This document shows positions 1-64,000 of a stretch of 64,000 bases of DNA, in pieces. The DNA lies in contig NZ_BOOO01000001.1 in assembly GCF_016863275.1 (NCBI RefSeq), forward strand, positions 124,001 to 188,000, read 5' to 3'. Origin of the DNA: Planotetraspora mira. GTDB taxonomy: Bacteria; Actinomycetota; Actinomycetes; Streptosporangiales; Streptosporangiaceae. The position numbers were made by a program, and so were the translations under genes. Under the pieces are notes generated by a model. It was not told the DNA's origin, did not search any database, and saw nothing but the letters and a program-made list of their open reading frames with translations. Position 1 is the first letter of the stretch; each line of letters starts with the position of its first letter.

Positions 1-1
1 G

Positions 2-769
2 GCTCCCCTCGCCTGGCTGGGCCTGGCATACCTGGGCTCCCTGGCCGCCCTGTTCGTGACCGCTTTCTGGTCGACCGACACCTTCACCGGCGACCTGGTC
101 AAGGTCTTCACCTGGGCCAACTTCCAGGACCTCGTCACGGGTGAGGTCTACCGGACGGTCGCCCTGCGCTCCCTCTGGGTCGCCGCCGCGGTGACGGTCA
201 TCGACCTGGTGATCGCCTTCCCCATGGCGTTCGCGATGGCCAAGCTCGCCTCGCCGCGGTCCCAGCGGTGGCTGGTGATCCTCGTCCTCACTCCCCTGTG
301 GGCCTCCTACCTGGTCAAGGCGTACGCCTGGCGGGTGTTGCTCTCGTCCGGCGGCATCCTCGGCTGGGGGTACGGCCTGACCGCGACGATCGCGACGCTC
401 TCCTACCTCTGGTTGCCGTACATGATCCTGCCGATCTACGCGGGTCTCGAACGGCTGCCCAACGCCCTGCTGGACGCGTCCGGCGACCTCGGGGCCCGCG
501 GCTGGCGGACGTTCAGGACCGTGGTGTGGCCGCTGACGTTCCCGGCCGTCGTCGCGGGCTCGATCTTCACGTTCTCGTTGTCGCTGGGCGACTACATCAC
601 CGTGAAGATCGTCGGCGGCAAGTCGCAGCTCATCGGCAACGTCGTCTACGACAACATCGGCGCGGCCAACAACCTCCCCTTCGCCGCGGCCGTGGCCACC
701 GTCCCAGTCCTGATCATGCTGGTCTACCTCGCGGCCGTCCGCCGTACCGGCGCGCTGGACAACCTGTGA
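2..769 (+). CDS. ABC importer permease, spermidine/putrescine (PotB) type, 5' end cut by window
   Basis: This is an inner-membrane permease of a polyamine-type ABC importer. The frame is open to the left edge of the window, and the residues before the GTG at 56 form a hydrophobic helix (PLAWLGLAYLGSLAALF), so the true start lies outside the window. Further membrane segments follow, and the cytoplasmic coupling loop is visible as DASGDLGARGWRTFRTVVWPL, the EAA-type motif that docks on the ATPase. The next gene, 13 bases downstream on the same strand, is the partner permease. The ATPase and binding protein are not seen and are presumably upstream. The substrate class (polyamine or similar small cation) is inferred from family resemblance only. 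Confidence 0.88.
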   Translation, partial: APLAWLGLAYLGSLAALFVTAFWSTDTFTGDLVKVFTWANFQDLVTGEVYRTVALRSLWVAAAVTVIDLVIAFPMAFAMAKLASPRSQRWLVILVLTPLWASYLVKAYAWRVLLSSGGILGWGYGLTATIATLSYLWLPYMILPIYAGLERLPNALLDASGDLGARGWRTFRTVVWPLTFPAVVAGSIFTFSLSLGDYITVKIVGGKSQLIGNVVYDNIGAANNLPFAAAVATVPVLIMLVYLAAVRRTGALDNL

Positions 770-782
770 AGAAGGAGACGCG

Positions 783-1580
783 GTGAATCTGTCCCGTCCG
801 GCCCGCCTGCTGCTCAGGACCGCGCTGGTCCTCGGCCTCGGCGTCATCTACGTGCCGCTGGCCGTGGTGATCCTCAACTCCTTCAACTCCGACCGCACCT
901 TCGGATGGCCGCCCCCGGGGCTGACGTTCCAGTGGTGGCATTCGGCATGGAACTCCAGCGGTGTCCGCGACGCCCTGTGGACCTCGGTCCAGGCGGGGCT
1001 CGGCGCCACCGCGATCGCCCTCGTCCTCGGCACGATGGCCGCCTTCGCCGTACAGCGTTACCGGTTCTTCGGCAAGAACAGCGTCTCGCTGCTCATCGTG
1101 CTGCCGATCGCGCTGCCGGGGATCGTGACCGGCATCGCGCTGAGTAACACCTTCCACACGGTCCTGGGGATCCCCCTCGGAATGCTGACGGTGATCGTCG
1201 GGCACGCCACCTTCTGCGTGGTCACGGTCTACAACAACGTGCTGGCGCGCCTGCGCCGGATGGGTCTGGGGCTCGAGGAGGCGTCGGCCGACCTGGGCGC
1301 CGACACCTTCACCACGTTCCGCCTGGTCACGTTCCCGATGATGCGGTCGGCACTGCTCGCGGGCGGCCTGCTGGCCTTCGCGCTCTCGTTCGACGAGATC
1401 ATCGTGACCACGTTCACCTCGGGGGCGGGAGTCAGGACCCTGCCCATCTGGATCTTCGAGAACCTCTTCCGCCCGAACCAGGCTCCCGTGGTCAACGTGG
1501 TCGCCGCCGCCCTCATCGTCGTCTCGATCGTCCCCATCTACCTCGCCCAGCGGCTTTCAGGCGAGACGACCACGCACTGA
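783..1580 (+). CDS. ABC importer permease, spermidine/putrescine (PotC) type
   Basis: A 265-residue multi-spanning permease that should pair with the preceding PotB-like protein to form the membrane channel of a polyamine-type importer. It opens with a hydrophobic segment (LLLRTALVLGLGVIYVPLAVVI), has about six such stretches, and carries the coupling loop EASADLGADTFTTFRLVTFP near residues 162-181. The GTG start is supported by an AAGGAG box at 772-777. The stop TGA abuts, with no spacer, the stop of the exporter gene on the other strand (TGATCA at 1578-1583). The length is usual for the family; the substrate is not determined by the sequence. Confidence 0.9.
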   Translation: MNLSRPARLLLRTALVLGLGVIYVPLAVVILNSFNSDRTFGWPPPGLTFQWWHSAWNSSGVRDALWTSVQAGLGATAIALVLGTMAAFAVQRYRFFGKNSVSLLIVLPIALPGIVTGIALSNTFHTVLGIPLGMLTVIVGHATFCVVTVYNNVLARLRRMGLGLEEASADLGADTFTTFRLVTFPMMRSALLAGGLLAFALSFDEIIVTTFTSGAGVRTLPIWIFENLFRPNQAPVVNVVAAALIVVSIVPIYLAQRLSGETTTH

Positions 1581-3392
1581 TCAGGAGGAATGGGTGGCCG
1601 ACGTCCAGGAGTCGTAGAGGTCGGCGTAGACGCCCGGCTCCTGGACCAGGACGGCGTGGGGACCCCGCTGGACGATGCGCCCGTGCTCGAACACGATGAC
1701 CTCGTCGGCCGCCTGGGCGGTCGACAGCCGGTGGGCGATGGAGACGGCGCTGCGGCCGCGGGTCACGCCGTCGAGCGCGCGAGCCAGCCGCACCTCGGTG
1801 GCCGGGTCGACGGCCGAGGTGGCCTCGTCCAGCAGCAGCAGGTCGGGATCCGCCAGGTAGGCCCTGGCGAGCGCCACGAGTTGCCGCTCCCCCGCCGACA
1901 GCGACTCCCCGCGCTGGCCCACGGCCGTGTCCAGCCCCGCGGGCAGGCCGTCGACCCAGTCGGCCAGGCCCAGTTCGGTCACGGCCAGCCGTACGTCGTC
2001 GAGGGTCGCGGACGGGCGCCCGAAGCGGATGTTGTCCGCCAGGGACGAGTCGAACAGGAACCCGTCCTGAGGGACCATCACGATCCGTTCCCGCAGGGAG
2101 GAGAACCGCACCTTCCGCAGGTCGACGCCGTCGACGAGGATCCGGCCCGAGGTCGGGTCCATGAGCCGGGTGAGCAGCTTGGCGAACGTCGTCTTGCCCG
2201 ATCCGGTCTCGCCCACGATGGCCACGCGGCTGCGCGGCCCGATCTCCACCGCGACGTCGTGGAGCACGGGGGCACCGCCCGGATAGGCGAAGCCGACGTT
2301 CTCGAACTCCACGGAGATCGGCCCCCGCGGCAGCGTCGCGCCGTCCGCGGGGTCGGCGACGTCGGCGGGGGTGTCGAGGACGCCGAGGATGCGCCGCCAT
2401 CCGGCGATGGCGTTCTGCGCCTCGTTCAGCACCTCGGTCGCGGTCTGCAGCGGGCTGATGAACAGGGTGATCAGGAAGAGGAACGCGATGAGCCTGCCCG
2501 GCGTGATGGAGCCGGAGACGCCGAGCTCCACCCCTGCCACCACGACGCCCGCGACGGCGATGGCGGCGACCAGCTCGGTGATCGGGAACGTGAACCCGAT
2601 GATCTTCTGGGCCCTGGTCTGCGCCTTGCGCTGCTCGTCCACCGCCGCGCCGATCCGCGCGGCCGTACGGTCCTCCGAGCCGTAGGCCCGGATGACGGCG
2701 CTGCCGACGACCGACTCGCTGACGCCGGCGAGGACGTCGCCGGTCCGCTCGCGGACGCGGATGTACGCCCGGGCGACCAGCCGCTGGAACCGCGGCAGGG
2801 CGATCACCAGCGGCAGGAAGCAGGCCCAGACCAGCAGGGTGAGCTGCCAGGAGTAGACCGCCATGAGGACGGTCGCGACCAACAGTTGCCCGAGGGCCAC
2901 GATGACGAGCAGGCCGCCCCACTGCATGAACGTGCTGATCTGGTCGACGTCGCTCGTCACCCGCGAGACCAGCGCGCCGCGCCGCTCGGAGTTCTGGGTG
3001 AGCACCGACAGGTCGTGCACGTGGCGGAAGCCCTTGCCCCGCAGGGTGGCGAGGCCGGACTCGGTCGACTTGTAGAGCCGGACGTTCATCAGGTAGCCGC
3101 ACAGGGCGGTCAGCAGGACGGCGACGGCGCACAGGGCGGTCGCGTTCCGGATGAACGGCACGTCGGGCACGTCGCCGAGCCCCCGGTCGATCACCTGCTG
3201 CACGGCGATGGGGACGATGACCTTGCCGAGGGTCGCCAGCACGGCGAGGCACACCGTGCCCAGGAGTCCGTTGCGGAATTCGGGCGACAACCGCAGGCCG
3301 TGCCGTATGGTCTCGAACGCCGTCCGCTCGGCGGCCTGGAGGCCGCCCGGCTTTTCGCCCTCGGTCGTGGTCTCCTCTGTCACGGCGGTCAT
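1581..3392 (-). CDS. Heterodimeric ABC exporter, catalytically competent half (TMD-NBD)
   Basis: A 603-residue half-transporter with an N-terminal six-helix membrane domain (about residues 45-330) and a C-terminal ATPase. The nucleotide-binding domain has Walker A GETGSGKTT, a non-canonical signature LSAGERQ, Walker B LLLLDEATSAVD with the catalytic Glu, and the switch histidine in AHRLST. The ATG at 3392 overlaps the TGA of the upstream exporter gene by four bases (ATGA), so the two are translationally coupled and probably form one transporter. A longer reading without this start would run through the upstream gene and was rejected. Such pairs export drugs, lipids or peptides; the cargo is unknown. 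Confidence 0.9.
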   Translation of the reverse strand: MTAVTEETTTEGEKPGGLQAAERTAFETIRHGLRLSPEFRNGLLGTVCLAVLATLGKVIVPIAVQQVIDRGLGDVPDVPFIRNATALCAVAVLLTALCGYLMNVRLYKSTESGLATLRGKGFRHVHDLSVLTQNSERRGALVSRVTSDVDQISTFMQWGGLLVIVALGQLLVATVLMAVYSWQLTLLVWACFLPLVIALPRFQRLVARAYIRVRERTGDVLAGVSESVVGSAVIRAYGSEDRTAARIGAAVDEQRKAQTRAQKIIGFTFPITELVAAIAVAGVVVAGVELGVSGSITPGRLIAFLFLITLFISPLQTATEVLNEAQNAIAGWRRILGVLDTPADVADPADGATLPRGPISVEFENVGFAYPGGAPVLHDVAVEIGPRSRVAIVGETGSGKTTFAKLLTRLMDPTSGRILVDGVDLRKVRFSSLRERIVMVPQDGFLFDSSLADNIRFGRPSATLDDVRLAVTELGLADWVDGLPAGLDTAVGQRGESLSAGERQLVALARAYLADPDLLLLDEATSAVDPATEVRLARALDGVTRGRSAVSIAHRLSTAQAADEVIVFEHGRIVQRGPHAVLVQEPGVYADLYDSWTSATHSS

Positions 3393-5209
3393 GCCACGAT
3401 CTCCTCGTCGGTGTCGAGCGCGGCCCGTTCGGCCTCCTCGCGCTCGTATGCGGTGACCAGGTCCCGGTAGCCCGCGCAGCGCTCCAGCAACAGCTCGTGG
3501 GGGCCCTGGTCGACGACCCTGCCGTGTTCCAGGTAGACGACCTCGTCCGCCAGGGCGATCGTCGCCATCCGGTAGGCGACGACGATCACCGTTGAACCGG
3601 CCGCGCCCTCGCGCAGGCCGTGCAGGATGCGCTTCTCCACCTGGGGGTCCACGCTGGAGGTGGCGTCGTCGAGGATGAGCAGCCGGGGCGTGCGGACGAT
3701 CGCCCGGGCGAGCGCGATCCGCTGCCGCTGCCCGCCCGACAACGACGTGCCCCGCTCGCCGACACGCGTGTCCAGCCCGGACGGCAATGCGCTGACGAAC
3801 CCGTCCGCCTGGGCCAGCCGCAGGGCCGCCCACACGGTCTCGTCCGGCACGTCCCGGCCCACCGTGATGTTGCCGCGGACGGTGTCGTCGAACAGGAACG
3901 TCTGCTGGAGCACCAGGGCCACCGCGTCGCTCACCCCGCCCCTCGCGACCTCGCGCAGGTCGGTGCCGTCGATCCGTACGGCGCCGGCGGCGGGGTCGAT
4001 CAGCCGCCCGAGCAGCAGGGTCAGCGTGGACTTGCCCGAACCCGTCGGCCCCACGACGGCGACGGTGCGGCCGGGCGCCACCTCGAACGTCACGTCGGTG
4101 AGCACGGAGGCGTCGGGAAGGTAGCCGTAGCTCACCCCGTCGGCCCGCACGCCCGCGGGGCTGTCGCCGGCCAGGTCCGCCGTGCCGTACTCCATGGACC
4201 CGGTGGCGTCGAGGACGTCCTGCACCCGGGTCCAGCCGACGACGCTGCGGGGAAGCTCGGCGAGCACCCAGCCGAGCGCCCGGACGGGGAAGGCGAGGAG
4301 CGTGAAGAGGTAGGCGACCTGGATCAGGTCTCCGGCGACGACGTCGCGGGCTTCGAGCCGCATCGCGCCGACCAGCAGCACGGCCAGCACGCCGATCGTC
4401 GGCAGGGCCTCGAGCAGCGGGTCGAACAATCCGCGCACCCGGCCGACGGCGACGTTGGCGTCGCGCAACTCGTCGGCGCGCACCTGGAACCGGCGGGCCT
4501 CCGCGTCCTCCCGGCCGAGCGTCTTCACGACGAGCGCGCCGTCGAAACTCTCGTGCGCCACCTCGCTCACCTCGGCCCTGAGCTGCTGCGCGCGCATCGC
4601 GAGAGGGGACAGCCTGCGCTGGTAGATCAGGTTCAGTACGGCGATCGCCGGAAATATCAGGAAACCGACGACGGCGAGGACGGGGTCGATGAGCAGGATC
4701 GCCCCCGCCGCCGTCACGAGCATCACGATGACGCCCACAGCCATCGGAAGGGGCGCGAGCGGCGCCCAGGCCGCCTCGACGTCGGAGTTGGCGTTGGACA
4801 GCAGCTGACCCGTCGGATGCAGGTGGTGCCAGGCCAGTGGCAGCCGCAGGTACTGCCGGGTCACCGCGCGCCGCGAACGGGCCTGCATCCGGTACTGCAT
4901 GACTCCGGCGAGGATCCGCCTGCCCATGATCCCGGCGGCCTTGAACACCGCGACGCCGACGATCAGCAGGGCCGCCGCGACCAGCGCGCCGGTGTGGGCG
5001 CGGCCGTCACGGAAGGCGGGCAGCACGACGTCGTCCGTCGCCCGGCCGAGGGCCCAGGAGGAGCCGACGGTCATGATGCCGTAGACCGCGCTCGCGAGCA
5101 CCGCGCTGGTGAAGATGCGCGGCTCGGCCCTGATCGCCATGCCGATGACCCGCAGACCGCGGGTCATGACGGATTTACTCGGCCGCGCGGGGGAGTCCTT
5201 CGACGGCAC
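3389..5209 (-). CDS. Heterodimeric ABC exporter, degenerate-site half (TMD-NBD)
   Basis: A 606-residue half-transporter, first gene of a two-gene operon. The membrane domain covers about residues 20-320. The ATPase has Walker A GPTGSGKST and a canonical signature LSGGQRQR, but Walker B reads LLILDDATSSVD, with Asp where the catalytic Glu is expected, and the switch histidine is replaced by Tyr (VVAYRMA). This gives one weak and one consensus ATP site, as in BmrCD- or TM287/288-type heterodimers. The GTG start has a GAGAGG box about eight bases upstream. The divergent region upstream holds an AT-rich candidate promoter. Substrate unknown. Confidence 0.9.
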   Translation of the reverse strand: MPSKDSPARPSKSVMTRGLRVIGMAIRAEPRIFTSAVLASAVYGIMTVGSSWALGRATDDVVLPAFRDGRAHTGALVAAALLIVGVAVFKAAGIMGRRILAGVMQYRMQARSRRAVTRQYLRLPLAWHHLHPTGQLLSNANSDVEAAWAPLAPLPMAVGVIVMLVTAAGAILLIDPVLAVVGFLIFPAIAVLNLIYQRRLSPLAMRAQQLRAEVSEVAHESFDGALVVKTLGREDAEARRFQVRADELRDANVAVGRVRGLFDPLLEALPTIGVLAVLLVGAMRLEARDVVAGDLIQVAYLFTLLAFPVRALGWVLAELPRSVVGWTRVQDVLDATGSMEYGTADLAGDSPAGVRADGVSYGYLPDASVLTDVTFEVAPGRTVAVVGPTGSGKSTLTLLLGRLIDPAAGAVRIDGTDLREVARGGVSDAVALVLQQTFLFDDTVRGNITVGRDVPDETVWAALRLAQADGFVSALPSGLDTRVGERGTSLSGGQRQRIALARAIVRTPRLLILDDATSSVDPQVEKRILHGLREGAAGSTVIVVAYRMATIALADEVVYLEHGRVVDQGPHELLLERCAGYRDLVTAYEREEAERAALDTDEEIVA

Positions 5210-5331
5210 GCCGGGTTTCCTCTCGGTCGGGGACGTTCTGGCCGCCCGCTCCGAGCGCCAGCGAATCGGACGTTACCTACCCCGGCGCGCACACGAATCG
5301 GCCTCTCGACCGACGCCACACCAAGCCTTTA

Positions 5332-5361
5332 GTCCTAGATATTCCATATCATCACGATCAA
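5332..5361 (-). promoter_or_regulatory. Candidate promoter of the ABC exporter operon
   Basis: On the minus strand TTGATC (5361-5356) is followed after 16 bases by TCTAGG (5339-5334), in the most AT-rich patch of the divergent region. A short inverted repeat GATAT-TCC-ATATC (5338-5350) sits between the two boxes and could be a repressor site. Assigned by eye; the hexamers match consensus only in part. Confidence 0.35.
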
Positions 5362-5411
5362 CCGGATTATTCCTTGACGGGCCTGGTGATCGTGACGCGG
5401 GTGATCGGGGC

Positions 5412-5423
5412 TAGGCTGCCCTC
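5412..5423 (+). promoter_or_regulatory. Leaderless-type -10 box before the TIGR03085-like gene
   Basis: TAGGCT at 5412-5417 stands six bases before the GTG at 5424, and no Shine-Dalgarno box precedes that GTG. The -10 to start distance implies that transcription begins at or near the start codon, the leaderless arrangement common in actinobacteria. No clear -35 box was found. Confidence 0.55.
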
Positions 5424-6056
5424 GTGAGTTTTGTACGGGACGAACGTGCGGCCATCTCCACCACACTGGACGAGTTCGGTCCCGATGCTCCCACGCTCTG
5501 CGAGGGATGGACGACGGCGGATCTCGCCGCGCACCTCGTGCTCCGTGAGCGCCGGCCCGACGCCGCGGGGGGCATCGCGCTCAGTTTCCTGTCCGGCTAC
5601 ACCGGCTCCGTCCAGAACCGCCTCAAGAACGGGCGGTCCTATGCCGAACTGGTCGAGTTCGTACGGCAGGGCCCGCCGGTCTGGTCCCCGTACCGCATCC
5701 CCGGCATCGACAAGGTCGTGAACTCCGTCGAGTTGTTCGTCCACCACGAGGACGTCAGACGCGCCCGGCCCGGCTGGGAGCCCCGCGTGCTGCCTCCGGA
5801 GGCCGAGGAGTCGCTGTGGCGGCAACTCAAGAGCGGCGCCCGCCTCTTCCTGCGCAAATCGCCGGTCGGCGTCCTGCTCCGGCGCACCGGCGGCGGCGAG
5901 GTGACGGCCGGGAAGACCGCGCCCGAGGTGGTCGTCAGCGGTGAGACCGGCGAGCTGATCCTGTTCGCCTTCGGCCGGGGCGAGCACGCCCGGGTGACCT
6001 TCGACGGCGACGAGGGCGCGGTGCGGCGGCTGCGCGAGACGCCTCTGGGCATGTGA
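5424..6056 (+). CDS. TIGR03085-like DinB/MDMPI-family protein
   Basis: A 210-residue protein of the mycothiol-dependent maleylpyruvate isomerase / DinB-like helical superfamily. Features seen are the N-terminal CEGWTTADLAAHLVLRE segment with the metal-ligand-type His, and the downstream SVELFVHHEDVRRA segment with two adjacent His, which fit a three-His metal site. The C-terminal half (GELILFAFGR) resembles the small C-terminal domain of the family. It is conserved in actinobacteria but its reaction is unknown. It is probably transcribed alone from a leaderless promoter (see 5412-5423). Confidence 0.8.
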   Translation: MSFVRDERAAISTTLDEFGPDAPTLCEGWTTADLAAHLVLRERRPDAAGGIALSFLSGYTGSVQNRLKNGRSYAELVEFVRQGPPVWSPYRIPGIDKVVNSVELFVHHEDVRRARPGWEPRVLPPEAEESLWRQLKSGARLFLRKSPVGVLLRRTGGGEVTAGKTAPEVVVSGETGELILFAFGRGEHARVTFDGDEGAVRRLRETPLGM

Positions 6057-6142
6057 CACGGTAAATCGATCTAGACGGAAATCACGCGTAACCTTGGCGC
6101 GATGCGGCAGCATGAGGGCAGTGCCTCATGGTTGGAGCCCCG

Positions 6143-6307
6143 ATGAACGCCAAGAAGATAATCACCTATGTGGTCGTCGCCTTCGTGATCTTCTACCTGT
6201 TCACCCAGCCCACGGCCGCAGCCGCCGCGGTCAGGGGCCTGTTCGGGGGCGTCAGCACCGGCGCGGAACGCCTCTCGTCGTTCTTCACGACGCTCGTGAA
6301 CAGCTGA
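6143..6307 (+). CDS. 54-aa membrane microprotein, first of a paralogous pair
   Basis: This small gene encodes MNAKKIITYVVVAFVIFYLF followed by TQPTAAAAAVRGLFGGVSTG and a FFTTLV-type tail. One hydrophobic helix (about residues 6-21) follows a short basic N-terminus, giving a probable N-in single-span protein, or an uncleaved signal anchor, with an amphipathic C-terminal segment. A GGAG box at 6134-6137 supports the ATG. The next gene, 114 bases downstream, is a clear paralogue that keeps KK at positions 4-5, the FYL end of the helix, a QP dipeptide just after it, and a C-terminal FFTT. Two similar microproteins in tandem with normal codon bias argue for real genes. Function unknown. Confidence 0.72.
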   Translation: MNAKKIITYVVVAFVIFYLFTQPTAAAAAVRGLFGGVSTGAERLSSFFTTLVNS

Positions 6308-6421
6308 CCCTGCGCCTTCTCAGCGGATGGGATGGTAGGGGCTCGTGGCCTCCCGGCTAGTTATGATCTTCCGTGTCGCCGGGTACAAACAGCCGGGAAA
6401 CTGACTGCAGGAGGCCCCCCA

Positions 6422-6583
6422 ATGCAGGTCAAGAAGGTTCTTACGTACGCGGCCATCGCGTTCGTGGTCTTCTACCTCTACAACCAGCCGCGAGCCGCAG
6501 CCGGCGCCGTCAGCGGCGTGTTCGACACGATCAACACCGGCGCCACCCGTCTGGCGACCTTCTTCACGACGGTCCTGCAGTGA
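6422..6583 (+). CDS. 53-aa membrane microprotein, second of the paralogous pair
   Basis: This gene encodes MQVKKVLTYAAIAFVVFYLY, then a QP dipeptide, an Ala-rich stretch and a FFTTVLQ end. It has the same layout as its upstream neighbour (basic start, one helix at residues 6-20, 30-residue amphipathic tail). An ideal AGGAGG at 6409-6414 lies seven bases before the ATG, much stronger than the signal of its paralogue. A TATGAT box at 6362-6367 may be its own -10 element. It is followed by a hairpin terminator at 6593-6628. A longer in-frame reading from 6332 exists but lacks a ribosome site. Function unknown. Confidence 0.75.
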   Translation: MQVKKVLTYAAIAFVVFYLYNQPRAAAGAVSGVFDTINTGATRLATFFTTVLQ

Positions 6584-6592
6584 TGTGACCCC

Positions 6593-6634
6593 GGCCGGTG
6601 TGCCGAAGGGGATTCCGCACACCCGGCCTTCTCT
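6593..6634 (+). terminator. Hairpin terminator after the microprotein pair
   Basis: GGCCGGTGTGC (6593-6603) pairs with GCACACCCGGCC (6617-6628), leaving one bulged C and a 13-base loop, and is followed by TTCTCT. This separates the microprotein unit from the glutamine-synthetase-like gene. Confidence 0.6.
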
Positions 6635-6717
6635 CCACCCCGCGCACCGCGCCGAAAAGGCGGCGCGGTGGCGTGGCGGCCCTTCCGCCGACGGCTCCGC
6701 CGTGTTACGCAGGCAGG

Positions 6718-8124
6718 ATGGGAGACCGCCAAAGCGCCGCCGTCGCTCAACAACAACTCGATCCCGCAGCCCGCCGGATCCTCGAACGTGTCGAGGTCGA
6801 CGGCATCGAGCTGGTCCGATTCCTCTACGCCGACCACGGCGGAGTCATCCGCGGCAAGGCGGCGGGACGCTCCCGCCTCTCCGAACGGATCGGCACGGGC
6901 ATCGGCCACACGGTGGCGATGATGGCGATGTCGATGCTCGACCGTCTCCAGCCGGTCGAGGGCATGGGACCGGTGGGCGAGGTCCGCATCGTCCCCGATC
7001 CCGCGACCTTCGTGCCGCTCCCCTACGCGTCCGGCGCGGCGGCGATGCTCTCCGATCTCCGGCAGCTCGACGGGAGCCCGTGGGCGGCCTGCCCGCGAAC
7101 GTTCCTCAAGGACGCCATCGCCCTGCTCGGCTCGGAGGGCCTCACCCCCGTCGCGGCGTTCGAGCCCGAGTTCACCCTCGGCCGGCGGCTCCCCGATCCG
7201 ACCGGCGGCCCCGATCGGCTCGTCCCGATCGACGACAGCCTGTGCTACGCCGCGGCCGGGTTCGACCTCGCCCACGACTACACGATGGCGCTCGTACGCG
7301 CGCTGGAGGCGCAGGGGCTGCCGATCGAGCACTACTACCCCGAACTGGGAGCCGGCCAGCACGAGCTGTCCATCAGGCCCGCGACCGCGCTCAAAGCCGC
7401 CGACAACCACGTGATCTACCGGGAGACCGTCCGCGGAGTGGCCTTCCGGATGGCGATGTGGGCCTCGCTCGCGCCCAAGCCGATCGCCGACCAGGCGGGC
7501 AACGGCGCCCACCTGCATATCTCCCTCTGGGACGCCGATCTGGAGCACAACCTGTTCGCCGACGGCAAGGGCGGCCTGTCGGTGCTCGGCCGGCGCTTCA
7601 TCGCGGGCGTCCTCGCCCACCTGCCCGGCCTCGTGGCACTGACCTGCGCGAGCGTCAACAGTTACCGGCGCCTCCGGCCCCGCGCCTGGGCGAGCGCCTA
7701 CACCTGCTACGGCATGGACAATCGCGAGGCGGCGGTCCGGATCTGCTCCCCCATGGGCGGAAACGTCGAGGCGTCGACGAATCTCGAGATCAAGCCCTCG
7801 GATTCGTCGGCCAACCCGTACCTGTCGCTCGGCGCCGTCCTCCACGCGGGGCTGGACGGCATCCGGCGGGAGCTCGACCCCGGAAAGCCCGTCCTGGTGG
7901 ACCCCGACACGCTGAGCGCCAAGGAGCGAGCCCGTCTGGGCTGCGAGCGGCTCCCCTCATCCCTCGGCGAGGCTCTGGACGCCCTGGAGGCCGACCGGCT
8001 CCTCATGGACGCCCTGGGGCCCTTGCGGGGCGCCGCCTATCTGGCCGTCAAACGGTCGGAGGCCGCGGACTTCGCCGCCCAGGACGTCGCGTACGAGACC
8101 TTCCAGCACCTGCGGGCGTTCTGA
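6718..8124 (+). CDS. Glutamine-synthetase-family ligase (GlnA4-like, non-assimilatory)
   Basis: A 468-residue member of the glutamine synthetase fold, which joins glutamate and an amine with ATP. Seen are the N-terminal beta-grasp region, the glutamate/metal motif ELGAGQHELSI, the NGAHLHIS segment carrying the nucleotide-site His, and a C-terminal KPSDSSANPYLSLGA block. The conserved adenylylation loop (NLYDLPP) of assimilatory GlnA is absent. Together these point to a gamma-glutamyl-amine or polyamine-type ligase like the Streptomyces GlnA2-4 group rather than ammonia assimilation; the actual amine is not known. The ATG at 6718 is preferred (weak CAGG just upstream); an in-frame GTG at 6598 would add 40 residues inside the preceding terminator. 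A LacI regulator follows. Confidence 0.85.
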   Translation: MGDRQSAAVAQQQLDPAARRILERVEVDGIELVRFLYADHGGVIRGKAAGRSRLSERIGTGIGHTVAMMAMSMLDRLQPVEGMGPVGEVRIVPDPATFVPLPYASGAAAMLSDLRQLDGSPWAACPRTFLKDAIALLGSEGLTPVAAFEPEFTLGRRLPDPTGGPDRLVPIDDSLCYAAAGFDLAHDYTMALVRALEAQGLPIEHYYPELGAGQHELSIRPATALKAADNHVIYRETVRGVAFRMAMWASLAPKPIADQAGNGAHLHISLWDADLEHNLFADGKGGLSVLGRRFIAGVLAHLPGLVALTCASVNSYRRLRPRAWASAYTCYGMDNREAAVRICSPMGGNVEASTNLEIKPSDSSANPYLSLGAVLHAGLDGIRRELDPGKPVLVDPDTLSAKERARLGCERLPSSLGEALDALEADRLLMDALGPLRGAAYLAVKRSEAADFAAQDVAYETFQHLRAF

Positions 8125-8197
8125 CCCGCCGGCCGGCCCCCGGAAAGGCGCGCCCCGGGCTGGCGCGGCCCCTGCGGCTCCGTTTTAATCGGCTTCG

Positions 8198-9223
8198 ATG
8201 AATCCGATCGGCATCAGGGAGGTCGCGGCCCACGCCGGTGTCTCCCCCGGCACCGTCTCCAACGTGCTCAACCGTCCGGAGAAGGTCGCCGCCGCCACCA
8301 GAGAACGAGTCCAGCGGTCCGTACGGGAGCTGGGATTCGTCCGGCACGGCTCCGCGTCGTCGTTGCGGGCGGGGCACAGCAGGACCATCGGGCTGTCCGT
8401 GATCGACATCGGCAACCCGTTCTTCACCGATGTCGCCGCCGGCGTCGAGGACATGGCGAGCGAGCTCGGGTACGCGGTGATCCTCGGCAATTCCGCGGGG
8501 AACCTCGCGAAGGAGGAGCGCAACCTGCTCGTCCTGTCCGAGCAACGTGTGCGGGGAGTGCTGATCACTCCGTCCGGAGAGGATCCGGTGCGGCTCGACC
8601 GCATCCGCGAGCGCGGCATCAACCTCGTCCTGGTCGACCACCCGGCCCACCGGCCCGACCAGTGCTCGGTCGCCGTCAACGACGTGGTGGGCGGCGGCCT
8701 CGCCGTGGGCCACCTGCTCGAGCGGGGAGCCCGCCGAATCGCCTACCTGAGCGGCCCCTCCTCCATCCGGCAGTGTCAGGACCGCCTGGAAGGAGCGCGG
8801 CAGGCCGTGCTGCAGGCGGGCCTGGACCCGGCCGTCACGCTCGCCGAGCTGACGGTGCCCAGCATGAACGCCGGGTGCGGACAGCAGGCGGCCGAGGCGC
8901 TGCTGACGTCGGGAGCGCTGCCGGACGCCGTGTTCTGCGCCAACGACCTGCTGGCGCTGGGCCTGCTGCGCGGGCTGCTCCAGGCGGAGGTACGCGTGCC
9001 CGGCGACGTGATGCTGATCGGCTACGACGACATCGACTTCGCCGCCGCCTCGGCCGTGTCGCTCAGCTCGATCACTCAGCCGACGTACCGGCTCGGCCGC
9101 ATCGCCACCCAGTTGCTGCTCGACGAGTGCGACAACCCCGAGGCGCACACGCACCAGCAGATCATGTTCCAGCCGACGCTGGTCGTCAGGGAGTCGACGG
9201 GCGCGCAAATCGCCACCTCGTAA
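8198..9223 (+). CDS. LacI-family transcriptional regulator
   Basis: A 341-residue repressor. Residues 1-50 form the helix-turn-helix and hinge (EVAAHAGVSPGTVSNVLNRP), and the rest is the periplasmic-binding-protein-like sugar domain with the typical NDLLALGLLRGL and GYDDIDFAAA segments near its C-terminal half. The ATG at 8198 has no ribosome-binding site; TTTAAT at 8184-8189 lies eight bases upstream, so it is probably leaderless. It lies 73 bases after the glutamine-synthetase-like gene on the same strand. No operator palindrome was recognised nearby, so its target and effector are unknown. Confidence 0.9.
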   Translation: MNPIGIREVAAHAGVSPGTVSNVLNRPEKVAAATRERVQRSVRELGFVRHGSASSLRAGHSRTIGLSVIDIGNPFFTDVAAGVEDMASELGYAVILGNSAGNLAKEERNLLVLSEQRVRGVLITPSGEDPVRLDRIRERGINLVLVDHPAHRPDQCSVAVNDVVGGGLAVGHLLERGARRIAYLSGPSSIRQCQDRLEGARQAVLQAGLDPAVTLAELTVPSMNAGCGQQAAEALLTSGALPDAVFCANDLLALGLLRGLLQAEVRVPGDVMLIGYDDIDFAAASAVSLSSITQPTYRLGRIATQLLLDECDNPEAHTHQQIMFQPTLVVRESTGAQIATS

Positions 9224-9385
9224 TCGGTGGGCAAGGACAACGAACCGTCAGCCCGTGGAATGGAATGCCGTTCGGTTCGCTCTATTTCCGGTTGTTTCGC
9301 CTAGACGGAATTCGACGCCCGGGCCGACGATGGAAGAGCAAATCCCCGATCGCCGCCAAGCGGCCCTGATCGGATAGGAGAAAGC

Positions 9386-9775
9386 ATGAACGGAAAGCGT
9401 CTCCCAGCTCTTCTGAGTCTGGCCCTTCTTCCCGCCATCGCCTTCGGGTCGGCGCAGACGGCCCAGGCCGCCACCCACGACCCCGGCACCTCGTCGGTCG
9501 CCGACACGGCGTCCGACACGACGATCGGCACCGCTTACAGCGGGACGTCCGGCGCGATGAGCGACCGGATGCGGATCCCGTCCCTCGACCCGGTGGCCGA
9601 GGAGTCCGACGAGTCCGAGCAGCAAGAGTCCACCACACCGGAAGAGATCTCGCAGGACGAGTCCACCGTGGACGAGTCCCTCACGGGCGAGCCCATGCAG
9701 CAGCAGTCCATGCGGGGAGAGTCGATTCCTCCCCGCGAGGAGCCCAGGCACCGCTGGTCGGACCAGGGCGAGTGA
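9386..9775 (+). CDS. Small acidic secreted protein, unknown function
   Basis: A 129-residue protein with a Sec signal peptide: basic MNGKR, hydrophobic core LLSLALLPAIAFGSA, and a probable AQA cleavage site near residue 28. The mature part is hydrophilic, rich in Glu, Ser and Asp, with recurring ES/DES units (DESEQQES, DESTVDES, GES) and no Cys, which suggests a disordered extracellular protein. A GGAGA box lies about ten bases before the ATG. It stands alone and is closed by a hairpin at 9844-9870. I do not recognise the family. Confidence 0.7.
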   Translation: MNGKRLPALLSLALLPAIAFGSAQTAQAATHDPGTSSVADTASDTTIGTAYSGTSGAMSDRMRIPSLDPVAEESDESEQQESTTPEEISQDESTVDESLTGEPMQQQSMRGESIPPREEPRHRWSDQGE

Positions 9776-9843
9776 CACACCCGCGCCTGCGCCGCACACA
9801 GTGAAACCAAGCGCCGCGGAAAAAGCGGCCACATGAATGGGAT

Positions 9844-9875
9844 GCGGCCTCCGGTGAATCTGGAGGCCGCGTTTC
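9844..9875. terminator. Bidirectional hairpin between the secreted protein and hisF
   Basis: GCGGCCTCC (9844-9852) and GGAGGCCGC (9862-9870) form a perfect nine-base-pair stem with a nine-base loop, followed on the plus strand by GTTTCTC. It lies between two converging genes and can serve both. Confidence 0.75.
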
Positions 9876-9975
9876 TCGCGTATTCGGTGAATTTCCAGGA
9901 ATCGCACGAGGACCACATCTCCACCGCCCGGAAATCAAACTCCCCGAGCGGTAAAGAGCCGTTTCAACCCTGCCT

Positions 9976-10746
9976 TCAGCGGACGGGATGGCCCGCGGAC
10001 CGCAGCGTCTCCTTCACCTCGTGGATCTTGAGCTGGCCGAAGTGGAACACCGACGCGGCGAGCACGGCGTCGGCCCCGGCCTCGACGGCCGGCGCGAAGT
10101 CCTCCAGCCTCCCCGCGCCGCCCGAGGCGATCACCGGGACCGTCACGGCCGCGCGGACGGCTCTGAGCATCTCCAGGTCGTAGCCCGACTTGGTGCCGTC
10201 GCCGTCCATCGAGTTGAGCAGGATCTCCCCCACACCGAGCTCCTGGCCCCGCGCGGCCCACTCGACGGCGTCGAGCCCCGTGCCGCGGCGTCCGCCGTGG
10301 GTGGTCACCTCGAAGCCGGACGGCGTGGGCGGGCCGTCGACGACCCTGCGGGCGTCGACGGACAACACCACGCACTGGGAGCCGAACCGCCGCGACGCCT
10401 CGGTGAGCAGTTCGGGCCGCGCGATGGCCGCGGTGTTGATGCCCACCTTGTCGGCGCCGGCGCGCAGCATGCGGTCCACGTCCTCGACCGCCCGGATCCC
10501 CCCGCCGACGGTCAGCGGGATGAACACCTGCTCCGCCGTACGGCGGACCACGTCGAGCATGGTCTCCCGCTCGCCCGAAGACGCGGTGATGTCGAGAAAT
10601 GTCAGCTCATCCGCGCCTTCGGCGTCGTAGCGGCGGGCGAGCTCGACCGGGTCCCCCGCATCACGCAGGTTCTCGAAGTTGACGCCCTTGACCACCCGCC
10701 CGGCGTCCACGTCCAGGCAGGGGATGACCCGCACCGCGACCGTCAT
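9976..10746 (-). CDS. hisF: Imidazole glycerol phosphate synthase, cyclase subunit HisF
   Basis: A 256-residue (beta-alpha)8 barrel that takes ammonia from HisH and converts PRFAR to imidazole glycerol phosphate and AICAR. The family opening [18 protein letters not shown] contains the catalytic Asp near residue 12. Also visible are the phosphate-binding GGGIR and ASGGAG loops and the [13 protein letters not shown] segment with the second catalytic Asp. It is the last gene of the operon: its ATG overlaps the stop of the ridA-like gene by four bases (ATGA). Its partner HisH is encoded upstream in the same transcript. Confidence 0.97.
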
Positions 10747-11150
10747 GGCGACCGCTCCCCCCGGTAGGCCTCGACCTCGACCTCTACCAGCATGCGGGAG
10801 TCCACCAGGCCGGCGACCTGGACACTCGTGCAGGCCGGCCGTACGGTCCCGAACACCTCGCCGTGCGCGCGGCCGACGGCCTCGAAGTCGGCGGCGTTCA
10901 CGACGTAGAGGCGCGTGCGGACGACCTCGGCGACCGAGACCCCCGCCTTCTCCACCGCGTCGAGGGCGATGGAGATCGCCGTCAGCGTCTGGTTGTAGGC
11001 GTCGCCGACGTGCTGGATCTCCCCGCCGACGGTGGCGGTGCAGCCGGACACGTGGATGTGGGGGCCCGCGACGACCGCGCGGGCGTAGCCGTACCGGTCC
11101 TCCCAGGGACCGCCGGAGGAGATCCGGGTGAAGGTGACACGCTCGTTCAT
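10743..11150 (-). CDS. RidA/YjgF-family imine deaminase-like protein
   Basis: A 135-residue protein of the RidA family, trimeric enzymes that hydrolyse reactive enamines and imines. Segments typical of the family are the central [41 protein letters not shown] with the Arg that binds the substrate carboxylate, and [21 protein letters not shown] at the C-terminus. It overlaps priA upstream and hisF downstream by four bases each (ATGA), so it is coupled to histidine synthesis. A role in clearing an imine formed in the pathway is inference. Confidence 0.88.
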
Positions 11151-11872
11151 CGCGCGCTCACCGCCGCGAGCGCCTCTTCCAGCGTGAACGCCTGGGCGTA
11201 CAGCGCCTTGCCGACGATGGCGCCCTCGACGCCCTCGGGGACGAGGGTGGCCAGCGCGCGGAGGTCGTCGAGCGAGGAGACGCCGCCGCTGGCGATCACG
11301 GGCCGGTCGGTCCTGGCGCAGACCTCGCGGAGCAGATCGAGGTTGGGACCGCGCAACGTGCCGTCCTTGGTCACGTCGGTGACGACGTAGCGGGGGCAGC
11401 CCTCGGACTCCAGACGGTCGAGGACCTCCCACAGGTCGCCGCCCTCCTGGGTCCAGCCGCGTGCGGCGAGGGTGGTCCCCCGGACGTCGAGGCCCACCGC
11501 GATCTTGTCGCCGTGCTCAGCGATGATCTTGGCGCACCAGGCGGGGTCCTCCAGGGCGGCCGTGCCGATGTTGACACGGCGGCAGCCCGTGGACAGCGCG
11601 GCGTCGAGCGAGGCGTCGTCACGGATGCCCCCCGACAACTCGACCCGCACGTCCAGGGCGCCGACGACGGAGGCGAGCAACTCGCGGTTGTCACCTCGGC
11701 CGAACGCCGCGTCCAGGTCGACCAGATGGATCCACTCCGCACCGGCCTCCTGCCAGGCCAGCGCCGCGGCGAGCGGATCCCCGTACGAGGTCTCCGTCCC
11801 CGCCTCACCTTGCACCAGGCGGACCGCCTGGCCGTCCGCGACGTCCACAGCAGGGAGCAATACGAGCGACAT
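11147..11872 (-). CDS. priA: ProFAR isomerase, probably bifunctional PriA (HisA/TrpF)
   Basis: A 241-residue (beta-alpha)8 isomerase of the HisA/PriA family. Visible are [19 protein letters not shown] with the first catalytic Asp, ELSGGIRDD, the second catalytic Asp in [14 protein letters not shown], and IASGGV for phosphate binding. In actinobacteria the family member also replaces TrpF in tryptophan synthesis; that dual role is established for PriA in the phylum, but the sequence here only shows family membership. It starts three bases after the stop of the upstream membrane-protein gene and overlaps the ridA-like gene by ATGA. Confidence 0.93.
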
Positions 11873-11875
11873 TGG

Positions 11876-12223
11876 TCACGACCTCCGGTCGAAGACGATG
11901 GTGACGAGCACGGGGATCAGAAGTGTGGAGAAGATCAGGACGCCGAGCCGGGCCATCCAGCCGTCGAGCAGGAGCCAGGCGAGCACCTGGACGATGAACC
12001 ACAGCAGCGCGAGAACGCCGTTCTCCGTGCGGCGCCTTCGCGCGAGCCTGCCCTGCTGCCGGGCCACCCGGGCCACCCGGACCGGCCGCGGCAACACCGC
12101 GGTGACGCGGCCGCGCAACTCGCGCCGCCTGGCCGCTCTGGCCTCACGCACGGCGCGAGCGGCGGCGAGGCGCTCGCGCTCGGCTTCGCGCTCCGCCCTC
12201 CGCCTGGCCCGCTCCTTGCTCAT
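11876..12223 (-). CDS. 115-aa membrane protein in the his operon, unknown function
   Basis: The first 70 residues are extremely Arg/Ala/Glu rich (RARRRAEREAERERLAAARA) and should form a basic cytoplasmic helix. Two hydrophobic segments follow (GVLALLWFIVQVLAWLLLD and RLGVLIFSTLLIPVLVTIVF), ending in FDRRS. A purine-rich GGGAGACAGG stretch precedes the ATG. It sits 34 bases after hisH and three bases before priA, so it is co-transcribed with histidine genes. I recognise no domain; a tie to histidine synthesis is suggested only by position. Confidence 0.78.
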   Translation of the reverse strand: MSKERARRRAEREAERERLAAARAVREARAARRRELRGRVTAVLPRPVRVARVARQQGRLARRRRTENGVLALLWFIVQVLAWLLLDGWMARLGVLIFSTLLIPVLVTIVFDRRS

Positions 12224-12257
12224 CCTGTCTCCCGTCCCGCCCTACGGCTAGCCCGGC

Positions 12258-12896
12258 TCACAACGTGCGCAGCCAGTTGCCCAGCAGCGCGGCTCCGGCG
12301 TCGCCGGACTTCTCGGGGTGGAACTGGGTGGCCATCAGGGGCCCGTTCTCCACGGCCGCGACGAACGGCACGCCGTGCTCGGCCCAGGTGACCAGCGGCT
12401 GGTTGAAGCCGGGGCCGGCCGTGAGCCTCCAGTCGCGCACGCCGTAGGAGTGGACGAAGTAGAAGCGGGTGCCCGCGTCGAGGCCGTCGAACAGCACGCT
12501 GCCGGCCGGCGGGGCGACCGTGTTCCAGCCCATGTGCGGGAGCACGGGCGCGTCGAGGCGCTCGACGGTGCCGGGCCACTCGCCGCAGCCCTCGGTGTGG
12601 ACGCCGTGCTCGACGCCCTTCTCGAACAGGATCTGCATCCCGACGCAGATTCCGAGCACCGGGCGCCCGCCCGCGAGCCTGCGGCCCACGATCTGGTCGC
12701 CGCGCACGCTCTTGAGACCCTCCATGCAGGCGGAGAAGGCCCCGACGCCGGGAACGACCAGGCCGTCGGCCTCCAGCGCGGCATCCCAGTCGGCGGTCAC
12801 CGTCACGTCGGCGCCCACCCGGGCCAGCGCGCGCTCCGCCGAGCGGAGGTTGCCCGATCCGTAGTCGAGGACCACGACACGTCTGCCTACTGCCAC
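12258..12896 (-). CDS. hisH: Imidazole glycerol phosphate synthase, glutaminase subunit HisH
   Basis: A class I glutamine amidotransferase of about 212 residues that makes ammonia for HisF. It begins [18 protein letters not shown], has the oxyanion region VVPGVGAF, the nucleophile elbow [10 protein letters not shown] with the catalytic Cys, and the catalytic His/Glu pair in [12 protein letters not shown] near the C-terminus. Two adjacent GTG codons (12899 and 12896) could start it; both follow an AGGGG box and both overlap the end of the 50-residue ORF upstream, so the exact start is uncertain by one codon. Confidence 0.93.
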
Positions 12897-13038
12897 CACA
12901 TCACCCCTGCCGTGATCGCCAGCGCGGCCGCGACGCCGGTCAGCGCCGCGAGCACCTTCAGTCTCTGCCGTATGGCGGAGTAGACCCCTCCGAGGAGGAA
13001 GAGCCCAATGAAGATCATGCCACCCGAGGCGAAGGTCA

Positions 13039-13039
<1 letters not shown>
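12887..13039 (-). CDS. 50-aa membrane microprotein between hisB and hisH
   Basis: An open frame of 50 codons fills the gap between hisB and hisH. Its ATG shares one base with the hisB stop (TGATG), and its TAG lies inside the start of hisH. The product begins [20 protein letters not shown], continues with a basic turn ([10 protein letters not shown]) and a second hydrophobic stretch ([19 protein letters not shown]), and ends in Gln, so it has two predicted membrane helices. Tight coupling on both sides and a coherent topology support a real gene. The family is not recognised; a role in scaffolding pathway enzymes at the membrane would be speculation. Confidence 0.7.
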
Positions 13040-16012
<2,973 letters not shown>

Positions 16013-16018
16013 CGTCCT

Positions 16019-16024
16019 AGTCTA
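16019..16024 (-). promoter_or_regulatory. -10 box of the his operon, leaderless type
   Basis: On the minus strand TAGACT (16024-16019), then six bases, then the GTG of hisD. The spacing places the transcript start at the start codon. No convincing TTGACA-type box was found upstream. Confidence 0.6.
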
Positions 16025-16140
16025 CGGATGACCAGGGACAGATCCCGTTCTGCCCACTATGCGGGACGCCGTGTTTCGTGGACGGGAACCCGGCGCCCCG
16101 AGCTGCGCGATCTTCCACGGCACCTCCTCGGCGCGTCGAG

Positions 16141-16171
16141 GGGCGGCCGGTCGATGATCTCCCGGCCGCCC
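16141..16171 (-). terminator. Hairpin after the ThuA-lectin gene
   Basis: GGGCGGCCGG (16141-16150) and CCGGCCGCCC (16162-16171) form a perfect ten-base-pair stem with an 11-base loop, 28 bases past the stop of the secreted ThuA-lectin gene. No U-tract follows, as is common in high-GC actinobacteria. Confidence 0.55.
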
Positions 16172-16198
16172 TCGGTGTTCACTGTGAGTGCCCGCGGG

Positions 16199-17509
16199 CT
16201 ACGCCCTCTGGGACAGCTGGAACGACTGCGCCGCCGTTCCGTTGCACGCGTACTGCTGAAGCTGGATGGAGTCGGCGGCCGAGCCGCCGGGCACGTCCAG
16301 GCACTTGCCGCTCAGGCGGTTGACGAAGTGGTAGTACCCGCCGCCTTCCGAGACCGCCTGCCACTGCTGGTTGCCGCCCCCGCCGTACGCCCACAGCTGG
16401 AGCGGGGCGCCGTCGGCCGTCGACACGTTGGTCACGTCGATCACCTGGGCGCTGTTGTTGCGGTTGTTCAGCCGGGCGAACCCGCCGCTGGTCGGCTGGA
16501 CCTGGAACTGCTGGGCGGAGGTGCCGTTGCAGGCGTACTGCTGGATGGCGGTGCCGTTCGCCGAGGCGGCCGCCCGGGCATCCACGCACTTGCCGTTGGC
16601 GCGGTTGGCGAGGCTGTACCACGCGGTGGGCGAGATCGTGTCCGGCGGCGGAGGAGGGGCGCTCCCCCCGCCCAGCCACAGCAGGCTGTCGATGACGAAC
16701 CGGTTCTGGGTGTCACTGGCGAACGTGGACGACAGGCGGGTGTTGGTCGAGTAGTTCATGGCGTTGTGGCCGAAGTTGGCGTACACCATCTTGTAGTTCT
16801 TGTTCGTCCACATGATCGGGTAGTAACCGCTGTACCAGGTCTGGTTGGGGTCGGTCCCGACCGGGAAGCTCGACTGGTCGATGGACCCGAGGATCTTGAT
16901 GTTGGGGTTGTTCCTCAGGTCGTTGTTCCAGCTGTACCACTCGCTCACGGACGAGGTGAACGTGGCGGGCAGGCGCGCCGTCGTGGGATGGCCGGCGCCG
17001 CCCTCATTGCGCACGACGACCGATGTGGGGCCCCACGTGTTGGACTTGAAGGCCCCGGTGCCGAGGAACTCGTTGTGGTACCAGGACCAGCTCCCCGGGT
17101 TGGTGTTGAACGCCGACACGTGGAACCCCATCCACGCCCCGCCGCCCCGCATGTACTGCTCGAATGCCGACCGCTGGGCGGCGGTCTGCGGCAGGTCGTC
17201 CAGGAACATGACCACCTGGTACTGCGCGAGGGTGGCGGCGTTCAGCTGGTTCCAGTCGGTGGTCGAGGTGTAGGAGAAGTTGTTCTGCGCGGCGGCCTGG
17301 GGGAACCACTGGTTCGCCTCTTTGGTGAAGTCGATGTGGGCCGCGTCGTAGGTGCCGCTGTAGAAGGCGAGCACCTTGAACTGAGGGGCGGCGGCCGCCC
17401 GCGCGGGGTCGTGGGCGGGGACGGCGGAGAGCCCCAGCGCGACGGCGAACACGGCGAGCAGCCGGGTCCACGTGCGCGTCACCCCCATGTCGTGCCTGGT
17501 CATGAGCAT
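16199..17509 (-). CDS. Secreted ThuA-like protein with C-terminal ricin-B lectin domain
   Basis: A 436-residue exported protein. Residues 1-40 are a signal peptide ending near ARAAAAP. Residues 44-275 resemble the ThuA/trehalose-utilisation fold, related to class I amidotransferases (FKVLAFYSGTYDAAHIDF, VVMFLDD, GGAWMGFHVSAF, and a C-terminal NYKMVYANFGHNAMNYS). A PPPPP linker leads to a CBM13/ricin-B trefoil at 300-436 with repeated CxD and QQ/QLQQYACNGT-type motifs (QQYACNGTSAQQFQ, LQQYACNGTAAQSFQ). Such proteins occur in polysaccharide-degrading actinomycetes; a carbohydrate-binding role is likely, the enzymatic activity is unproven. A 15-bp palindrome lies about 100 bases upstream. Confidence 0.85.
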   Translation of the reverse strand: MLMTRHDMGVTRTWTRLLAVFAVALGLSAVPAHDPARAAAAPQFKVLAFYSGTYDAAHIDFTKEANQWFPQAAAQNNFSYTSTTDWNQLNAATLAQYQVVMFLDDLPQTAAQRSAFEQYMRGGGAWMGFHVSAFNTNPGSWSWYHNEFLGTGAFKSNTWGPTSVVVRNEGGAGHPTTARLPATFTSSVSEWYSWNNDLRNNPNIKILGSIDQSSFPVGTDPNQTWYSGYYPIMWTNKNYKMVYANFGHNAMNYSTNTRLSSTFASDTQNRFVIDSLLWLGGGSAPPPPPDTISPTAWYSLANRANGKCVDARAAASANGTAIQQYACNGTSAQQFQVQPTSGGFARLNNRNNSAQVIDVTNVSTADGAPLQLWAYGGGGNQQWQAVSEGGGYYHFVNRLSGKCLDVPGGSAADSIQLQQYACNGTAAQSFQLSQRA

Positions 17510-17606
17510 GATCCTCTGTTCGATGACGAACGTCCGGCAGGAGCGGGGCCCGTCCGCCTACGGGCACGGCGATATCCGGATCAAGGACGATGATCTGTTC
17601 TCTGTC

Positions 17607-17621
17607 GACTTGAGTCAAGTC
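17607..17621. promoter_or_regulatory. Perfect palindrome in a divergent promoter region, candidate operator
   Basis: GACTTGA-G-TCAAGTC is a perfect 15-base palindrome in the 170-base region between the divergent ThuA-lectin and ybaK-like genes. A palindrome of this length suits a dimeric repressor such as a GntR, MarR or ROK protein; which one is unknown. Confidence 0.5.
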
Positions 17622-17666
17622 ATGTGAAATGGATGGTAAGGAGATGGGGCCGGCCGCGCGGATCGC

Positions 17667-17672
17667 TAGTCT
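17667..17672 (+). promoter_or_regulatory. -10 box of the ybaK-like gene, leaderless type
   Basis: TAGTCT, then seven bases, then GTG at 17680. This supports the GTG as start rather than the in-frame ATG at 17629, which would lie upstream of the promoter. Confidence 0.5.
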
Positions 17673-17679
17673 GTCCGGC

Positions 17680-18177
17680 GTGAGCAAGACCAGGAGCAAG
17701 GGCGGCCAGGGCACTCCGGCGACGGTCGCCCTCACACAGGCGAAGGCGGAGTTCACCCTCCACCCCTACGATCACGACCCGAACGCCCAGGCGTACGGCG
17801 AGGAGGCGGCCGACGCGCTCGGCGTGCCGTACGAGCGGATCTTCAAGACGCTGGTCGCGGAGACGGAGGCGGGCCTCGCCGTCGCGGTGGTACCCGTGGC
17901 GGGCAAACTGGACCTGAAGGCCTTCGCGGCGGCGCTCAAGGGGAAGCGGGCGGCGATGGCCGACGCGGTCAAGGTGGAGCGGGTCACCGGCTACGTCGTC
18001 GGCGGCATCAGCCCGCTCGGGCAGCGCAAGAAGCTGCCCACGGTGATCGACGAGTCGGCGCTCGGCTTCGAGACCGTCTACTTCTCCGCGGGCCGCAGGG
18101 GCCTGCAGATCGAGACGGCCCCCGCCAATCTCGTACGGCTCACGCAGGCGGTCACCGCCCCCATCGCGAAGACCTGA
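17680..18177 (+). CDS. YbaK-type aminoacyl-tRNA deacylase
   Basis: A 165-residue stand-alone editing-domain protein of the YbaK/EbsC family, which hydrolyses mischarged tRNA, typically Cys-tRNA(Pro). The hallmark segments are YGEEAADALGVPYERIFKTL with the conserved Lys, VAVVPVAGKLDLKAFAAAL, and VTGYVVGGISPLGQRKKLPT with the GxxxPxG-type loop. The start was set at the GTG at 17680 from the leaderless promoter spacing, which gives the usual family length. Cytosolic. It stands alone with its own promoter. Confidence 0.9.
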   Translation: MSKTRSKGGQGTPATVALTQAKAEFTLHPYDHDPNAQAYGEEAADALGVPYERIFKTLVAETEAGLAVAVVPVAGKLDLKAFAAALKGKRAAMADAVKVERVTGYVVGGISPLGQRKKLPTVIDESALGFETVYFSAGRRGLQIETAPANLVRLTQAVTAPIAKT

Positions 18178-18259
18178 GCCTGTCGACTGTTGCCATCGCC
18201 TCCGCCCGCTCCCCCACCCGAGACTCGTAGCTGAAGGACGACGGAACGGGGGCACGAAC

Positions 18260-19681
18260 GTGACCGAACTCGTGGAACTGACCGCGACGGAGATGTCGGC
18301 GCTGCTGCGTGAGCGGGCGGTGAGCGCCGTGGAACTCGCCGAGGCGCACCTGAGGCGCATCGACGAGGTCGGCGACCAGGTCAACGCCATCGTCACGCTG
18401 GTGGCCGAACAGGCGCTCGACCGGGCAGGGCAGGCCGACGCCGACCTGGCGCGCGGTCACTGGCGCGGCCCGCTGCACGGCCTCCCCGTCGCGCACAAGG
18501 ATCTGGTCGACACGGCCGGGGTCAGGACGACGTACGGCTCCCGCGTCTTCGCCGGCCACGTGCCCGACCAGGACGACCTGCTCGTGCGCCGGGTCAGGGA
18601 CGCCGGCGGCATCATGATCGGCAAGACCAACATCCCGGAGTTCGGCACGGGGTCGCACACCGTCAACGAGGTCTTCGGGGCGACCCGCAACCCCTACGAC
18701 CTGTCCAAGAGCGCGGGCGGCAGCAGCGGCGGCGCCGCGGCCGCGCTGGCGAGCCGCATGGTGCCGCTGGCGGACGGCTCGGACATGGGCGGCTCGCTGC
18801 GCAACCCCGCCTCCTTCTGCAACGTGGCGGGGCTGCGGCCGACCCCCGGGCGCGTTGCGTCGGTGTCCACCGAGGCCGCCTGGTACACGCTCAGCGTGTC
18901 GGGCCCGATGGCGCGCACGGCGGCCGACCTGGCGCTTTTCATGACCGCCATCGCGGGCTTCGACCCCGCCTCGCCGTACGCGATCAGGGAGGACGGGTCG
19001 GTCTTCGCGGGCCCGCTCGAGCGCGACTTCACGGGGGCGCGGATCGCGTTCAGCCCCGACCTCGGCGGGCTGCCCGTCGATCCGGAGACCGCGCGGGTGA
19101 CCGCGGAGGCCGCGGCCGTGCTGACCGGTCTCGGCGCCAAGGTGGAGCAGGTCGACCTCGACCTGTCCGACGCCGAGGACGCCTTCCGGATCTACCGCTC
19201 GTGGTACTACGCGCTGGCGCTGGGCGAACTACCCGAGGCGGGTCCCAACATCACGTGGAACGTGGAACAGGGCCGCAAGGTCACGGGGGCCGACCTCGCC
19301 AGGGCCGAGCGGCTGCGCACCGGGCTGTTCCACCGGATGAACGCCTTCTTCGGCGAATACGACTTCCTGATCGCGCCGGTCAGCCAGGTGCCGCCGTTCC
19401 CGGTGGAGGATCCGTACGTCCTGGAGATCGACGGCACGCCGATGCCCGACTATCTGGCGTGGATGCGGTCCTGCTACTGGATCAGCGTGCTCCACGCGCC
19501 CGCCATGTCGGTGCCCTGCGGTTTCACCTCTGCGGGGCTGCCCGTCGGCGTGCAGATCGTCGGACGGCCGTGGGCCGACTTCGACGTCCTGCAACTGGGC
19601 CACGCTTTCGAGCAGGCGAGGGGCACCTGGCGGAGGAAGCCGGACCTCCCGGGCTCTCAGGCCTGTCCCCGCAGCCGGTAG
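18260..19681 (+). CDS. Amidase-signature-family amidase
   Basis: A 473-residue serine amidase. The catalytic triad of the amidase signature can be placed as Lys80 (PVAHKDLVDT), Ser155 (SAGGSSGGAAAAL) and the nucleophile Ser179 (DGSDMGGSLRNPA). The C-terminal third (MSVPCGFTSAGLPVGVQIVG) is also typical. It resembles stand-alone amidases rather than GatA, and no gatB or gatC neighbours are present. There is no signal peptide, so it is probably cytosolic; substrate unknown. Its last 25 bases overlap the end of the convergent membrane-protein gene. Confidence 0.9.
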   Translation: MTELVELTATEMSALLRERAVSAVELAEAHLRRIDEVGDQVNAIVTLVAEQALDRAGQADADLARGHWRGPLHGLPVAHKDLVDTAGVRTTYGSRVFAGHVPDQDDLLVRRVRDAGGIMIGKTNIPEFGTGSHTVNEVFGATRNPYDLSKSAGGSSGGAAAALASRMVPLADGSDMGGSLRNPASFCNVAGLRPTPGRVASVSTEAAWYTLSVSGPMARTAADLALFMTAIAGFDPASPYAIREDGSVFAGPLERDFTGARIAFSPDLGGLPVDPETARVTAEAAAVLTGLGAKVEQVDLDLSDAEDAFRIYRSWYYALALGELPEAGPNITWNVEQGRKVTGADLARAERLRTGLFHRMNAFFGEYDFLIAPVSQVPPFPVEDPYVLEIDGTPMPDYLAWMRSCYWISVLHAPAMSVPCGFTSAGLPVGVQIVGRPWADFDVLQLGHAFEQARGTWRRKPDLPGSQACPRSR

Positions 19682-20145
19682 GTCAGCACGAACTCGAGGA
19701 TCCAGAAGACTCCCGTGGCCACGACCGGCCACGCGAACAGCACGCCGTGCGCGGTCAGGCCGAGCGACGTCGACGTCGTCAACCCGCCGGCGGCGGAGGC
19801 CTGGATCGTTCCCTTCGCCGAACTCCCGACGAGTGAGGCGACGTAGGAGGCCAGCAGCCCTCCGCCGGCGACCCCCAGGACGGCGGGCACGGGGCGGGTG
19901 CGCGTCAGGAAGTACGCTCCGGCGCCGCAGACGAGGCCGCACACCGCGCCGATGACGGCGAACCAGCCGTCGGCCGCGATGAGCGACTGACCCTCGAGAT
20001 CCGCCGGCTGCGGCCCCACGTCGGTCAGGACGTACTGGGTGGTGGGCGCCAGCGCCGACCACACGAGACCGGCCACCACCCCCACCACGACCAGCACGAG
20101 AACGGTCGCGACCAGCGTCGTCAGATTGCCCCTCAAATGCCGCAC
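19657..20145 (-). CDS. 162-aa membrane protein, unknown function
   Basis: Four hydrophobic segments are visible: a long N-terminal one (TTLVATVLVLVVVGVVAGLVW), then GWFAVIGAVCGLVCGAGAYFL, AVLGVAGGGLLASYVASLVG and AHGVLFAWPVVATGVFWILEF. The loop after the first helix is periplasmic-like and polar, and the protein ends in a short basic tail. It resembles the many actinobacterial four-helix integral membrane proteins annotated only as hypothetical. It overlaps the amidase gene tail to tail by 25 bases. Confidence 0.72.
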   Translation of the reverse strand: MRHLRGNLTTLVATVLVLVVVGVVAGLVWSALAPTTQYVLTDVGPQPADLEGQSLIAADGWFAVIGAVCGLVCGAGAYFLTRTRPVPAVLGVAGGGLLASYVASLVGSSAKGTIQASAAGGLTTSTSLGLTAHGVLFAWPVVATGVFWILEFVLTYRLRGQA

Positions 20146-20222
20146 CGTCCAGATGGTACCTACATGGTGATCGGGGCAAGCCCCGATACCCTTGCTCCAC
20201 CAGCCACCGGCGAGGAGTAAGT

Positions 20223-21545
20223 GTGAGCGTGCAAGGCAATGGCCGCGAAGAGGTGTGGCGGATCGACCCCTCGGGTCCCCTCCGGGGTGACGTCGAGGTG
20301 CGCGGGTCCAAGAACGCCGTGTCCAAGCACATGGTCGCGGCCATGTTGGGGAACGGCCCGAGCACGCTGCACAACGCCCCCGAGGTCGGCGAGGTCGGCC
20401 TGACGGCGGCCATGCTGGAGGCGCTCGGCATCCATGTGGAGATCACCCCCGGGGAGATCACCATCGAGCGGAGCGACGAGATCAGGCCCCGCGTCCCGGA
20501 GGAGTACACCGGGCTCAACCGCATCCCGATCCTGATGCTCGGCCCGCTGCTGCACCTGGCGGGCGAGGCGTTCGTCCCCCTGGTGGGCGGCGACCCGATC
20601 GGGCGGCGCCCGGTCAACTTCCACGTCGAGGCGCTGCGGTCGATGGGCGCCGAGATCGAGGTCGGCGAGACCGGGATCACCGCCAAGGCCACGCGCCTGC
20701 GCGGAAGCAGGATCACGCTGCCCTACCCGAGTGTCGGCGCCACAGAGACGATCTTGATGACCGCCGTGCTCGCCGAGGGCAAGACAGTCATCAAGGGCGC
20801 GGCGATGGAGCCGGAGGTGGTGGAACTCGCGCTGTTCCTCCAGCGGATGGGCGCGATGATCGAGCTCAGCCCGGACCGGCGCATCGTCATCGAGGGCGTG
20901 GAGCGCCTGCACGGCGCCTCCACGTGGCTCGCCGGCGACCGCATCGAGGCGTTCTCGTACCTGGTGGCGGGGCTCGTCACGAAGGGCGAGGTGCGGGTGC
21001 ACGGGTGCCCGCAGGACCGGCTGGTCACCGCCATCACCACCCTCGCGCGGATGGGCGCCCGGTTCGAGATCAACGACGACTGGCTGACGGCCTCGGCCCC
21101 GGACGGCCTGCGCGCCGCCGCGGTGCAGACCGACACGCATCCCGGGTTCATGACCGACTGGCAGACGCCGCTGATGGTGCTGTTCACGCGGGCCGAGGGC
21201 ATGTCGGTGCTGCACGAGACCGTCTTCGAGAACCGGCTGGTCTACGTGCCCGCCCTGCAGAAGATGGGCTGCGAGATCGAGGTCTTCGCGCAGTGCCTGG
21301 GCGGTCCGGCCTGCCGCTACCACGACACCAACGCGAAGCATTCCGCCGTGGTCCGCGGCGTGTCCGAGTTGCGCGGCGCCGACGTGACGCTTCCCGACAT
21401 CCGTGCGGGATTCTCGGCCGTGCTGGCGGCCGCGGTGGCCGAGGGCACCTCCACGCTGCGGGGGGTCAACCACATCGAGCGGGGCTACCACCGGCCGTTC
21501 GAGCAGTTCACCTCTCTCGGGCTGAAGATCAGCAGGGGAACGTAA
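20223..21545 (+). CDS. murA: UDP-GlcNAc 1-carboxyvinyltransferase MurA, Asp-type (Cys replaced)
   Basis: A 440-residue enolpyruvyl transferase that makes the first committed peptidoglycan precursor from UDP-GlcNAc and PEP. Lys30-Asn31 (GSKNA), Arg129, Asp312 (TDWQT), ENRLVYVPAL, DIRAG and IERGY match the known active-site positions. The residue equivalent to E. coli Cys115, the fosfomycin target, is Asp124 (VGGDPIGRRP), as in the naturally fosfomycin-insensitive MurA of Mycobacterium tuberculosis. A GAGGAG box precedes the GTG start, and a short hairpin (ATCGGGG-CAAG-CCCCGAT, 20170-20187) lies in the upstream region. The PBP gene follows after 51 bases. Confidence 0.93.
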   Translation: MSVQGNGREEVWRIDPSGPLRGDVEVRGSKNAVSKHMVAAMLGNGPSTLHNAPEVGEVGLTAAMLEALGIHVEITPGEITIERSDEIRPRVPEEYTGLNRIPILMLGPLLHLAGEAFVPLVGGDPIGRRPVNFHVEALRSMGAEIEVGETGITAKATRLRGSRITLPYPSVGATETILMTAVLAEGKTVIKGAAMEPEVVELALFLQRMGAMIELSPDRRIVIEGVERLHGASTWLAGDRIEAFSYLVAGLVTKGEVRVHGCPQDRLVTAITTLARMGARFEINDDWLTASAPDGLRAAAVQTDTHPGFMTDWQTPLMVLFTRAEGMSVLHETVFENRLVYVPALQKMGCEIEVFAQCLGGPACRYHDTNAKHSAVVRGVSELRGADVTLPDIRAGFSAVLAAAVAEGTSTLRGVNHIERGYHRPFEQFTSLGLKISRGT

Positions 21546-21596
21546 AGTTTTCGCGGCCGGAGTTTGCGACACTCCGCCGCGTCGCACTGTTAACCC

Positions 21597-24260
21597 GTGA
21601 CCTCTCGCCTCCTCAGCGCCGCCGTCGCGCTGGGCGTGTCCGGAGCGCTGGGCGGCGTCCTGGTCGCGGGATTGGTCCTGCCGCTGGTGGGCGGGGCCGG
21701 GGTCGGCGTGAAGGGGGTCGCGTCCACCTTCACCGACCTGCCCTCGCCTCCCCGCGAGGAACCGCTCCCGGAGATGACCCGGCTGCTCGACCGCAACGGC
21801 ACGCAGATCGCGCAGTTCTACTACCAGAACCGGCAGTCGGTGCCCCTCTCCCAGGTCGCGCCCGCCATGCAGCAGGCGATCGTCGCGATCGAGGACGCCC
21901 GCTTCTACGAGCACGGCGGGCTCGACATCAAGGGCACCCTGCGGGCACTGATCACCAACACGCAGGCCGGCGGGATCAAGCAGGGCGGTTCGTCACTGAC
22001 CCAGCAACTCGTGAAGAACATCATGCTCACCCAGGCCGAGTCGGAGCACGAGCGTGCGCTCGCCCGGGTCAAGAACATCCAGCGCAAGATCACCGAGTTG
22101 CGGTACGCGCTGGCGATGGAGAAGAAGTACACCAAGAAGGAGATCCTGGAGCGCTATCTCAACATCGCCTACTTCGGCGCGGGAGCCTTCGGTGTCCAGG
22201 CCGCGGCGCAACGGTTCTTCGACACCGACGCCGCGGATCTGACGCTCGCCCAGGCCGCCACGCTCGCGGGCGCCGTGCGCACGCCGTCCGACACCGACCC
22301 CTCCATCGGCGACGAGGAGCAGGCACGGCTGCTGGAGCGGCGCAACATCGTGCTCGACCGGATGGCCGACCTGAAGATGATCACGCCTGCCACGGACAAG
22401 TCCACGGCGGCGAGCCCGCTCGGGCTGAACATGCGCGGCGAGCCGGGAGGGTGCGGCGGCAGTGCCTACCCCTTCTTCTGCGTCTACGTGGAGCACGAGG
22501 TGCTCACCAACCCGGCCTTCGGCTACACGCGGGCCGACCGGGAGCGCCGCCTTCAAAGAGGCGGGCTCACCCTGTGGACCTCGATCGACCCCGTCGCCCA
22601 GAAATCAGCGCAGAAGGCCATCGCCGAACGCGTCAGCCCGAAGGACAACCAGGTCGCCGCCGAGACCATGGTGGAGCCCGGCACCGGGCTGATCAGGGCG
22701 ATGGCCGCCAGCAAGCGGTACGGCCGCAACCCGCGGAACCGGAACTCCGGCCCGAGCACCACCTACAACCTGGCCGCCGACCGGGCGCACGGCGGCGGCG
22801 ACGGCTTCCAGGCCGGGTCGACCTTCAAGGCGTTCACCCTGGCCACCGCGCTGTCGCAGGGCTGGCGGTTCGGGGAGGGCTTCCAGACTCCGGGGTCCTT
22901 CGTGCCCTCCAGCGGCTTCCGCAACTGCGCGGGCAGGCCGGTGAACGATCCGTCGGCCACGATCTACAACGCGAGCGGAGAGGGCAGCGGCGGGCCGTAC
23001 AGCCTGGAACTGGGCACCTGGAAGTCGGTCAACATCTTCTACATGAAGCTCGAGCAGGCCGTCGGGTTGTGCAACGTCGTGAAGACGGCCAAGGCCCTCG
23101 GCATCACCCGGGCCGACGGCAAGCCGCTGCAGGAGGTCCCCACCTTCACGCTGGGGGTCAACGAGATGGACCCCACCACGGTGTCCGCGGCGTTCGCGAC
23201 GTTCGCCGCGCGGGGGCGCTACTGCCAGCCCATGGCGATCACCGACATCGTGGAGCGGGACGGGACCCGGACGCAGATACCGCCGAGTTGCACGCAGGCA
23301 CTCGACCCCGAGGTCGCCGACGCCGTGAACCACGTGCTGTCCGGCGTCTTCACCCAGGGGACGATGCGCGGCCAGTCGATCGGACGCCCGGCGGCCGGCA
23401 AGACCGGCACGAACAACGGATACACGTCCGCCTGGTTCGCCGGCTACACGCCCAACCTCGCCGCGGCCGTGAGCGTCGGCGACATCCGCGGTTCCTACCG
23501 CTACCCGCTCACGGGCGTCGAGATCGGCGGCCAGTCCTACGGCGCCGTACAGGGCGCCTCCCTTCCCGGGCCGATCTGGGTCGACTCCATGTCCGCGGCA
23601 CTTCAGCACATCGAGCCGTCCGGATTCGTCCCCCCGGACATGTCCCGGTTCGGCGGAGGCTTCACGCCCGGCCTGAGGGAGTCCCTCGACGAGGAGGACC
23701 GGCGCAGAGGCCGGGACGGCGACCGGGGCGCGGACGGGGACAGGGACGGCGGCCGGGGCGCAGACGGGGACAGGGACGGCGGCCGGGACCACGGGGACGG
23801 CACCGACCGGGCCACGGGCGAAGGACCCGGCGGCGGAGACGGAGGCACGGAGGCACGGCCACACGGCCGGCACGACGAATGGCCGGACGGCTGGCGGGGC
23901 GACCCGCGCGGCGGCCGCCCCGACATCCGGCACGACCGCCGTGGCGCCGGCCCTCGCGCCCACGCGCGCGGAGACCGCCCCGGCCCCTCACACAGGACCA
24001 CACCCGGGGGGCATCGGGACGTCGGCCGTGCCGTGGCCCCCTCGCCCGGCGACGACGCCGTCAAAGCCACCAGCCCACCGCGAGCCCGCCACGCGGCCCA
24101 CACCGGCCAACCCCACACCAGTCAGCCCCACACCGGTCCGCCCCATGCCGACCAGGGCCACACCGGTCAGCCCCATGCCGACCAGGCCCACAAACAACCG
24201 GCCCCCGCCCACCCTCACCCTCGCCGTGATCATGCACAGGTTCGTGATCACGGCGCCTGA
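21597..24260 (+). CDS. Class A penicillin-binding protein (transglycosylase/transpeptidase) with long low-complexity tail
   Basis: An 887-residue bifunctional peptidoglycan synthase. A membrane anchor lies at residues 5-33. The glycosyltransferase domain (about 60-260) has catalytic Glu99 in AIEDARFYEHGGLD and GGSSLTQQLVKN. The transpeptidase domain has Ser408-TFK, Ser477-Val-Asn479 and Lys602-Thr-Gly. From about residue 700 the protein becomes an Arg/Asp/Gly-rich then His/Pro/Gln-rich tail of about 185 residues with DRDGGRGADGD and QPHTxQPHTG-type repeats, unusual for the family. The GTG start has no ribosome box; it is kept because the anchor lies directly after it. The stop lies inside the first unit of the tandem repeat that follows. 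Confidence 0.93.
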   Translation: MTSRLLSAAVALGVSGALGGVLVAGLVLPLVGGAGVGVKGVASTFTDLPSPPREEPLPEMTRLLDRNGTQIAQFYYQNRQSVPLSQVAPAMQQAIVAIEDARFYEHGGLDIKGTLRALITNTQAGGIKQGGSSLTQQLVKNIMLTQAESEHERALARVKNIQRKITELRYALAMEKKYTKKEILERYLNIAYFGAGAFGVQAAAQRFFDTDAADLTLAQAATLAGAVRTPSDTDPSIGDEEQARLLERRNIVLDRMADLKMITPATDKSTAASPLGLNMRGEPGGCGGSAYPFFCVYVEHEVLTNPAFGYTRADRERRLQRGGLTLWTSIDPVAQKSAQKAIAERVSPKDNQVAAETMVEPGTGLIRAMAASKRYGRNPRNRNSGPSTTYNLAADRAHGGGDGFQAGSTFKAFTLATALSQGWRFGEGFQTPGSFVPSSGFRNCAGRPVNDPSATIYNASGEGSGGPYSLELGTWKSVNIFYMKLEQAVGLCNVVKTAKALGITRADGKPLQEVPTFTLGVNEMDPTTVSAAFATFAARGRYCQPMAITDIVERDGTRTQIPPSCTQALDPEVADAVNHVLSGVFTQGTMRGQSIGRPAAGKTGTNNGYTSAWFAGYTPNLAAAVSVGDIRGSYRYPLTGVEIGGQSYGAVQGASLPGPIWVDSMSAALQHIEPSGFVPPDMSRFGGGFTPGLRESLDEEDRRRGRDGDRGADGDRDGGRGADGDRDGGRDHGDGTDRATGEGPGGGDGGTEARPHGRHDEWPDGWRGDPRGGRPDIRHDRRGAGPRAHARGDRPGPSHRTTPGGHRDVGRAVAPSPGDDAVKATSPPRARHAAHTGQPHTSQPHTGPPHADQGHTGQPHADQAHKQPAPAHPHPRRDHAQVRDHGA

Positions 24261-24398
24261 CCTGCCCACCCATCGGGCGTGATCATGCACACCTTCGCGA
24301 TCAAGTCCTCCGACCTGCGCACTCATCCATCGTGATCATGCACAGGCTCGCGATCAACGCCCGCGACCTGCGCGAACGCACGTCGTGATCATGCGCGG
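24225..24398. repeat. 53-bp tandem repeat, three full units plus a partial
   Basis: Units at 24225-24277, 24278-24330 and 24331-24383 and a 15-base partial at 24384-24398 each begin CGTGATCATGCAC (CGTGATCATGCGC in the last). Inside each unit a (G/C)CGATCA or GTGATCA block lies near base 20 and a GACCTG block near base 36. The last 36 bases of the PBP gene lie in the first unit; the rest fills the gap to the convergent MerR gene. The array is not spaced like CRISPR because the units abut. Confidence 0.9.
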
Positions 24399-24412
24399 CC
24401 GGCGGCCGGGGC

Positions 24413-25312
24413 TCAGCCGTGCACGCGCAGCGCGTCGACCACCCATTCCACAGCGGGGACGGCAGGCGGGGACGGCACCCGGCCGTTCACGGCGTCCAGC
24501 AACTGCCAGTACCGCTCCACCCGGGCGTCCGCGAGCGGCTCCAGCCACCGGCGGAGCTCCGCTCGCCCCGGAGCCGGCAGATCGGGAGCCACGATGCGGT
24601 CCAGGACGGCCTTGCCCTCCGGGGAACCGGGCACGATCCCGTCCGCCAGTGCCCGCCCCGCGAACCGGACGACCAGCGCGCGCACGTCGTAGGCGGACTC
24701 GGGCCGCCGTCCCGCCGCTCCCCCGGCCACCATCTGCCTGATCTTGAGCTGGAAGTCCTCGTCGCCGACGAGTTCGGCGAGCTCGATCCAGGCGTCCACC
24801 TGCTCGGGGGCCGGGTCGTCGGGCAACTCGCGCATCCACTGGGCGATGACCGCGGCGTCCGCCTCGAGGTCGACCCCGGCGGTCACCCGGTCGACGAAGT
24901 CATCGATGATCTGCCGGCGTTCGCGCACGGACAGCAGGGCCAGTTTGTGCATCAGCAACGTCTCCTCGGTCGTGCCGCCGCGCTCGGCGACCGTGCTCAG
25001 CACGGCGCGGCGCAGCCGCAGAGTGCGGATCTCCGCGTCCAGCGCCCTGACATGGGCCTGCGCCACCTCGGCGACCGAGGCCTGCCGCAGGAGGATCTCG
25101 CGGACGGCCTCAAGCCCCACGCCGAGATCGCGCAGGGTCCTGACGAGGTCGGCGCGGGTGACCGCCTCGGCGTCGTAGAGGCGGTACCCGCCGGCGGACC
25201 GGCCGGCGGGTGGGATCAGGCCGATGTCGGACCAGAAACGGATCGTGCGTACCGAAAGCTCAGTACGGCGAGCGAGTTGCCCGATCGTGTAGAGCCGTGT
25301 GTCCTCGCTCAC
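24413..25312 (-). CDS. MerR-family transcriptional regulator with unrecognised C-terminal domain
   Basis: A 299-residue regulator. Residues 1-75 form the winged-helix MerR domain (YTIGQLARRTELSVRTIRFW, GYRLYDAEAV, LRDLGVGLEAVREILL) and 75-115 the dimerisation helix. The remaining 180 residues are helical (LLMHKLALLSVRERRQIIDDFV) and lack a metal-binding Cys pattern; they may bind a small molecule. The GTG at 25312 is six bases after a -10 box whose promoter has the 19-base spacer typical of MerR control, so it probably regulates itself. No other target is visible. Confidence 0.85.
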   Translation of the reverse strand: MSEDTRLYTIGQLARRTELSVRTIRFWSDIGLIPPAGRSAGGYRLYDAEAVTRADLVRTLRDLGVGLEAVREILLRQASVAEVAQAHVRALDAEIRTLRLRRAVLSTVAERGGTTEETLLMHKLALLSVRERRQIIDDFVDRVTAGVDLEADAAVIAQWMRELPDDPAPEQVDAWIELAELVGDEDFQLKIRQMVAGGAAGRRPESAYDVRALVVRFAGRALADGIVPGSPEGKAVLDRIVAPDLPAPGRAELRRWLEPLADARVERYWQLLDAVNGRVPSPPAVPAVEWVVDALRVHG

Positions 25313-25318
25313 ACGACC

Positions 25319-25349
25319 AGCCTGCACCCTCCAGCCGCTGGAACCTCAA
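25319..25349 (-). promoter_or_regulatory. MerR-type promoter with 19-bp spacer and operator
   Basis: On the minus strand -35 TTGAGG (25349-25344), 19 bases, then -10 CAGGCT (25324-25319). The spacer contains a perfect 13-base palindrome, TCCAGC-C-GCTGGA (25330-25342). An over-long spacer carrying a dyad is the hallmark of promoters untwisted by MerR activators. The GTG of the regulator follows six bases after the -10 box. Confidence 0.7.
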
Positions 25350-25358
25350 GTCCCGGGA

Positions 25359-28300
25359 TCAGGCTCCGAGGCAGGCGGGCCCGAGCAACTGCTTGAGGTC
25401 GCCCATCAACGCAGGTGAGGGGGTGACGCGCAGCCGGTCGTCGAGGCGCATGACCGTGGTCCGCGGCCCGTTGTGCACCTGGAGATGCACCTCCGTCGTC
25501 CCCGGATGGGTCGTCAGGACCTCCTTGAGGCGGCCGACGACGGGCGGGGTGCACCGGGCCACGGGCAGGCTGACGACGAGGGGCCCCCCGGTCTCGGCCG
25601 TGAGATCGGGCGCGGTCACCTCCATCGCGATGATCTTCGCGACGTCCTCCCGCTTGTCGATCCGGCCTTTGACGAAGACGATCGCGTCCTCGGCCAGGAT
25701 CGTGGCGCACAGCTGGTACGCCGACGGGAAGATCATCACTTCGATGGCGCCCTCCAGGTCCTCCAGCATGGTGAGGACCCAGGTGTCGCCCTTCTTGGTG
25801 ACCTTCCGCTGCAGGCCGGACAGCAGGCCGCCGACGGTGACGATCTGGCCGTCCGGCCGGTCCTCGGACTGCAGAGCGGCCACCGAGCAGTCGGCGCCGG
25901 ACGCGAGGATGTGCTCGACGCCGAGCAGCGGGTGGTCCGAGACGTACAGCCCGAGCATCTCCCGCTCGAACTGCAGCAGCGTGGTCTTGTCCCACTCCCC
26001 CGGCGGGATCTGCACGTCGAAGGTCTGGTCCTCGTCCCCCTCGACGGCGCCGAACAGCGAGTCCTGCCCGATCGCCTCGTTCTTCTTGATGTCGATGATC
26101 GCGTCCACGGCCTGCTCGTGGACCATCAGCAGGCCCTTGCGGACGTGGTCGAAGGAGTCGAAGGCGCCCGACTTGATCAGGGACTCGATGACGCGCTTGT
26201 TGCAGACGATCGCGGGGACCTTGCGCAGGAAGTCCTTGAAGTCGGTGAACCGGCCCTTCTCCTTGCGGGCGCTGATGATCCCGTCGACGACGTTGCCTCC
26301 GACGTTGCGGATGGCCGACAGCCCGAAGCGGACGTCGGTGCCGCGCGGGGTGAAGTCGAAGTCGGAGTCGTTGACGTCCGGCGGGAGGACCTTGATGCCC
26401 ATGCGGCGGCACTCGTTGAGGTACAGCGCCGACTTGTCCTTGTCGTCCTTCACGGACGTGAGCAGCCCGGCCATGTACTCGGCCGGGAAGTTGGCCTTGA
26501 GGTAGGCGGTCCAGTAGGAGACCAGGCCGTACCCGGCGGTGTGGGCCTTGTTGAAGGCGTAGTCGGAGAACGGCAGCAGGATGTCCCACAGCGACTTGAT
26601 CGCCGCGGCCGAGAAGCCGTTGTCCTGCATGCCCTTCTCGAAGAACTCGAACTGCTTGTCCAGCTCGGACTTCTTCTTCTTGCCCATCGCGCGGCGGAGC
26701 AGGTCGGCGCCGCCCAGGGAGTAGCCCGCGACCTTCTGCGCGATGGCCATGACCTGCTCCTGATACACGATCAGGCCGTACGTCGTGTCGAGGATCTCCT
26801 TGAGCGGCTCCTCGAGCTCCGGGTGGATCGGGGTGATCTCCTGCTGGGCGTTCTTGCGCAGCGCGTAGTTCGTGTGCGAGTTGGCGCCCATGGGGCCCGG
26901 CCGGTAGAGCGCGAGGGCGGCCGAGATGTCCTCGAAGTTGTCGGGGCGCATGATGCGCAGCAGGGAGCGCATGCCGCCGCCGTCGAGCTGGAAGATGCCC
27001 AGGGTGTCGCCGCGGCCGAGGAGCTCGTAGGTGATGCGGTCGTCGAGCGGCAGCTTGAGCAGGTCGATCGGCTCGTTGCCGTTCAGCTCGATCATCTTCA
27101 GGCAGTCGTCGATGATCGTGAGGTTGCGCAGGCCGAGGAAGTCCATCTTCAGCAGGCCGAGCGTCTCGCAGGTCGGATAGTCGAACTGCGTGATGATCGC
27201 GCCGTCGGAGTCCCGCCGCATGATCGGGACGTTGTCGACGAGCGACTCGGCCGACATGATGACGCCGGCGGCGTGCACGCCGGTCTGCCGGATCAGGCCC
27301 TCAAGGCCCTTGGCGAGGTCCATCGTCGCCTTGACGTCGACGTCCTCGTCGTACAGCCTGCGCAGCTCGCCGGCCTCGTTGTAGCGCGGGTGGTCCTTGT
27401 CGAAGATGCCCGAAAGGGGGATGTCCTTGCCCATCACCGCGGGCGGGAACGCCTTGGAGACCTTGTCGCCGAGCGCGTACGGATGACCCAGGACGCGGGC
27501 GGCGTCCTTGATGGCGGCCTTCGCCTTGATGGTGCCGAAGGTGGCGATCATGGCGACCTTGTCGGCGCCCCACTTCTCCGTGACGTACCTGATCACGTCG
27601 GCGCGTCTGCGCTCGTCGAAGTCGATGTCGACGTCGGGCATGGACACACGCTCGGGGTTGAGGAACCGCTCGAACAGCAGGGCGTGCGGGATCGGGTCGA
27701 GGTCGGTGATGCCCATGGCGTAGGCCACCAGCGAGCCGGCCGCGGAGCCACGTCCCGGCCCCACCCGGATGCCGTTCTCCTTGGCCCACATGATGAAGTC
27801 CGCGACCACGAGGAAGTAGGACGGGAACCCCATCTGGAGGATGATGCCCATCTCGTACTCGGCGCGGACCCGGCGCTCCTCGTCGAAGCCCTCCGGGTAG
27901 CGGCGCCGCATGCCCGCCCACACCGTCTCGCGGAAGAACTCCTCCTCGGTCTTCCCTTCGGGCGTCGGGAAGCTCGGCATCAGGTTCTTGTAGCCGAACA
28001 TGTCCGAGGGGTCGACCTTCTCGGCGACCATCAGGGTGTTGCGGCAGCCCTCCTGCCACAGGTCGGAGGAGTCGACGGCCCGCATCTCGTCGGCCGACTT
28101 GATGTAGTAGCCGCTGCCGTCGAACCTGAACCGGTCCGGGTCGGCCAGTTGCTTGCCGGTCTGGATGCACAGGAGGGCGTCGTGGCTCGCCGAATCCGAC
28201 TCGTAGGTGTAATGCGAGTCGTTGGTGACCAGCGGGGGGATGTTCAGCTCGCGGCTGATCCTGGTCAGGCCGTCCCTGACCCGCCGCTCGATGTCGAGCC

Positions 28301-28880
28301 CGTGGTCCATGATCTCCAGGAAGTAGTTCTCCTTCCCGAAGAGCTCCTGGAACTTGGCGGCGGCCTTGACCGCCTCGTCGTACTGCCCCAGGCGAAGCCG
28401 CGTCTGCACCTCCCCGGACGGGCAGCCGGTGGTGGCCATCAGGCCCTCGGAGTTCTCCGCCAGGAGGTCGTGGTCCATCCGTGCCCACTTGCGGACGAAC
28501 CCCTCGGTGTACGCCCGGGAGCTGACGCGCATGAGGTTGCCCAGGCCGACCCGGTTCTTGGCCCAGATCGTCATGTGGGTGTAGTAGCCGCCGGCGGAGA
28601 CGTCGTCGCTCTTCTGGTGCGGCTCGCCCCACACGACCGGCTTCTTCTGGAACCGGGACTCGGGCGCGACGTACGCCTCGATGCCGAGGATCGGCTTCAC
28701 CCCGGCGGCGGTGGCCTGCTTGTAGAAGTCGTAGGCCCCGTGCATGTTGCCGTGGTCGGTGATCGCGATCGCGGGCATGCCTTGGTCGCCCACGTGTTTG
28801 AACATCTGCTTCAGCCGGGCCGCCCCGTCGAGCATCGAATACTCGGTGTGGACGTGCAGATGTACAAACGAATCACCCAT
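25359..28880 (-). CDS. dnaE: DNA polymerase III alpha subunit DnaE
   Basis: The replicative polymerase, 1173 residues. An N-terminal PHP domain begins at once (FVHLHVHTEYSMLDG, DHGNMHGAYDFY) and keeps its metal-binding His residues. The palm carries the catalytic Asp cluster PDVDIDFDERR near residue 415. GPMGANSHT and the tandem HhH region follow, and an OB fold (about 1005-1080, GQIVTVGGLLSGLQRK) ends in a tau/beta-binding tail. The ATG at 28880 is preferred; an in-frame GTG at 28901 would add seven residues. A TAGGCT box (28947-28942) is a likely -10 element, giving a leader of some 55 bases. Confidence 0.97.
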   Translation of the reverse strand: MGDSFVHLHVHTEYSMLDGAARLKQMFKHVGDQGMPAIAITDHGNMHGAYDFYKQATAAGVKPILGIEAYVAPESRFQKKPVVWGEPHQKSDDVSAGGYYTHMTIWAKNRVGLGNLMRVSSRAYTEGFVRKWARMDHDLLAENSEGLMATTGCPSGEVQTRLRLGQYDEAVKAAAKFQELFGKENYFLEIMDHGLDIERRVRDGLTRISRELNIPPLVTNDSHYTYESDSASHDALLCIQTGKQLADPDRFRFDGSGYYIKSADEMRAVDSSDLWQEGCRNTLMVAEKVDPSDMFGYKNLMPSFPTPEGKTEEEFFRETVWAGMRRRYPEGFDEERRVRAEYEMGIILQMGFPSYFLVVADFIMWAKENGIRVGPGRGSAAGSLVAYAMGITDLDPIPHALLFERFLNPERVSMPDVDIDFDERRRADVIRYVTEKWGADKVAMIATFGTIKAKAAIKDAARVLGHPYALGDKVSKAFPPAVMGKDIPLSGIFDKDHPRYNEAGELRRLYDEDVDVKATMDLAKGLEGLIRQTGVHAAGVIMSAESLVDNVPIMRRDSDGAIITQFDYPTCETLGLLKMDFLGLRNLTIIDDCLKMIELNGNEPIDLLKLPLDDRITYELLGRGDTLGIFQLDGGGMRSLLRIMRPDNFEDISAALALYRPGPMGANSHTNYALRKNAQQEITPIHPELEEPLKEILDTTYGLIVYQEQVMAIAQKVAGYSLGGADLLRRAMGKKKKSELDKQFEFFEKGMQDNGFSAAAIKSLWDILLPFSDYAFNKAHTAGYGLVSYWTAYLKANFPAEYMAGLLTSVKDDKDKSALYLNECRRMGIKVLPPDVNDSDFDFTPRGTDVRFGLSAIRNVGGNVVDGIISARKEKGRFTDFKDFLRKVPAIVCNKRVIESLIKSGAFDSFDHVRKGLLMVHEQAVDAIIDIKKNEAIGQDSLFGAVEGDEDQTFDVQIPPGEWDKTTLLQFEREMLGLYVSDHPLLGVEHILASGADCSVAALQSEDRPDGQIVTVGGLLSGLQRKVTKKGDTWVLTMLEDLEGAIEVMIFPSAYQLCATILAEDAIVFVKGRIDKREDVAKIIAMEVTAPDLTAETGGPLVVSLPVARCTPPVVGRLKEVLTTHPGTTEVHLQVHNGPRTTVMRLDDRLRVTPSPALMGDLKQLLGPACLGA

Positions 28881-29012
28881 GAGACCCCCACTCCGACGCA
28901 CTCTCCGGGTCGCTCGGCACGCCGTGCGCCCTGCCGATCAGAGCCTACGCGTGATCGCGAACCCGTGGGACTCAGGTGATTCAGATCCTATCCGCAGCCG
29001 GAAGACGGCAGG

Positions 29013-29930
29013 TCAGCGACGTGAATCCTCTTCCGCGACACGCAGCCCGGCCTCGATCACCGCGTTCATCACCGGAGCGAGCCTCGCCTCACCGAGGCTC
29101 GGCGCCCGCCGCGCCATCGCGGCGACGAGGCGGCGCTCGCGGTCCATGTCACGTCCCCGGAAGCCGCCGACCGGCTTGAGCCGCTGGACGGTCCCCGCCA
29201 GGGCGATCCGGCGCTCCAGCAGGGTCGCCAGGGCCGCGTCCACCCGGTCGATCGCCGCCCGCGCGGCACCGACGCTCCCCGGGGCCTCCGGCCGTACCAG
29301 TGCGCCGACGACGGAGGCGGCCTCGTGCGCCGCTTCGGCCGCCTCGGGCGTGACGCCGCAGGACAGGAGCAGGCCGTCGGCACCCGCGGCGACCGCCGCC
29401 GGTGCGAGCGCCGGGTCGTCCCCCAGGTCCGCGAGCACGGGGCGGCCGGAGCGTTCCGCCGCCGCCCGCATGAGCGCCAGGTCCAGCGTGGTGCCGCCCA
29501 GGTGGGTACGGCTCCCGCTCTCGCAGAGCACCACCTGGTCGTTGCCCTCCGCCGCGCAGTAGTCCGCGATGGCCAGCCACTCCTCCAGCGTCGCCGCCTG
29601 CCCGCGCTGCACCACGACCGGCAGGCCGACCCGCGCCACCGCCTGGACCAGGCGGAAGTCCTGCATCCAGGCGGCGCCGATCACGACCCCGTCGGCGTTC
29701 TCGGCGATCGCGCCCAGGTCGGCGGCCGAGAACGGCTCCACGAGCAGCGGCCCCGCCCATCCGGCCCTGGCCTTCCCGATCACCTCGTCCGCGCTGCTGC
29801 GGCCGTGATGACCGCGCAGGCTCACCCATCTGGCGTCGTCACCGCCGATCACCGCGACGGGCGTGCCGTCCCCGATGGACAGAGTCCCGATTCGTACGGC
29901 ACGGCGGCCGAGTTGTGTCGCCTGCGACAT
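29013..29930 (-). CDS. Degenerate DAHP-synthase-like domain fused to chorismate mutase
   Basis: A 305-residue fusion. Residues 20-215 resemble type I-beta DAHP synthase (PVVVQRGQAATLEEWLAIAD, AAEGNDQVVLCESGSRT). However, the metal and substrate motifs are changed: the GPC segment is absent (VIGGDD), the KRG lysine is Gln108-Arg-Gly, and the DPSH motif reads ADLGDD. Residues 222-300 are an AroQ-type chorismate mutase with Arg and Lys ligands in place (LLERRIAL, RLK) and DMDRERRLV. The upstream part may therefore be regulatory or have another activity, while the mutase looks functional. An AAGGAG box supports the ATG at 29930. An attenuator lies upstream. Confidence 0.8.
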   Translation of the reverse strand: MSQATQLGRRAVRIGTLSIGDGTPVAVIGGDDARWVSLRGHHGRSSADEVIGKARAGWAGPLLVEPFSAADLGAIAENADGVVIGAAWMQDFRLVQAVARVGLPVVVQRGQAATLEEWLAIADYCAAEGNDQVVLCESGSRTHLGGTTLDLALMRAAAERSGRPVLADLGDDPALAPAAVAAGADGLLLSCGVTPEAAEAAHEAASVVGALVRPEAPGSVGAARAAIDRVDAALATLLERRIALAGTVQRLKPVGGFRGRDMDRERRLVAAMARRAPSLGEARLAPVMNAVIEAGLRVAEEDSRR

Positions 29931-29975
29931 GTCCGCTCCTTGGTGGGCCGGCCGTTCGCACCGGCTCGTCGACAA

Positions 29976-30068
29976 CGAAAAAGGCAGAGACATGACGTCT
30001 CTGCCTTCAGCCGGCTCCAGGTGATCGCTAGCTCACGAACGCGCGACCGGCCCTCCCGGAGCCGGCTG
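29976..30068 (-). promoter_or_regulatory. Transcription attenuator of the DAHPS-like/chorismate mutase gene
   Basis: On the minus strand two perfectly complementary 11-base segments, CAGCCGGCTCC (30068-30058, inside the leader peptide codons) and GGAGCCGGCTG (30018-30008), are followed at once by a terminator hairpin, AAGGCAGAGAC-GTCAT-GTCTCTGCCTT (30007-29981), and a run of five T. The only transcript that can meet this terminator starts just upstream and reads into the chorismate mutase gene, which makes it an attenuator. I did not find a convincing anti-terminator pairing, so the switching mechanism is open. Confidence 0.75.
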
Positions 30069-30092
30069 CGTAAACACGTGATACCTGACCAT
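30033..30092 (-). CDS. Leader peptide of the attenuator
   Basis: A 19-codon open frame, MVRYHVFTQPAPGGPVARS, ends between the two complementary leader segments. Codons 4-7 are Tyr, His, Val and Phe. Aromatic codons just before the first pairing segment fit control by phenylalanine and tyrosine supply, in line with a downstream chorismate mutase. Its ATG lies seven bases after TAGGGT, so it would be read from a leaderless mRNA. The peptide itself probably has no function. Confidence 0.6.
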   Translation of the reverse strand: MVRYHVFTQPAPGGPVARS

Positions 30093-30099
30093 GCCTACG

Positions 30100-30105
30100 A
30101 CCCTA
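30100..30105 (-). promoter_or_regulatory. -10 box of the attenuator transcript
   Basis: TAGGGT on the minus strand (30105-30100), seven bases before the leader-peptide ATG. The spacing matches the other leaderless genes in this window; TTCAAT 18 bases upstream is a weak -35 candidate. Confidence 0.45.
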
Positions 30106-30230
30106 CCAGCCGGTCTCCGCGAGATTGAAATGATCTGTCTCATATATCGAAATCCGGATAGATAACACCGCGTGGTCTGGTCGAACCATTTGCCATCCGT
30201 GGGACGATTTGGGGTTCGGGAGGAGATCAG

Positions 30231-32534
30231 ATGCCGCAAGCGGAAGGCCGGCTCGTCGGAGGCCGGTATCACCTCGAGGAGCCGATCGGCCGCGGGGGCA
30301 TGGGAGTCGTCTGGCGGGCCCATGACCAGCTGCTCGATCGCGCCGTCGCGGTCAAGGAGGTCCGCTACGACAGTGCGATGGGCGACGAGCTCAGCGATCT
30401 CAACCGGCGGACCATGCGCGAGGCGCGGGCCGCGGGCCGCCTGACCCACCCGAACGTGGTCGTCGTCCACGACGTGATCGAGGAGGACGGCCGCCCCTGG
30501 ATCATCATGCAGCTCGTGACCTCCCGGTCCCTCGGGCAGACGATCCGCGAGGACGGGCCGCTCTCCCCCGAGCGGACGGCCGAGATCGGCCTGCAGATCC
30601 TGGACGCGTTGCGGGCCGCCCACGCCCAGGGCGTGCTCCACCGAGACGTCAAGCCGGAGAACGTGCTGCTCACCGAGGACGGGCGGGTCGTCCTGACCGA
30701 CTTCGGCATCGCGCGCCTCGAGGCCGACTCCACCATGACGCGCACGGGGATCATCGGCACTCCCGCGTTCATCCCCCCGGAGCGGCTTCGCGGCGGCCCG
30801 GCGCGGCGGGAGTCCGACCTGTGGTCGCTCGGGGCGACGCTCTACACCGCCGTCGAGGGCAAGCCGCCCCACGACCGGGGCATGGCCATGGCCACCATGC
30901 ACGCCGTCCTCACCGACGACCCCGCCCCAGCGATCCGGGCCGGGCGGCTCGGGCCGGTGCTGATCCGCCTGCTCGCCAGGGAGCCGGAGGACCGGCCCGG
31001 CTACGACGAGATCGTCCGTCTGCTCAAGGAGGCGTCGCGCCCCGCCCCCGTCACGCCGTCTCCGGCCCCTCCCGAGGTCGTCCCTCCCAGCGGGCCCGTC
31101 GCGGAAGCCGTACCCGCGCCGCCTCGGCCACCCGCGAAGAAGGCATCGCCGCCGGAAGCGGCATCGGACCCTGCCGCGCCCCCTGACGGCCCTCCCGCGG
31201 ACGAGGAGGCCGGCACGGCTCCGACGGAGCCGCCCGCCTCCGGCGCGGATCGGGCTCCGGCTCCGGGCGAGCGGGCGGAGGAGGAGCAGCACGGAGGGCC
31301 GAAGAGCGCCTCGGGCCCCGGCAGGGCCCCCTCCGCGGGCTCCCTCGCGGAGGCGGAGGACACGCCGGCGTCCGAGGAGATGCCGATGACACGGGCCGTT
31401 CCGCGCGGGACCCCGGGGACCGGGAGCCGGGCCCCCGCCCCGGCGCGTCCCACACCATCGGCTCACCCCACACCGCCGGAGCGCGCCACACCGCCGGCTC
31501 ACCCCGCGCCCTCGGCGCGTCCCGCGACCCCCGCGGGATCCGCACCCTCGCCCTCGCTTGATCCGGAGGGGCCGGCCGCGCCTCGTTCCACGCCGCCGGC
31601 GACGTCCCCCTCTCGCGGCACTCCCCCGGGGTCGCCCTCGTCGTTCCCCCTTCTCACACACGACCCCGCCCCCGGGGGCGTGCCCCCGCGGGAGACCGCC
31701 GAGGGCCGGCTGAACCAGGCGCCCTCGAGGCAGGGGACCGAGCCGGTCGCCGACTGGGGTGGGCGGCCCGGCTGGGGTCAGCCCGTGTCCGCTCCCACCC
31801 AGCGCGGAACGGCGTGGCAGGCCGAGCCCCCCGCCTCCGCGGAGCGGTGGCGGCCCTCTCCCCTGGTCAAATGGGCCCTGGTGGTGATCCCGGTGCTGGT
31901 GATCATCGCCGCCATCGCGGGATACCTCGGAATCCGAGAAGGCGAGCGCACCTCGGGCAAGCCCGAGGGCGACGGGCGAAAGGCCGCCCTCGCGGCGAGC
32001 GGGAGCACCACACCGCCGCCGTCGCCTCCGGCCACCACCTCCGCGTCCGGCAAACCCCCGGCCTCGCCGAAGCCGACGACCTCACAGCCCACGGACGTCC
32101 CGGCCGGCTGGCATCGCTACAAGGACAAGACAGGATTCTCGATCGCCCTGCCCAAGGGCTGGAAGGTCGACCGTCGCGACGGTTCCAACGTCTGGTTCCG
32201 CGGCCCCGACCGTGCCGCCACCCTGCAGATCGGCATGACCAGCACGCCCAAGTCCGACGCCGTGAAGGACTGGAAGGCCCAGGAGAAGTACTATCCCTCC
32301 CGGTTCCCCGGCTACCGGCGCGTGAGCCTCAAGTCCGTGGACTACTTCAAGGAGGCCGCCGACCTGGAGTTCACCTGGCGGTCCGGCAACGGGAAGACCC
32401 ACGCGATCAACCGCGGCTTCGTCACCGACAAGCACCACGGATACGCCCTCTTCTGGCAGACCCCCGACAGCCGCTGGCAGAAGGACCTGCACAACTTCAC
32501 GACGTTCGCCGCCACGTTCCGGCCCGCCACCTGA
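30231..32534 (+). CDS. Transmembrane Ser/Thr protein kinase with extracellular sensor domain (1 of 3)
   Basis: A 767-residue Hanks-type kinase. The kinase domain (10-275) has the Gly loop [28 protein letters not shown] and an APE-like PPE. A very Pro/Ala-rich linker of about 265 residues leads to one membrane helix (about 547-567). The extracellular part ends in a globular domain (623-767: PAGWHRYKDKTGFSIALPKGW, PGYRRVSLKSV, YALFWQT) that is homologous to the end of the second kinase; PASTA repeats are absent. A GGAGGAG box precedes the ATG. It is divergent from the attenuated chorismate mutase gene. Confidence 0.93.
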   Translation: MPQAEGRLVGGRYHLEEPIGRGGMGVVWRAHDQLLDRAVAVKEVRYDSAMGDELSDLNRRTMREARAAGRLTHPNVVVVHDVIEEDGRPWIIMQLVTSRSLGQTIREDGPLSPERTAEIGLQILDALRAAHAQGVLHRDVKPENVLLTEDGRVVLTDFGIARLEADSTMTRTGIIGTPAFIPPERLRGGPARRESDLWSLGATLYTAVEGKPPHDRGMAMATMHAVLTDDPAPAIRAGRLGPVLIRLLAREPEDRPGYDEIVRLLKEASRPAPVTPSPAPPEVVPPSGPVAEAVPAPPRPPAKKASPPEAASDPAAPPDGPPADEEAGTAPTEPPASGADRAPAPGERAEEEQHGGPKSASGPGRAPSAGSLAEAEDTPASEEMPMTRAVPRGTPGTGSRAPAPARPTPSAHPTPPERATPPAHPAPSARPATPAGSAPSPSLDPEGPAAPRSTPPATSPSRGTPPGSPSSFPLLTHDPAPGGVPPRETAEGRLNQAPSRQGTEPVADWGGRPGWGQPVSAPTQRGTAWQAEPPASAERWRPSPLVKWALVVIPVLVIIAAIAGYLGIREGERTSGKPEGDGRKAALAASGSTTPPPSPPATTSASGKPPASPKPTTSQPTDVPAGWHRYKDKTGFSIALPKGWKVDRRDGSNVWFRGPDRAATLQIGMTSTPKSDAVKDWKAQEKYYPSRFPGYRRVSLKSVDYFKEAADLEFTWRSGNGKTHAINRGFVTDKHHGYALFWQTPDSRWQKDLHNFTTFAATFRPAT

Positions 32535-32546
32535 ACCGGACGGCCG

Positions 32547-33089
32547 TCAGGCCGTGAGGTCCTTGTGGTAGATGAAGTAGTCGCACGGGGTCGCGAGCAA
32601 GGGGGCGAGCCCCGGGTAGTCCTCGTCGAGGTTTCCGGCGCGCACGCGCCGGTACCCGATCCTGGGATACCAGGTAGCGAGGAACTCCTTCGACGGGTGG
32701 CTCCACTCGCGCGGGACCAGCAGTTCCAGTTGCATGGTGGCGAGCCCGCGTTCCCTGCTCGTCCGCTCGGCGAAGCGGACCAGTTCCCTTCCGATGCCGA
32801 CGCCCCGGTGCTCGGGATCGGCGGCGAGCATTCCGAACTCGCCCACGCCGCCCTCGAGGCGCTGAATGCGCACGGAGCCCACGATCTCTCCGTTCAGGCG
32901 GGCCACGGCGATCTCACCGGCGCCGATCAGCTCCACGACCTCGTCCGCCGTCGTCCGGGCCGAACTGCCGGCCCACATGCCCTGCTCGGCGATGGTGTAG
33001 ACCTCGTTGACGAGTGAAGTGATCCGCTCGACGAGGGTCCTGTCGGCGGCCGCCGAGGCGGGCAGCAGTTCGATCTCGATGGCACCCAT
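32547..33089 (-). CDS. GNAT-family N-acetyltransferase
   Basis: A 180-residue acetyltransferase using acetyl-CoA. The central fold shows EIVGSVRIQRL, EFGMLAADPEHRGVGIGREL (the R-x-x-G-x-G pyrophosphate loop at HRGVGIG) and RGLATMQLELL. The C-terminal segment (PSKEFLATWYPRIGYRRV) is typical of small-molecule acetyltransferases. AGGAG lies six bases before the ATG at 33089. It converges on the first kinase with a 12-base gap. Substrate unknown. Confidence 0.85.
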   Translation of the reverse strand: MGAIEIELLPASAAADRTLVERITSLVNEVYTIAEQGMWAGSSARTTADEVVELIGAGEIAVARLNGEIVGSVRIQRLEGGVGEFGMLAADPEHRGVGIGRELVRFAERTSRERGLATMQLELLVPREWSHPSKEFLATWYPRIGYRRVRAGNLDEDYPGLAPLLATPCDYFIYHKDLTA

Positions 33090-33208
33090 GGAGGCTCCTG
33101 CACGAAGGGCGATCGTCGCCGTGCTCACCGGTACGGCGAGACCCGGGCATTCTTGCTGGTCACGAACCCTATCCCACCCGGCGAAACGGGCGGACGCCCC
33201 CACGACGA

Positions 33209-33234
33209 ACCCCCGCCTCGATCGAGACGGGGGT
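33209..33234 (-). terminator. Hairpin after the M1 peptidase gene
   Basis: ACCCCCGCCTC (33209-33219) pairs with GAGACGGGGGT (33224-33234) with one mismatch and a GATC loop, 51 bases past the stop of the minus-strand peptidase. Confidence 0.65.
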
Positions 33235-33284
33235 CGCCATACGTGCCGGGCCCACCGGGTGGCGGGCCCGTCAGGAGCCGGGCC

Positions 33285-34742
33285 CTACCAGGTGGTGGGC
33301 TTGCCCTTCTGGAAGAGCCACACGTCGAAGAAGTTCGTCAGGTCCATGCCCGAGACCTTCTCCGCAGTGCGGATGAACTCGGCGGTGCTGGTGTTGCCGT
33401 ACCGGTTGGAGGCGGCCCACTTCTTGACGAGCTTGAAGAAGGCGTCGTCGCCGATCTTGCCGCGGAGCGCGTGCAGCGTCATCGCGCCGCGGTTGTAGGG
33501 GACGTTGCCGAACATGTCCACAGGGCCGGGGTCGGTCGTGACGGTCTGCCAGAACGACGACGTCGCCGCACGCCCGTAGTTGCTCGTGCTGTTGAACGTC
33601 TGGTCCACGGTGGCGCCGCCGGTGTGCTCGGTGTACATCCACTGGGAGTACGTCGCGAAGCCCTCGTTGAGCCAGATGTCGGACCAGCGGCTGAGCGACA
33701 CGCTGTCGCCGAACCACTGGTGGGCGAGTTCGTGCGCCATCGTGCCGACGCCCGGGGCGCTGGAGAAGATCGGCTTGGTCTGGCTCTCCAGGGCGTAGCC
33801 GACGTCGGGGGCCCGGTCGATGATCGCGCCCGCCGTGTTGAAGGGATAGGGGCCGAAGATCGAGGAGAAGTACTCGACGATGTCCGGGATCTGGGCGACG
33901 GCGGCGGCCGACTGGGTGACCAGCCGCGGGTCCACCGCCGTGTAGATCGGCAGGCCACTGGGCGTCTTCGACTTGGTGACGGTGAAGTTCCCGATCGTCA
34001 CCGTGGACAGGTACGTCGCCATGGGCTCGCGCGAGTCCCACACGAACGTCGTCCAGCCCTTCTTCGTCTTCTGCGACTCCAACCGGCCGTTGCCGACCGC
34101 GGTGACGCCCTCGGGGACGGTCGCGTGGAAGGTGAAGGTGGCCTTGTCCGTCGGATGGTCGTTGCCCGGGAACCACGCGGGAGACCCCTGCGGCTCGCCC
34201 GGCACGAACACGCCGTCGTCGGTGGGCACCCAGCCCTCGATGGAGTCGTCGGGGTCCGTGACGACCGGAGGCGTGCCCTTGTACTTCACGACCACCGTGA
34301 AGTGGCGCCCCTTGGCCAGGTCGTGCCGGGGGGTCACGACGAGTTCCTGGCCGCTGCGCTCGAACGCCGACCGGTGCCCGTCCACGGTGAGGGAGCTGAT
34401 CTCCGGCCCGCGGAAGTCGAGGTCGAACCGGTTCAGTCCCTGGGTCGCGACCGCGGTGATCGTCGTCGTCGCGTCCATGATCCGGGTGGCGGGGTCGTAG
34501 GTGAAGGCGATGTCGTAGTGCTTCACGTCGTAGCCGCCGTTGCCGGCGTCGGGGAAGTAGGGGTCCCCGACGCTCGCGGCACCCGCCGAGTAGTGCGGCC
34601 GGCCCGGATTTCCGTGGTTCCCGTGATCTCCGTGCTTTCCGTGGTCTCCGGACGAGGCGAAGGCCGGCTGCGCCCCCTGGGCGATCAGCAGGCCGAGCAG
34701 CGCGGCCGAGGAGGCCGCGGCGCCGAGACGTCGCGATGTCAT
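33285..34742 (-). CDS. Secreted M1-family metallo-aminopeptidase
   Basis: A 485-residue exported zinc peptidase. The signal peptide (residues 1-29, LLGLLIAQGAQPAFA) is followed by a His/Gly/Asp-rich stretch (HGKHGDHGNHGN), then the M1 N-terminal beta domain and the catalytic domain. The zinc site is complete: His337-Glu-x-x-His341 in AHELAHQWFGD, with Glu360 in NEGFATY. The C-terminal HEAT-like domain of longer aminopeptidases is missing, so it belongs to the short two-domain forms. An AAGGAA box precedes the ATG. It follows the M14 gene on the same strand, separated by a strong hairpin. Confidence 0.93.
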   Translation of the reverse strand: MTSRRLGAAASSAALLGLLIAQGAQPAFASSGDHGKHGDHGNHGNPGRPHYSAGAASVGDPYFPDAGNGGYDVKHYDIAFTYDPATRIMDATTTITAVATQGLNRFDLDFRGPEISSLTVDGHRSAFERSGQELVVTPRHDLAKGRHFTVVVKYKGTPPVVTDPDDSIEGWVPTDDGVFVPGEPQGSPAWFPGNDHPTDKATFTFHATVPEGVTAVGNGRLESQKTKKGWTTFVWDSREPMATYLSTVTIGNFTVTKSKTPSGLPIYTAVDPRLVTQSAAAVAQIPDIVEYFSSIFGPYPFNTAGAIIDRAPDVGYALESQTKPIFSSAPGVGTMAHELAHQWFGDSVSLSRWSDIWLNEGFATYSQWMYTEHTGGATVDQTFNSTSNYGRAATSSFWQTVTTDPGPVDMFGNVPYNRGAMTLHALRGKIGDDAFFKLVKKWAASNRYGNTSTAEFIRTAEKVSGMDLTNFFDVWLFQKGKPTTW

Positions 34743-34756
34743 GCGGTTCCTTCCAT

Positions 34757-34790
34757 CGGGTCCGGCCGGGGAAGACCCCGGCCGGACCCG
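34757..34790 (-). terminator. Perfect 15-bp hairpin between the two secreted peptidase genes
   Basis: CGGGTCCGGCCGGGG (34757-34771) and CCCCGGCCGGACCCG (34776-34790) pair perfectly across a four-base loop. It lies in the 94-base gap between the M14 stop and the M1 start. Without a U-tract it may be a terminator, or a stem that protects the upstream mRNA and lowers downstream expression. Confidence 0.65.
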
Positions 34791-34836
34791 TCGTGCGGGT
34801 GTTCTCGAGAGGTGGATCCTTCAGCCGGCGGCTGTG

Positions 34837-37656
34837 TCAGCCGACGACGGAACGCAGCGGGATCTGCTCGGTGCGCAGGGCGCTGACGAGGTCGCGGAGG
34901 AACGGGTGCTCGTCGGCCGCGAGTCCCTCCGGGTTCGGGATGGTGATGTAGGCCGAGCCGTTCGCCTCCGCCGTCTGCGCGGTGTCCGTGTACCGCCTGA
35001 CGACGGCCTCGGTCCTGGCCAGGTCGGAGCCGGCGACCTCGATGCTGATCGGCCGCCACTGCCCGCCGAGATCGGCCGGCTCGGGAGCCTTGGCGGCCGC
35101 CGACCGCAGAGCGTCCACACCGGCCTGCGGGGCAACGGTGCGCTGCGCCGCCGCGGCCGCCGGAGCCTCGGGCTCGAGCAGCGCGTTGGCCACGAGGTGG
35201 ATGCCGTTCTCGTTGTAGGCCCGGAAGAGCGGATTGTATGCGAACAGCACGGCATGTCCGGCGCCGGTCGGCTCGTCGACGAGCGAGACCGTGCCCTTGA
35301 GCGCGTCGGCCCCGACCGTGTAGCCGTTGGACCAGAACGTGTCGTCCGCCGGGTAGGACAGGACGTTCGTGCCGGTCTGGCTCGGGTTCAGGATCGGGTC
35401 GCTGTTGTTGAACTGGAAGTCCTCGGCCGGGCGGCCGAGCGCCACCGGAGTGCCGTTCGCCACGTCGACCCGGAAGTGCGAGCCGATCACCTGGTAGCCG
35501 GTCGGCTTGGCCTTCTCCGTGGTGGACGTGAGGCCGGCGGTTCGGGCGAGCCGGGTGCCCTCGTTGCGGAGCCCGACGTAGGTGCCGCCCGCGGCCACCC
35601 ACGCCTTGAGGTTGGCCAGGCCTTCGGCCGTCAGGCCGCCGGTCGAGCTGTTGCCGTCCGGGACCACCAGGGCGGTGCGCCCGGTGAAGGCGGGGGTGTT
35701 GCCGTTGATGTCCGCCGCGGTCACCTGCGTGAGGTTGAGACCCCAGTGGTCGCCCAGCACGTATCGCGCCTCGCCGTACGAGCCGGAGGTGGTGGAGATG
35801 CCGGTGCCGGCGAACAGGCCGGTGTCGGGCAGGCTCAGCGGGGTGCCGGAGACCGGCTTGGAGCTCGTGCCGACGGTCACGCCGAGCGGACGGGCCAGGT
35901 CGTCCAGGTCGTGCTCGCTGATCTCGCGGGCGGACAGGCTGACCCGCCCGGTCGTGAGGTCACGCGAGACCGGGACCCCGGAGCCGAGCAGCCGGAAGGT
36001 GAGCTCGGACGCGCTGGCCGAGTCCATCGGGTAGGTGTAGGAGCCGTTCTTGTGGGCCCGGCCGTCCGTGCCGCCGTCGATGCTCTTGACCCGCTCGACC
36101 TTCGGGGACAGCGTGTCTCCGGTGGAGATGGTGTCGATCCCCATCAGCAGCGGGTTGCTCCACGAGGAGACGTCGTAGAAGTACGGGAAGGGGACGTAGG
36201 GGTCCTCCGCGAGCAGCGCCTGGATCCAGTGCTTCTGCGGCTGGTTCATCGGGATCCAGTACGCGCCCTCGGGAACCGTCAGGTTCTTGGCGGACCGGCC
36301 TCCGAAGACACGCGCGTTCGGGACCTTCAGCGAGCGCTCGACCTTGTAGACCTCGACGTCCATGCCGCGAAGCCGTTCCACGAGCTTGCGCACGTCACCG
36401 AGCTGGCGGTCGGGCAGCAGGAAGTACGACTTGACCTTGACGTCGGGCACCGGGAACTGGACGGTGTTCGTGGGCTGCACGACCTCGTTGGGCTCGAGCG
36501 TGCCCGCGGCGCCCTCCTTGAGGGCGGTCTGCCAGATGTCGTAGTACCCGCCGAGGATCTCCCGCTTGTTGTCCGCGGCCCAGCCGGTGGTGGCCCACTG
36601 GGTGTTGAACTGCTGCTGGACCCGGTCCTCGACGGCCGAGGAGCTGCCCTTCTCGAAGGTCATGCCCGCGGCGCCGAAGCCCGTGGCCGGCGCGGTGTCG
36701 CCGTAACCCATGTAGAACAGGTCATACGTCGCGTAGTTGAAGTAGCACTCCGTGGTGACCGCGCCCGCGCACGCGCCGTTGTACCCGAAGCCCGCGGCGT
36801 TGGCCGCCCCGATGCGGTTGATCCAGTCGACCGGCTGGTCGGCGATCTCGTGGTGGATCGGGTCGGCGTTCGGCGGGAAGAAGTACTGCCGCCCGCCCAT
36901 CTCGTGGGCGTCGACGAAGATCTGCGGCGGGTAGTCGCGCAACATCGCGACCTTGCCGTCGGTCTCCGGCTGCGTCCGGGCGAACCAGTCGCGGTTGAGG
37001 TCGAAGCCGCGGTCGTTCGTCCTGCGGTTGGCGTCGCGCCCGTCGGGGTTCTGGGTCGGCACGATGACCGTGACGAGGTTGTCGTTGCGCTTGGTCACGT
37101 CGCAGGACAGACCGGAAGACAACTCGTACAGCGTCTTGAGCGCGGCGTCGGCGCCACTCGTCTCACCGCCGTGAACGTTCCCGGCCACCCAGACGATCGC
37201 CGGGGTGTCCTTGGCGATGCGGGCCGCCTTGTCGGGCTTCAGGGAACGCGGGTCGCGCAGCGACTTGACCTGCTCGGCGATCTCGGCCAGTTCCTTGCGG
37301 CCCATGTGGTCCTTGCCGGACACGATGGCGTACGGCAGTGCCTGGCCGGTGAAGCTGTGCGCGATCGTCCCGGTGACCACGCGGTCGGAGGCGCGTCCCA
37401 CCGCGTCGACGTACGCCCTGATCTCGCCTGTCGTGACCACCCGGGACTGCCCCTTGCCCAAGGGGAACCCGAAGAACGACTCGGGGCTCGGCACGGACGC
37501 CAGATGGGCGTTCGGATCCGGGCTGCATTTCGGTCCGTGTGAATTCGCGCTCGCCGACGGGATGAACGGCAGTGTGAACGCCGTCAGCGCGATGACCGCA
37601 ACACTTGTGACCTTGCCGAAAGGAAATCTTCTGTACGACGCCGTACTCGGCCGCAC
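34837..37656 (-). CDS. Secreted M14-family zinc carboxypeptidase, large form
   Basis: A 939-residue exported peptidase. The signal peptide (residues 1-38) has the core VAVIALTAFTLPFIPSASA. The carboxypeptidase domain (about 70-380) keeps its zinc ligands His162 and Glu165 (NVHGGETS) and His251 (VDAHEMGG), the substrate-binding NPDGRDANRRTNDRG region with FDLNRDW, and catalytic Glu335 (TFEKGSS). About 550 residues follow that include an amidotransferase-like region (LKAWVAAGGTYVGLRNEGTR), of a kind seen in large actinobacterial M14 peptidases. An AGGAGG box five bases before the GTG at 37656 supports the start. Confidence 0.92.
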   Translation of the reverse strand: MRPSTASYRRFPFGKVTSVAVIALTAFTLPFIPSASANSHGPKCSPDPNAHLASVPSPESFFGFPLGKGQSRVVTTGEIRAYVDAVGRASDRVVTGTIAHSFTGQALPYAIVSGKDHMGRKELAEIAEQVKSLRDPRSLKPDKAARIAKDTPAIVWVAGNVHGGETSGADAALKTLYELSSGLSCDVTKRNDNLVTVIVPTQNPDGRDANRRTNDRGFDLNRDWFARTQPETDGKVAMLRDYPPQIFVDAHEMGGRQYFFPPNADPIHHEIADQPVDWINRIGAANAAGFGYNGACAGAVTTECYFNYATYDLFYMGYGDTAPATGFGAAGMTFEKGSSSAVEDRVQQQFNTQWATTGWAADNKREILGGYYDIWQTALKEGAAGTLEPNEVVQPTNTVQFPVPDVKVKSYFLLPDRQLGDVRKLVERLRGMDVEVYKVERSLKVPNARVFGGRSAKNLTVPEGAYWIPMNQPQKHWIQALLAEDPYVPFPYFYDVSSWSNPLLMGIDTISTGDTLSPKVERVKSIDGGTDGRAHKNGSYTYPMDSASASELTFRLLGSGVPVSRDLTTGRVSLSAREISEHDLDDLARPLGVTVGTSSKPVSGTPLSLPDTGLFAGTGISTTSGSYGEARYVLGDHWGLNLTQVTAADINGNTPAFTGRTALVVPDGNSSTGGLTAEGLANLKAWVAAGGTYVGLRNEGTRLARTAGLTSTTEKAKPTGYQVIGSHFRVDVANGTPVALGRPAEDFQFNNSDPILNPSQTGTNVLSYPADDTFWSNGYTVGADALKGTVSLVDEPTGAGHAVLFAYNPLFRAYNENGIHLVANALLEPEAPAAAAAQRTVAPQAGVDALRSAAAKAPEPADLGGQWRPISIEVAGSDLARTEAVVRRYTDTAQTAEANGSAYITIPNPEGLAADEHPFLRDLVSALRTEQIPLRSVVG

Positions 37657-37906
37657 CTATGCCTCCTGGAGGGGCGGGGGACGGCGCATCCTCAGGCGAG
37701 AACCCGCCATCCTCGGAGAAATGACACCGCTGTGGTGCCGGAGAGAGCCGATAGTGATCGTATTCGGAGGTAATAAAACGGGCAAGAGGGGCAGAACTTA
37801 ACAAAGTCGCAGAATGAAATGTGCGGTTTTCGGGCATGATCCAGCGCCCTTTCCGGCCCGTCCGCAGATCCTGTGGGACGATTCAGGAGTTTCCGGAAGG
37901 GGTCAG

Positions 37907-39502
37907 GTGAACGACGGGCGTCGCATCGCGGGCAGGTATCACCTGCTCGAAGCCATCGGCCGCGGCGGCATGGGGATCGTCTGGCGTGCCCACGACGAGG
38001 TGCTCGACCGTACGGTGGTCGTCAAAGAGGTGCTCCACCGCACGGCGGACGCACAGGAGCGCGCGGCGTTCAACCAGCGGACCGTCCGCGAGGCACGGGC
38101 GGCCGGCCGTCTGTCCCACCCCGGCGTGGTCGTCGTCCATGACGTGATCGAGGAGGACGGCAGGCCCTGGATCGTCATGCAGTTCGTCCAGGGACGGTCG
38201 CTCGGCGCAGTGCTTCGCGAGTCGGGCCCGCTGCCGCCGCGACGGGTCGCCGACATCGGCCTCCAGGTGCTCGACGCCCTCCGTGCGGCACACGCCGCCG
38301 GGATCCTCCACCGTGACGTCAAACCCGAGAACGTCCTGCTCCAGCCCGACGGCAGGGTGGTCCTCACCGACTTCGGCATCGCCACCATGCCGGACGAGAC
38401 CGGGCTCACCACCACGGGCGCGGTGACGGGGACCCCGGCGTTCCTGCCGCCGGAACGGCTCAACGGGCGGTTCGCCACACCCGAGTCGGACCTGTGGTCG
38501 CTGGGCGCGACGATGTACACGGCCGTCGAGGGCAGGGCGCCGTTCGAACGCGACTCGGTCATCGCGACCATGGCGGCTGTGATCCACACGGAGCTCGATC
38601 CGCCACGGCGTGCGGGCTCCCTCACCCCCGTCATCGAAGGCCTGCTGGCCAAGGACCCCGCCCTCCGGATGACCGCCGAGACCGCCGCCGGGCTCCTGAA
38701 GGCCGCGTCGTCGGGGGCGGACGGCACGGGTTTCGGCCCGCCGTCCACCGGAGACGTCGCCGCCGAGCCTCTCCCACGCGTGACGTCGGCGCTGCCGTCC
38801 GGCCCGCATACGGTCTCGGCGCCGCCCTCTGGCCCGCACATCACCTCGGCGCCGCCGTCCGGCCCGCGCGGGCGGGGACGTGCCGGCGCACGTGTCGCAC
38901 TGGCCGCCCTGCTCTGCGTCGTGCTGGCCACCGGCGGCTGGTACGGCTATCGCCGGCTCGCGGACGGATCCGCCTCCGGCTCCGCGGCGTCTCCGGCCAC
39001 GCCCGCGAAGGTCACTCCGGCGGCCACGCCGTCCGCCGCTCACCCCGGCGCCGCCCTGCCCGCCGGCTGGACCATGCACAAGGATCCGCTGGGCTTCTCG
39101 GTCGCCCTGCCCAAGGGCTGGACCGCCTTCGACCGGCAGGCGGCGCGCGTGAGCTTCCACGACTCCAGCCGGAGCGGATACCTGCTGGTGGACTTCACGA
39201 AGTGGACGGCGGCCGATCCCGTGCCCGCGCTGACCGCCGTCGAGGCCGCATCGAGGAAGAAGGGGCTTCTTCCCGGCTACCAGCGCATCCGCCTGGCGGC
39301 CGTCCGCCAGCGCGGAGCGCCCGCCGCCGAGTGGGAGTTCACCTACACCCCGTCGTACGGCAGGGTCAGGGTCCTCGACCGGGCGTTCCGGCTGCCCGAC
39401 GGCGGATACGCCGCCCTCTACTGGCAGACGACCGACCGAACATGGACGACCACTATGTCCTATTTTAGGGTATTCTTGACCACATTCGTGCCTAATGAGT
39501 AA
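37907..39502 (+). CDS. Transmembrane Ser/Thr protein kinase with extracellular sensor domain (2 of 3)
   Basis: A 531-residue kinase. The kinase domain (10-270) has [24 protein letters not shown] and DFGIA. A linker with three SGPH-type repeats and a membrane helix (about 327-348) lead to an extracellular domain at 384-531 (PAGWTMHKDPLGFSVALPKGW, PGYQRIRLAAV, YAALYWQTT). That domain is clearly related to the one in kinase 1. The GTG at 37907 is preferred over an upstream frame because GGAAGGGG precedes it and it begins directly with GRYHLLEAIGRGG. The kinase 3 gene follows on the same strand after 88 bases. Confidence 0.93.
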   Translation: MNDGRRIAGRYHLLEAIGRGGMGIVWRAHDEVLDRTVVVKEVLHRTADAQERAAFNQRTVREARAAGRLSHPGVVVVHDVIEEDGRPWIVMQFVQGRSLGAVLRESGPLPPRRVADIGLQVLDALRAAHAAGILHRDVKPENVLLQPDGRVVLTDFGIATMPDETGLTTTGAVTGTPAFLPPERLNGRFATPESDLWSLGATMYTAVEGRAPFERDSVIATMAAVIHTELDPPRRAGSLTPVIEGLLAKDPALRMTAETAAGLLKAASSGADGTGFGPPSTGDVAAEPLPRVTSALPSGPHTVSAPPSGPHITSAPPSGPRGRGRAGARVALAALLCVVLATGGWYGYRRLADGSASGSAASPATPAKVTPAATPSAAHPGAALPAGWTMHKDPLGFSVALPKGWTAFDRQAARVSFHDSSRSGYLLVDFTKWTAADPVPALTAVEAASRKKGLLPGYQRIRLAAVRQRGAPAAEWEFTYTPSYGRVRVLDRAFRLPDGGYAALYWQTTDRTWTTTMSYFRVFLTTFVPNE

Positions 39503-39590
39503 AAGCAAAGGCGCCTGATCGCGGGGGGAATCGGCCGCAGGGCCTGGTTCCGCGGCATGAGCGTGTTCGAGAAGGGCAGCGCCACGGGCC

Positions 39591-41006
39591 ATGGCTGATG
39601 CGCAGACCTCCGATCGAGTGGTCGCCGGACGTTACCGGCTGATCGAGCCTCTCGGACGCGGCGGCATGGGGATCGTCTGGCGCGCCCTCGACGACGTGCT
39701 CCGCAGAGAGGTCGCCGTCAAGGAACTCACCGCTTCGGCGGGGCTCTCCGGCCAGGACCGGGAGACGTTCATCACACGGACCTTCCGGGAGGCGCGGGCC
39801 GCGGGACGGCTCAGCCATCCGGGCGTGGCCACGGTCTACGACGTCTTCGAAGAGGACGACCGCCTCTGGATCGTCCTGGAACTCGTCCCCTCCCGGACGC
39901 TCGGCTCCATCGTCCGCGAGGAGGGGCCGCTGCCTCCCCGGCGGGTGGCGGAGATCGGCGGCCAGGTCCTGGCCGCTCTCAGTGCCGCCCACGCGGCGGG
40001 CGTGCTCCATCGGGACGTCAAGCCCGAGAACGTGCTGATCGCCCACGACGGACGCGCGGTGCTGACCGACTTCGGGATCGCGGCGCTGGAGGACGATTCC
40101 CCGGTGACGCGCACCGGCATGCTCATCGGCACCCCGGCCTTCATGGCCCCGGAGCGGGCCAGCGGAGCCATGGCACGGCGCGCGTCGGACCTGTGGTCGC
40201 TCGGCGTGACCCTGTTCCTGGCCGCCGAGGGCCGATCGCCGTTCCAGCGTGGTCACGCGCTCGCGACGCTGGCGGCGGTCACCTACGAGGAGCCCGGGCC
40301 CATGCCGCAGGCCGGTCCTCTCGCTCCGATCATCACGGGACTGCTGGCCAAGGATCCCGCCCGGCGGATGACGGCCGAGCAAGCCGCGCCGCTGCTGCGG
40401 GCCGTGGCCGAACAGGCCGCCTCCGAGCCTCCCGTCGAGCTTCCCGCCACGCAGCCGGGCGGCCCACCCGCTCAGAGGTCGCGCACCGGCTCCCCCGTGC
40501 ATTCCCACCGGAGGACCGCGGGACGGCCGGCCGCCGCGTCCCCGTCGCCGTCCCGGCCTCGCCGGTCCCGCTACCGGCGCATTCCCTGGGTGTTCGCCGC
40601 GGTCGCCGCTTCCATGATCGCCGTCGCGGGTGTCGTGGTGGGCGGCGTCGCCTACGTGACCACACGGGATCCCGGCGCCGGATACACGCCGGTCAGCACG
40701 CCCACCGTGACCGTGTTCACCACCCGTACGGCGCAGCCCCCGCCGGGCGCGAATCAGGAGGCGGCGCAGTCGATGACGAACGCCGGCACCCGGTCAGGCG
40801 AGCCCGCCCCGCAGGCGACCCGTAAGCCGTCGACGTCCCCGGCCGGCTCCGGCTCCACGCACAAGGCGCAGCCGGAGCCCCGGATCGACGGGCCTCGCCG
40901 CGGCGAGGGCACGGGAGGCCGGGGAGGCTTCGGGAACGGTTACTGGAACAGGCACGACGACGGCGGGCAGAACCCCGGCTCTTCGCCGCCTAGCTCTCGT
41001 CGCTGA
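39591..41006 (+). CDS. Transmembrane Ser/Thr protein kinase without sensor domain (3 of 3)
   Basis: A 471-residue kinase. The kinase domain (12-275) is intact ([29 protein letters not shown]). After a basic stretch (RPRRSRYRR) comes a membrane helix at about 330-356 ([20 protein letters not shown]). The 115-residue outer tail is Pro/Gly/Ser-rich and ends in a Gly-rich segment, without the globular domain of its two relatives. The last 17 bases overlap the convergent rluD-like gene. Its targets are unknown; its position after kinase 2 suggests co-expression. Confidence 0.92.
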
Positions 41007-41919
41007 CGACGCGCAGCGCCCGCGCCAGATCCTCCGGATATTCGGTGGTGAACGAGACCCACTCGCCCGTGGCCGGATGCTCGAAGGCCAGGGAGACGGC
41101 GTGCAGCCACTGCCGGGACAGCCCCAGCCGGGCCGACAGCGTGGGGTCCGCGCCGTACATGAGATCGCCGACGCAGGGGTGCCTGAGCGCCGACATGTGG
41201 ACCCGGATCTGGTGGGTCCTGCCTGTCTCCAGCTTGATGTCGAGCAGCGACGCCGACCGGAAGGCCTCGACGGTGTCGTAGTGGGTGATCGAGTCCTTGC
41301 CCCCCGCCACGACGGCGAAGCGGCCGTCGCCGGACGGGTGCCGGTCGATCGGAGCGTCCACGGTCCCCCGGAGCGGGTCCATGTGGCCCTGCACCAGCGC
41401 GTGGTAGCGCTTGTCGACCGTCCGCTCCTTGAAGGCCCGCTTGAGGTGGGTGTAGGCCGCCTCGCTCTTGGCCACCACCATCGCCCCCGTGGTGTTGGCG
41501 TCGAGCCGGTGGACGATGCCCTGGCGTTCGGCCGCCCCGCTGGTGGAGACGCGGTGGCCGGTGCCCAGCAGGCCACCGATCACGGTCGGCCCGGTCCAGC
41601 CGACGGTCGGGTGCGCGGCCACGCCGATCGGCTTGTTCACCACGACGATGTCGTCGTCCTCATAGATGATCGCCATGCCGGGCACCGGTTCCGCGACCGG
41701 CATCGGCGTGGAGGGGGGCGGCGGGACGGTCACGTCCAGCCAGGCCCCGGCGTGCACCCGGTCGGACTTCGCCGGGACGGAGCCGTCGACCAGCACCTCG
41801 CCCGAGGCGATCAGCTCGGCGGCGCGGGTGCGGGAGAAGCCGAACAGCCGGGCCAGGGCCGCGTCGAGACGCTCGCCCTCCAGGCCGTCGGGGACGGGGA
41901 GACTGCGCTGGTCACCCAT
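40990..41919 (-). CDS. rluD: RluD-family ribosomal large-subunit pseudouridine synthase
   Basis: A 309-residue enzyme that isomerises uridines in 23S rRNA. An N-terminal S4 RNA-binding domain (residues 12-70, [20 protein letters not shown]) precedes the catalytic domain with Asp140 in [12 protein letters not shown], and [22 protein letters not shown] toward the end. Its start overlaps the lspA stop by eight bases, so it is the last gene of a dksA-lspA-rluD unit. The exact target uridines are not shown by the sequence. Confidence 0.93.
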
Positions 41920-42484
41920 CGGCGGTCTCCCCCGTCTGGCGCGACCCGTCGATCTGGTAGCCGCGCCACGCCAGGAAGACCGCGAGGATGCCGCCGCAGA
42001 CGATGGCGGAGTCGGCGAGGTTGAACACGGGGAACCTCGTGACCGGGAACGCCTGGAGGAAGTCCACCACGTGCCCCTGCAGGGGGGCGGGTGACCGGAA
42101 GATCCGGTCCGTCAGGTTGCCCACCGCGCCGCCCAGCAGCAGGCCCAGCGTGATCGCCCAGGGAAGGCTTCTGAGCTGCCGGGCCGTCCGCAGGATGGCG
42201 ACGACCACTCCGAGCGCGATCACGGTGAAGATGATCGTCATCCCGGTGCCGATGCTGAACGCGGCACCGGGATTGCGGATCACGTTCAGCACCAGCACGC
42301 CGGGAATGACGGTCGTGGGCGCCTTGTGCTCGAGGAACTCGACCACGAGCAGCTTGCTCACCACGTCGAGCGCGTACACGACCGCCGCGACGACGCCCAG
42401 GAGGGCGATCCTCCGCCCGCCGACGGACCGTGTTCCGGCTTCACCGCTCAGCGGCGCTCCTCCCGCGTCTTGCACGCTACGCAC
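41912..42484 (-). CDS. lspA: Lipoprotein signal peptidase LspA
   Basis: The type II signal peptidase that removes the signal peptide from diacylated prolipoproteins. Four membrane helices are seen, with the two catalytic Asp motifs [12 protein letters not shown] and [21 protein letters not shown], the third conserved block, is also present. The start is uncertain: GTG at 42484 (GAGGG upstream) gives 190 residues with a 37-base overlap of the dksA-like gene; GTG at 42475 gives three fewer, and an ATG at 42547 would overlap by 100 bases. Confidence 0.93.
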
Positions 42485-42843
42485 AGCGTCGCCCTCGGGA
42501 ACGCTCGCAGACGTTCCTTCCCGATCGGCTTGTGGCACGATTCGCACTCTCCGTAAGTCCCTGCGTCGACGCGGGCGATCGCCCGCTCGTTCTGCGCGAG
42601 CAGGTCGCGCGCATTCAGGGTAAGGGCGATCTCACGCTCACGCTCATAGGTCTTGGCCCCGGCGTCAGCCGGATCGTCCCCCGCGCCCTCGCTGGCATCC
42701 CCCTGCGCGAGTTCCGCCTCGGCACGCGTGATGTCGGCGGTGAGCTCCTCGATCTCATGCAGCAGCCGGGTGCGGACCTCGGCGAGCTCCTCGCCGGACC
42801 AGGTGTCTTCGCTGGTAGCGGTTCTGGCCGCGCGCGTGGCCAT
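42448..42843 (-). CDS. DksA/TraR-type C4 zinc-finger protein
   Basis: A 131-residue regulator-like protein with an N-terminal coiled coil (residues 15-95, EELAEVRTRLLHEIEELTADI) and a four-cysteine zinc finger (Cys100, Cys103, Cys121, Cys124 in GECESCHKPIG and LCVACK). It resembles DksA-like proteins that reach into the RNA polymerase secondary channel; the coiled-coil-tip DxxDxA motif of true DksA is not evident. GGGAGG lies four bases before the ATG at 42843. TATGTT (42879-42874, minus strand) is a possible -10 box. Confidence 0.85.
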   Translation of the reverse strand: MATRAARTATSEDTWSGEELAEVRTRLLHEIEELTADITRAEAELAQGDASEGAGDDPADAGAKTYEREREIALTLNARDLLAQNERAIARVDAGTYGECESCHKPIGKERLRAFPRATLCVACKTREERR

Positions 42844-43235
42844 GAGGCCTCCCATTAGTCAGGAACGATGATCAACATATGAGCAGTCCGGGCAGCATAG
42901 GTCTCTGATAACGGCCCGGCAAACGACTCGCCGACGGTTTTACCCCGCCCTGAGCCGGGCGGCACATTCGGCCGGTTCCTCCTCGTCCCCCTGGATGTCG
43001 ACCACTTCTGTCGCGGCTCGTGATGCCCGAGACAAGACGCACGGCGCCCCGCCGTACGGCGGAAACGGAGACGACGGCCCACAGGGCCGCCTTCCGTCAC
43101 CCCTCCGTCGACCGCCGGGGCACACACCGTGACAACATCGCCACCCCTCCGTATGTTCCGCCCGCGGCCGTCCGGGTCTCGCCGCGCCGTATATCGGGAA
43201 GCCCTTGCGCTCCGTCTGCGTTATCGTCTAAGTCT
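42844..43235. other. Non-coding region between dksA-like and the ileS leader
   Basis: About 390 bases without a credible gene. It holds the dksA-like promoter (TATGTT near 42874 on the minus strand) and, at its right end, a weak ileS promoter: TTGCGC (43205-43210), 17 bases, TCTAAG (43228-43233). The rest is GC-rich with long open frames on both strands but no ribosome sites or recognisable proteins. I see nothing else in it. Confidence 0.5.
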
Positions 43236-43239
43236 GCAA

Positions 43240-43496
43240 GGCGTCGATGGGGACGAGTACCTCCGCATCCACTCGCACGAGCGACCCGGGGACGGTGTGA
43301 GCCCGGGGCGGGTCGCGGGGGGAAGATCACCCCGGAGCCGCCGGAAGAAAGGCCTTCCCGGCCGAGTAGACCCGGCAGCGGGCACGAAAAGAAGAGGGCG
43401 TCCCTCAGCGGGCGTCAAGAAGGGTGGTACCGCGGAGCCGCTCCGGCTTCGTCCCTTCACGCCGATCCCAGCGATGCGTGGAGGTTCCGCCCTACG
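43240..43496 (+). promoter_or_regulatory. T-box riboswitch (translational type) controlling ileS
   Basis: The T-box signature AGGGTGGTACCGCG lies at 43421-43434. AAGGG (43420-43424) can pair with CCCTT (43453-43457) to close the tRNA-acceptor-binding bulge. A short stem I is formed by CGAGT (43254-43258) and ACTCG (43271-43275), and its loop carries ATC, an isoleucine codon, at 43267-43269. The Shine-Dalgarno segment GCGTGGAGG (43476-43484) can pair with CCTTCACGC (43454-43462), which excludes the CCCTT pairing. Uncharged tRNA-Ile should therefore free the ribosome site, as in the actinobacterial ileS T-boxes with ultrashort stem I. Confidence 0.92.
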
Positions 43497-46400
43497 ATGT
43501 CCGCCAATTACTTCCGCTCCCTTCCCGGGCAGGTCGACCTGCCCGCCCTCGAACACGAGGTCCTTGAACGCTGGCGGGACGGGAAGATCTTCGAGCGGTC
43601 CCTGGAGCAGAACGCGGACGGCCCTTCCTGGATCTTCTACGAGGGCCCTCCCACGGCGAACGGCATGCCGGGCGTCCACCACGTCGAGGCCCGCGTGTTC
43701 AAGGACGTCTTCCCCCGGTACAAGTCCATGCGCGGGTATCACGTTCCCCGCAAGGCCGGCTGGGATTGCCACGGCCTGCCCGTCGAGGTCGCCGTCGAGA
43801 AGGAACTCGGTCTCTCCGGTAAGCCCCAGATCGAGGAGTACGGCATCGCGGCGTTCAACGACCGCTGCCGTGAGTCGGTGCTCCGGCACGTCGACGCCTT
43901 CGAGGAGATGACCGAGCGGATGGGCTACTGGGTCGACATGTCCCAGGCCTACCGCACGATGGACCCGCAGTACGTCGAGGCCGTCTGGTGGTCGCTCAAG
44001 ACCATCTGGGACAAGGACCTGCTGTTCCGCGACTTCCGGATCACGCCCTACTGCCCGCGTTGCGGCACCGGGCTGTCCGATCACGAGCTGGGCCAGCCGG
44101 GCGGATACGAGACCGTCTCCAGTCCGTCGGTCTACGTGCGGATGCCCGTCACCTCCGGCCCCCTGGCCGACCTCGGCGCCTCGCTGCTGATCTGGACCAC
44201 CACCCCGTGGACCCTGGTGTCCAACACGGCGGTGGCCGTCCACCCGGACGTCACCTACGTCGCGGCCCGCCGCGGCGACGAGGTGCTGGTCATCGCCGAG
44301 CCGCTGATGACCAAGGTCCTCGGTGAGGACGTCGAGGTGCTCGCCAGGTTCACGGGGACCGAGTTGGAGCACACCCCCTACTCCCGCCCCTTCGAACTGG
44401 TCGAGATCCCCGGCGCGCACTACGTGGTGCTGGGCGACTACGTCACCGTCGAGGACGGTACCGGCCTGGTCCACCAGGCGCCCGCGTTCGGCGCGGACGA
44501 CATGACCGTCTGCAAGCGGTACGGCATGCCGGTGGTCAACCCCATCGGACCCGACGGCCGGTTCCTGCCCGACGTGCCGTTCGTCGGCGGCACCTTCTTC
44601 AAGGACGCCGACGAGCCGCTCACCGAGGACCTGCGCAGCCGCGGCCTGCTGTTCTGGGGCGACCACTTCGAGCACAGCTACCCGCACTGCTGGCGCTGCC
44701 ACACGCCGCTGCTCTACTACGCGCTCCCGTCGTGGTACATCCGGACCACCAAGATCAAGGACCGTCTGCTCGCCGAGAACGAGGGGACCAACTGGTTCCC
44801 CGAGACGATCAAGAACGGCCGCTACGGCGAGTGGCTCCGCAACAACGTCGACTGGGCCTTGTCCCGCTCGCGGTACTGGGGCACGCCGCTGCCGCTGTGG
44901 GTCTGCTCCGAGGACGACTCCCACGTCACCTGCGTCGGCTCGCTCAAGGAACTCGGCGAGTACGCGGGCCGTGAGCTGTCAGGGCTCGACCCGCACCGGC
45001 CGTACGTCGACGACGTGACCTTCCCCTGCCGGCACGGCGAGGGAGACGCGGTCTGCGGCGCCGAGGCCCGGCGCGTTCCCGACGTCATCGACGTCTGGTA
45101 CGACTCGGGTGCCATGCCGTTCGCCCAGTGGGGCGCTCCGCACGTCAACAAGGACGTCTTCGAGGCGTCCTACCCCGGCCAGTTCATCGCCGAGGCCATC
45201 GACCAGACCCGTGGGTGGTTCTACTCGATGATGACGGTCGGGACCCTGGTCTTCGACCGCTCGTCGTATGAGAACGTCCTGTGCCTCGGCCTGATCCTCG
45301 CCGAGGACGGGCGCAAGATGAGCAAGCACCTGGGCAACGTGCTGCAGCCGATGCCGCTGATGGACGAGCACGGGGCCGACTCCCTCCGCTGGTACATGGC
45401 GACCTCGGGTTCCCCGTGGGCTCCCCGCCGGATCAGCCATGCCGCGCTGGAGGAGATCGTCCGGAAGGTCCTGCTCACCTACTGGAACACCGCGTCGTTC
45501 TTCACGCTCTACGCCAACGCCGAGTCGTGGTCGCCGGCCCGGCTGGCCTCCGCCCCGCCGCACGCCGAGCGTCCGCTGATCGACCGGTGGGCCCTCGCCG
45601 AGCTTCACCGGACGGTCGCCGACGTCACCTCCTCCCTTGAGGAGTTCGACACCGCCCGGGCCGGACGCCGCCTGACGGACTTCCTGGACGACCTGTCGAA
45701 CTGGTACGTCCGCCGCTCGCGCCGCCGGTTCTGGTCCGGCGAGGAGTCGGCGTTCGCCACGCTCTACGAGTGCCTGGAGACCGTGAGCCGGCTGATGGCG
45801 CCGCTCGTCCCGTTCCTGACCGACTACCTGTGGGACGTGCTCCGCGGCCCCGACGCCCCGCCGTCGGTCCACCTCACCACCTGGCCCGAGGTGGACGCCT
45901 CGCTGCTCGACCCGGCGTTGTCCGAGCGCATGGCGCTCGTCCGTCGCCTCGTCGAGCTGGGCCGCTCGGCCCGCGTCTCGTCGTCGGTCAAGACCCGCCA
46001 GCCGCTCGGCCGGGCGCTGATCGGCGCACCCGGGTGGGCGACGCTCCCCGGTGAGCTGCGCGAGCTGATCGCCGACGAGCTGAACGTGCAGAGCCTGGAG
46101 GACATGTCCGGGTTCTCGGCCGACCTGGTGACCTTCACCGTGAAGCCGAACTTCCGTGCCCTCGGGAAGCGGTTCGGGTCGCAGACCAAGCTGGTCGCCG
46201 CCGCCATCGGCGCCGCCGACCCGGCCGCGCTGGCTCAGGCCGTCCGATCCGGGACGGCCGCCGCCGTCGAGGCGGGAGTGCTGGGAACGGTCGAGCTCGG
46301 GCCGGACGACGTGATCATCACGGAGCAGCCCAAGACGGGATGGGCCGTGGAGACCGGCGCGGTCGACACCGGAACGGGTGAGACCGTGGCCCTGGACCTC

Positions 46401-46673
46401 GCGATCACCGACGAACTGCGCAGGGCGGGCCTGGTCCGCGAGGTCATCCGGCTGGTTCAGGAGGCACGCAAGGCGACCGGGCTGTCCATCACCGACCGGA
46501 TCGACCTGTGGTGGTCGGCCGACGGCGATCTGGCGACGGCACTGCGCGAGGGCGGCGGGACCGTGGCCGAGGAGGTGCTTGCGACGAACCTCACCGAAGG
46601 CGGCTCCGCTGAGGACCTGCCCCGGCACGAGGACGCCGATCTCGGCCTGGCCTTCCAGCTCCGCAAGGCGTGA
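43497..46673 (+). CDS. ileS: Isoleucyl-tRNA synthetase, eukaryote-like (type 2) form
   Basis: A 1058-residue class I synthetase that charges tRNA-Ile. The HIGH-type region near residue 50 (GPPTANGMPGVHH) and KMSKH at about 607 are seen, with the editing CP1 domain between them (LLIWTTTPWTLVSNTAVAVHP). The tRNA-binding C-terminal region follows (WYVRRSRRRFW, then SVKTRQPLGRALI). The sequence pattern is that of the long IleS2-type enzymes, which are generally less sensitive to mupirocin than bacterial type 1. The start is ATG, 13 bases after GGAGG; its translation is under T-box control. A hairpin terminator follows the stop. Confidence 0.96.
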   Translation: MSANYFRSLPGQVDLPALEHEVLERWRDGKIFERSLEQNADGPSWIFYEGPPTANGMPGVHHVEARVFKDVFPRYKSMRGYHVPRKAGWDCHGLPVEVAVEKELGLSGKPQIEEYGIAAFNDRCRESVLRHVDAFEEMTERMGYWVDMSQAYRTMDPQYVEAVWWSLKTIWDKDLLFRDFRITPYCPRCGTGLSDHELGQPGGYETVSSPSVYVRMPVTSGPLADLGASLLIWTTTPWTLVSNTAVAVHPDVTYVAARRGDEVLVIAEPLMTKVLGEDVEVLARFTGTELEHTPYSRPFELVEIPGAHYVVLGDYVTVEDGTGLVHQAPAFGADDMTVCKRYGMPVVNPIGPDGRFLPDVPFVGGTFFKDADEPLTEDLRSRGLLFWGDHFEHSYPHCWRCHTPLLYYALPSWYIRTTKIKDRLLAENEGTNWFPETIKNGRYGEWLRNNVDWALSRSRYWGTPLPLWVCSEDDSHVTCVGSLKELGEYAGRELSGLDPHRPYVDDVTFPCRHGEGDAVCGAEARRVPDVIDVWYDSGAMPFAQWGAPHVNKDVFEASYPGQFIAEAIDQTRGWFYSMMTVGTLVFDRSSYENVLCLGLILAEDGRKMSKHLGNVLQPMPLMDEHGADSLRWYMATSGSPWAPRRISHAALEEIVRKVLLTYWNTASFFTLYANAESWSPARLASAPPHAERPLIDRWALAELHRTVADVTSSLEEFDTARAGRRLTDFLDDLSNWYVRRSRRRFWSGEESAFATLYECLETVSRLMAPLVPFLTDYLWDVLRGPDAPPSVHLTTWPEVDASLLDPALSERMALVRRLVELGRSARVSSSVKTRQPLGRALIGAPGWATLPGELRELIADELNVQSLEDMSGFSADLVTFTVKPNFRALGKRFGSQTKLVAAAIGAADPAALAQAVRSGTAAAVEAGVLGTVELGPDDVIITEQPKTGWAVETGAVDTGTGETVALDLAITDELRRAGLVREVIRLVQEARKATGLSITDRIDLWWSADGDLATALREGGGTVAEEVLATNLTEGGSAEDLPRHEDADLGLAFQLRKA

Positions 46674-46700
46674 TCCACATCTGATCCACGCCTGACCACC

Positions 46701-46750
46701 GAGCCCTCGGGCGGCGCGCCTGCCGCGTCCGCCCGGGGGCTCTGCCGTTT
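46701..46750 (+). terminator. Terminator of ileS
   Basis: GAGCCC-T-CGGGCGG pairs with CCGCCCG-GG-GGGCTC (46701-46742), followed by TGCCGTTTCAA. It also lies downstream of the convergent gene ending at 46900. Confidence 0.7.
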
Positions 46751-46899
46751 CAACCCCCCGAGCCCACCCCGCGGGCAGGCGCCGTGCCGTTCACCTCAGT
46801 GGAGAAGGGCCTCTCGCTGGAGAAGGGCCCGGCCTCGCGGTCGCCTCAAGCGTTCGCGTACGGATACTCGCGCCGGCGAAACGCGGAGGGGCGCAGGGG

Positions 46900-49191
46900 T
46901 CAGCGGGTCTGACAGACCGAGCAGTGCGTGAGGCCCGCCTGCTCGGCGTCCTCCTTGGTCATGACCTCGATGCTGTCGTCGTCGATGCCGCTGATGAGAG
47001 GGCACTCCGAGCTGTGGTAGCGGCGGGTGCCGACCATCACCTTCACCGACCCCGGTGCGACACGTCGCGCGGTGCCCGGACGGATGGCCGCGAACGTGTT
47101 GGTGTTGTCGTCGTCCTCCAGCTCCGCGGAACGGGCGTCACCTGCGTCCGCGTCGCGAGGCCCCTTCTCGCCGCGGCCGGCGGCTGCCTTGTCGACCGTG
47201 TCCTCGCCGGAGTCCTTCTCCGTGACCCGGGCCGTGTCCCCGGCCGTTTCCTTCGTCGCGTCCTTGGCCGGACCTTCGGCGTCGGAGTCCTTCGCCGTGA
47301 CCTTGACCGTGGTCGCTGCCCTGTCCTCGTTCTTGGCCTTGTCCCCGTTCTCGGCCCTGTCCTCGTTCTTGGCCTTGTCCCCGTTCCCGGCCCTGTCCTC
47401 CGTGGAGGCTCCGTCCTTCGCGTCACCGGACGCGCGACCCGCGGCATCTCCTGCAGGCCGTACGGGGCCGGACGCGGACTCAGCGCCCGCCTTGGAAGAA
47501 GCGGAGGCAGGCCTGTCAGTGGGAGCGGCGGCCGGCGCGTCAGGGGATCCCGCAGCGGACGCGCCCTGGGAAGCGGAACCCGGTGCGGAACCAGGAGAGG
47601 CGGGGATGGGCCGGAACCCGGCGCGCCCGGGTTGCGTGATCTCCGCCGCCGTCTCCGGCTCCGCGTCGGTGGTCCCTGTCACGTCGTCCCCGCGGTTCGC
47701 CGTGTCTGATCGGGACTTCCCGGTGCTCGGGGTATCGGCCGCCTTGGCCGTGACGCTCTCAGGCCGGGCAGTCTCGCGCCCGGCGCTCTTCGGGCTCCCG
47801 CTCTCGGGCTCGGCCCTGTTCGCCTCGGCGGCCTTCCGCCCGGCGCCCTCGGGCTCAGGACTCTCAGCCTCAGGACTCCTCGGCTCAGCGCTCTTCGGCT
47901 CAGCGCTCTTCGGTGCGGCGCTCTCCGTCTTCGCGCCCTCACCCGTCGCGGCCGGCTTCTTCGCACTCTCGGGCTCGGCGGTCCTCGGCCGTGAGCCCCC
48001 GGTCTCGGCGCCTCTGACCGCGTCGTTCTCAGACCCGGCCGTCGTGGCCTTCTCCGCACGACCCGAACCGGCCGGGGAGGACTCGGACGAGGAGGATCCG
48101 GGCTGCGCCGCCGCCGGCCTGCTTCTCGCCGCGCTGAACCAGTCGCCCTTGCCGTCCTGCTCAGACTGGACGGGCGAGCCCGCCGCCTTCTGCTCCGGCG
48201 GCGTCGGCCGGGAGTCGGCGCCCGAGGACGTGGGCGGCAACATGTTGCGCTGGAACCAGTCGAGTTGCGGTTTCTCGGTGCCGCCCGTCCCTGATGCGGC
48301 GGTCTCCGACGGGGTCTTCTCCGTCCGGGACTGCTCCGGCCGGGGCTGTTCGGAAGCGGTCCTCCGCCTGGCGGTGTCCGATCCGGCGGAGGAGCCGGGA
48401 ACGTCGCCGCCGGTCGCGGAGTCCTTGCCCGGGGCGGCGTCACGGGCGGAGACCGAGCGGTGAACGGTCACCGTGTCGTCGGCCGGCACGGAATCCTTGG
48501 TGACCTTGGGGTCTGTCGTGTCCCTGCCACCCGTCGCGCCCGCCGGGCGGGTGGGTCCCGCCTCGGCACGCGAGCCCTGCCGACGGGTCGGCCTGGGCTG
48601 CGGAGGCTCGTCCACCACGCGGGGGGACAGCTCGGGCAGGCAGGTGGTGCAGGGGCTGAAGCCCTCTTCGCGGGCTTCCTCGTAGGTCAGCTCCTCGACC
48701 TCGCGGCCCATGAGCTGACGGCAGTTCGCCACATGGAAACGCCTACGGCCCGGGACGACCAGCACGATGTCCTCGGGGCCGAGCGGACGACCTGTATGCG
48801 CCGGCGAACGCCTGAGGGGGGCCGTCGCTCCGGCTTGACGGGGCGGGAACGGCGTGGGTGGCAGCGCCCCGTGGTGTGTTCCCGGCGGCGCCTGTGTCGG
48901 CGTGGTCACCGGGTGTCCCGGCGCCCCGCTGATGGCGGGGGCTCCGGCATGCGCGAGCTGGGAGACGGAGGAGGAACCCTGGGGGGTGAGATCCGGCCCG
49001 TCGGCGGCACGCCCACCGGCGGGGAACAGCAGATGACGCTTCACCAGCGCCCCGATGAGCAGGCAGACGGCGGCCAGAACCGCGATCACCATCGACCACA
49101 TCACCAGGTACACCTTCGCCAGCGCCCACCCCGCGATGAGGATGAGGAGGGCGGCGATGGCGAACGCCAAAGCAGCGCTGAAGAGGATCAC
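46900..49191 (-). CDS. Membrane-anchored protein with two HxxxC...CxxC zinc-type modules joined by a long disordered linker
   Basis: A 763-residue protein I cannot assign to a named family. Two membrane helices (residues 1-50) are followed by a Pro/Gly linker. A compact module at 142-187 has His153, Cys157, Cys181 and Cys184 (RFHVANCRQL, GFSPCTTC). A 520-residue Ala/Ser/Glu/Lys-rich disordered region includes two DWF motifs (DWFQRNM, DWFSAAR) and tandem repeats. A second module at 716-763 has His726, Cys730, Cys757 and Cys760 (RYHSSECPLI, LTHCSVC). The modules resemble small Ada-like zinc domains. Both face the same side, probably the cytosol. It lies 54 bases after divIVA, in the dcw transcription direction; in the usual actinobacterial order ileS directly follows divIVA. 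Confidence 0.8.
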   Translation of the reverse strand: MILFSAALAFAIAALLILIAGWALAKVYLVMWSMVIAVLAAVCLLIGALVKRHLLFPAGGRAADGPDLTPQGSSSVSQLAHAGAPAISGAPGHPVTTPTQAPPGTHHGALPPTPFPPRQAGATAPLRRSPAHTGRPLGPEDIVLVVPGRRRFHVANCRQLMGREVEELTYEEAREEGFSPCTTCLPELSPRVVDEPPQPRPTRRQGSRAEAGPTRPAGATGGRDTTDPKVTKDSVPADDTVTVHRSVSARDAAPGKDSATGGDVPGSSAGSDTARRRTASEQPRPEQSRTEKTPSETAASGTGGTEKPQLDWFQRNMLPPTSSGADSRPTPPEQKAAGSPVQSEQDGKGDWFSAARSRPAAAQPGSSSSESSPAGSGRAEKATTAGSENDAVRGAETGGSRPRTAEPESAKKPAATGEGAKTESAAPKSAEPKSAEPRSPEAESPEPEGAGRKAAEANRAEPESGSPKSAGRETARPESVTAKAADTPSTGKSRSDTANRGDDVTGTTDAEPETAAEITQPGRAGFRPIPASPGSAPGSASQGASAAGSPDAPAAAPTDRPASASSKAGAESASGPVRPAGDAAGRASGDAKDGASTEDRAGNGDKAKNEDRAENGDKAKNEDRAATTVKVTAKDSDAEGPAKDATKETAGDTARVTEKDSGEDTVDKAAAGRGEKGPRDADAGDARSAELEDDDNTNTFAAIRPGTARRVAPGSVKVMVGTRRYHSSECPLISGIDDDSIEVMTKEDAEQAGLTHCSVCQTR
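47321..47400 (-). repeat. 36-bp in-frame tandem repeat inside the linker
   Basis: Units at 47321-47356 and 47357-47392 plus eight further bases differ at one position and encode a 12-residue Asn/Glu/Asp/Lys/Ala/Arg repeat. Copy number may vary between strains. Confidence 0.85.
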
Positions 49192-49245
49192 AGGGGGTTT
49201 CTCCGAGCTTGCGGGTCGCGGGGGGGCCAGGGGGTGACCCGCGGC

Positions 49246-50112
49246 CTACCTGCGGTCGGTGTGCTGCCCGTCAGGTCCGGGGAACGAGCCCGTGTGCTGC
49301 GAGGGCTCCTGACCGAACGGGTTGGGAGCCGCCTGCATCGGCTGGCCGCCCTGGGCGACGGCGTGCGCCATCGCCGGTGCTCCGCCCACCATGGGGAAGC
49401 CGCCGCTGCCCTCCGCCGCGACGGTGAGCTCCGCGAGCTGGTTCTCCAGGTAGAGCTTCAACCGGCTGCGGTACTCGCGCTCGAAGCTGCGCAGTTCCTC
49501 GACCTTGCGCTCGAGCTCGTCGCGGGTCTGCACCAGCGAGCCCATGGCCTGGCGGTGCCGCTCCTGCGCGTCGCGCTCCAGCGTCTCGGCCCGGGCGCGG
49601 GCGTCGCCGATGATCTGCTCGGCCTGGCGGCGTGCCTTGCCGAGGATGTCGTCGGCCTCGCGGCGGGCACGGGTCACCGTCTCGTCCGCCTCCCGGCGGG
49701 CGTCGGCGATGGCCTGGTCGGCGGTCTGCTGCGCGAGGGCGAGGACACGGGCCGCGGTGTCCATGTTGTCCTCGGCGGGCGGCAGGCCCATGCCGACGGG
49801 GACGGGCTCGGGACGCGCAGGCTCCGGGGGCTTGATCGGCTCAGGCTGAGGGATCATCATCTCCGGCTTGGGCTCGGCGATGGGGGCCGCCATCTGCATG
49901 GGACCTCCCATGCCCATGCCCATGCCACCGGGGACCTTGCCCCTCAGGCATTCGGCCAGCTTCGCACGGAGCTCCTCGTTCTCCTGAATGAGGCGGTCGA
50001 GCTCGGCCTCCACCTCATCGAGGAAAGCGTCTACCTCCTCCTCGTCGTACCCCGGCCGAAGCCGGGTGGTACTGAACTGCTTGTTCCGCACATCAGCGGG
50101 CGTCAACGGCAT
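49246..50112 (-). CDS. divIVA: DivIVA (Wag31) polar growth protein
   Basis: A 288-residue coiled-coil scaffold that binds curved membrane and directs polar wall growth. The N-terminal DivIVA domain (LTPADVRNKQFSTTRLRPGY, EEEVDAFLDEVEAELDRL) covers residues 1-60. A Met/Pro/Gly-rich linker (residues 60-115) follows, then a long coiled coil (about 115-235, ADARREADETVTRARREADD) and a Gly/Pro/Gln tail. AAGGAG lies seven bases before the ATG. In actinobacteria DivIVA is essential for tip growth and is often phosphorylated by Ser/Thr kinases; phosphorylation here is not shown by the sequence. Confidence 0.96.
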   Translation of the reverse strand: MPLTPADVRNKQFSTTRLRPGYDEEEVDAFLDEVEAELDRLIQENEELRAKLAECLRGKVPGGMGMGMGGPMQMAAPIAEPKPEMMIPQPEPIKPPEPARPEPVPVGMGLPPAEDNMDTAARVLALAQQTADQAIADARREADETVTRARREADDILGKARRQAEQIIGDARARAETLERDAQERHRQAMGSLVQTRDELERKVEELRSFEREYRSRLKLYLENQLAELTVAAEGSGGFPMVGGAPAMAHAVAQGGQPMQAAPNPFGQEPSQHTGSFPGPDGQHTDRR

Positions 50113-50163
50113 TTTGGGTCTCCTTGGCGCGCTCGGAGTCTTGTCCGCGGGGACGGTACCCGA

Positions 50164-50451
50164 TCAACGAAACGCGTTCACGACTTGGATCAAGACCAAA
50201 ACCACAATGAACAGCACAGTGAAGCTCAGGTCAAAGGCCACCGTACCCAACCTGAGGGGCGGAATGAAACGGCGGAGGAATTTGAGAGGAGGGTCTGTCA
50301 CCGTGTAGATCGCCTCCGCCAGCACCAGAACGACCCCGGAAGGCCGCCAGGAGCGGGCGAAAGCCTGCACCGTCTCAAAGATCATTCTGCCGATCAGCAG
50401 AATCAGATAGAGAGTGAGGGCGATGGACAAGATCTCGCTAACGATCCCCAT
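50164..50451 (-). CDS. YggT-family membrane protein
   Basis: A 95-residue protein with two membrane segments (ILSIALTLYLILLIGRMIFE, and FDLSFTVLFIVVLVLIQVV) and the YggT-type loop TDPPLKFLRRFIPPLRLG between them. The family lies between sepF and divIVA in many Gram-positive dcw clusters and is thought to act in envelope or division processes, with no defined activity. A GGAGG box lies 12 bases before the ATG, a long spacing. Confidence 0.9.
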   Translation of the reverse strand: MGIVSEILSIALTLYLILLIGRMIFETVQAFARSWRPSGVVLVLAEAIYTVTDPPLKFLRRFIPPLRLGTVAFDLSFTVLFIVVLVLIQVVNAFR

Positions 50452-50533
50452 GGTCCGACCCCGCCTCCCTCTGGTTCCGCCGCATCCGGTCCCAGGGGGT
50501 ACCGCTCAGCCGGTCACTGTTCATGATGGAACT

Positions 50534-51061
50534 CTAGCTCTGGTTGAAGAAGCCGCGTTCCGCGATTCGGGCCTTGTCTTCGGCGGTCACCTCAACGTTG
50601 GCGGGGGACAACAGGAACACCTTGTTGGTAACACGTTCGATGCTGCCGTGTAGGCCAAAGACGAGACCTGCCGCGAAATCGACAAGGCGCTTGGCGTCAC
50701 TGTCGACCATCTCGGTCAGATTCATGATGACCGGCGTGCCCTCACGGAAGTGCTCCCCGATGGTGCGCGCCTCGTTGTACGTGCGGGGGTGGAGGGTCGT
50801 GATCCGCGCCAGATCGGTCGTACGACGCTCGAGCACCGCCGTCGGAGGCCGGGTGGCCGGGACGACGGTCTCGCCGTCCTCGTCACGCTCGTGGGGCGCC
50901 TGGTGCGTTCCCTGCGGCCCCGCGGCGAAGCCACGCCGCTGCAGGTCGTACTCGTCGCCGTATTCCTCGTCGGTGCCGTACTCGGTCCCGTACCTGTCTT
51001 CGTAGTGGTCGTCCTCCACGAGACCGAGGTAGACCGCCATCTTGCGCATCGCGCCGGCCAT
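50534..51061 (-). CDS. sepF: Cell division protein SepF
   Basis: A 175-residue protein that tethers FtsZ to the membrane. An N-terminal amphipathic helix ([17 protein letters not shown]) is followed by an acidic Tyr/Glu/Asp-rich linker (residues 18-60). The FtsZ-binding core runs over residues 80-170 ([50 protein letters not shown]). In actinobacteria, which lack FtsA and ZipA, SepF is the main membrane anchor of the Z ring. It is separated from yggS by 134 bases that hold no gene and may carry its promoter. Confidence 0.95.
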
Positions 51062-51195
51062 CGCTCGTCGTCCTCCGCGTTACTGGTGCCTTCAAGGTCC
51101 CTATGGGAAGGCCAGGGCGGTAGGCGTACCCCCCGTGGAGCTCACCGCTGATCGACCTCTGCCTGTCGCGGACACCAAGGTCCACTTGGGGGACA

Positions 51196-51909
51196 TTACC
51201 TGACGAAGGGCTTCCGGCGACCGAGCAACGCCGTACCGACACGCAGGTGTGTCGCGCCGTTCGCTATCGCCTGGGCCAGATCTCCGCTCATACCCGCGGA
51301 TATGACGTCTGCTGCCGGGTGTTCCTTCTGTACGGCTTGAGCCACCGAGTAAAGCCGGGCAAAGGCTTCTCCCGGGTCCTCTCCGAGCGGCGCGACCGCC
51401 ATGACGCCCCGCAACCGGAGGCCGTCCGCCCTGGTCACGGCCTCGGCCAGAGGCAGAACCCCGGCCGGCGCCACCCCGCCCCGCTCCGCCGGGCCGCCTT
51501 CCCCGCCGCCCAAGGCGACCTGGATGAGGCAGCCCACCTCGCGCTCCTGCCGTACGGCCTCGCGGCTCAGCGCGTCCACCAGCCGGGAACGGTCGACCGA
51601 GTGGACGACGTCCGCGTAGGAGACGACCGAGCGGACCTTGTTGGTCTGTAACTGGCCGATGAAATGCCAGGTGAGACCCAGATCACCGCATTCGGCGGCC
51701 TTGTCGGCCGCCTCCTGGTCCCGGTTCTCGCCGATGTCGGTCACTCCGAGCCCCGCGAGCACGCGCACGTCGGAGGCCGGATACGTCTTGGTCACCGCGA
51801 TGATCGTGATGTCCGAGCGGGCCCGTCCGGCCGCCCGGCAGGCCTGTTCGACACGCCGTTCGACGTCCGCCAGACCCGCCGCGATCTCATCGCGCCGTGC
51901 GTCATCCAC
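51196..51909 (-). CDS. YggS/PLPBP-family PLP-binding protein
   Basis: A 237-residue protein with the alanine-racemase-like fold type III barrel and one bound PLP, implicated in vitamin B6 homeostasis. The PLP lysine is in IIAVTKTYPASDV near residue 41. Visible too are GENRDQEAADKA, WHFIGQLQTNKV, SAGMSGDLAQAI with the phosphate-binding Ser/Gly, and RVGTALLG. It starts 12 bases after ftsZ. The laccase-domain gene pgeF, often found between these two, is absent. Confidence 0.92.
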   Translation of the reverse strand: MDDARRDEIAAGLADVERRVEQACRAAGRARSDITIIAVTKTYPASDVRVLAGLGVTDIGENRDQEAADKAAECGDLGLTWHFIGQLQTNKVRSVVSYADVVHSVDRSRLVDALSREAVRQEREVGCLIQVALGGGEGGPAERGGVAPAGVLPLAEAVTRADGLRLRGVMAVAPLGEDPGEAFARLYSVAQAVQKEHPAADVISAGMSGDLAQAIANGATHLRVGTALLGRRKPFVR

Positions 51910-51921
51910 GTGGTGCGGTGC

Positions 51922-53331
51922 TCACTTGAGGAAGTCCGGCACGTCGAGCTCCTCCTCCTGCTCCTCGAACACCACGGGACGGCGCGGGGCCGGCTGGGTG
52001 ACGCGCGAGGTGATGGGAGTGGGCGGCTCCGGCGTGGGCCGCGGAATCGACAACGGTCCCGAGGTGCTCGCCTGCCCCTGCTCGGAACGGGCGCCCCCCT
52101 CGGCCGCCGCGTCCCGGCCGAACTGCGCCGATCCCTCGGACGCCGCGGCGGGCTGCGCCGCCGGTGCGACCGGCTGGCTCACGGGCGGTGCGGGCGGCGC
52201 CGCGGATCCCGCCGACGGAGCGACCGGCGGGACCGGCGTGGCGATCGGCCGGTTCAGCGGCAGGTCGGCCCGGACCTCCGGCTTGGCCGGTGCGGGCGGC
52301 GGCGCGGGCCGCGACGAGGGCGCCGGCGTCGGCGGGCGGGTCTGCTGGGGCCTCGACAGCGGCGCGGCCGCCGGCTTGGTCACGGCCGGCTCGTCGAACC
52401 CCGCGGCGATGACCGTCACGCGGACCTCGTCGCCGAGCGCGTCGTCGATGACCGTACCGAAGATGATGTTGGCGTCGGACGCGGCCGCGCTGGACACGAG
52501 CTGGGCCGCCTCGTTGATCTCGAAGAGACCGAGGTCGGACCCGCCGGCGATCGACAGGAGCACGCCGTGCGCGCCGTCGATGCTGGCCTCGAGCAGCGGG
52601 CTGGACACCGCCATCTCGGCCGCCGCGACGGAGCGGTCGTCTCCCCTGGCGTGACCGATGCCCATGAGGGCGGAACCGGCGCCGGACATGACCGACTTCA
52701 CGTCGGCGAAGTCCAGGTTGATCAGGCCGGGCGTGGTGATCAGGTCGGTGATGCCCTGGACACCGGACAGCAGGACCTGGTCGGCGGCCTTGAACGCGTC
52801 GAGCACGCTGACCTGACGGTCGGAGATCGACAGCAGCCGGTCGTTCGGGATGACGATGAGGGTGTCGACGTCCTCGCGGAGGGTCTCGATGCCGGCCTCG
52901 GCCTGCATGGCCCGGCGCTTGCCCTCGAAGCTGAAGGGCCGGGTGACCACACCTATGGTCAGAGCACCCAGGGACCGGGCGATGCCGGCCACGACCGGCG
53001 CGCCGCCGGTGCCGGTGCCGCCACCCTCTCCTGCGGTGACGAAGACCATGTCGGCGCCCTTGAGGACTTCCTCGATCTCCTCGCGGTGGTCCTCGGCGGC
53101 CTTGCGGCCGACGTCCGGGTTCGCCCCGGCTCCGAGACCCCGGGTGAGCTCACGCCCGACGTCGAGCTTCACATCGGCGTCACTCATCAGCAGCGCCTGG
53201 GCGTCGGTATTGATGGCGATGAACTCGACGCCCTTGAGTCCCTCCTCGATCATCCGGTTTACGGCGTTCACTCCGCCGCCGCCGATGCCGACGACCTTGA
53301 TGACCGCGAGGTAGTTCTGCGGTGCTGCCAC
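51922..53331 (-). CDS. ftsZ: Cell division GTPase FtsZ
   Basis: A 469-residue tubulin homologue that forms the Z ring. The GTPase core has [14 protein letters not shown], the tubulin signature [10 protein letters not shown] (101-110) and the T7 loop [11 protein letters not shown] with the catalytic Asp. A Pro/Ala-rich linker of about 140 residues leads to the C-terminal peptide [10 protein letters not shown], which binds SepF. The start is ATG at 53331 ([14 protein letters not shown]). The 220-base upstream region holds a long dyad and TTGACA (see 53386-53433). Confidence 0.98.
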
Positions 53332-53385
53332 GACGAGGGGCCTTTCCGCTCGTTTACGTTTCGTGCGGGCGGCGCCCGCGCTCTC

Positions 53386-53433
53386 TAACTCTCACCCTCA
53401 AGTTGAGATTTAGAGTTATGTCAACCTGAGATT
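53386..53433 (-). promoter_or_regulatory. ftsZ upstream dyad, direct repeats and TTGACA
   Basis: A nested palindrome centred on 53402 has CTCAA-G-TTGAG (53397-53407) inside TAACTCT (53386-53392) and AGAGTTA (53412-53418). On the minus strand TTGACA (53424-53419) abuts it. The 13-mers TCAAGTTGAGATT (53398-53410) and TCAACCTGAGATT (53421-53433) are direct repeats 23 bases apart (11 of 13 identical). The leader to ftsZ would be some 55-70 bases. The pattern suits a tandem operator in the ftsZ promoter. Confidence 0.6.
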
Positions 53434-53551
53434 GATACGGACAGTAGGGTTGCCCCTCCCCCAGGGTCAACTAACCGCGCCGCACGGCCGTCCGGCGTGT
53501 CGCGCGCTGTCCTTTTCGGTCGCGGGCCCGCCGAACCGCAGGTGAGATACC

Positions 53552-54226
53552 TCACTTGACGGTCACCACCTTGGGCGAGCTGATGTCGTAGCTGGTCGCG
53601 GGCCTGGTGAGCAGGGTCGTCAGCAGACGTCCCTTCTCCGCGGCGCGGCCGGCGTCGCCCCAGATGACGGTCCGGCCGTCGGTCAGCTTGAGCGTGACCG
53701 ACTTGGGCGACGGCGCGCGCACCTGGCTGACCCGGGCCAGCACGTCCCCGGGGAGCACGCTCAGCACGGTGAGGGCGGAGCGGGTCGAGGGGTCGTCCGC
53801 GGCGAGGCGCTGGACACGCAGCAGCGGCAACCGCGGCGGTGCCACGGCCACTTCCCGCAGGATCACGCCGAAGCGGTCCAGCACCGCCGACCTGCCCGGG
53901 CCGAGGAGCGCGACCGCGATCGCCGTGCGCTCGACGACGGCCACCCGCAAGGTCCCCGGCCAGGCCCGGTCCACCCGGGCCGACTCGACCTCGCGGACGG
54001 CGCGCACCCGCTGCTCGACCAGTCCGAGGTCGACGGTGGCGAGCGGCGTGCCGAGCCGGACGCCCGCGGCCTGCCTGAGCTGATCGGCCGGCACGGTGAC
54101 GTCCCCGGTGACCTCGATCGACCGCACACCGAGCACCGGCGAGAAGAACACCACCCAGGTGGCCACACCCACCACCCCGCCGGTGAGCAGGGTGGCCAGG
54201 ATCGTGCGCCGGGTGGCGAGCCTCAC
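53552..54226 (-). CDS. ftsQ: Cell division protein FtsQ
   Basis: A 224-residue bitopic protein: short cytosolic start, one membrane helix (about 9-29, TILATLLTGGVVGVATWVVFF), a POTRA domain (residues 33-105, VRSIEVTGDVTVPADQLRQA) and the FtsQ beta domain. It links the early and late divisome. The GTG at 54226 overlaps the murC stop (GTGA). Its cytosolic N-terminus (about eight residues) is shorter than in many actinobacteria. An upstream run of frame through murC is a shadow. Confidence 0.92.
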   Translation of the reverse strand: MRLATRRTILATLLTGGVVGVATWVVFFSPVLGVRSIEVTGDVTVPADQLRQAAGVRLGTPLATVDLGLVEQRVRAVREVESARVDRAWPGTLRVAVVERTAIAVALLGPGRSAVLDRFGVILREVAVAPPRLPLLRVQRLAADDPSTRSALTVLSVLPGDVLARVSQVRAPSPKSVTLKLTDGRTVIWGDAGRAAEKGRLLTTLLTRPATSYDISSPKVVTVK

Positions 54227-55620
54227 CGTGCGGCCAGCTCCGCGACGATGCGGGGGCCGAGTTCCGTAACGTCGCCCGCGCCCATCGTGAGGACGATGTC
54301 CCCCGACCGCGCCCGGGCCGCCACGAGGGCGGGCACCGCGTCGCGGTCCGGCGCGTAGGCGACCTGCTCGGACGGCAGCGGCACCTTGCCGGCGACCAGC
54401 GCGCCGGACACGCCCGGCTCCGGATCCTCGCGGGCGCCGTACACGTCCAGGACGATGGCCTCGTCGGCCAGCCCCAGCGCCTCGCCGAACTCGGTCGCGA
54501 AGAACCTGGTGCGTGAGTAGAGATGCGGCTGGAACACGGCGATGACCCGGCCCTCGCCCTTCACCACGTCGCGCGCGGCGCGCAGATCGGCCGCCAGCTC
54601 CGTCGGGTGATGGGCGTAGCTGTCGAACACCGTGACGCCGCGGGCCTCGCCCTTGGCCTCGAACCGGCGCTTGGCGCCGGTGAAGGCCGACAGGCCCTCC
54701 CTGATCTCGCCGAACGGCAGGCCGAGCTCCAGCGCCACCGCGATCACCGCGGTCGCGTTCAACGCGTTGTGCCGCCCGGGGACGGCCAGCCGTACGGCGC
54801 CGTGCCCGGCGACGGTGAACTCCAGGCCCAGGCCGTGCGGCACCACGTCGGCGATCCGGTAGTCCGCGCCGGCGGCCTCGCCGTACGTGACGACCTTGAG
54901 GCCGCGCGCCCTCGCGATGGGCGCGAGGTCCGCCGAGCCCGGGTCGTCCGCGCACAGGACCAGCACCGAGCCGACCCGCTCGACGAAGCGGGCGAAGCTG
55001 TCGTAGACCGCCTGCGGATCCCCGTAGTTGTCGAGGTGGTCGGCCTCGACGTTGGTCACGACCGCGATGCGCGGCGCGAGCATGAGGAACGACCCGTCGC
55101 TCTCGTCGGCCTCGGCCACGAAGACCTCGCCGGCGCCCTCGTCCGCACCGAGACCGGTGGTGACGAGCTGACCGCCGACGCAGTACGACGGGTCGGCGCC
55201 GCACTTCTGCAGTGCGACCGTCAGCATCGAGGTGGTGGTGGTCTTCCCGTGGGTGCCGGCGATGGCGATGCCGTTGCGGCCGGCCATCACGGCGGCGAGG
55301 GCGGCCGCTCGCGGGATGACCCGGAGGTTCTGCCGCAGCGCCTCCCCCAGCTCGGGGTTGGAGTCGCGGATCGCGGTGGACACGACGACCGTGTTGACGT
55401 CCCTGATATGAGAGGCGGCGTGCCCCACGTGGACGGTGGCGCCGAGCTCGCGCAGCTCGTTCAGCATCTCGGAGGTGCGGGCGTCGCTGCCCGACACCGG
55501 CACTCCGCGCTTCAGCAGGATCCGCGCGATGCCCGACATGCCGGCGCCGCCGATGCCGATGAAGTGCACGCGGCCGAGGTCGGCCGCGGGAATGGGCTCC
55601 ACAAGTTTGACGAGGCTCAT
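54223..55620 (-). CDS. murC: UDP-N-acetylmuramate-L-alanine ligase MurC
   Basis: A 465-residue ATP ligase that adds L-Ala to UDP-MurNAc in the cytosol. It shows the Rossmann start (RVHFIGIGGAGMSGIARIL), the P-loop IAGTHGKTTTTSML, the metal-binding EADESDGSFL, NVEADHLDNYGD and AHHPTELAADL. It starts 49 bases after murG and overlaps ftsQ by GTGA. Confidence 0.97.
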   Translation of the reverse strand: MSLVKLVEPIPAADLGRVHFIGIGGAGMSGIARILLKRGVPVSGSDARTSEMLNELRELGATVHVGHAASHIRDVNTVVVSTAIRDSNPELGEALRQNLRVIPRAAALAAVMAGRNGIAIAGTHGKTTTTSMLTVALQKCGADPSYCVGGQLVTTGLGADEGAGEVFVAEADESDGSFLMLAPRIAVVTNVEADHLDNYGDPQAVYDSFARFVERVGSVLVLCADDPGSADLAPIARARGLKVVTYGEAAGADYRIADVVPHGLGLEFTVAGHGAVRLAVPGRHNALNATAVIAVALELGLPFGEIREGLSAFTGAKRRFEAKGEARGVTVFDSYAHHPTELAADLRAARDVVKGEGRVIAVFQPHLYSRTRFFATEFGEALGLADEAIVLDVYGAREDPEPGVSGALVAGKVPLPSEQVAYAPDRDAVPALVAARARSGDIVLTMGAGDVTELGPRIVAELAAR

Positions 55621-55669
55621 CGCCCGATCACCTCTCCCCGTCCCGCCGGGGCCGCGCTCATGTACACGA

Positions 55670-56749
55670 TCATCGGGAAGCGATCTCCAGCACCTTGCGG
55701 GCGAGCGTCACGTCGGCGTCCTTGCGGCCCATGCGGGACGCGGCCTCGGACATGGTCATGACGCGCTCCGGGTCGTTCAGGATGGGAAGCAGGGTCTCGA
55801 CGATCCAGCGGGCGGACAGCTGGGCGTCGTCGATCATTATGCCCCCGCCGCCCCTGACGATCGGCTCGGCGTTGAGCCGCTGCTCGCCGTTGCCGTGCGG
55901 CAGCGGGACATACGCGGCGGGCAGGCCGACGGCGGTGAGCTCCGCGCAGGTCATGGCGCCGCTGCGGCACAGCGCGAGGTCGGCCGCGGCGTAGGCGTAG
56001 TCCATCCGGTCGACGTAGGGGAGGATCACGTACTGCGGGTCGCCGGGAGGCGGCTCCACCTCGACCGCGTTCTTCGGCCCGATCACGTGCAGCACCTGGA
56101 TGCCGGCCCTGCGCAGGTAGGGCGCGGCCTCCAGCGCCGCCTGGTTGACCGAGCGCGCGCCCTGCGATCCGCCGAACACCAGCAGGGTCGGCCGGTCGGA
56201 CTCGAGCCCGAAGTACGACCTCGCCTTGTCCCCCAGGGACAGGCGGTCCATGGTCGCGACCTCGCGGCGCAGCGGGATGCCGATGTACTCCGCGTTGGGC
56301 AGCGAGGCGTCCGGATGACCGGTGAAGACGTGGTCGGTCATGCGGGCGCCCAGTCTGTTGGCCAGGCCGGGACGCGGGTTGGCCTCGTGCACCACCATCG
56401 GGACGCCCCGCCGCCGCGCGGCGAGATAGGCGGGCGTCGCGACGTATCCGCCGAACCCGACGAGCACGTCGGCCTTGACCCGGTCGAGGATCCCGGCGGC
56501 GGCGTTGATCGCACCCGCCAGACGGCCGGGGACGGCGAGCAGCTTCGGCGTGATCGACCGGGGCAACGGCACAGCCGGCACTAGCTCGAGTTCATAGCCG
56601 CGGGCGGGGACGAGTCTCGTCTCCAGGCCCCTTTCCGTGCCGAGGCAGGTGATCCCGATCGCCGGGTCCTGCTGGCGAAGCGCGTCGGCCAGAGCGAGTG
56701 CCGGCTCGATATGGCCGGCCGTTCCGCCGCCGGCGAGGACCACCCTCAT
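55670..56749 (-). CDS. murG: Lipid II synthase MurG
   Basis: A 359-residue GT-B glycosyltransferase on the inner membrane face that adds GlcNAc to lipid I. The N-terminal Gly-rich loop LAGGGTAGHIEPALAL, the NPRPGLANR region, FGGSQGARSVNQ, and the UDP-GlcNAc site CRSGAMTCAELTAVGLPAAYVPLPHG with the following QRLNA are present. The ATG at 56749 lies 18 bases after the ftsW stop. Confidence 0.97.
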   Translation of the reverse strand: MRVVLAGGGTAGHIEPALALADALRQQDPAIGITCLGTERGLETRLVPARGYELELVPAVPLPRSITPKLLAVPGRLAGAINAAAGILDRVKADVLVGFGGYVATPAYLAARRRGVPMVVHEANPRPGLANRLGARMTDHVFTGHPDASLPNAEYIGIPLRREVATMDRLSLGDKARSYFGLESDRPTLLVFGGSQGARSVNQAALEAAPYLRRAGIQVLHVIGPKNAVEVEPPPGDPQYVILPYVDRMDYAYAAADLALCRSGAMTCAELTAVGLPAAYVPLPHGNGEQRLNAEPIVRGGGGIMIDDAQLSARWIVETLLPILNDPERVMTMSEAASRMGRKDADVTLARKVLEIASR

Positions 56750-56767
56750 GTCACTCCTCGTTCCCTG

Positions 56768-58018
56768 TCAACGCCTCGGGCGGCCACCCAGGCCAAGCCA
56801 GCTTAGAGCCCTGGCGAAGGGTCCGGGTCCACGGACGGCCAGGGCCTCGGCGGCGCCGGGCTCCCGTTTGGCGAACGACAACAACATGCCGAGTGCCGCA
56901 AGGGTCGGCAACAGGGCCGATCCTCCGTACGACACCAATGGAAGGGGGATACCCGTGATCGGGAAGACCCCGATGACCGCGCCGATGTTCACGATCGCCT
57001 GACCTGCGATCCATGCCACGCAGGCGGCTGCCGCGAGGCGGATGAACGGCTCGGTGGTCCGCGAGGCGATCCGCAGCCCGGCGTATCCGAGCAACCCGAA
57101 CAGAGCGACGACGACGAGCGTGCCCATGAGGCCGAGTTCCTCGCCCAGGATCGAGAAGATGAAGTCGCTCTCGGCGTGGGGCACCCAGTCCCACTTCTGC
57201 CGGCTGCTGCCGAGGCCGAGCCCGAACCAGCCCCCCGAGCCCATCGCGATCTGTCCCTGCGCCGCCTGGAAACCGGAGCCCTGCGCGTTCTCCCAGACCT
57301 TCAGGAAGCCCGTCAGGCGGTCCATCCGGTACGGCTCGACCATGATCATGATGACCGTGGCGAGCACGAGGAGCCCCAGGATTCCGCCGAACAGCCGCAC
57401 CGGCGCGCCGACCACCCACAACAGGGCCAGGAAGATCAGCATGAGCACGATGGTCGTGCCCAGGTCGCGGCCCAGCATGACGAGCACGGCGATGATCGCC
57501 GTGCCGGGCATCAGCGGGATCAGCAGGTGCCGCCACTCGATCCGGCCGGCGCGGGCCTTCCTCGCGAGGAGGTCGGCCCCCCACAACACGAGACCGAGCT
57601 TGGCCGGCTCCGACGGCTGGATCGACAGGGGCCCGATCGCGATCCACCGCTGGGCGCCGAGCAGCTCCTCGCCGATGAAGATGACCATCAGCAGACCGAT
57701 GATCGAGATGCCCATCAGCGGATATCCGGCCAGCCGGAAGAACCGCTGCGGCAACCGGGAGCAGATCCACATCAGCGGGATGCCGATCGCGACCGACATC
57801 GACTGCTTGATGAACCAGTAGAAGGGATTGCCGGTCTTCTGCAGCGCCTCGATGCTCGACGCGGACAGGACCATCATGAGACCCAGGGCCAGCAGCAGGG
57901 CGCTGCAGCCGAGCACCAGGTAATAGGACGTCAGCGGGCGGCTCAGCAGCTCCCTGAGCCCCGCGAGATGCGTGCGGGACCAGGTGGCGGGAGCCTGCTC
58001 CGCCTGCTGCGCCGTCAC
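56768..58018 (-). CDS. ftsW: Septal peptidoglycan polymerase FtsW (SEDS family)
   Basis: A 416-residue multi-spanning SEDS glycosyltransferase that polymerises lipid II with its partner FtsI. About ten hydrophobic helices are seen, along with the SEDS blocks QPSEPAKLGLVLW, GRDLGTTIVL, HAESDFIFSILGEELG (catalytic-loop Asp) and FPITGIPLPLVSYGGSAL. The GTG start overlaps the murD stop as GTGA. The lead helix is preceded by about 30 cytosolic residues. Confidence 0.96.
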   Translation of the reverse strand: MTAQQAEQAPATWSRTHLAGLRELLSRPLTSYYLVLGCSALLLALGLMMVLSASSIEALQKTGNPFYWFIKQSMSVAIGIPLMWICSRLPQRFFRLAGYPLMGISIIGLLMVIFIGEELLGAQRWIAIGPLSIQPSEPAKLGLVLWGADLLARKARAGRIEWRHLLIPLMPGTAIIAVLVMLGRDLGTTIVLMLIFLALLWVVGAPVRLFGGILGLLVLATVIMIMVEPYRMDRLTGFLKVWENAQGSGFQAAQGQIAMGSGGWFGLGLGSSRQKWDWVPHAESDFIFSILGEELGLMGTLVVVALFGLLGYAGLRIASRTTEPFIRLAAAACVAWIAGQAIVNIGAVIGVFPITGIPLPLVSYGGSALLPTLAALGMLLSFAKREPGAAEALAVRGPGPFARALSWLGLGGRPRR

Positions 58019-59391
58019 CGTTCCGCCAGGCGACGCACGGCTCGCGCGAATGCCTCCCCACGCGCTCCGTAGCTCACGAACATGTCCAGCGACGCCCCGG
58101 CGGGGGCGAGCAGCACGGTGTCTCCGGGGGAGGCGAGCCGGGCGGCTTCGGTGACGACACGGTCCATGACCCCAGTGTCTTGCCCTGGCACCTCCACCAC
58201 AGGGACATCCACGGCGTGTCGCGCCAATGCCTCGCGGATTCGCTCCATGTCGGCCCCCAGGAGCACCGCCCCCTTCAGGCGCGGGGCGGCCTGCCGTACG
58301 AGGTCGTCGACGTCCGCGCCCTTGAGCTGGCCGCCGGCGATCCAGACGATCGACGGGTAGGACGCCAGGGAGGCGGCCGCCGCGTGGGGGTTGGTGGCCT
58401 TGGAGTCGTCCACGTAGTCGACGTCGGCGACCCGGGCCACGTGCGCGATCCGGTGGGGGTCGGGGACGAAGTCGGCGAGGCCGCGCCGTACCGCCTCGGG
58501 GGGCACGCCGTAGGCGCGGGCCAGCGCGGCCGCGGCGAGCGCGTTGGCCACGTTGTGCGGCGCGAAGGGACGGACGTCGGCGAGCGAGGCGAGCTCCTCC
58601 CCCTCGTTGACGGGGTCGGACACGAACGCCCGGTCGACCAGGAGGTCCTCCACGACGCCGAGCTGTCCCGGCCTCGGCACGCCGAGGGTGAAGCTCACCA
58701 GGCGCCGCCCCTGCCCGTACGGCTCGGCCAGCCGGGCCGACCCCTCGTCGTCGGCGTTGTAGACGACGATCCCGGCGTTCTCGAAGATCCGGGCCTTCGC
58801 CGCGGCGTACTCCTCCAGCGAGCCGTGCCAGTCGATGTGGTCGGGCGCCACGTTGAGGACGGCTGCGGCCATCGGCTCGAGGCTGGAGGACCAGTGGAGC
58901 TGGAAGCTGGACAACTCGACGGCGAGCACGTCGTACGGCCCGCGGACCGCCTCCACGATCGGAAGGCCGACGTTCCCCGCCGCGAGAGCCCTATGCCCGG
59001 CCGCCGAGAGGATGGAGGTGAGCATCCGGACCGCTGTGGTCTTGCCGTTGGTGCCGGTGAGCGCGAGCCAGGGGGCGGCGGAGCCGTCCGACGCGCGCAG
59101 GTGCCACGCCAGCTCGACCTCGCCGATCACGGCGATCCCGGCCTCGGCCGCGGCGACCAGCAGCGGATGGTCGGGACGCCACCCCGGCGAGGTGATGACG
59201 AGCGACGTGCCCTCGGGCAGGACCGGCTCGCCGAAGCGCACCTCGATCCCGGAGGCGGCGAGTTCGGCGGCCGCGGCCCGCTGCCGCTCCCCGTCGATCG
59301 CCTCCAGGACGATCACCCGCTCACCGCTCCCGGCGAGGCCGCGGGCGGCGGCCGTGCCGGACACCCCCAGCCCGGCGACGACGACACTCAC
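58015..59391 (-). CDS. murD: UDP-MurNAc-L-alanine-D-glutamate ligase MurD
   Basis: A cytosolic ATP ligase that adds D-Glu, 458 residues from the GTG at 59391. N-terminal Rossmann segment [18 protein letters not shown]-loop [65 protein letters not shown] (substrate site) and [10 protein letters not shown] are seen. The GTG overlaps the mraY stop (GTGA), the pattern of its neighbours; an ATG at 59406 would add five residues and overlap more. Confidence 0.96.
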
Positions 59392-60461
59392 TGTTTGGGC
59401 ATCCATTCGAGGTAGAACAGGCCGAGCCCGGCGGCCACGCAGAGCGCGGCGATCAGCCAGAACCGGACCACGATCGTCGTCTCCGCCCAGCCCGACAACT
59501 CGAAGTGGTGCTGGAGCGGAGCCATGCGGAAGACACGTCTTCTGGTCATCTTGAAGAAGCCCACCTGGATGATCACCGACATGGTGATGATCGCGAACAG
59601 GCCGCCCAGGATGACGAGCAGTAACTGCGTGCGGGTGGTGAAGGCGAGACCCGCGATCACGCCGCCGAGTGCCAGGGAGCCGGTGTCCCCCATGAAGATC
59701 TTGGCCGGCGGGGCGTTCCACCACAGGAAGCCGAAGCAGGCGCCGAGCACCGCCGCGGCGACCACGGCGAGGTCGAGCGGATCGCGCACCCAGTAGCAGT
59801 TGGGGCCGAAGAACACCGTGCAGCTGTTGCGCAGCTGCCAGTTGCCGATCAGCACGTACGCCGCGAGGACCAGACAGGTCGCGCCCGAGGCCAGGCCGTC
59901 GAGGCCGTCGGTGAGGTTCACCGCGTTGGAGAAGCCCACGATGAAGAACAGCACCCAGATCGTGAAGCCCAGCAGGCCGATGGACGGGCCGAAGTCGCGC
60001 AGGAACGACAGCCGCGTCTCGGCCGGGGTGATGTCGTACCCGTTGGGGAACCGGACGACGAGCACCGCGAAGATCGCGCCGACGATGAGCTGGCCGGCCG
60101 CCTTCGCGCCGCTGCGCAGACCGAGGCTGCGCTGCTTGTAGATCTTGATGAAGTCGTCGAGGAAGCCGACCAGCCCGAGCCCCGTCATCAGGAACAGCAC
60201 GAGCAGGGCGGACGCGGTCGGCGGCTCGACGTTGCCGGACAAGGCCGTCGAGAGATGGGCCGTGAAGTAGCCGATCAGCGACGCGATCACGATGACGGTG
60301 CCGCCCATGGTGGGCGTGCCCCGCTTGTCGTAGTGCCCGGAGGGGCCCTCCTCGCGGATGTTCTGGCCGTACCCCCGTCTGGCGAACAGCCGGATGGCCA
60401 GGGGGGTGCCGGCCATCGAGAGCAGCAGCGAAATCGCGGCCGCGATGAGGATGTTCCTCAT
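59388..60461 (-). CDS. mraY: Phospho-MurNAc-pentapeptide transferase MraY
   Basis: A 357-residue membrane enzyme that transfers phospho-MurNAc-pentapeptide to undecaprenyl phosphate, making lipid I. Ten helices are predicted. Catalytic and signature loops are [41 protein letters not shown], and [18 protein letters not shown]; the C-terminal [13 protein letters not shown] loop holds the HHH-like motif. The ATG overlaps the murF stop as ATGA. Confidence 0.97.
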
Positions 60462-61825
60462 CGGGCGTCACCTCCGAGGATCGCCTCGGCGACCCGTTCG
60501 AGCCCGGCCGCGCGCGGCCCTTTCACCAGCACCACGTCGCCGGGCGCCAGCCGTGCGGACAGTTCCGCCGTCGCGGCGTCCACGTCGGGGACGTGCAGCG
60601 CGCCCGGGGCGCCGGCGAGAACCGGCCCGGCGTCCTGCCCGACGACGATCAGAGCCTCGAGCCCGGAGCCCGCGGCGAGCCGCCCGAGGTCCTCGTTCAG
60701 GGCGGCGCTGTCCTCGCCGAGTTCGCGCAGGGACGCGATCACGGCGAAACGCCGCCGTGCCCCGCCGATCGTCGCGAGGCTCTCGAAGGCCGCCCGCATC
60801 GAGTCCGGATTGGCGTTGTACGCGTCGTTGATCACGGTGACGCCGTCCTGCCGGTCGGTGACCTCCATGCGCCACCGGCTTCGCGGCTCGGCCTGCGAGA
60901 TCTCCTCGGCGATCGTGGCCACCGGCAGGCCGAGTTCGTAGGCCGCGGCCGCGGCGGCCAGCGCGTTCTCCACCGCGTGCGCGCCGTACAGGCGCAGGCG
61001 CACCGGTGCCGCGCCGGTCGGCGTGCGCAACGTGAAGGACGCGCGGCCACGCTCGTCGATCACCTCGTCCTCCGCGCGGACGTGCGCGTCCGGCGACCGA
61101 CCGAAGTAGGTGACTCTGGCGTTCGTACGGCCGGCCATCGCGCGGACCAGGGGATCGTCGGCGTTGAGCACGGCGACGCCGTCCGCGGGCAGTGCCTCGA
61201 CGAGTTCGCCCTTCGCCTGGGCGATCGCGTCCTTGCCTCCGAACACGCCGAGGTGGGCGGTGCCGACGTTGAGCACCACCCCGATGCGGGGCGGCGCGAC
61301 GCTCGCCAGGTGGGCGATGTGGCCGATGTTCCTCGCGCTGAGCTCGAGGACCAGGAAACGCGTGGTCCGATCCACCTTCAGCACGGTCAGCGGGTGGCCG
61401 ATCTCGTTGTTGTACGAGCCGACGGGGGCGACGGTGAGGCCGATGCGCGCGGCGAGCCGGGCCATCAGATCCTTCGTCGTCGTCTTTCCCGCCGACCCGG
61501 TCACGCCGACCACGGTCACAGCGGGCATATCGGATATCACGGCCCTGGCCAGATCGGCCAGTGCCGTCAGCACGTCGCCGACGATCACGGCGGGCGCCTC
61601 GACGGGCCTGGCGGCCAGGACGGCCGCCGCCCCCGCCTCATGGGCCCGCTGCGCGAAGTCGTGCCCGTCCACACGCTCACCCTTGATCGCCACGAACAGC
61701 GACCCCGGTTCGGCGGCGCGAGAGTCGATCACGACGGGACCGTGCACCACGGCCCGGGGGTCGGCCATGCCGGTCAGGGCGCCCGAGGTGATCTCGGCGA
61801 TCCTGGCCAGCGGCAACGGGATCAT
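60458..61825 (-). CDS. murF: UDP-MurNAc-tripeptide-D-Ala-D-Ala ligase MurF
   Basis: A 455-residue cytosolic ligase that adds D-Ala-D-Ala, completing the pentapeptide. Features are [25 protein letters not shown], the P-loop [48 protein letters not shown], and [18 protein letters not shown]. Its ATG at 61825 follows a 125-base gap after murE that contains a hairpin and a possible internal promoter; it overlaps mraY by ATGA. Confidence 0.97.
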
Positions 61826-61868
61826 GCGTCTTTCCTGCTCTCTTTCGCGTGATCAGTCGAGTTCAGCA

Positions 61869-61874
61869 ATCTTA
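61869..61874 (-). promoter_or_regulatory. Candidate internal promoter -10 box before murF
   Basis: TAAGAT on the minus strand (61874-61869), 43 bases before the murF ATG, in a short AT-rich patch of an otherwise GC-rich region. No clear -35 box. Confidence 0.35.
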
Positions 61875-61910
61875 GAAGTCGGCCCGAGATCGTGAGACCA
61901 GGTACCGGAA

Positions 61911-61928
61911 GGCCGCCTGGGGGCGGCC
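61911..61928 (-). terminator. Intercistronic hairpin between murE and murF
   Basis: GGCCGCC (61911-61917) and GGCGGCC (61922-61928) pair across TGGG, 22 bases past the murE stop. No U-tract, so it may reduce read-through rather than stop it fully. Confidence 0.4.
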
Positions 61929-61950
61929 GGGTCCCGCGCTGAGTCCGCGC

Positions 61951-63573
61951 TCACCCACCGACGGCTCCTCCACCCGGCGGCCCGCCCTGTTTCCTGCGGA
62001 CGGACTCCGCCGCCACCTCGCGGTCGTCGAACGGGATGACCTGGTCTCCGATGTACTGACCCTGCTCATGCCCCTTGCCGGCGACCACGACCACATCTCC
62101 GGGCTCCGCACGGGAGATCGCGAGATCGATGGCGGCCGCACGGTCGGGCTCCATGATCACATGGCCGCGCTCGGCCTGCGGGACTTCCCGCACGCCGTCG
62201 AACATGGCCGCGAGGATCCCGAGCGGGTCCTCGGTCCTGGGGTTGTCGCTCGTGAGGATCGCGACGTCGGCCAGCCGGGCCGCCAGCTCACCCATCATGG
62301 GCCGTTTGCCCTTGTCACGGTCGCCCCCACAGCCGAGGACGATGGTGAGGCGGCCGCCGGGACCGTCGTCCAGGACCGAACGCAGCGAGGTCAGGACCGA
62401 CTCGACCGCGCCCGGCTTGTGGGCGTAGTCCACGATCACCTGGTAACCGTCGGTTCCCCGCACCCGCTCCATGCGGCCCGGCACACCGGCGAACGCGGCG
62501 ACTCCGGCCACCGCGGTCTGCAGGGAGATCCCCGCCTCCACGAGCGCAACGAGCACGCCGAGGGTGTTGGCCACGTTGAACGGCCCGGGCAGCGCCACCG
62601 ACGCGTCGGCCTCGATCCCGCCCGGTCCGACGACGCGGAAGGCGCTCCCGTCGGAGCCCAGGCGCACGTTCTCCGCCCGCCACTCGGCCTCCGGCGCGCC
62701 GGAGGCGGAGAAGGTGATCATCGGGATCTCGGCCAGGCCGACCAGTTCGCGGCCGTGGGCGTCGTCGATGTTGACCACGCCGATCCGGGCGAACTCGGGG
62801 GTGAACAGCCGGGCCTTGGTCGCGAAGTAGTCGTCGAGGTCGCGGTGGAAGTCGAGATGGTCCTGCGACAGGTTGGTGAATATCGCGACATCGTAGAAGA
62901 CGCCGTCGACCCGGCCGAGCGCGAGGGCGTGGCTGGAGACCTCCATCGCGGCGGCGGTCACGTCCTGCTCCCGCATCAGCGCGAACAGGCCCTGCAGATC
63001 GCTCGCCTCCGGAGTGGTCAGTTCGGGGACGAATCGCACGTCTCCCGCCCGGATCTCGACACCGCCGACGAGCCCGGTGCGGTGGCCCGCCGCCCGCAGT
63101 CCCGCTTCGAGCAGGAACGTCGAGGTCGACTTGCCGCTCGTCCCGGTGACTCCGATGATCGAGATGCCGGTCGCCGGCCTGCCGTACACCCAGGCGGCGA
63201 CCCGCCCGAGCAGCGCCCGCGGGTCGGGCACGACCAGCACGGGCAGGCCCGTGGCCGCGGCGCTCTCGCGCCCGGCCTCGTCGGTGAGGACGGCCACGGC
63301 TCCCGCCGCGAGGGCGTCCGCGGCGAAGACGGCGCCGTGGGCGGTCTTGCCGGGGAGCGCCACGTACAGGTCACCGCGCTGAACGCGGCGCGAGTCGATG
63401 GTCAGGCCGGTGACGGCTCCACGAGCCGGCCTTGTTCCAGGAGAGGAGGCGCCGAGCAGGGCGGCCAGCCCGGACAGCGGGCGGGCGGGAGCAGCCACAG
63501 GACGCATAGAGGACGGGGGACGCACGGCGAGAGCGTACCTTTCCTCGTCACCCACCGGCGCGAAGGACGACAT
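61951..63573 (-). CDS. murE: UDP-MurNAc-L-Ala-D-Glu-meso-diaminopimelate ligase MurE
   Basis: A 540-residue cytosolic ligase for the third amino acid of the stem peptide. The P-loop GVTGTSGKSTSTFL, LTTPEASDLQGLF, AMEVSSHALALGRVDG, TNLSQDHLDFH and IVLGCGGDRDKGKRPMM are typical. The amino-acid site DNPRTEDP is the signature of meso-diaminopimelate-adding enzymes (lysine-type MurE lacks it), so the wall is of the DAP type. The ATG at 63573 overlaps ftsI by 26 bases; a start at 63507 would be shorter. Confidence 0.96.
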   Translation of the reverse strand: MSSFAPVGDEERYALAVRPPSSMRPVAAPARPLSGLAALLGASSPGTRPARGAVTGLTIDSRRVQRGDLYVALPGKTAHGAVFAADALAAGAVAVLTDEAGRESAAATGLPVLVVPDPRALLGRVAAWVYGRPATGISIIGVTGTSGKSTSTFLLEAGLRAAGHRTGLVGGVEIRAGDVRFVPELTTPEASDLQGLFALMREQDVTAAAMEVSSHALALGRVDGVFYDVAIFTNLSQDHLDFHRDLDDYFATKARLFTPEFARIGVVNIDDAHGRELVGLAEIPMITFSASGAPEAEWRAENVRLGSDGSAFRVVGPGGIEADASVALPGPFNVANTLGVLVALVEAGISLQTAVAGVAAFAGVPGRMERVRGTDGYQVIVDYAHKPGAVESVLTSLRSVLDDGPGGRLTIVLGCGGDRDKGKRPMMGELAARLADVAILTSDNPRTEDPLGILAAMFDGVREVPQAERGHVIMEPDRAAAIDLAISRAEPGDVVVVAGKGHEQGQYIGDQVIPFDDREVAAESVRRKQGGPPGGGAVGG

Positions 63574-64000
63574 GCGGCGCCTTCGTCCCGGTTGGGGGAA
63601 TCTTCCTGCTCTTCAACGCGAAGGTCATGACGTCCTTGAATACGGGGGCGGCCACCTCGCCGCCGTAATGACCGTTCTTGGGATCCTGGATGACGGCGAG
63701 CGCCACGAGCCGGGGGGCATCCGCCGGGGTGAACCCGACGAATGTCGCTGTGTAGCCGCAGTATCCCTTGCACTTCTCGTCATACCGCATGGCGGTGCCG
63801 GTCTTGCCCGCGACCCGGTAGCCGTCGATCGACGCGGCCGTGCCGGTGCCGTCATGCCCGACGGCGGCCTCCAGCATGCCCGCGATCCCGTCCGCCGTGG
63901 TCTGGCTGACCACCCTCGTCTGCTTGGGCGCGGCCGCGGCCACGAAACGCCCGTGCTCGTCGGTGGTCCCCGCGATGATCGACGGCGTGATCCGGACGCC
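63548..64000 (-). CDS. ftsI: Division transpeptidase FtsI/PBP3, C-terminal part (cut by window edge)
   Basis: The last 150 codons of a class B penicillin-binding protein, open to the right edge. Read from the edge it gives GVRITPSIIAGTTDEHG, then SQTTADGIAGMLEAAV, the third active-site motif KTG in YRVAGKTGTAMRYD, and a FVGFTPADAPRLVALAVIQDP block. It crosslinks septal peptidoglycan with FtsW. The SxxK serine and the membrane anchor lie outside the window. Confidence 0.93.
   Translation of the reverse strand, partial: GVRITPSIIAGTTDEHGRFVAAAAPKQTRVVSQTTADGIAGMLEAAVGHDGTGTAASIDGYRVAGKTGTAMRYDEKCKGYCGYTATFVGFTPADAPRLVALAVIQDPKNGHYGGEVAAPVFKDVMTFALKSRKIPPTGTKAPHVVLRAGG

Follow-up and report, generated by a model that had tools for sequence, protein, structure and literature searches.

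A predicted membrane protein with two Ada-like modules encoded directly behind divIVA in Planotetraspora mira and its relatives

Results

Genes at the divIVA Locus

The gene described here lies in a 64,000-nt stretch of the Planotetraspora mira genome (the window) and encodes a predicted membrane protein that carries an Ada-like module at either end of a long low-complexity linker (Table 1). An earlier note on this DNA had given the same coordinates, strand and length, as well as the same eight His/Cys positions. The gene order along the minus strand is ftsQ, ftsZ, a gene of the YggS/YlmE type, sepF, a YGGT-family gene, divIVA, and the gene for the 763-aa protein, which starts 54 bp after divIVA; the YGGT-family gene, at 95 aa, falls under the length limit of the open-reading-frame lists used. 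The gene had been placed between ileS and divIVA, reading with divIVA, and this is the arrangement found, with the added precision that ileS is on the plus strand and convergent with it. A simple sigma-70 scan returned no promoter, and no terminator between divIVA and the gene, a result that counts neither way. Searching NCBIfam with the 763-aa protein gave a chance match only, no effector domain was detected by Pfam or NCBIfam, and no gene-specific description was found in the titles and abstracts of the open-licence literature.

Elsewhere in the region, ylmD appears to be missing between ftsZ and the ylmE-type gene, and these genes nearly touch (51909-51922). The corresponding gap is shorter than 300 bp in 91 of 106 loci (L033-L152, with some genomes counted twice), and a ylmD-family gene (PF02578) is present elsewhere in the genome, on contig C34. 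In Streptomyces coelicolor, deletion of ylmD is reported to rescue ylmE defects (PMC5943314). A tandem pair of protein kinase genes was also noted on the plus strand (window positions 37814-41006).

Table 1. Features of the 763-aa protein gene and its upstream neighbors; positions are those of the window.
Feature	Positions	Strand	Basis
Whole gene, 763 aa, GTG start	46900..49191	-	Relatives at 80 loci
GGAG 9 nt ahead of the GTG, likely ribosome-binding site	49201..49204	-	Read from sequence
Two-helix membrane hairpin, residues 1-52, then KRH	49036..49191	-	Hydropathy, hairpin profile; topology inferred
Ada-like module 1, residues 140-187, ligands H153 C157 C181 C184	48631..48774	-	Conservation, predicted fold
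Low-complexity linker, residues 188-714, presumably disordered	47050..48630	-	Composition, fast evolution, variable length
Linker motif copy 1, D311-W-F (DWFQR)	48253..48261	-	
Linker motif copy 2, D350-W-F (DWFSA)	48136..48144	-	
Ada-like module 2, residues 715-763, C-terminus, ligands H726 C730 C757 C760	46903..47049	-	Conservation, predicted fold
divIVA, directly upstream	49246..50112	-	Pfam DivIVA, 6.1e-20
YGGT-family gene (ylmG/sepG by position), 95-aa membrane protein, between sepF and divIVA	50164..50451	-	

Conservation of the Gene and Its Position

Of 100 relatives searched, 51 had matches at E up to 0.01, with doubt over the weakest. For comparison of the loci, the best 80 of 197 relatives were used, from genera including Planotetraspora, Microbispora, Nonomuraea, Streptosporangium, and similar, which we take to be Streptosporangiaceae; the nearest relative is Planotetraspora silvatica (98% identity in module 1). 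Among these best 80, divIVA is directly upstream at 79 loci, as the proposed neighborhood would have it, and the remaining locus is cut by the contig start. At 68 of these 79 loci the gene starts 42-59 nt past the divIVA match, and at 44 of the 79 a GGAG, GAGG, or GGGA sequence lies 4-18 nt ahead of the chosen start. Within the fetched stretch, ileS is present and convergent at 66 of the 80 loci, and it lies within 1 kb of the gene end at 48. Both modules are present in the open reading frame in 75/80; of the other five, three are truncated at a contig edge, L138 carries module 2 in a different frame, and L124 has module 1 alone. A chance or spurious reading frame is ruled out by this conservation, together with the dN/dS values given below. 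No second family member turned up in the genome: searched with the modules, it yielded nothing but the two themselves at E up to 0.01, and weaker rows with E of 0.41 (one of the genome's Ada places) and 0.75 were set aside.

N-Terminal Hairpin and His/Cys Modules

The two N-terminal membrane helices proposed earlier correspond to a hydrophobic stretch at residues ∼1-52 in the hydropathy plot, and the positive-inside rule predicts that the residues that follow are cytoplasmic. With a profile built for this hairpin, 34 of 41 hairpins left out of the profile score above the best of 820 shuffles; those of L174, L179, L184, L186, L187, L070, and L190 do not beat the best shuffle, and their homology is judged from position and look. 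Values of dN/dS for the hairpin in four species pairs are 0.12, 0.77, 0.14, and 0.26, of which 0.77 stems from few synonymous changes.

The HxxxC...CxxC pattern occurs twice per polypeptide, with three conserved Cys in each module. Module 1 and module 2 are homologs (hhalign probability 99.4), and non-ligand columns are conserved in both module alignments; the ligand columns are invariant partly because the rows were chosen by ligand pattern. In the four species pairs, dN/dS is 0.07, 0.10, 0.09, and 0.19 for module 1, and 0.10, 0.07, 0.94, and 0.22 for module 2 (0.94 being derived from few synonymous changes); the modules are thus mostly under purifying selection, the exception being one of the four pairs for module 2.

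Both modules fold well in AF2 prediction (pLDDT 91 for module 1 and 86 for module 2), and homologs keep the His/Cys ligands. The structural matches listed for both are Ada N-domains, with nothing else among the matches listed, which upholds the Ada-like character suggested in the earlier note; the fold is common to the modules and the Ada N-terminal metal-binding domain (PF02805; 1u8b, 1zgw, 1adn, and 1wpk). Zinc would be structural in both modules; their ligand pattern is conserved, and AF2 places no metal. Pfam recognition of the modules stays below threshold: at E up to 10, Ada_Zn_binding and DUF6233 are found, and these only, but both fall under the cut-off. For PF02805 the window protein reaches 17.4 bits against a curated cut-off of 23, over residues 169-187 only, and module 2 alone gives no match to this family. 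A sequence search of the PDB returned Ada at E of at least 0.11 (module 1) and at least 1.6 (module 2), amid unrelated weak matches. The module-1 profile also finds matches (E up to 1e-4) in 58 of 394 genomes drawn from across the class.

Linker and WF Motif

The linker comprises 527 residues, chiefly A (97), S (58), G (57), P (53), and T (47). Its composition and length, and its fast evolution (dN/dS of 0.63, 0.61, 0.72, and 0.57 in the four species pairs), point to disorder, in line with the ∼520-residue disordered linker described before; its length also varies among relatives (103-650 residues in 76 proteins), as expected of the flexible spacer then envisaged. Two features had gone unmentioned: a conserved W-F-x-R motif in the linker, and the range of the module spacing, which is 149-696 aa in 75 proteins from the best 80 of 197 relatives. 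This range rules out a fixed spacing that would act as a ruler.

The WF dipeptide occurs in 67 of the 76 linkers, against 1.2 on average and at most 6 in 200 shuffles, a comparison that ignores common descent; the sequences are related and hence not independent, so that the excess indicates conservation and should not be read as a probability. Across 84 WF copies, 59 have R two residues past F (WFxR), and 78 have D, G, or S before W. WF is missing from the other nine linkers, and also from the distant two-module proteins L054-L056 and L058-L060 (the L059 stretch starts within the gene, leaving out its hairpin and divIVA).

Tails Differ by Lineage

A further 48 same-family genomes were chosen by the presence or absence of hits, and are therefore a non-random set that overlaps with the 80-relative sample. 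Both modules were found in 24, module 1 only in five (two of them cut by contig ends), the C-terminal module only in five, and neither in 14. The earlier note had asked whether the gene is fixed between ileS and divIVA in Streptosporangiaceae; within the family the gene is kept, but its modules are absent in 14/48. All 14 of the module-less proteins carry T-[DG]-x-[LV]-G-K-[AS]-S-V in the tail. These proteins (L070, L071, L174, L176, and L178-L187), encoded behind divIVA, share a nearly invariant peptide of the TDGLGKASV type; in L182 the tail motif is present, but none of the start codons tried yields a hairpin.

Outside the family, divIVA is followed by a gene with two modules, 83-257 residues apart, in L062-L065, L067, L153, L165, and L166, and by a gene with a single module in L154-L156 and L158, while the contig of L066 stops after module 1. 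In L157 and L159, the module lies beside ileS, and no divIVA was seen on the stretch. L190, L197, and L201 have a hairpin whose tail is short or missing. No such hairpin was seen behind divIVA in L188, L189, L191-L193, L195, L196, or L198-L200; in L192, divIVA and ileS are close together with no such hairpin between them, and in L194 a different membrane protein follows divIVA. The modules are dispensable for the core function, because several lineages keep the gene without them. Of all its parts, the small hairpin behind divIVA is the one retained most widely. The hairpin looks older than the modules, because other lineages here keep one module, none, or barely more than the hairpin; it would be the ancestral element, with modules and tails as add-ons gained, lost, or replaced by lineages.

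Some of the class-wide matches to the module-1 profile fall on other short membrane proteins, either with two helices by eye and one C-terminal HxxxC...CxxC module (L161-L163 and L167-L171) or with a similar module and one helix by eye (L160). No convincing divIVA was seen in the fetched stretch for any of these, and the module is therefore not specific to the divIVA locus.

Discussion

A Candidate Adaptor in the DivIVA Neighborhood

In actinomycetes, divIVA is the key gene of polar growth, and the gathering of membrane factors around it is, to our knowledge, incompletely understood. Starting from the established fold, conservation, and position, we favor, at a probability of roughly 0.45, an adaptor that is tethered to the membrane, binds proteins, and is co-expressed with DivIVA. 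The hairpin would sit in the cytoplasmic membrane, with all later residues in the cytoplasm. Module 1, module 2, and the WF motif can be read as three docking elements, each of which may bind a partner, either DivIVA or one of its clients; the linker would allow a single tether to reach several partners and cluster them near the membrane. It is gene order that ties the protein to DivIVA, and the protein would presumably have a polar location. This reading is weakened by the lineages that keep the gene without modules, by the proteins that lack WF, by the positively charged copies of module 2, by the dN/dS of 0.94 for module 2 in one species pair, and by the similar modules on membrane proteins away from divIVA.

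It is possible, if doubtful, that the protein also represents an undescribed class of actinomycete DivIVA-neighborhood tethers, in which an ancient two-helix anchor with lineage-interchangeable cytoplasmic tails recruits partners specific to each lineage to growing poles or septa. The tails of such a class would include two Ada-derived modules plus WF-x-R over 100-650 residues, the TDGLGKASV-type peptide, or next to nothing. With its place behind divIVA kept in several families and its tails exchangeable, the gene provides a route to candidate partners.

Three other explanations were weighed against the adaptor. The protein could have an unrelated job in the membrane and merely share the divIVA transcript, a reading that draws on gene order being the sole link to DivIVA and on the membrane proteins elsewhere that carry related modules; we regard it as unlikely, given that the position is kept across several families though the content changes. 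Alternatively, the zinc-thiolate modules could respond to zinc, oxidants, or electrophiles and alter growth or division at the membrane. The three conserved Cys of each module would suit such a sensor, and in Ada the alkyl group is accepted by a Cys that binds zinc. However, both modules have His at the first-ligand position, which we take to be that of the reactive Cys of Ada, whereas Cys is found there in the genome's two strong Ada matches; modules are absent from whole lineages, and Pfam and NCBIfam revealed no effector domain. We regard a sensor as unlikely.

The earlier note had further proposed that the protein could bridge the membrane and nucleic acid or protein, and the nucleic-acid half of this bridge fares poorly. 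A tether whose Ada-like modules bind DNA or RNA, and so hold nucleic acid at the polar membrane, would be in keeping with a module fold that is that of a DNA-binding domain, and the neighboring ylmG/sepG is reported to affect nucleoid shape in Streptomyces (PMC4852450). Against it, the net charge is −2 and −3 in window modules 1 and 2 vs. +5 and +8 in the two same-genome Ada domains, the knuckles are CTTC and CSVC rather than the basic CKRC and CRRC, and the linker has a net charge of −12. Judged by net charge, the basic DNA-binding surface of Ada thus appears to be lacking in the window modules. Over 76 proteins, the charge averages −1.9 (−3 to 0) for module 1 and −0.9 (−4 to +3) for module 2, and the upper end of the module-2 range is a reservation on this argument. 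Because charge, knuckles, and the His first ligand differ from Ada, DNA binding and alkyl transfer in the manner of Ada are both disfavored, and we consider a nucleoid tether very unlikely.

Comparison With Ada, DUF6233, and YlmG/SepG

In the window protein a known fold takes a new form, and the open-licence literature gave no description of its architecture. Compared with the Ada N-domain, the window protein has two copies on a membrane tether, in which the basic knuckle and the first Cys have been lost. In the Ada DNA-repair protein, this domain is linked to HTH and methyltransferase domains, which are absent from the window protein by Pfam (E up to 10). The window gene is ruled out as the cell's own Ada protein, as the Ada_Zn_binding cut-off is exceeded at three other sites in the genome: two (107 and 105 bits) have the four-Cys pattern, and the third (34 bits; a 109-aa frame on contig C20) has no such ligand pattern.

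DUF6233 (PF19746), a listed family of unknown function, is matched by 30/30 module-1 rows at E up to 1 (best 7.2e-5) and by 12/30 module-2 rows, although window module 1 misses its cut-off (17.8 vs. 27.6 bits); no papers naming DUF6233 were found in the open-licence literature. YlmG/SepG of Streptomyces is encoded before divIVA, and the window's own YGGT-family gene at that place has no HxxxC...CxxC module. YlmG/SepG is reported to be a small membrane protein with two membrane-spanning domains that is needed for the membrane localization of a division factor, and its likeness to the window protein lies in being a small two-span membrane protein of the same cluster (PMC4852450).
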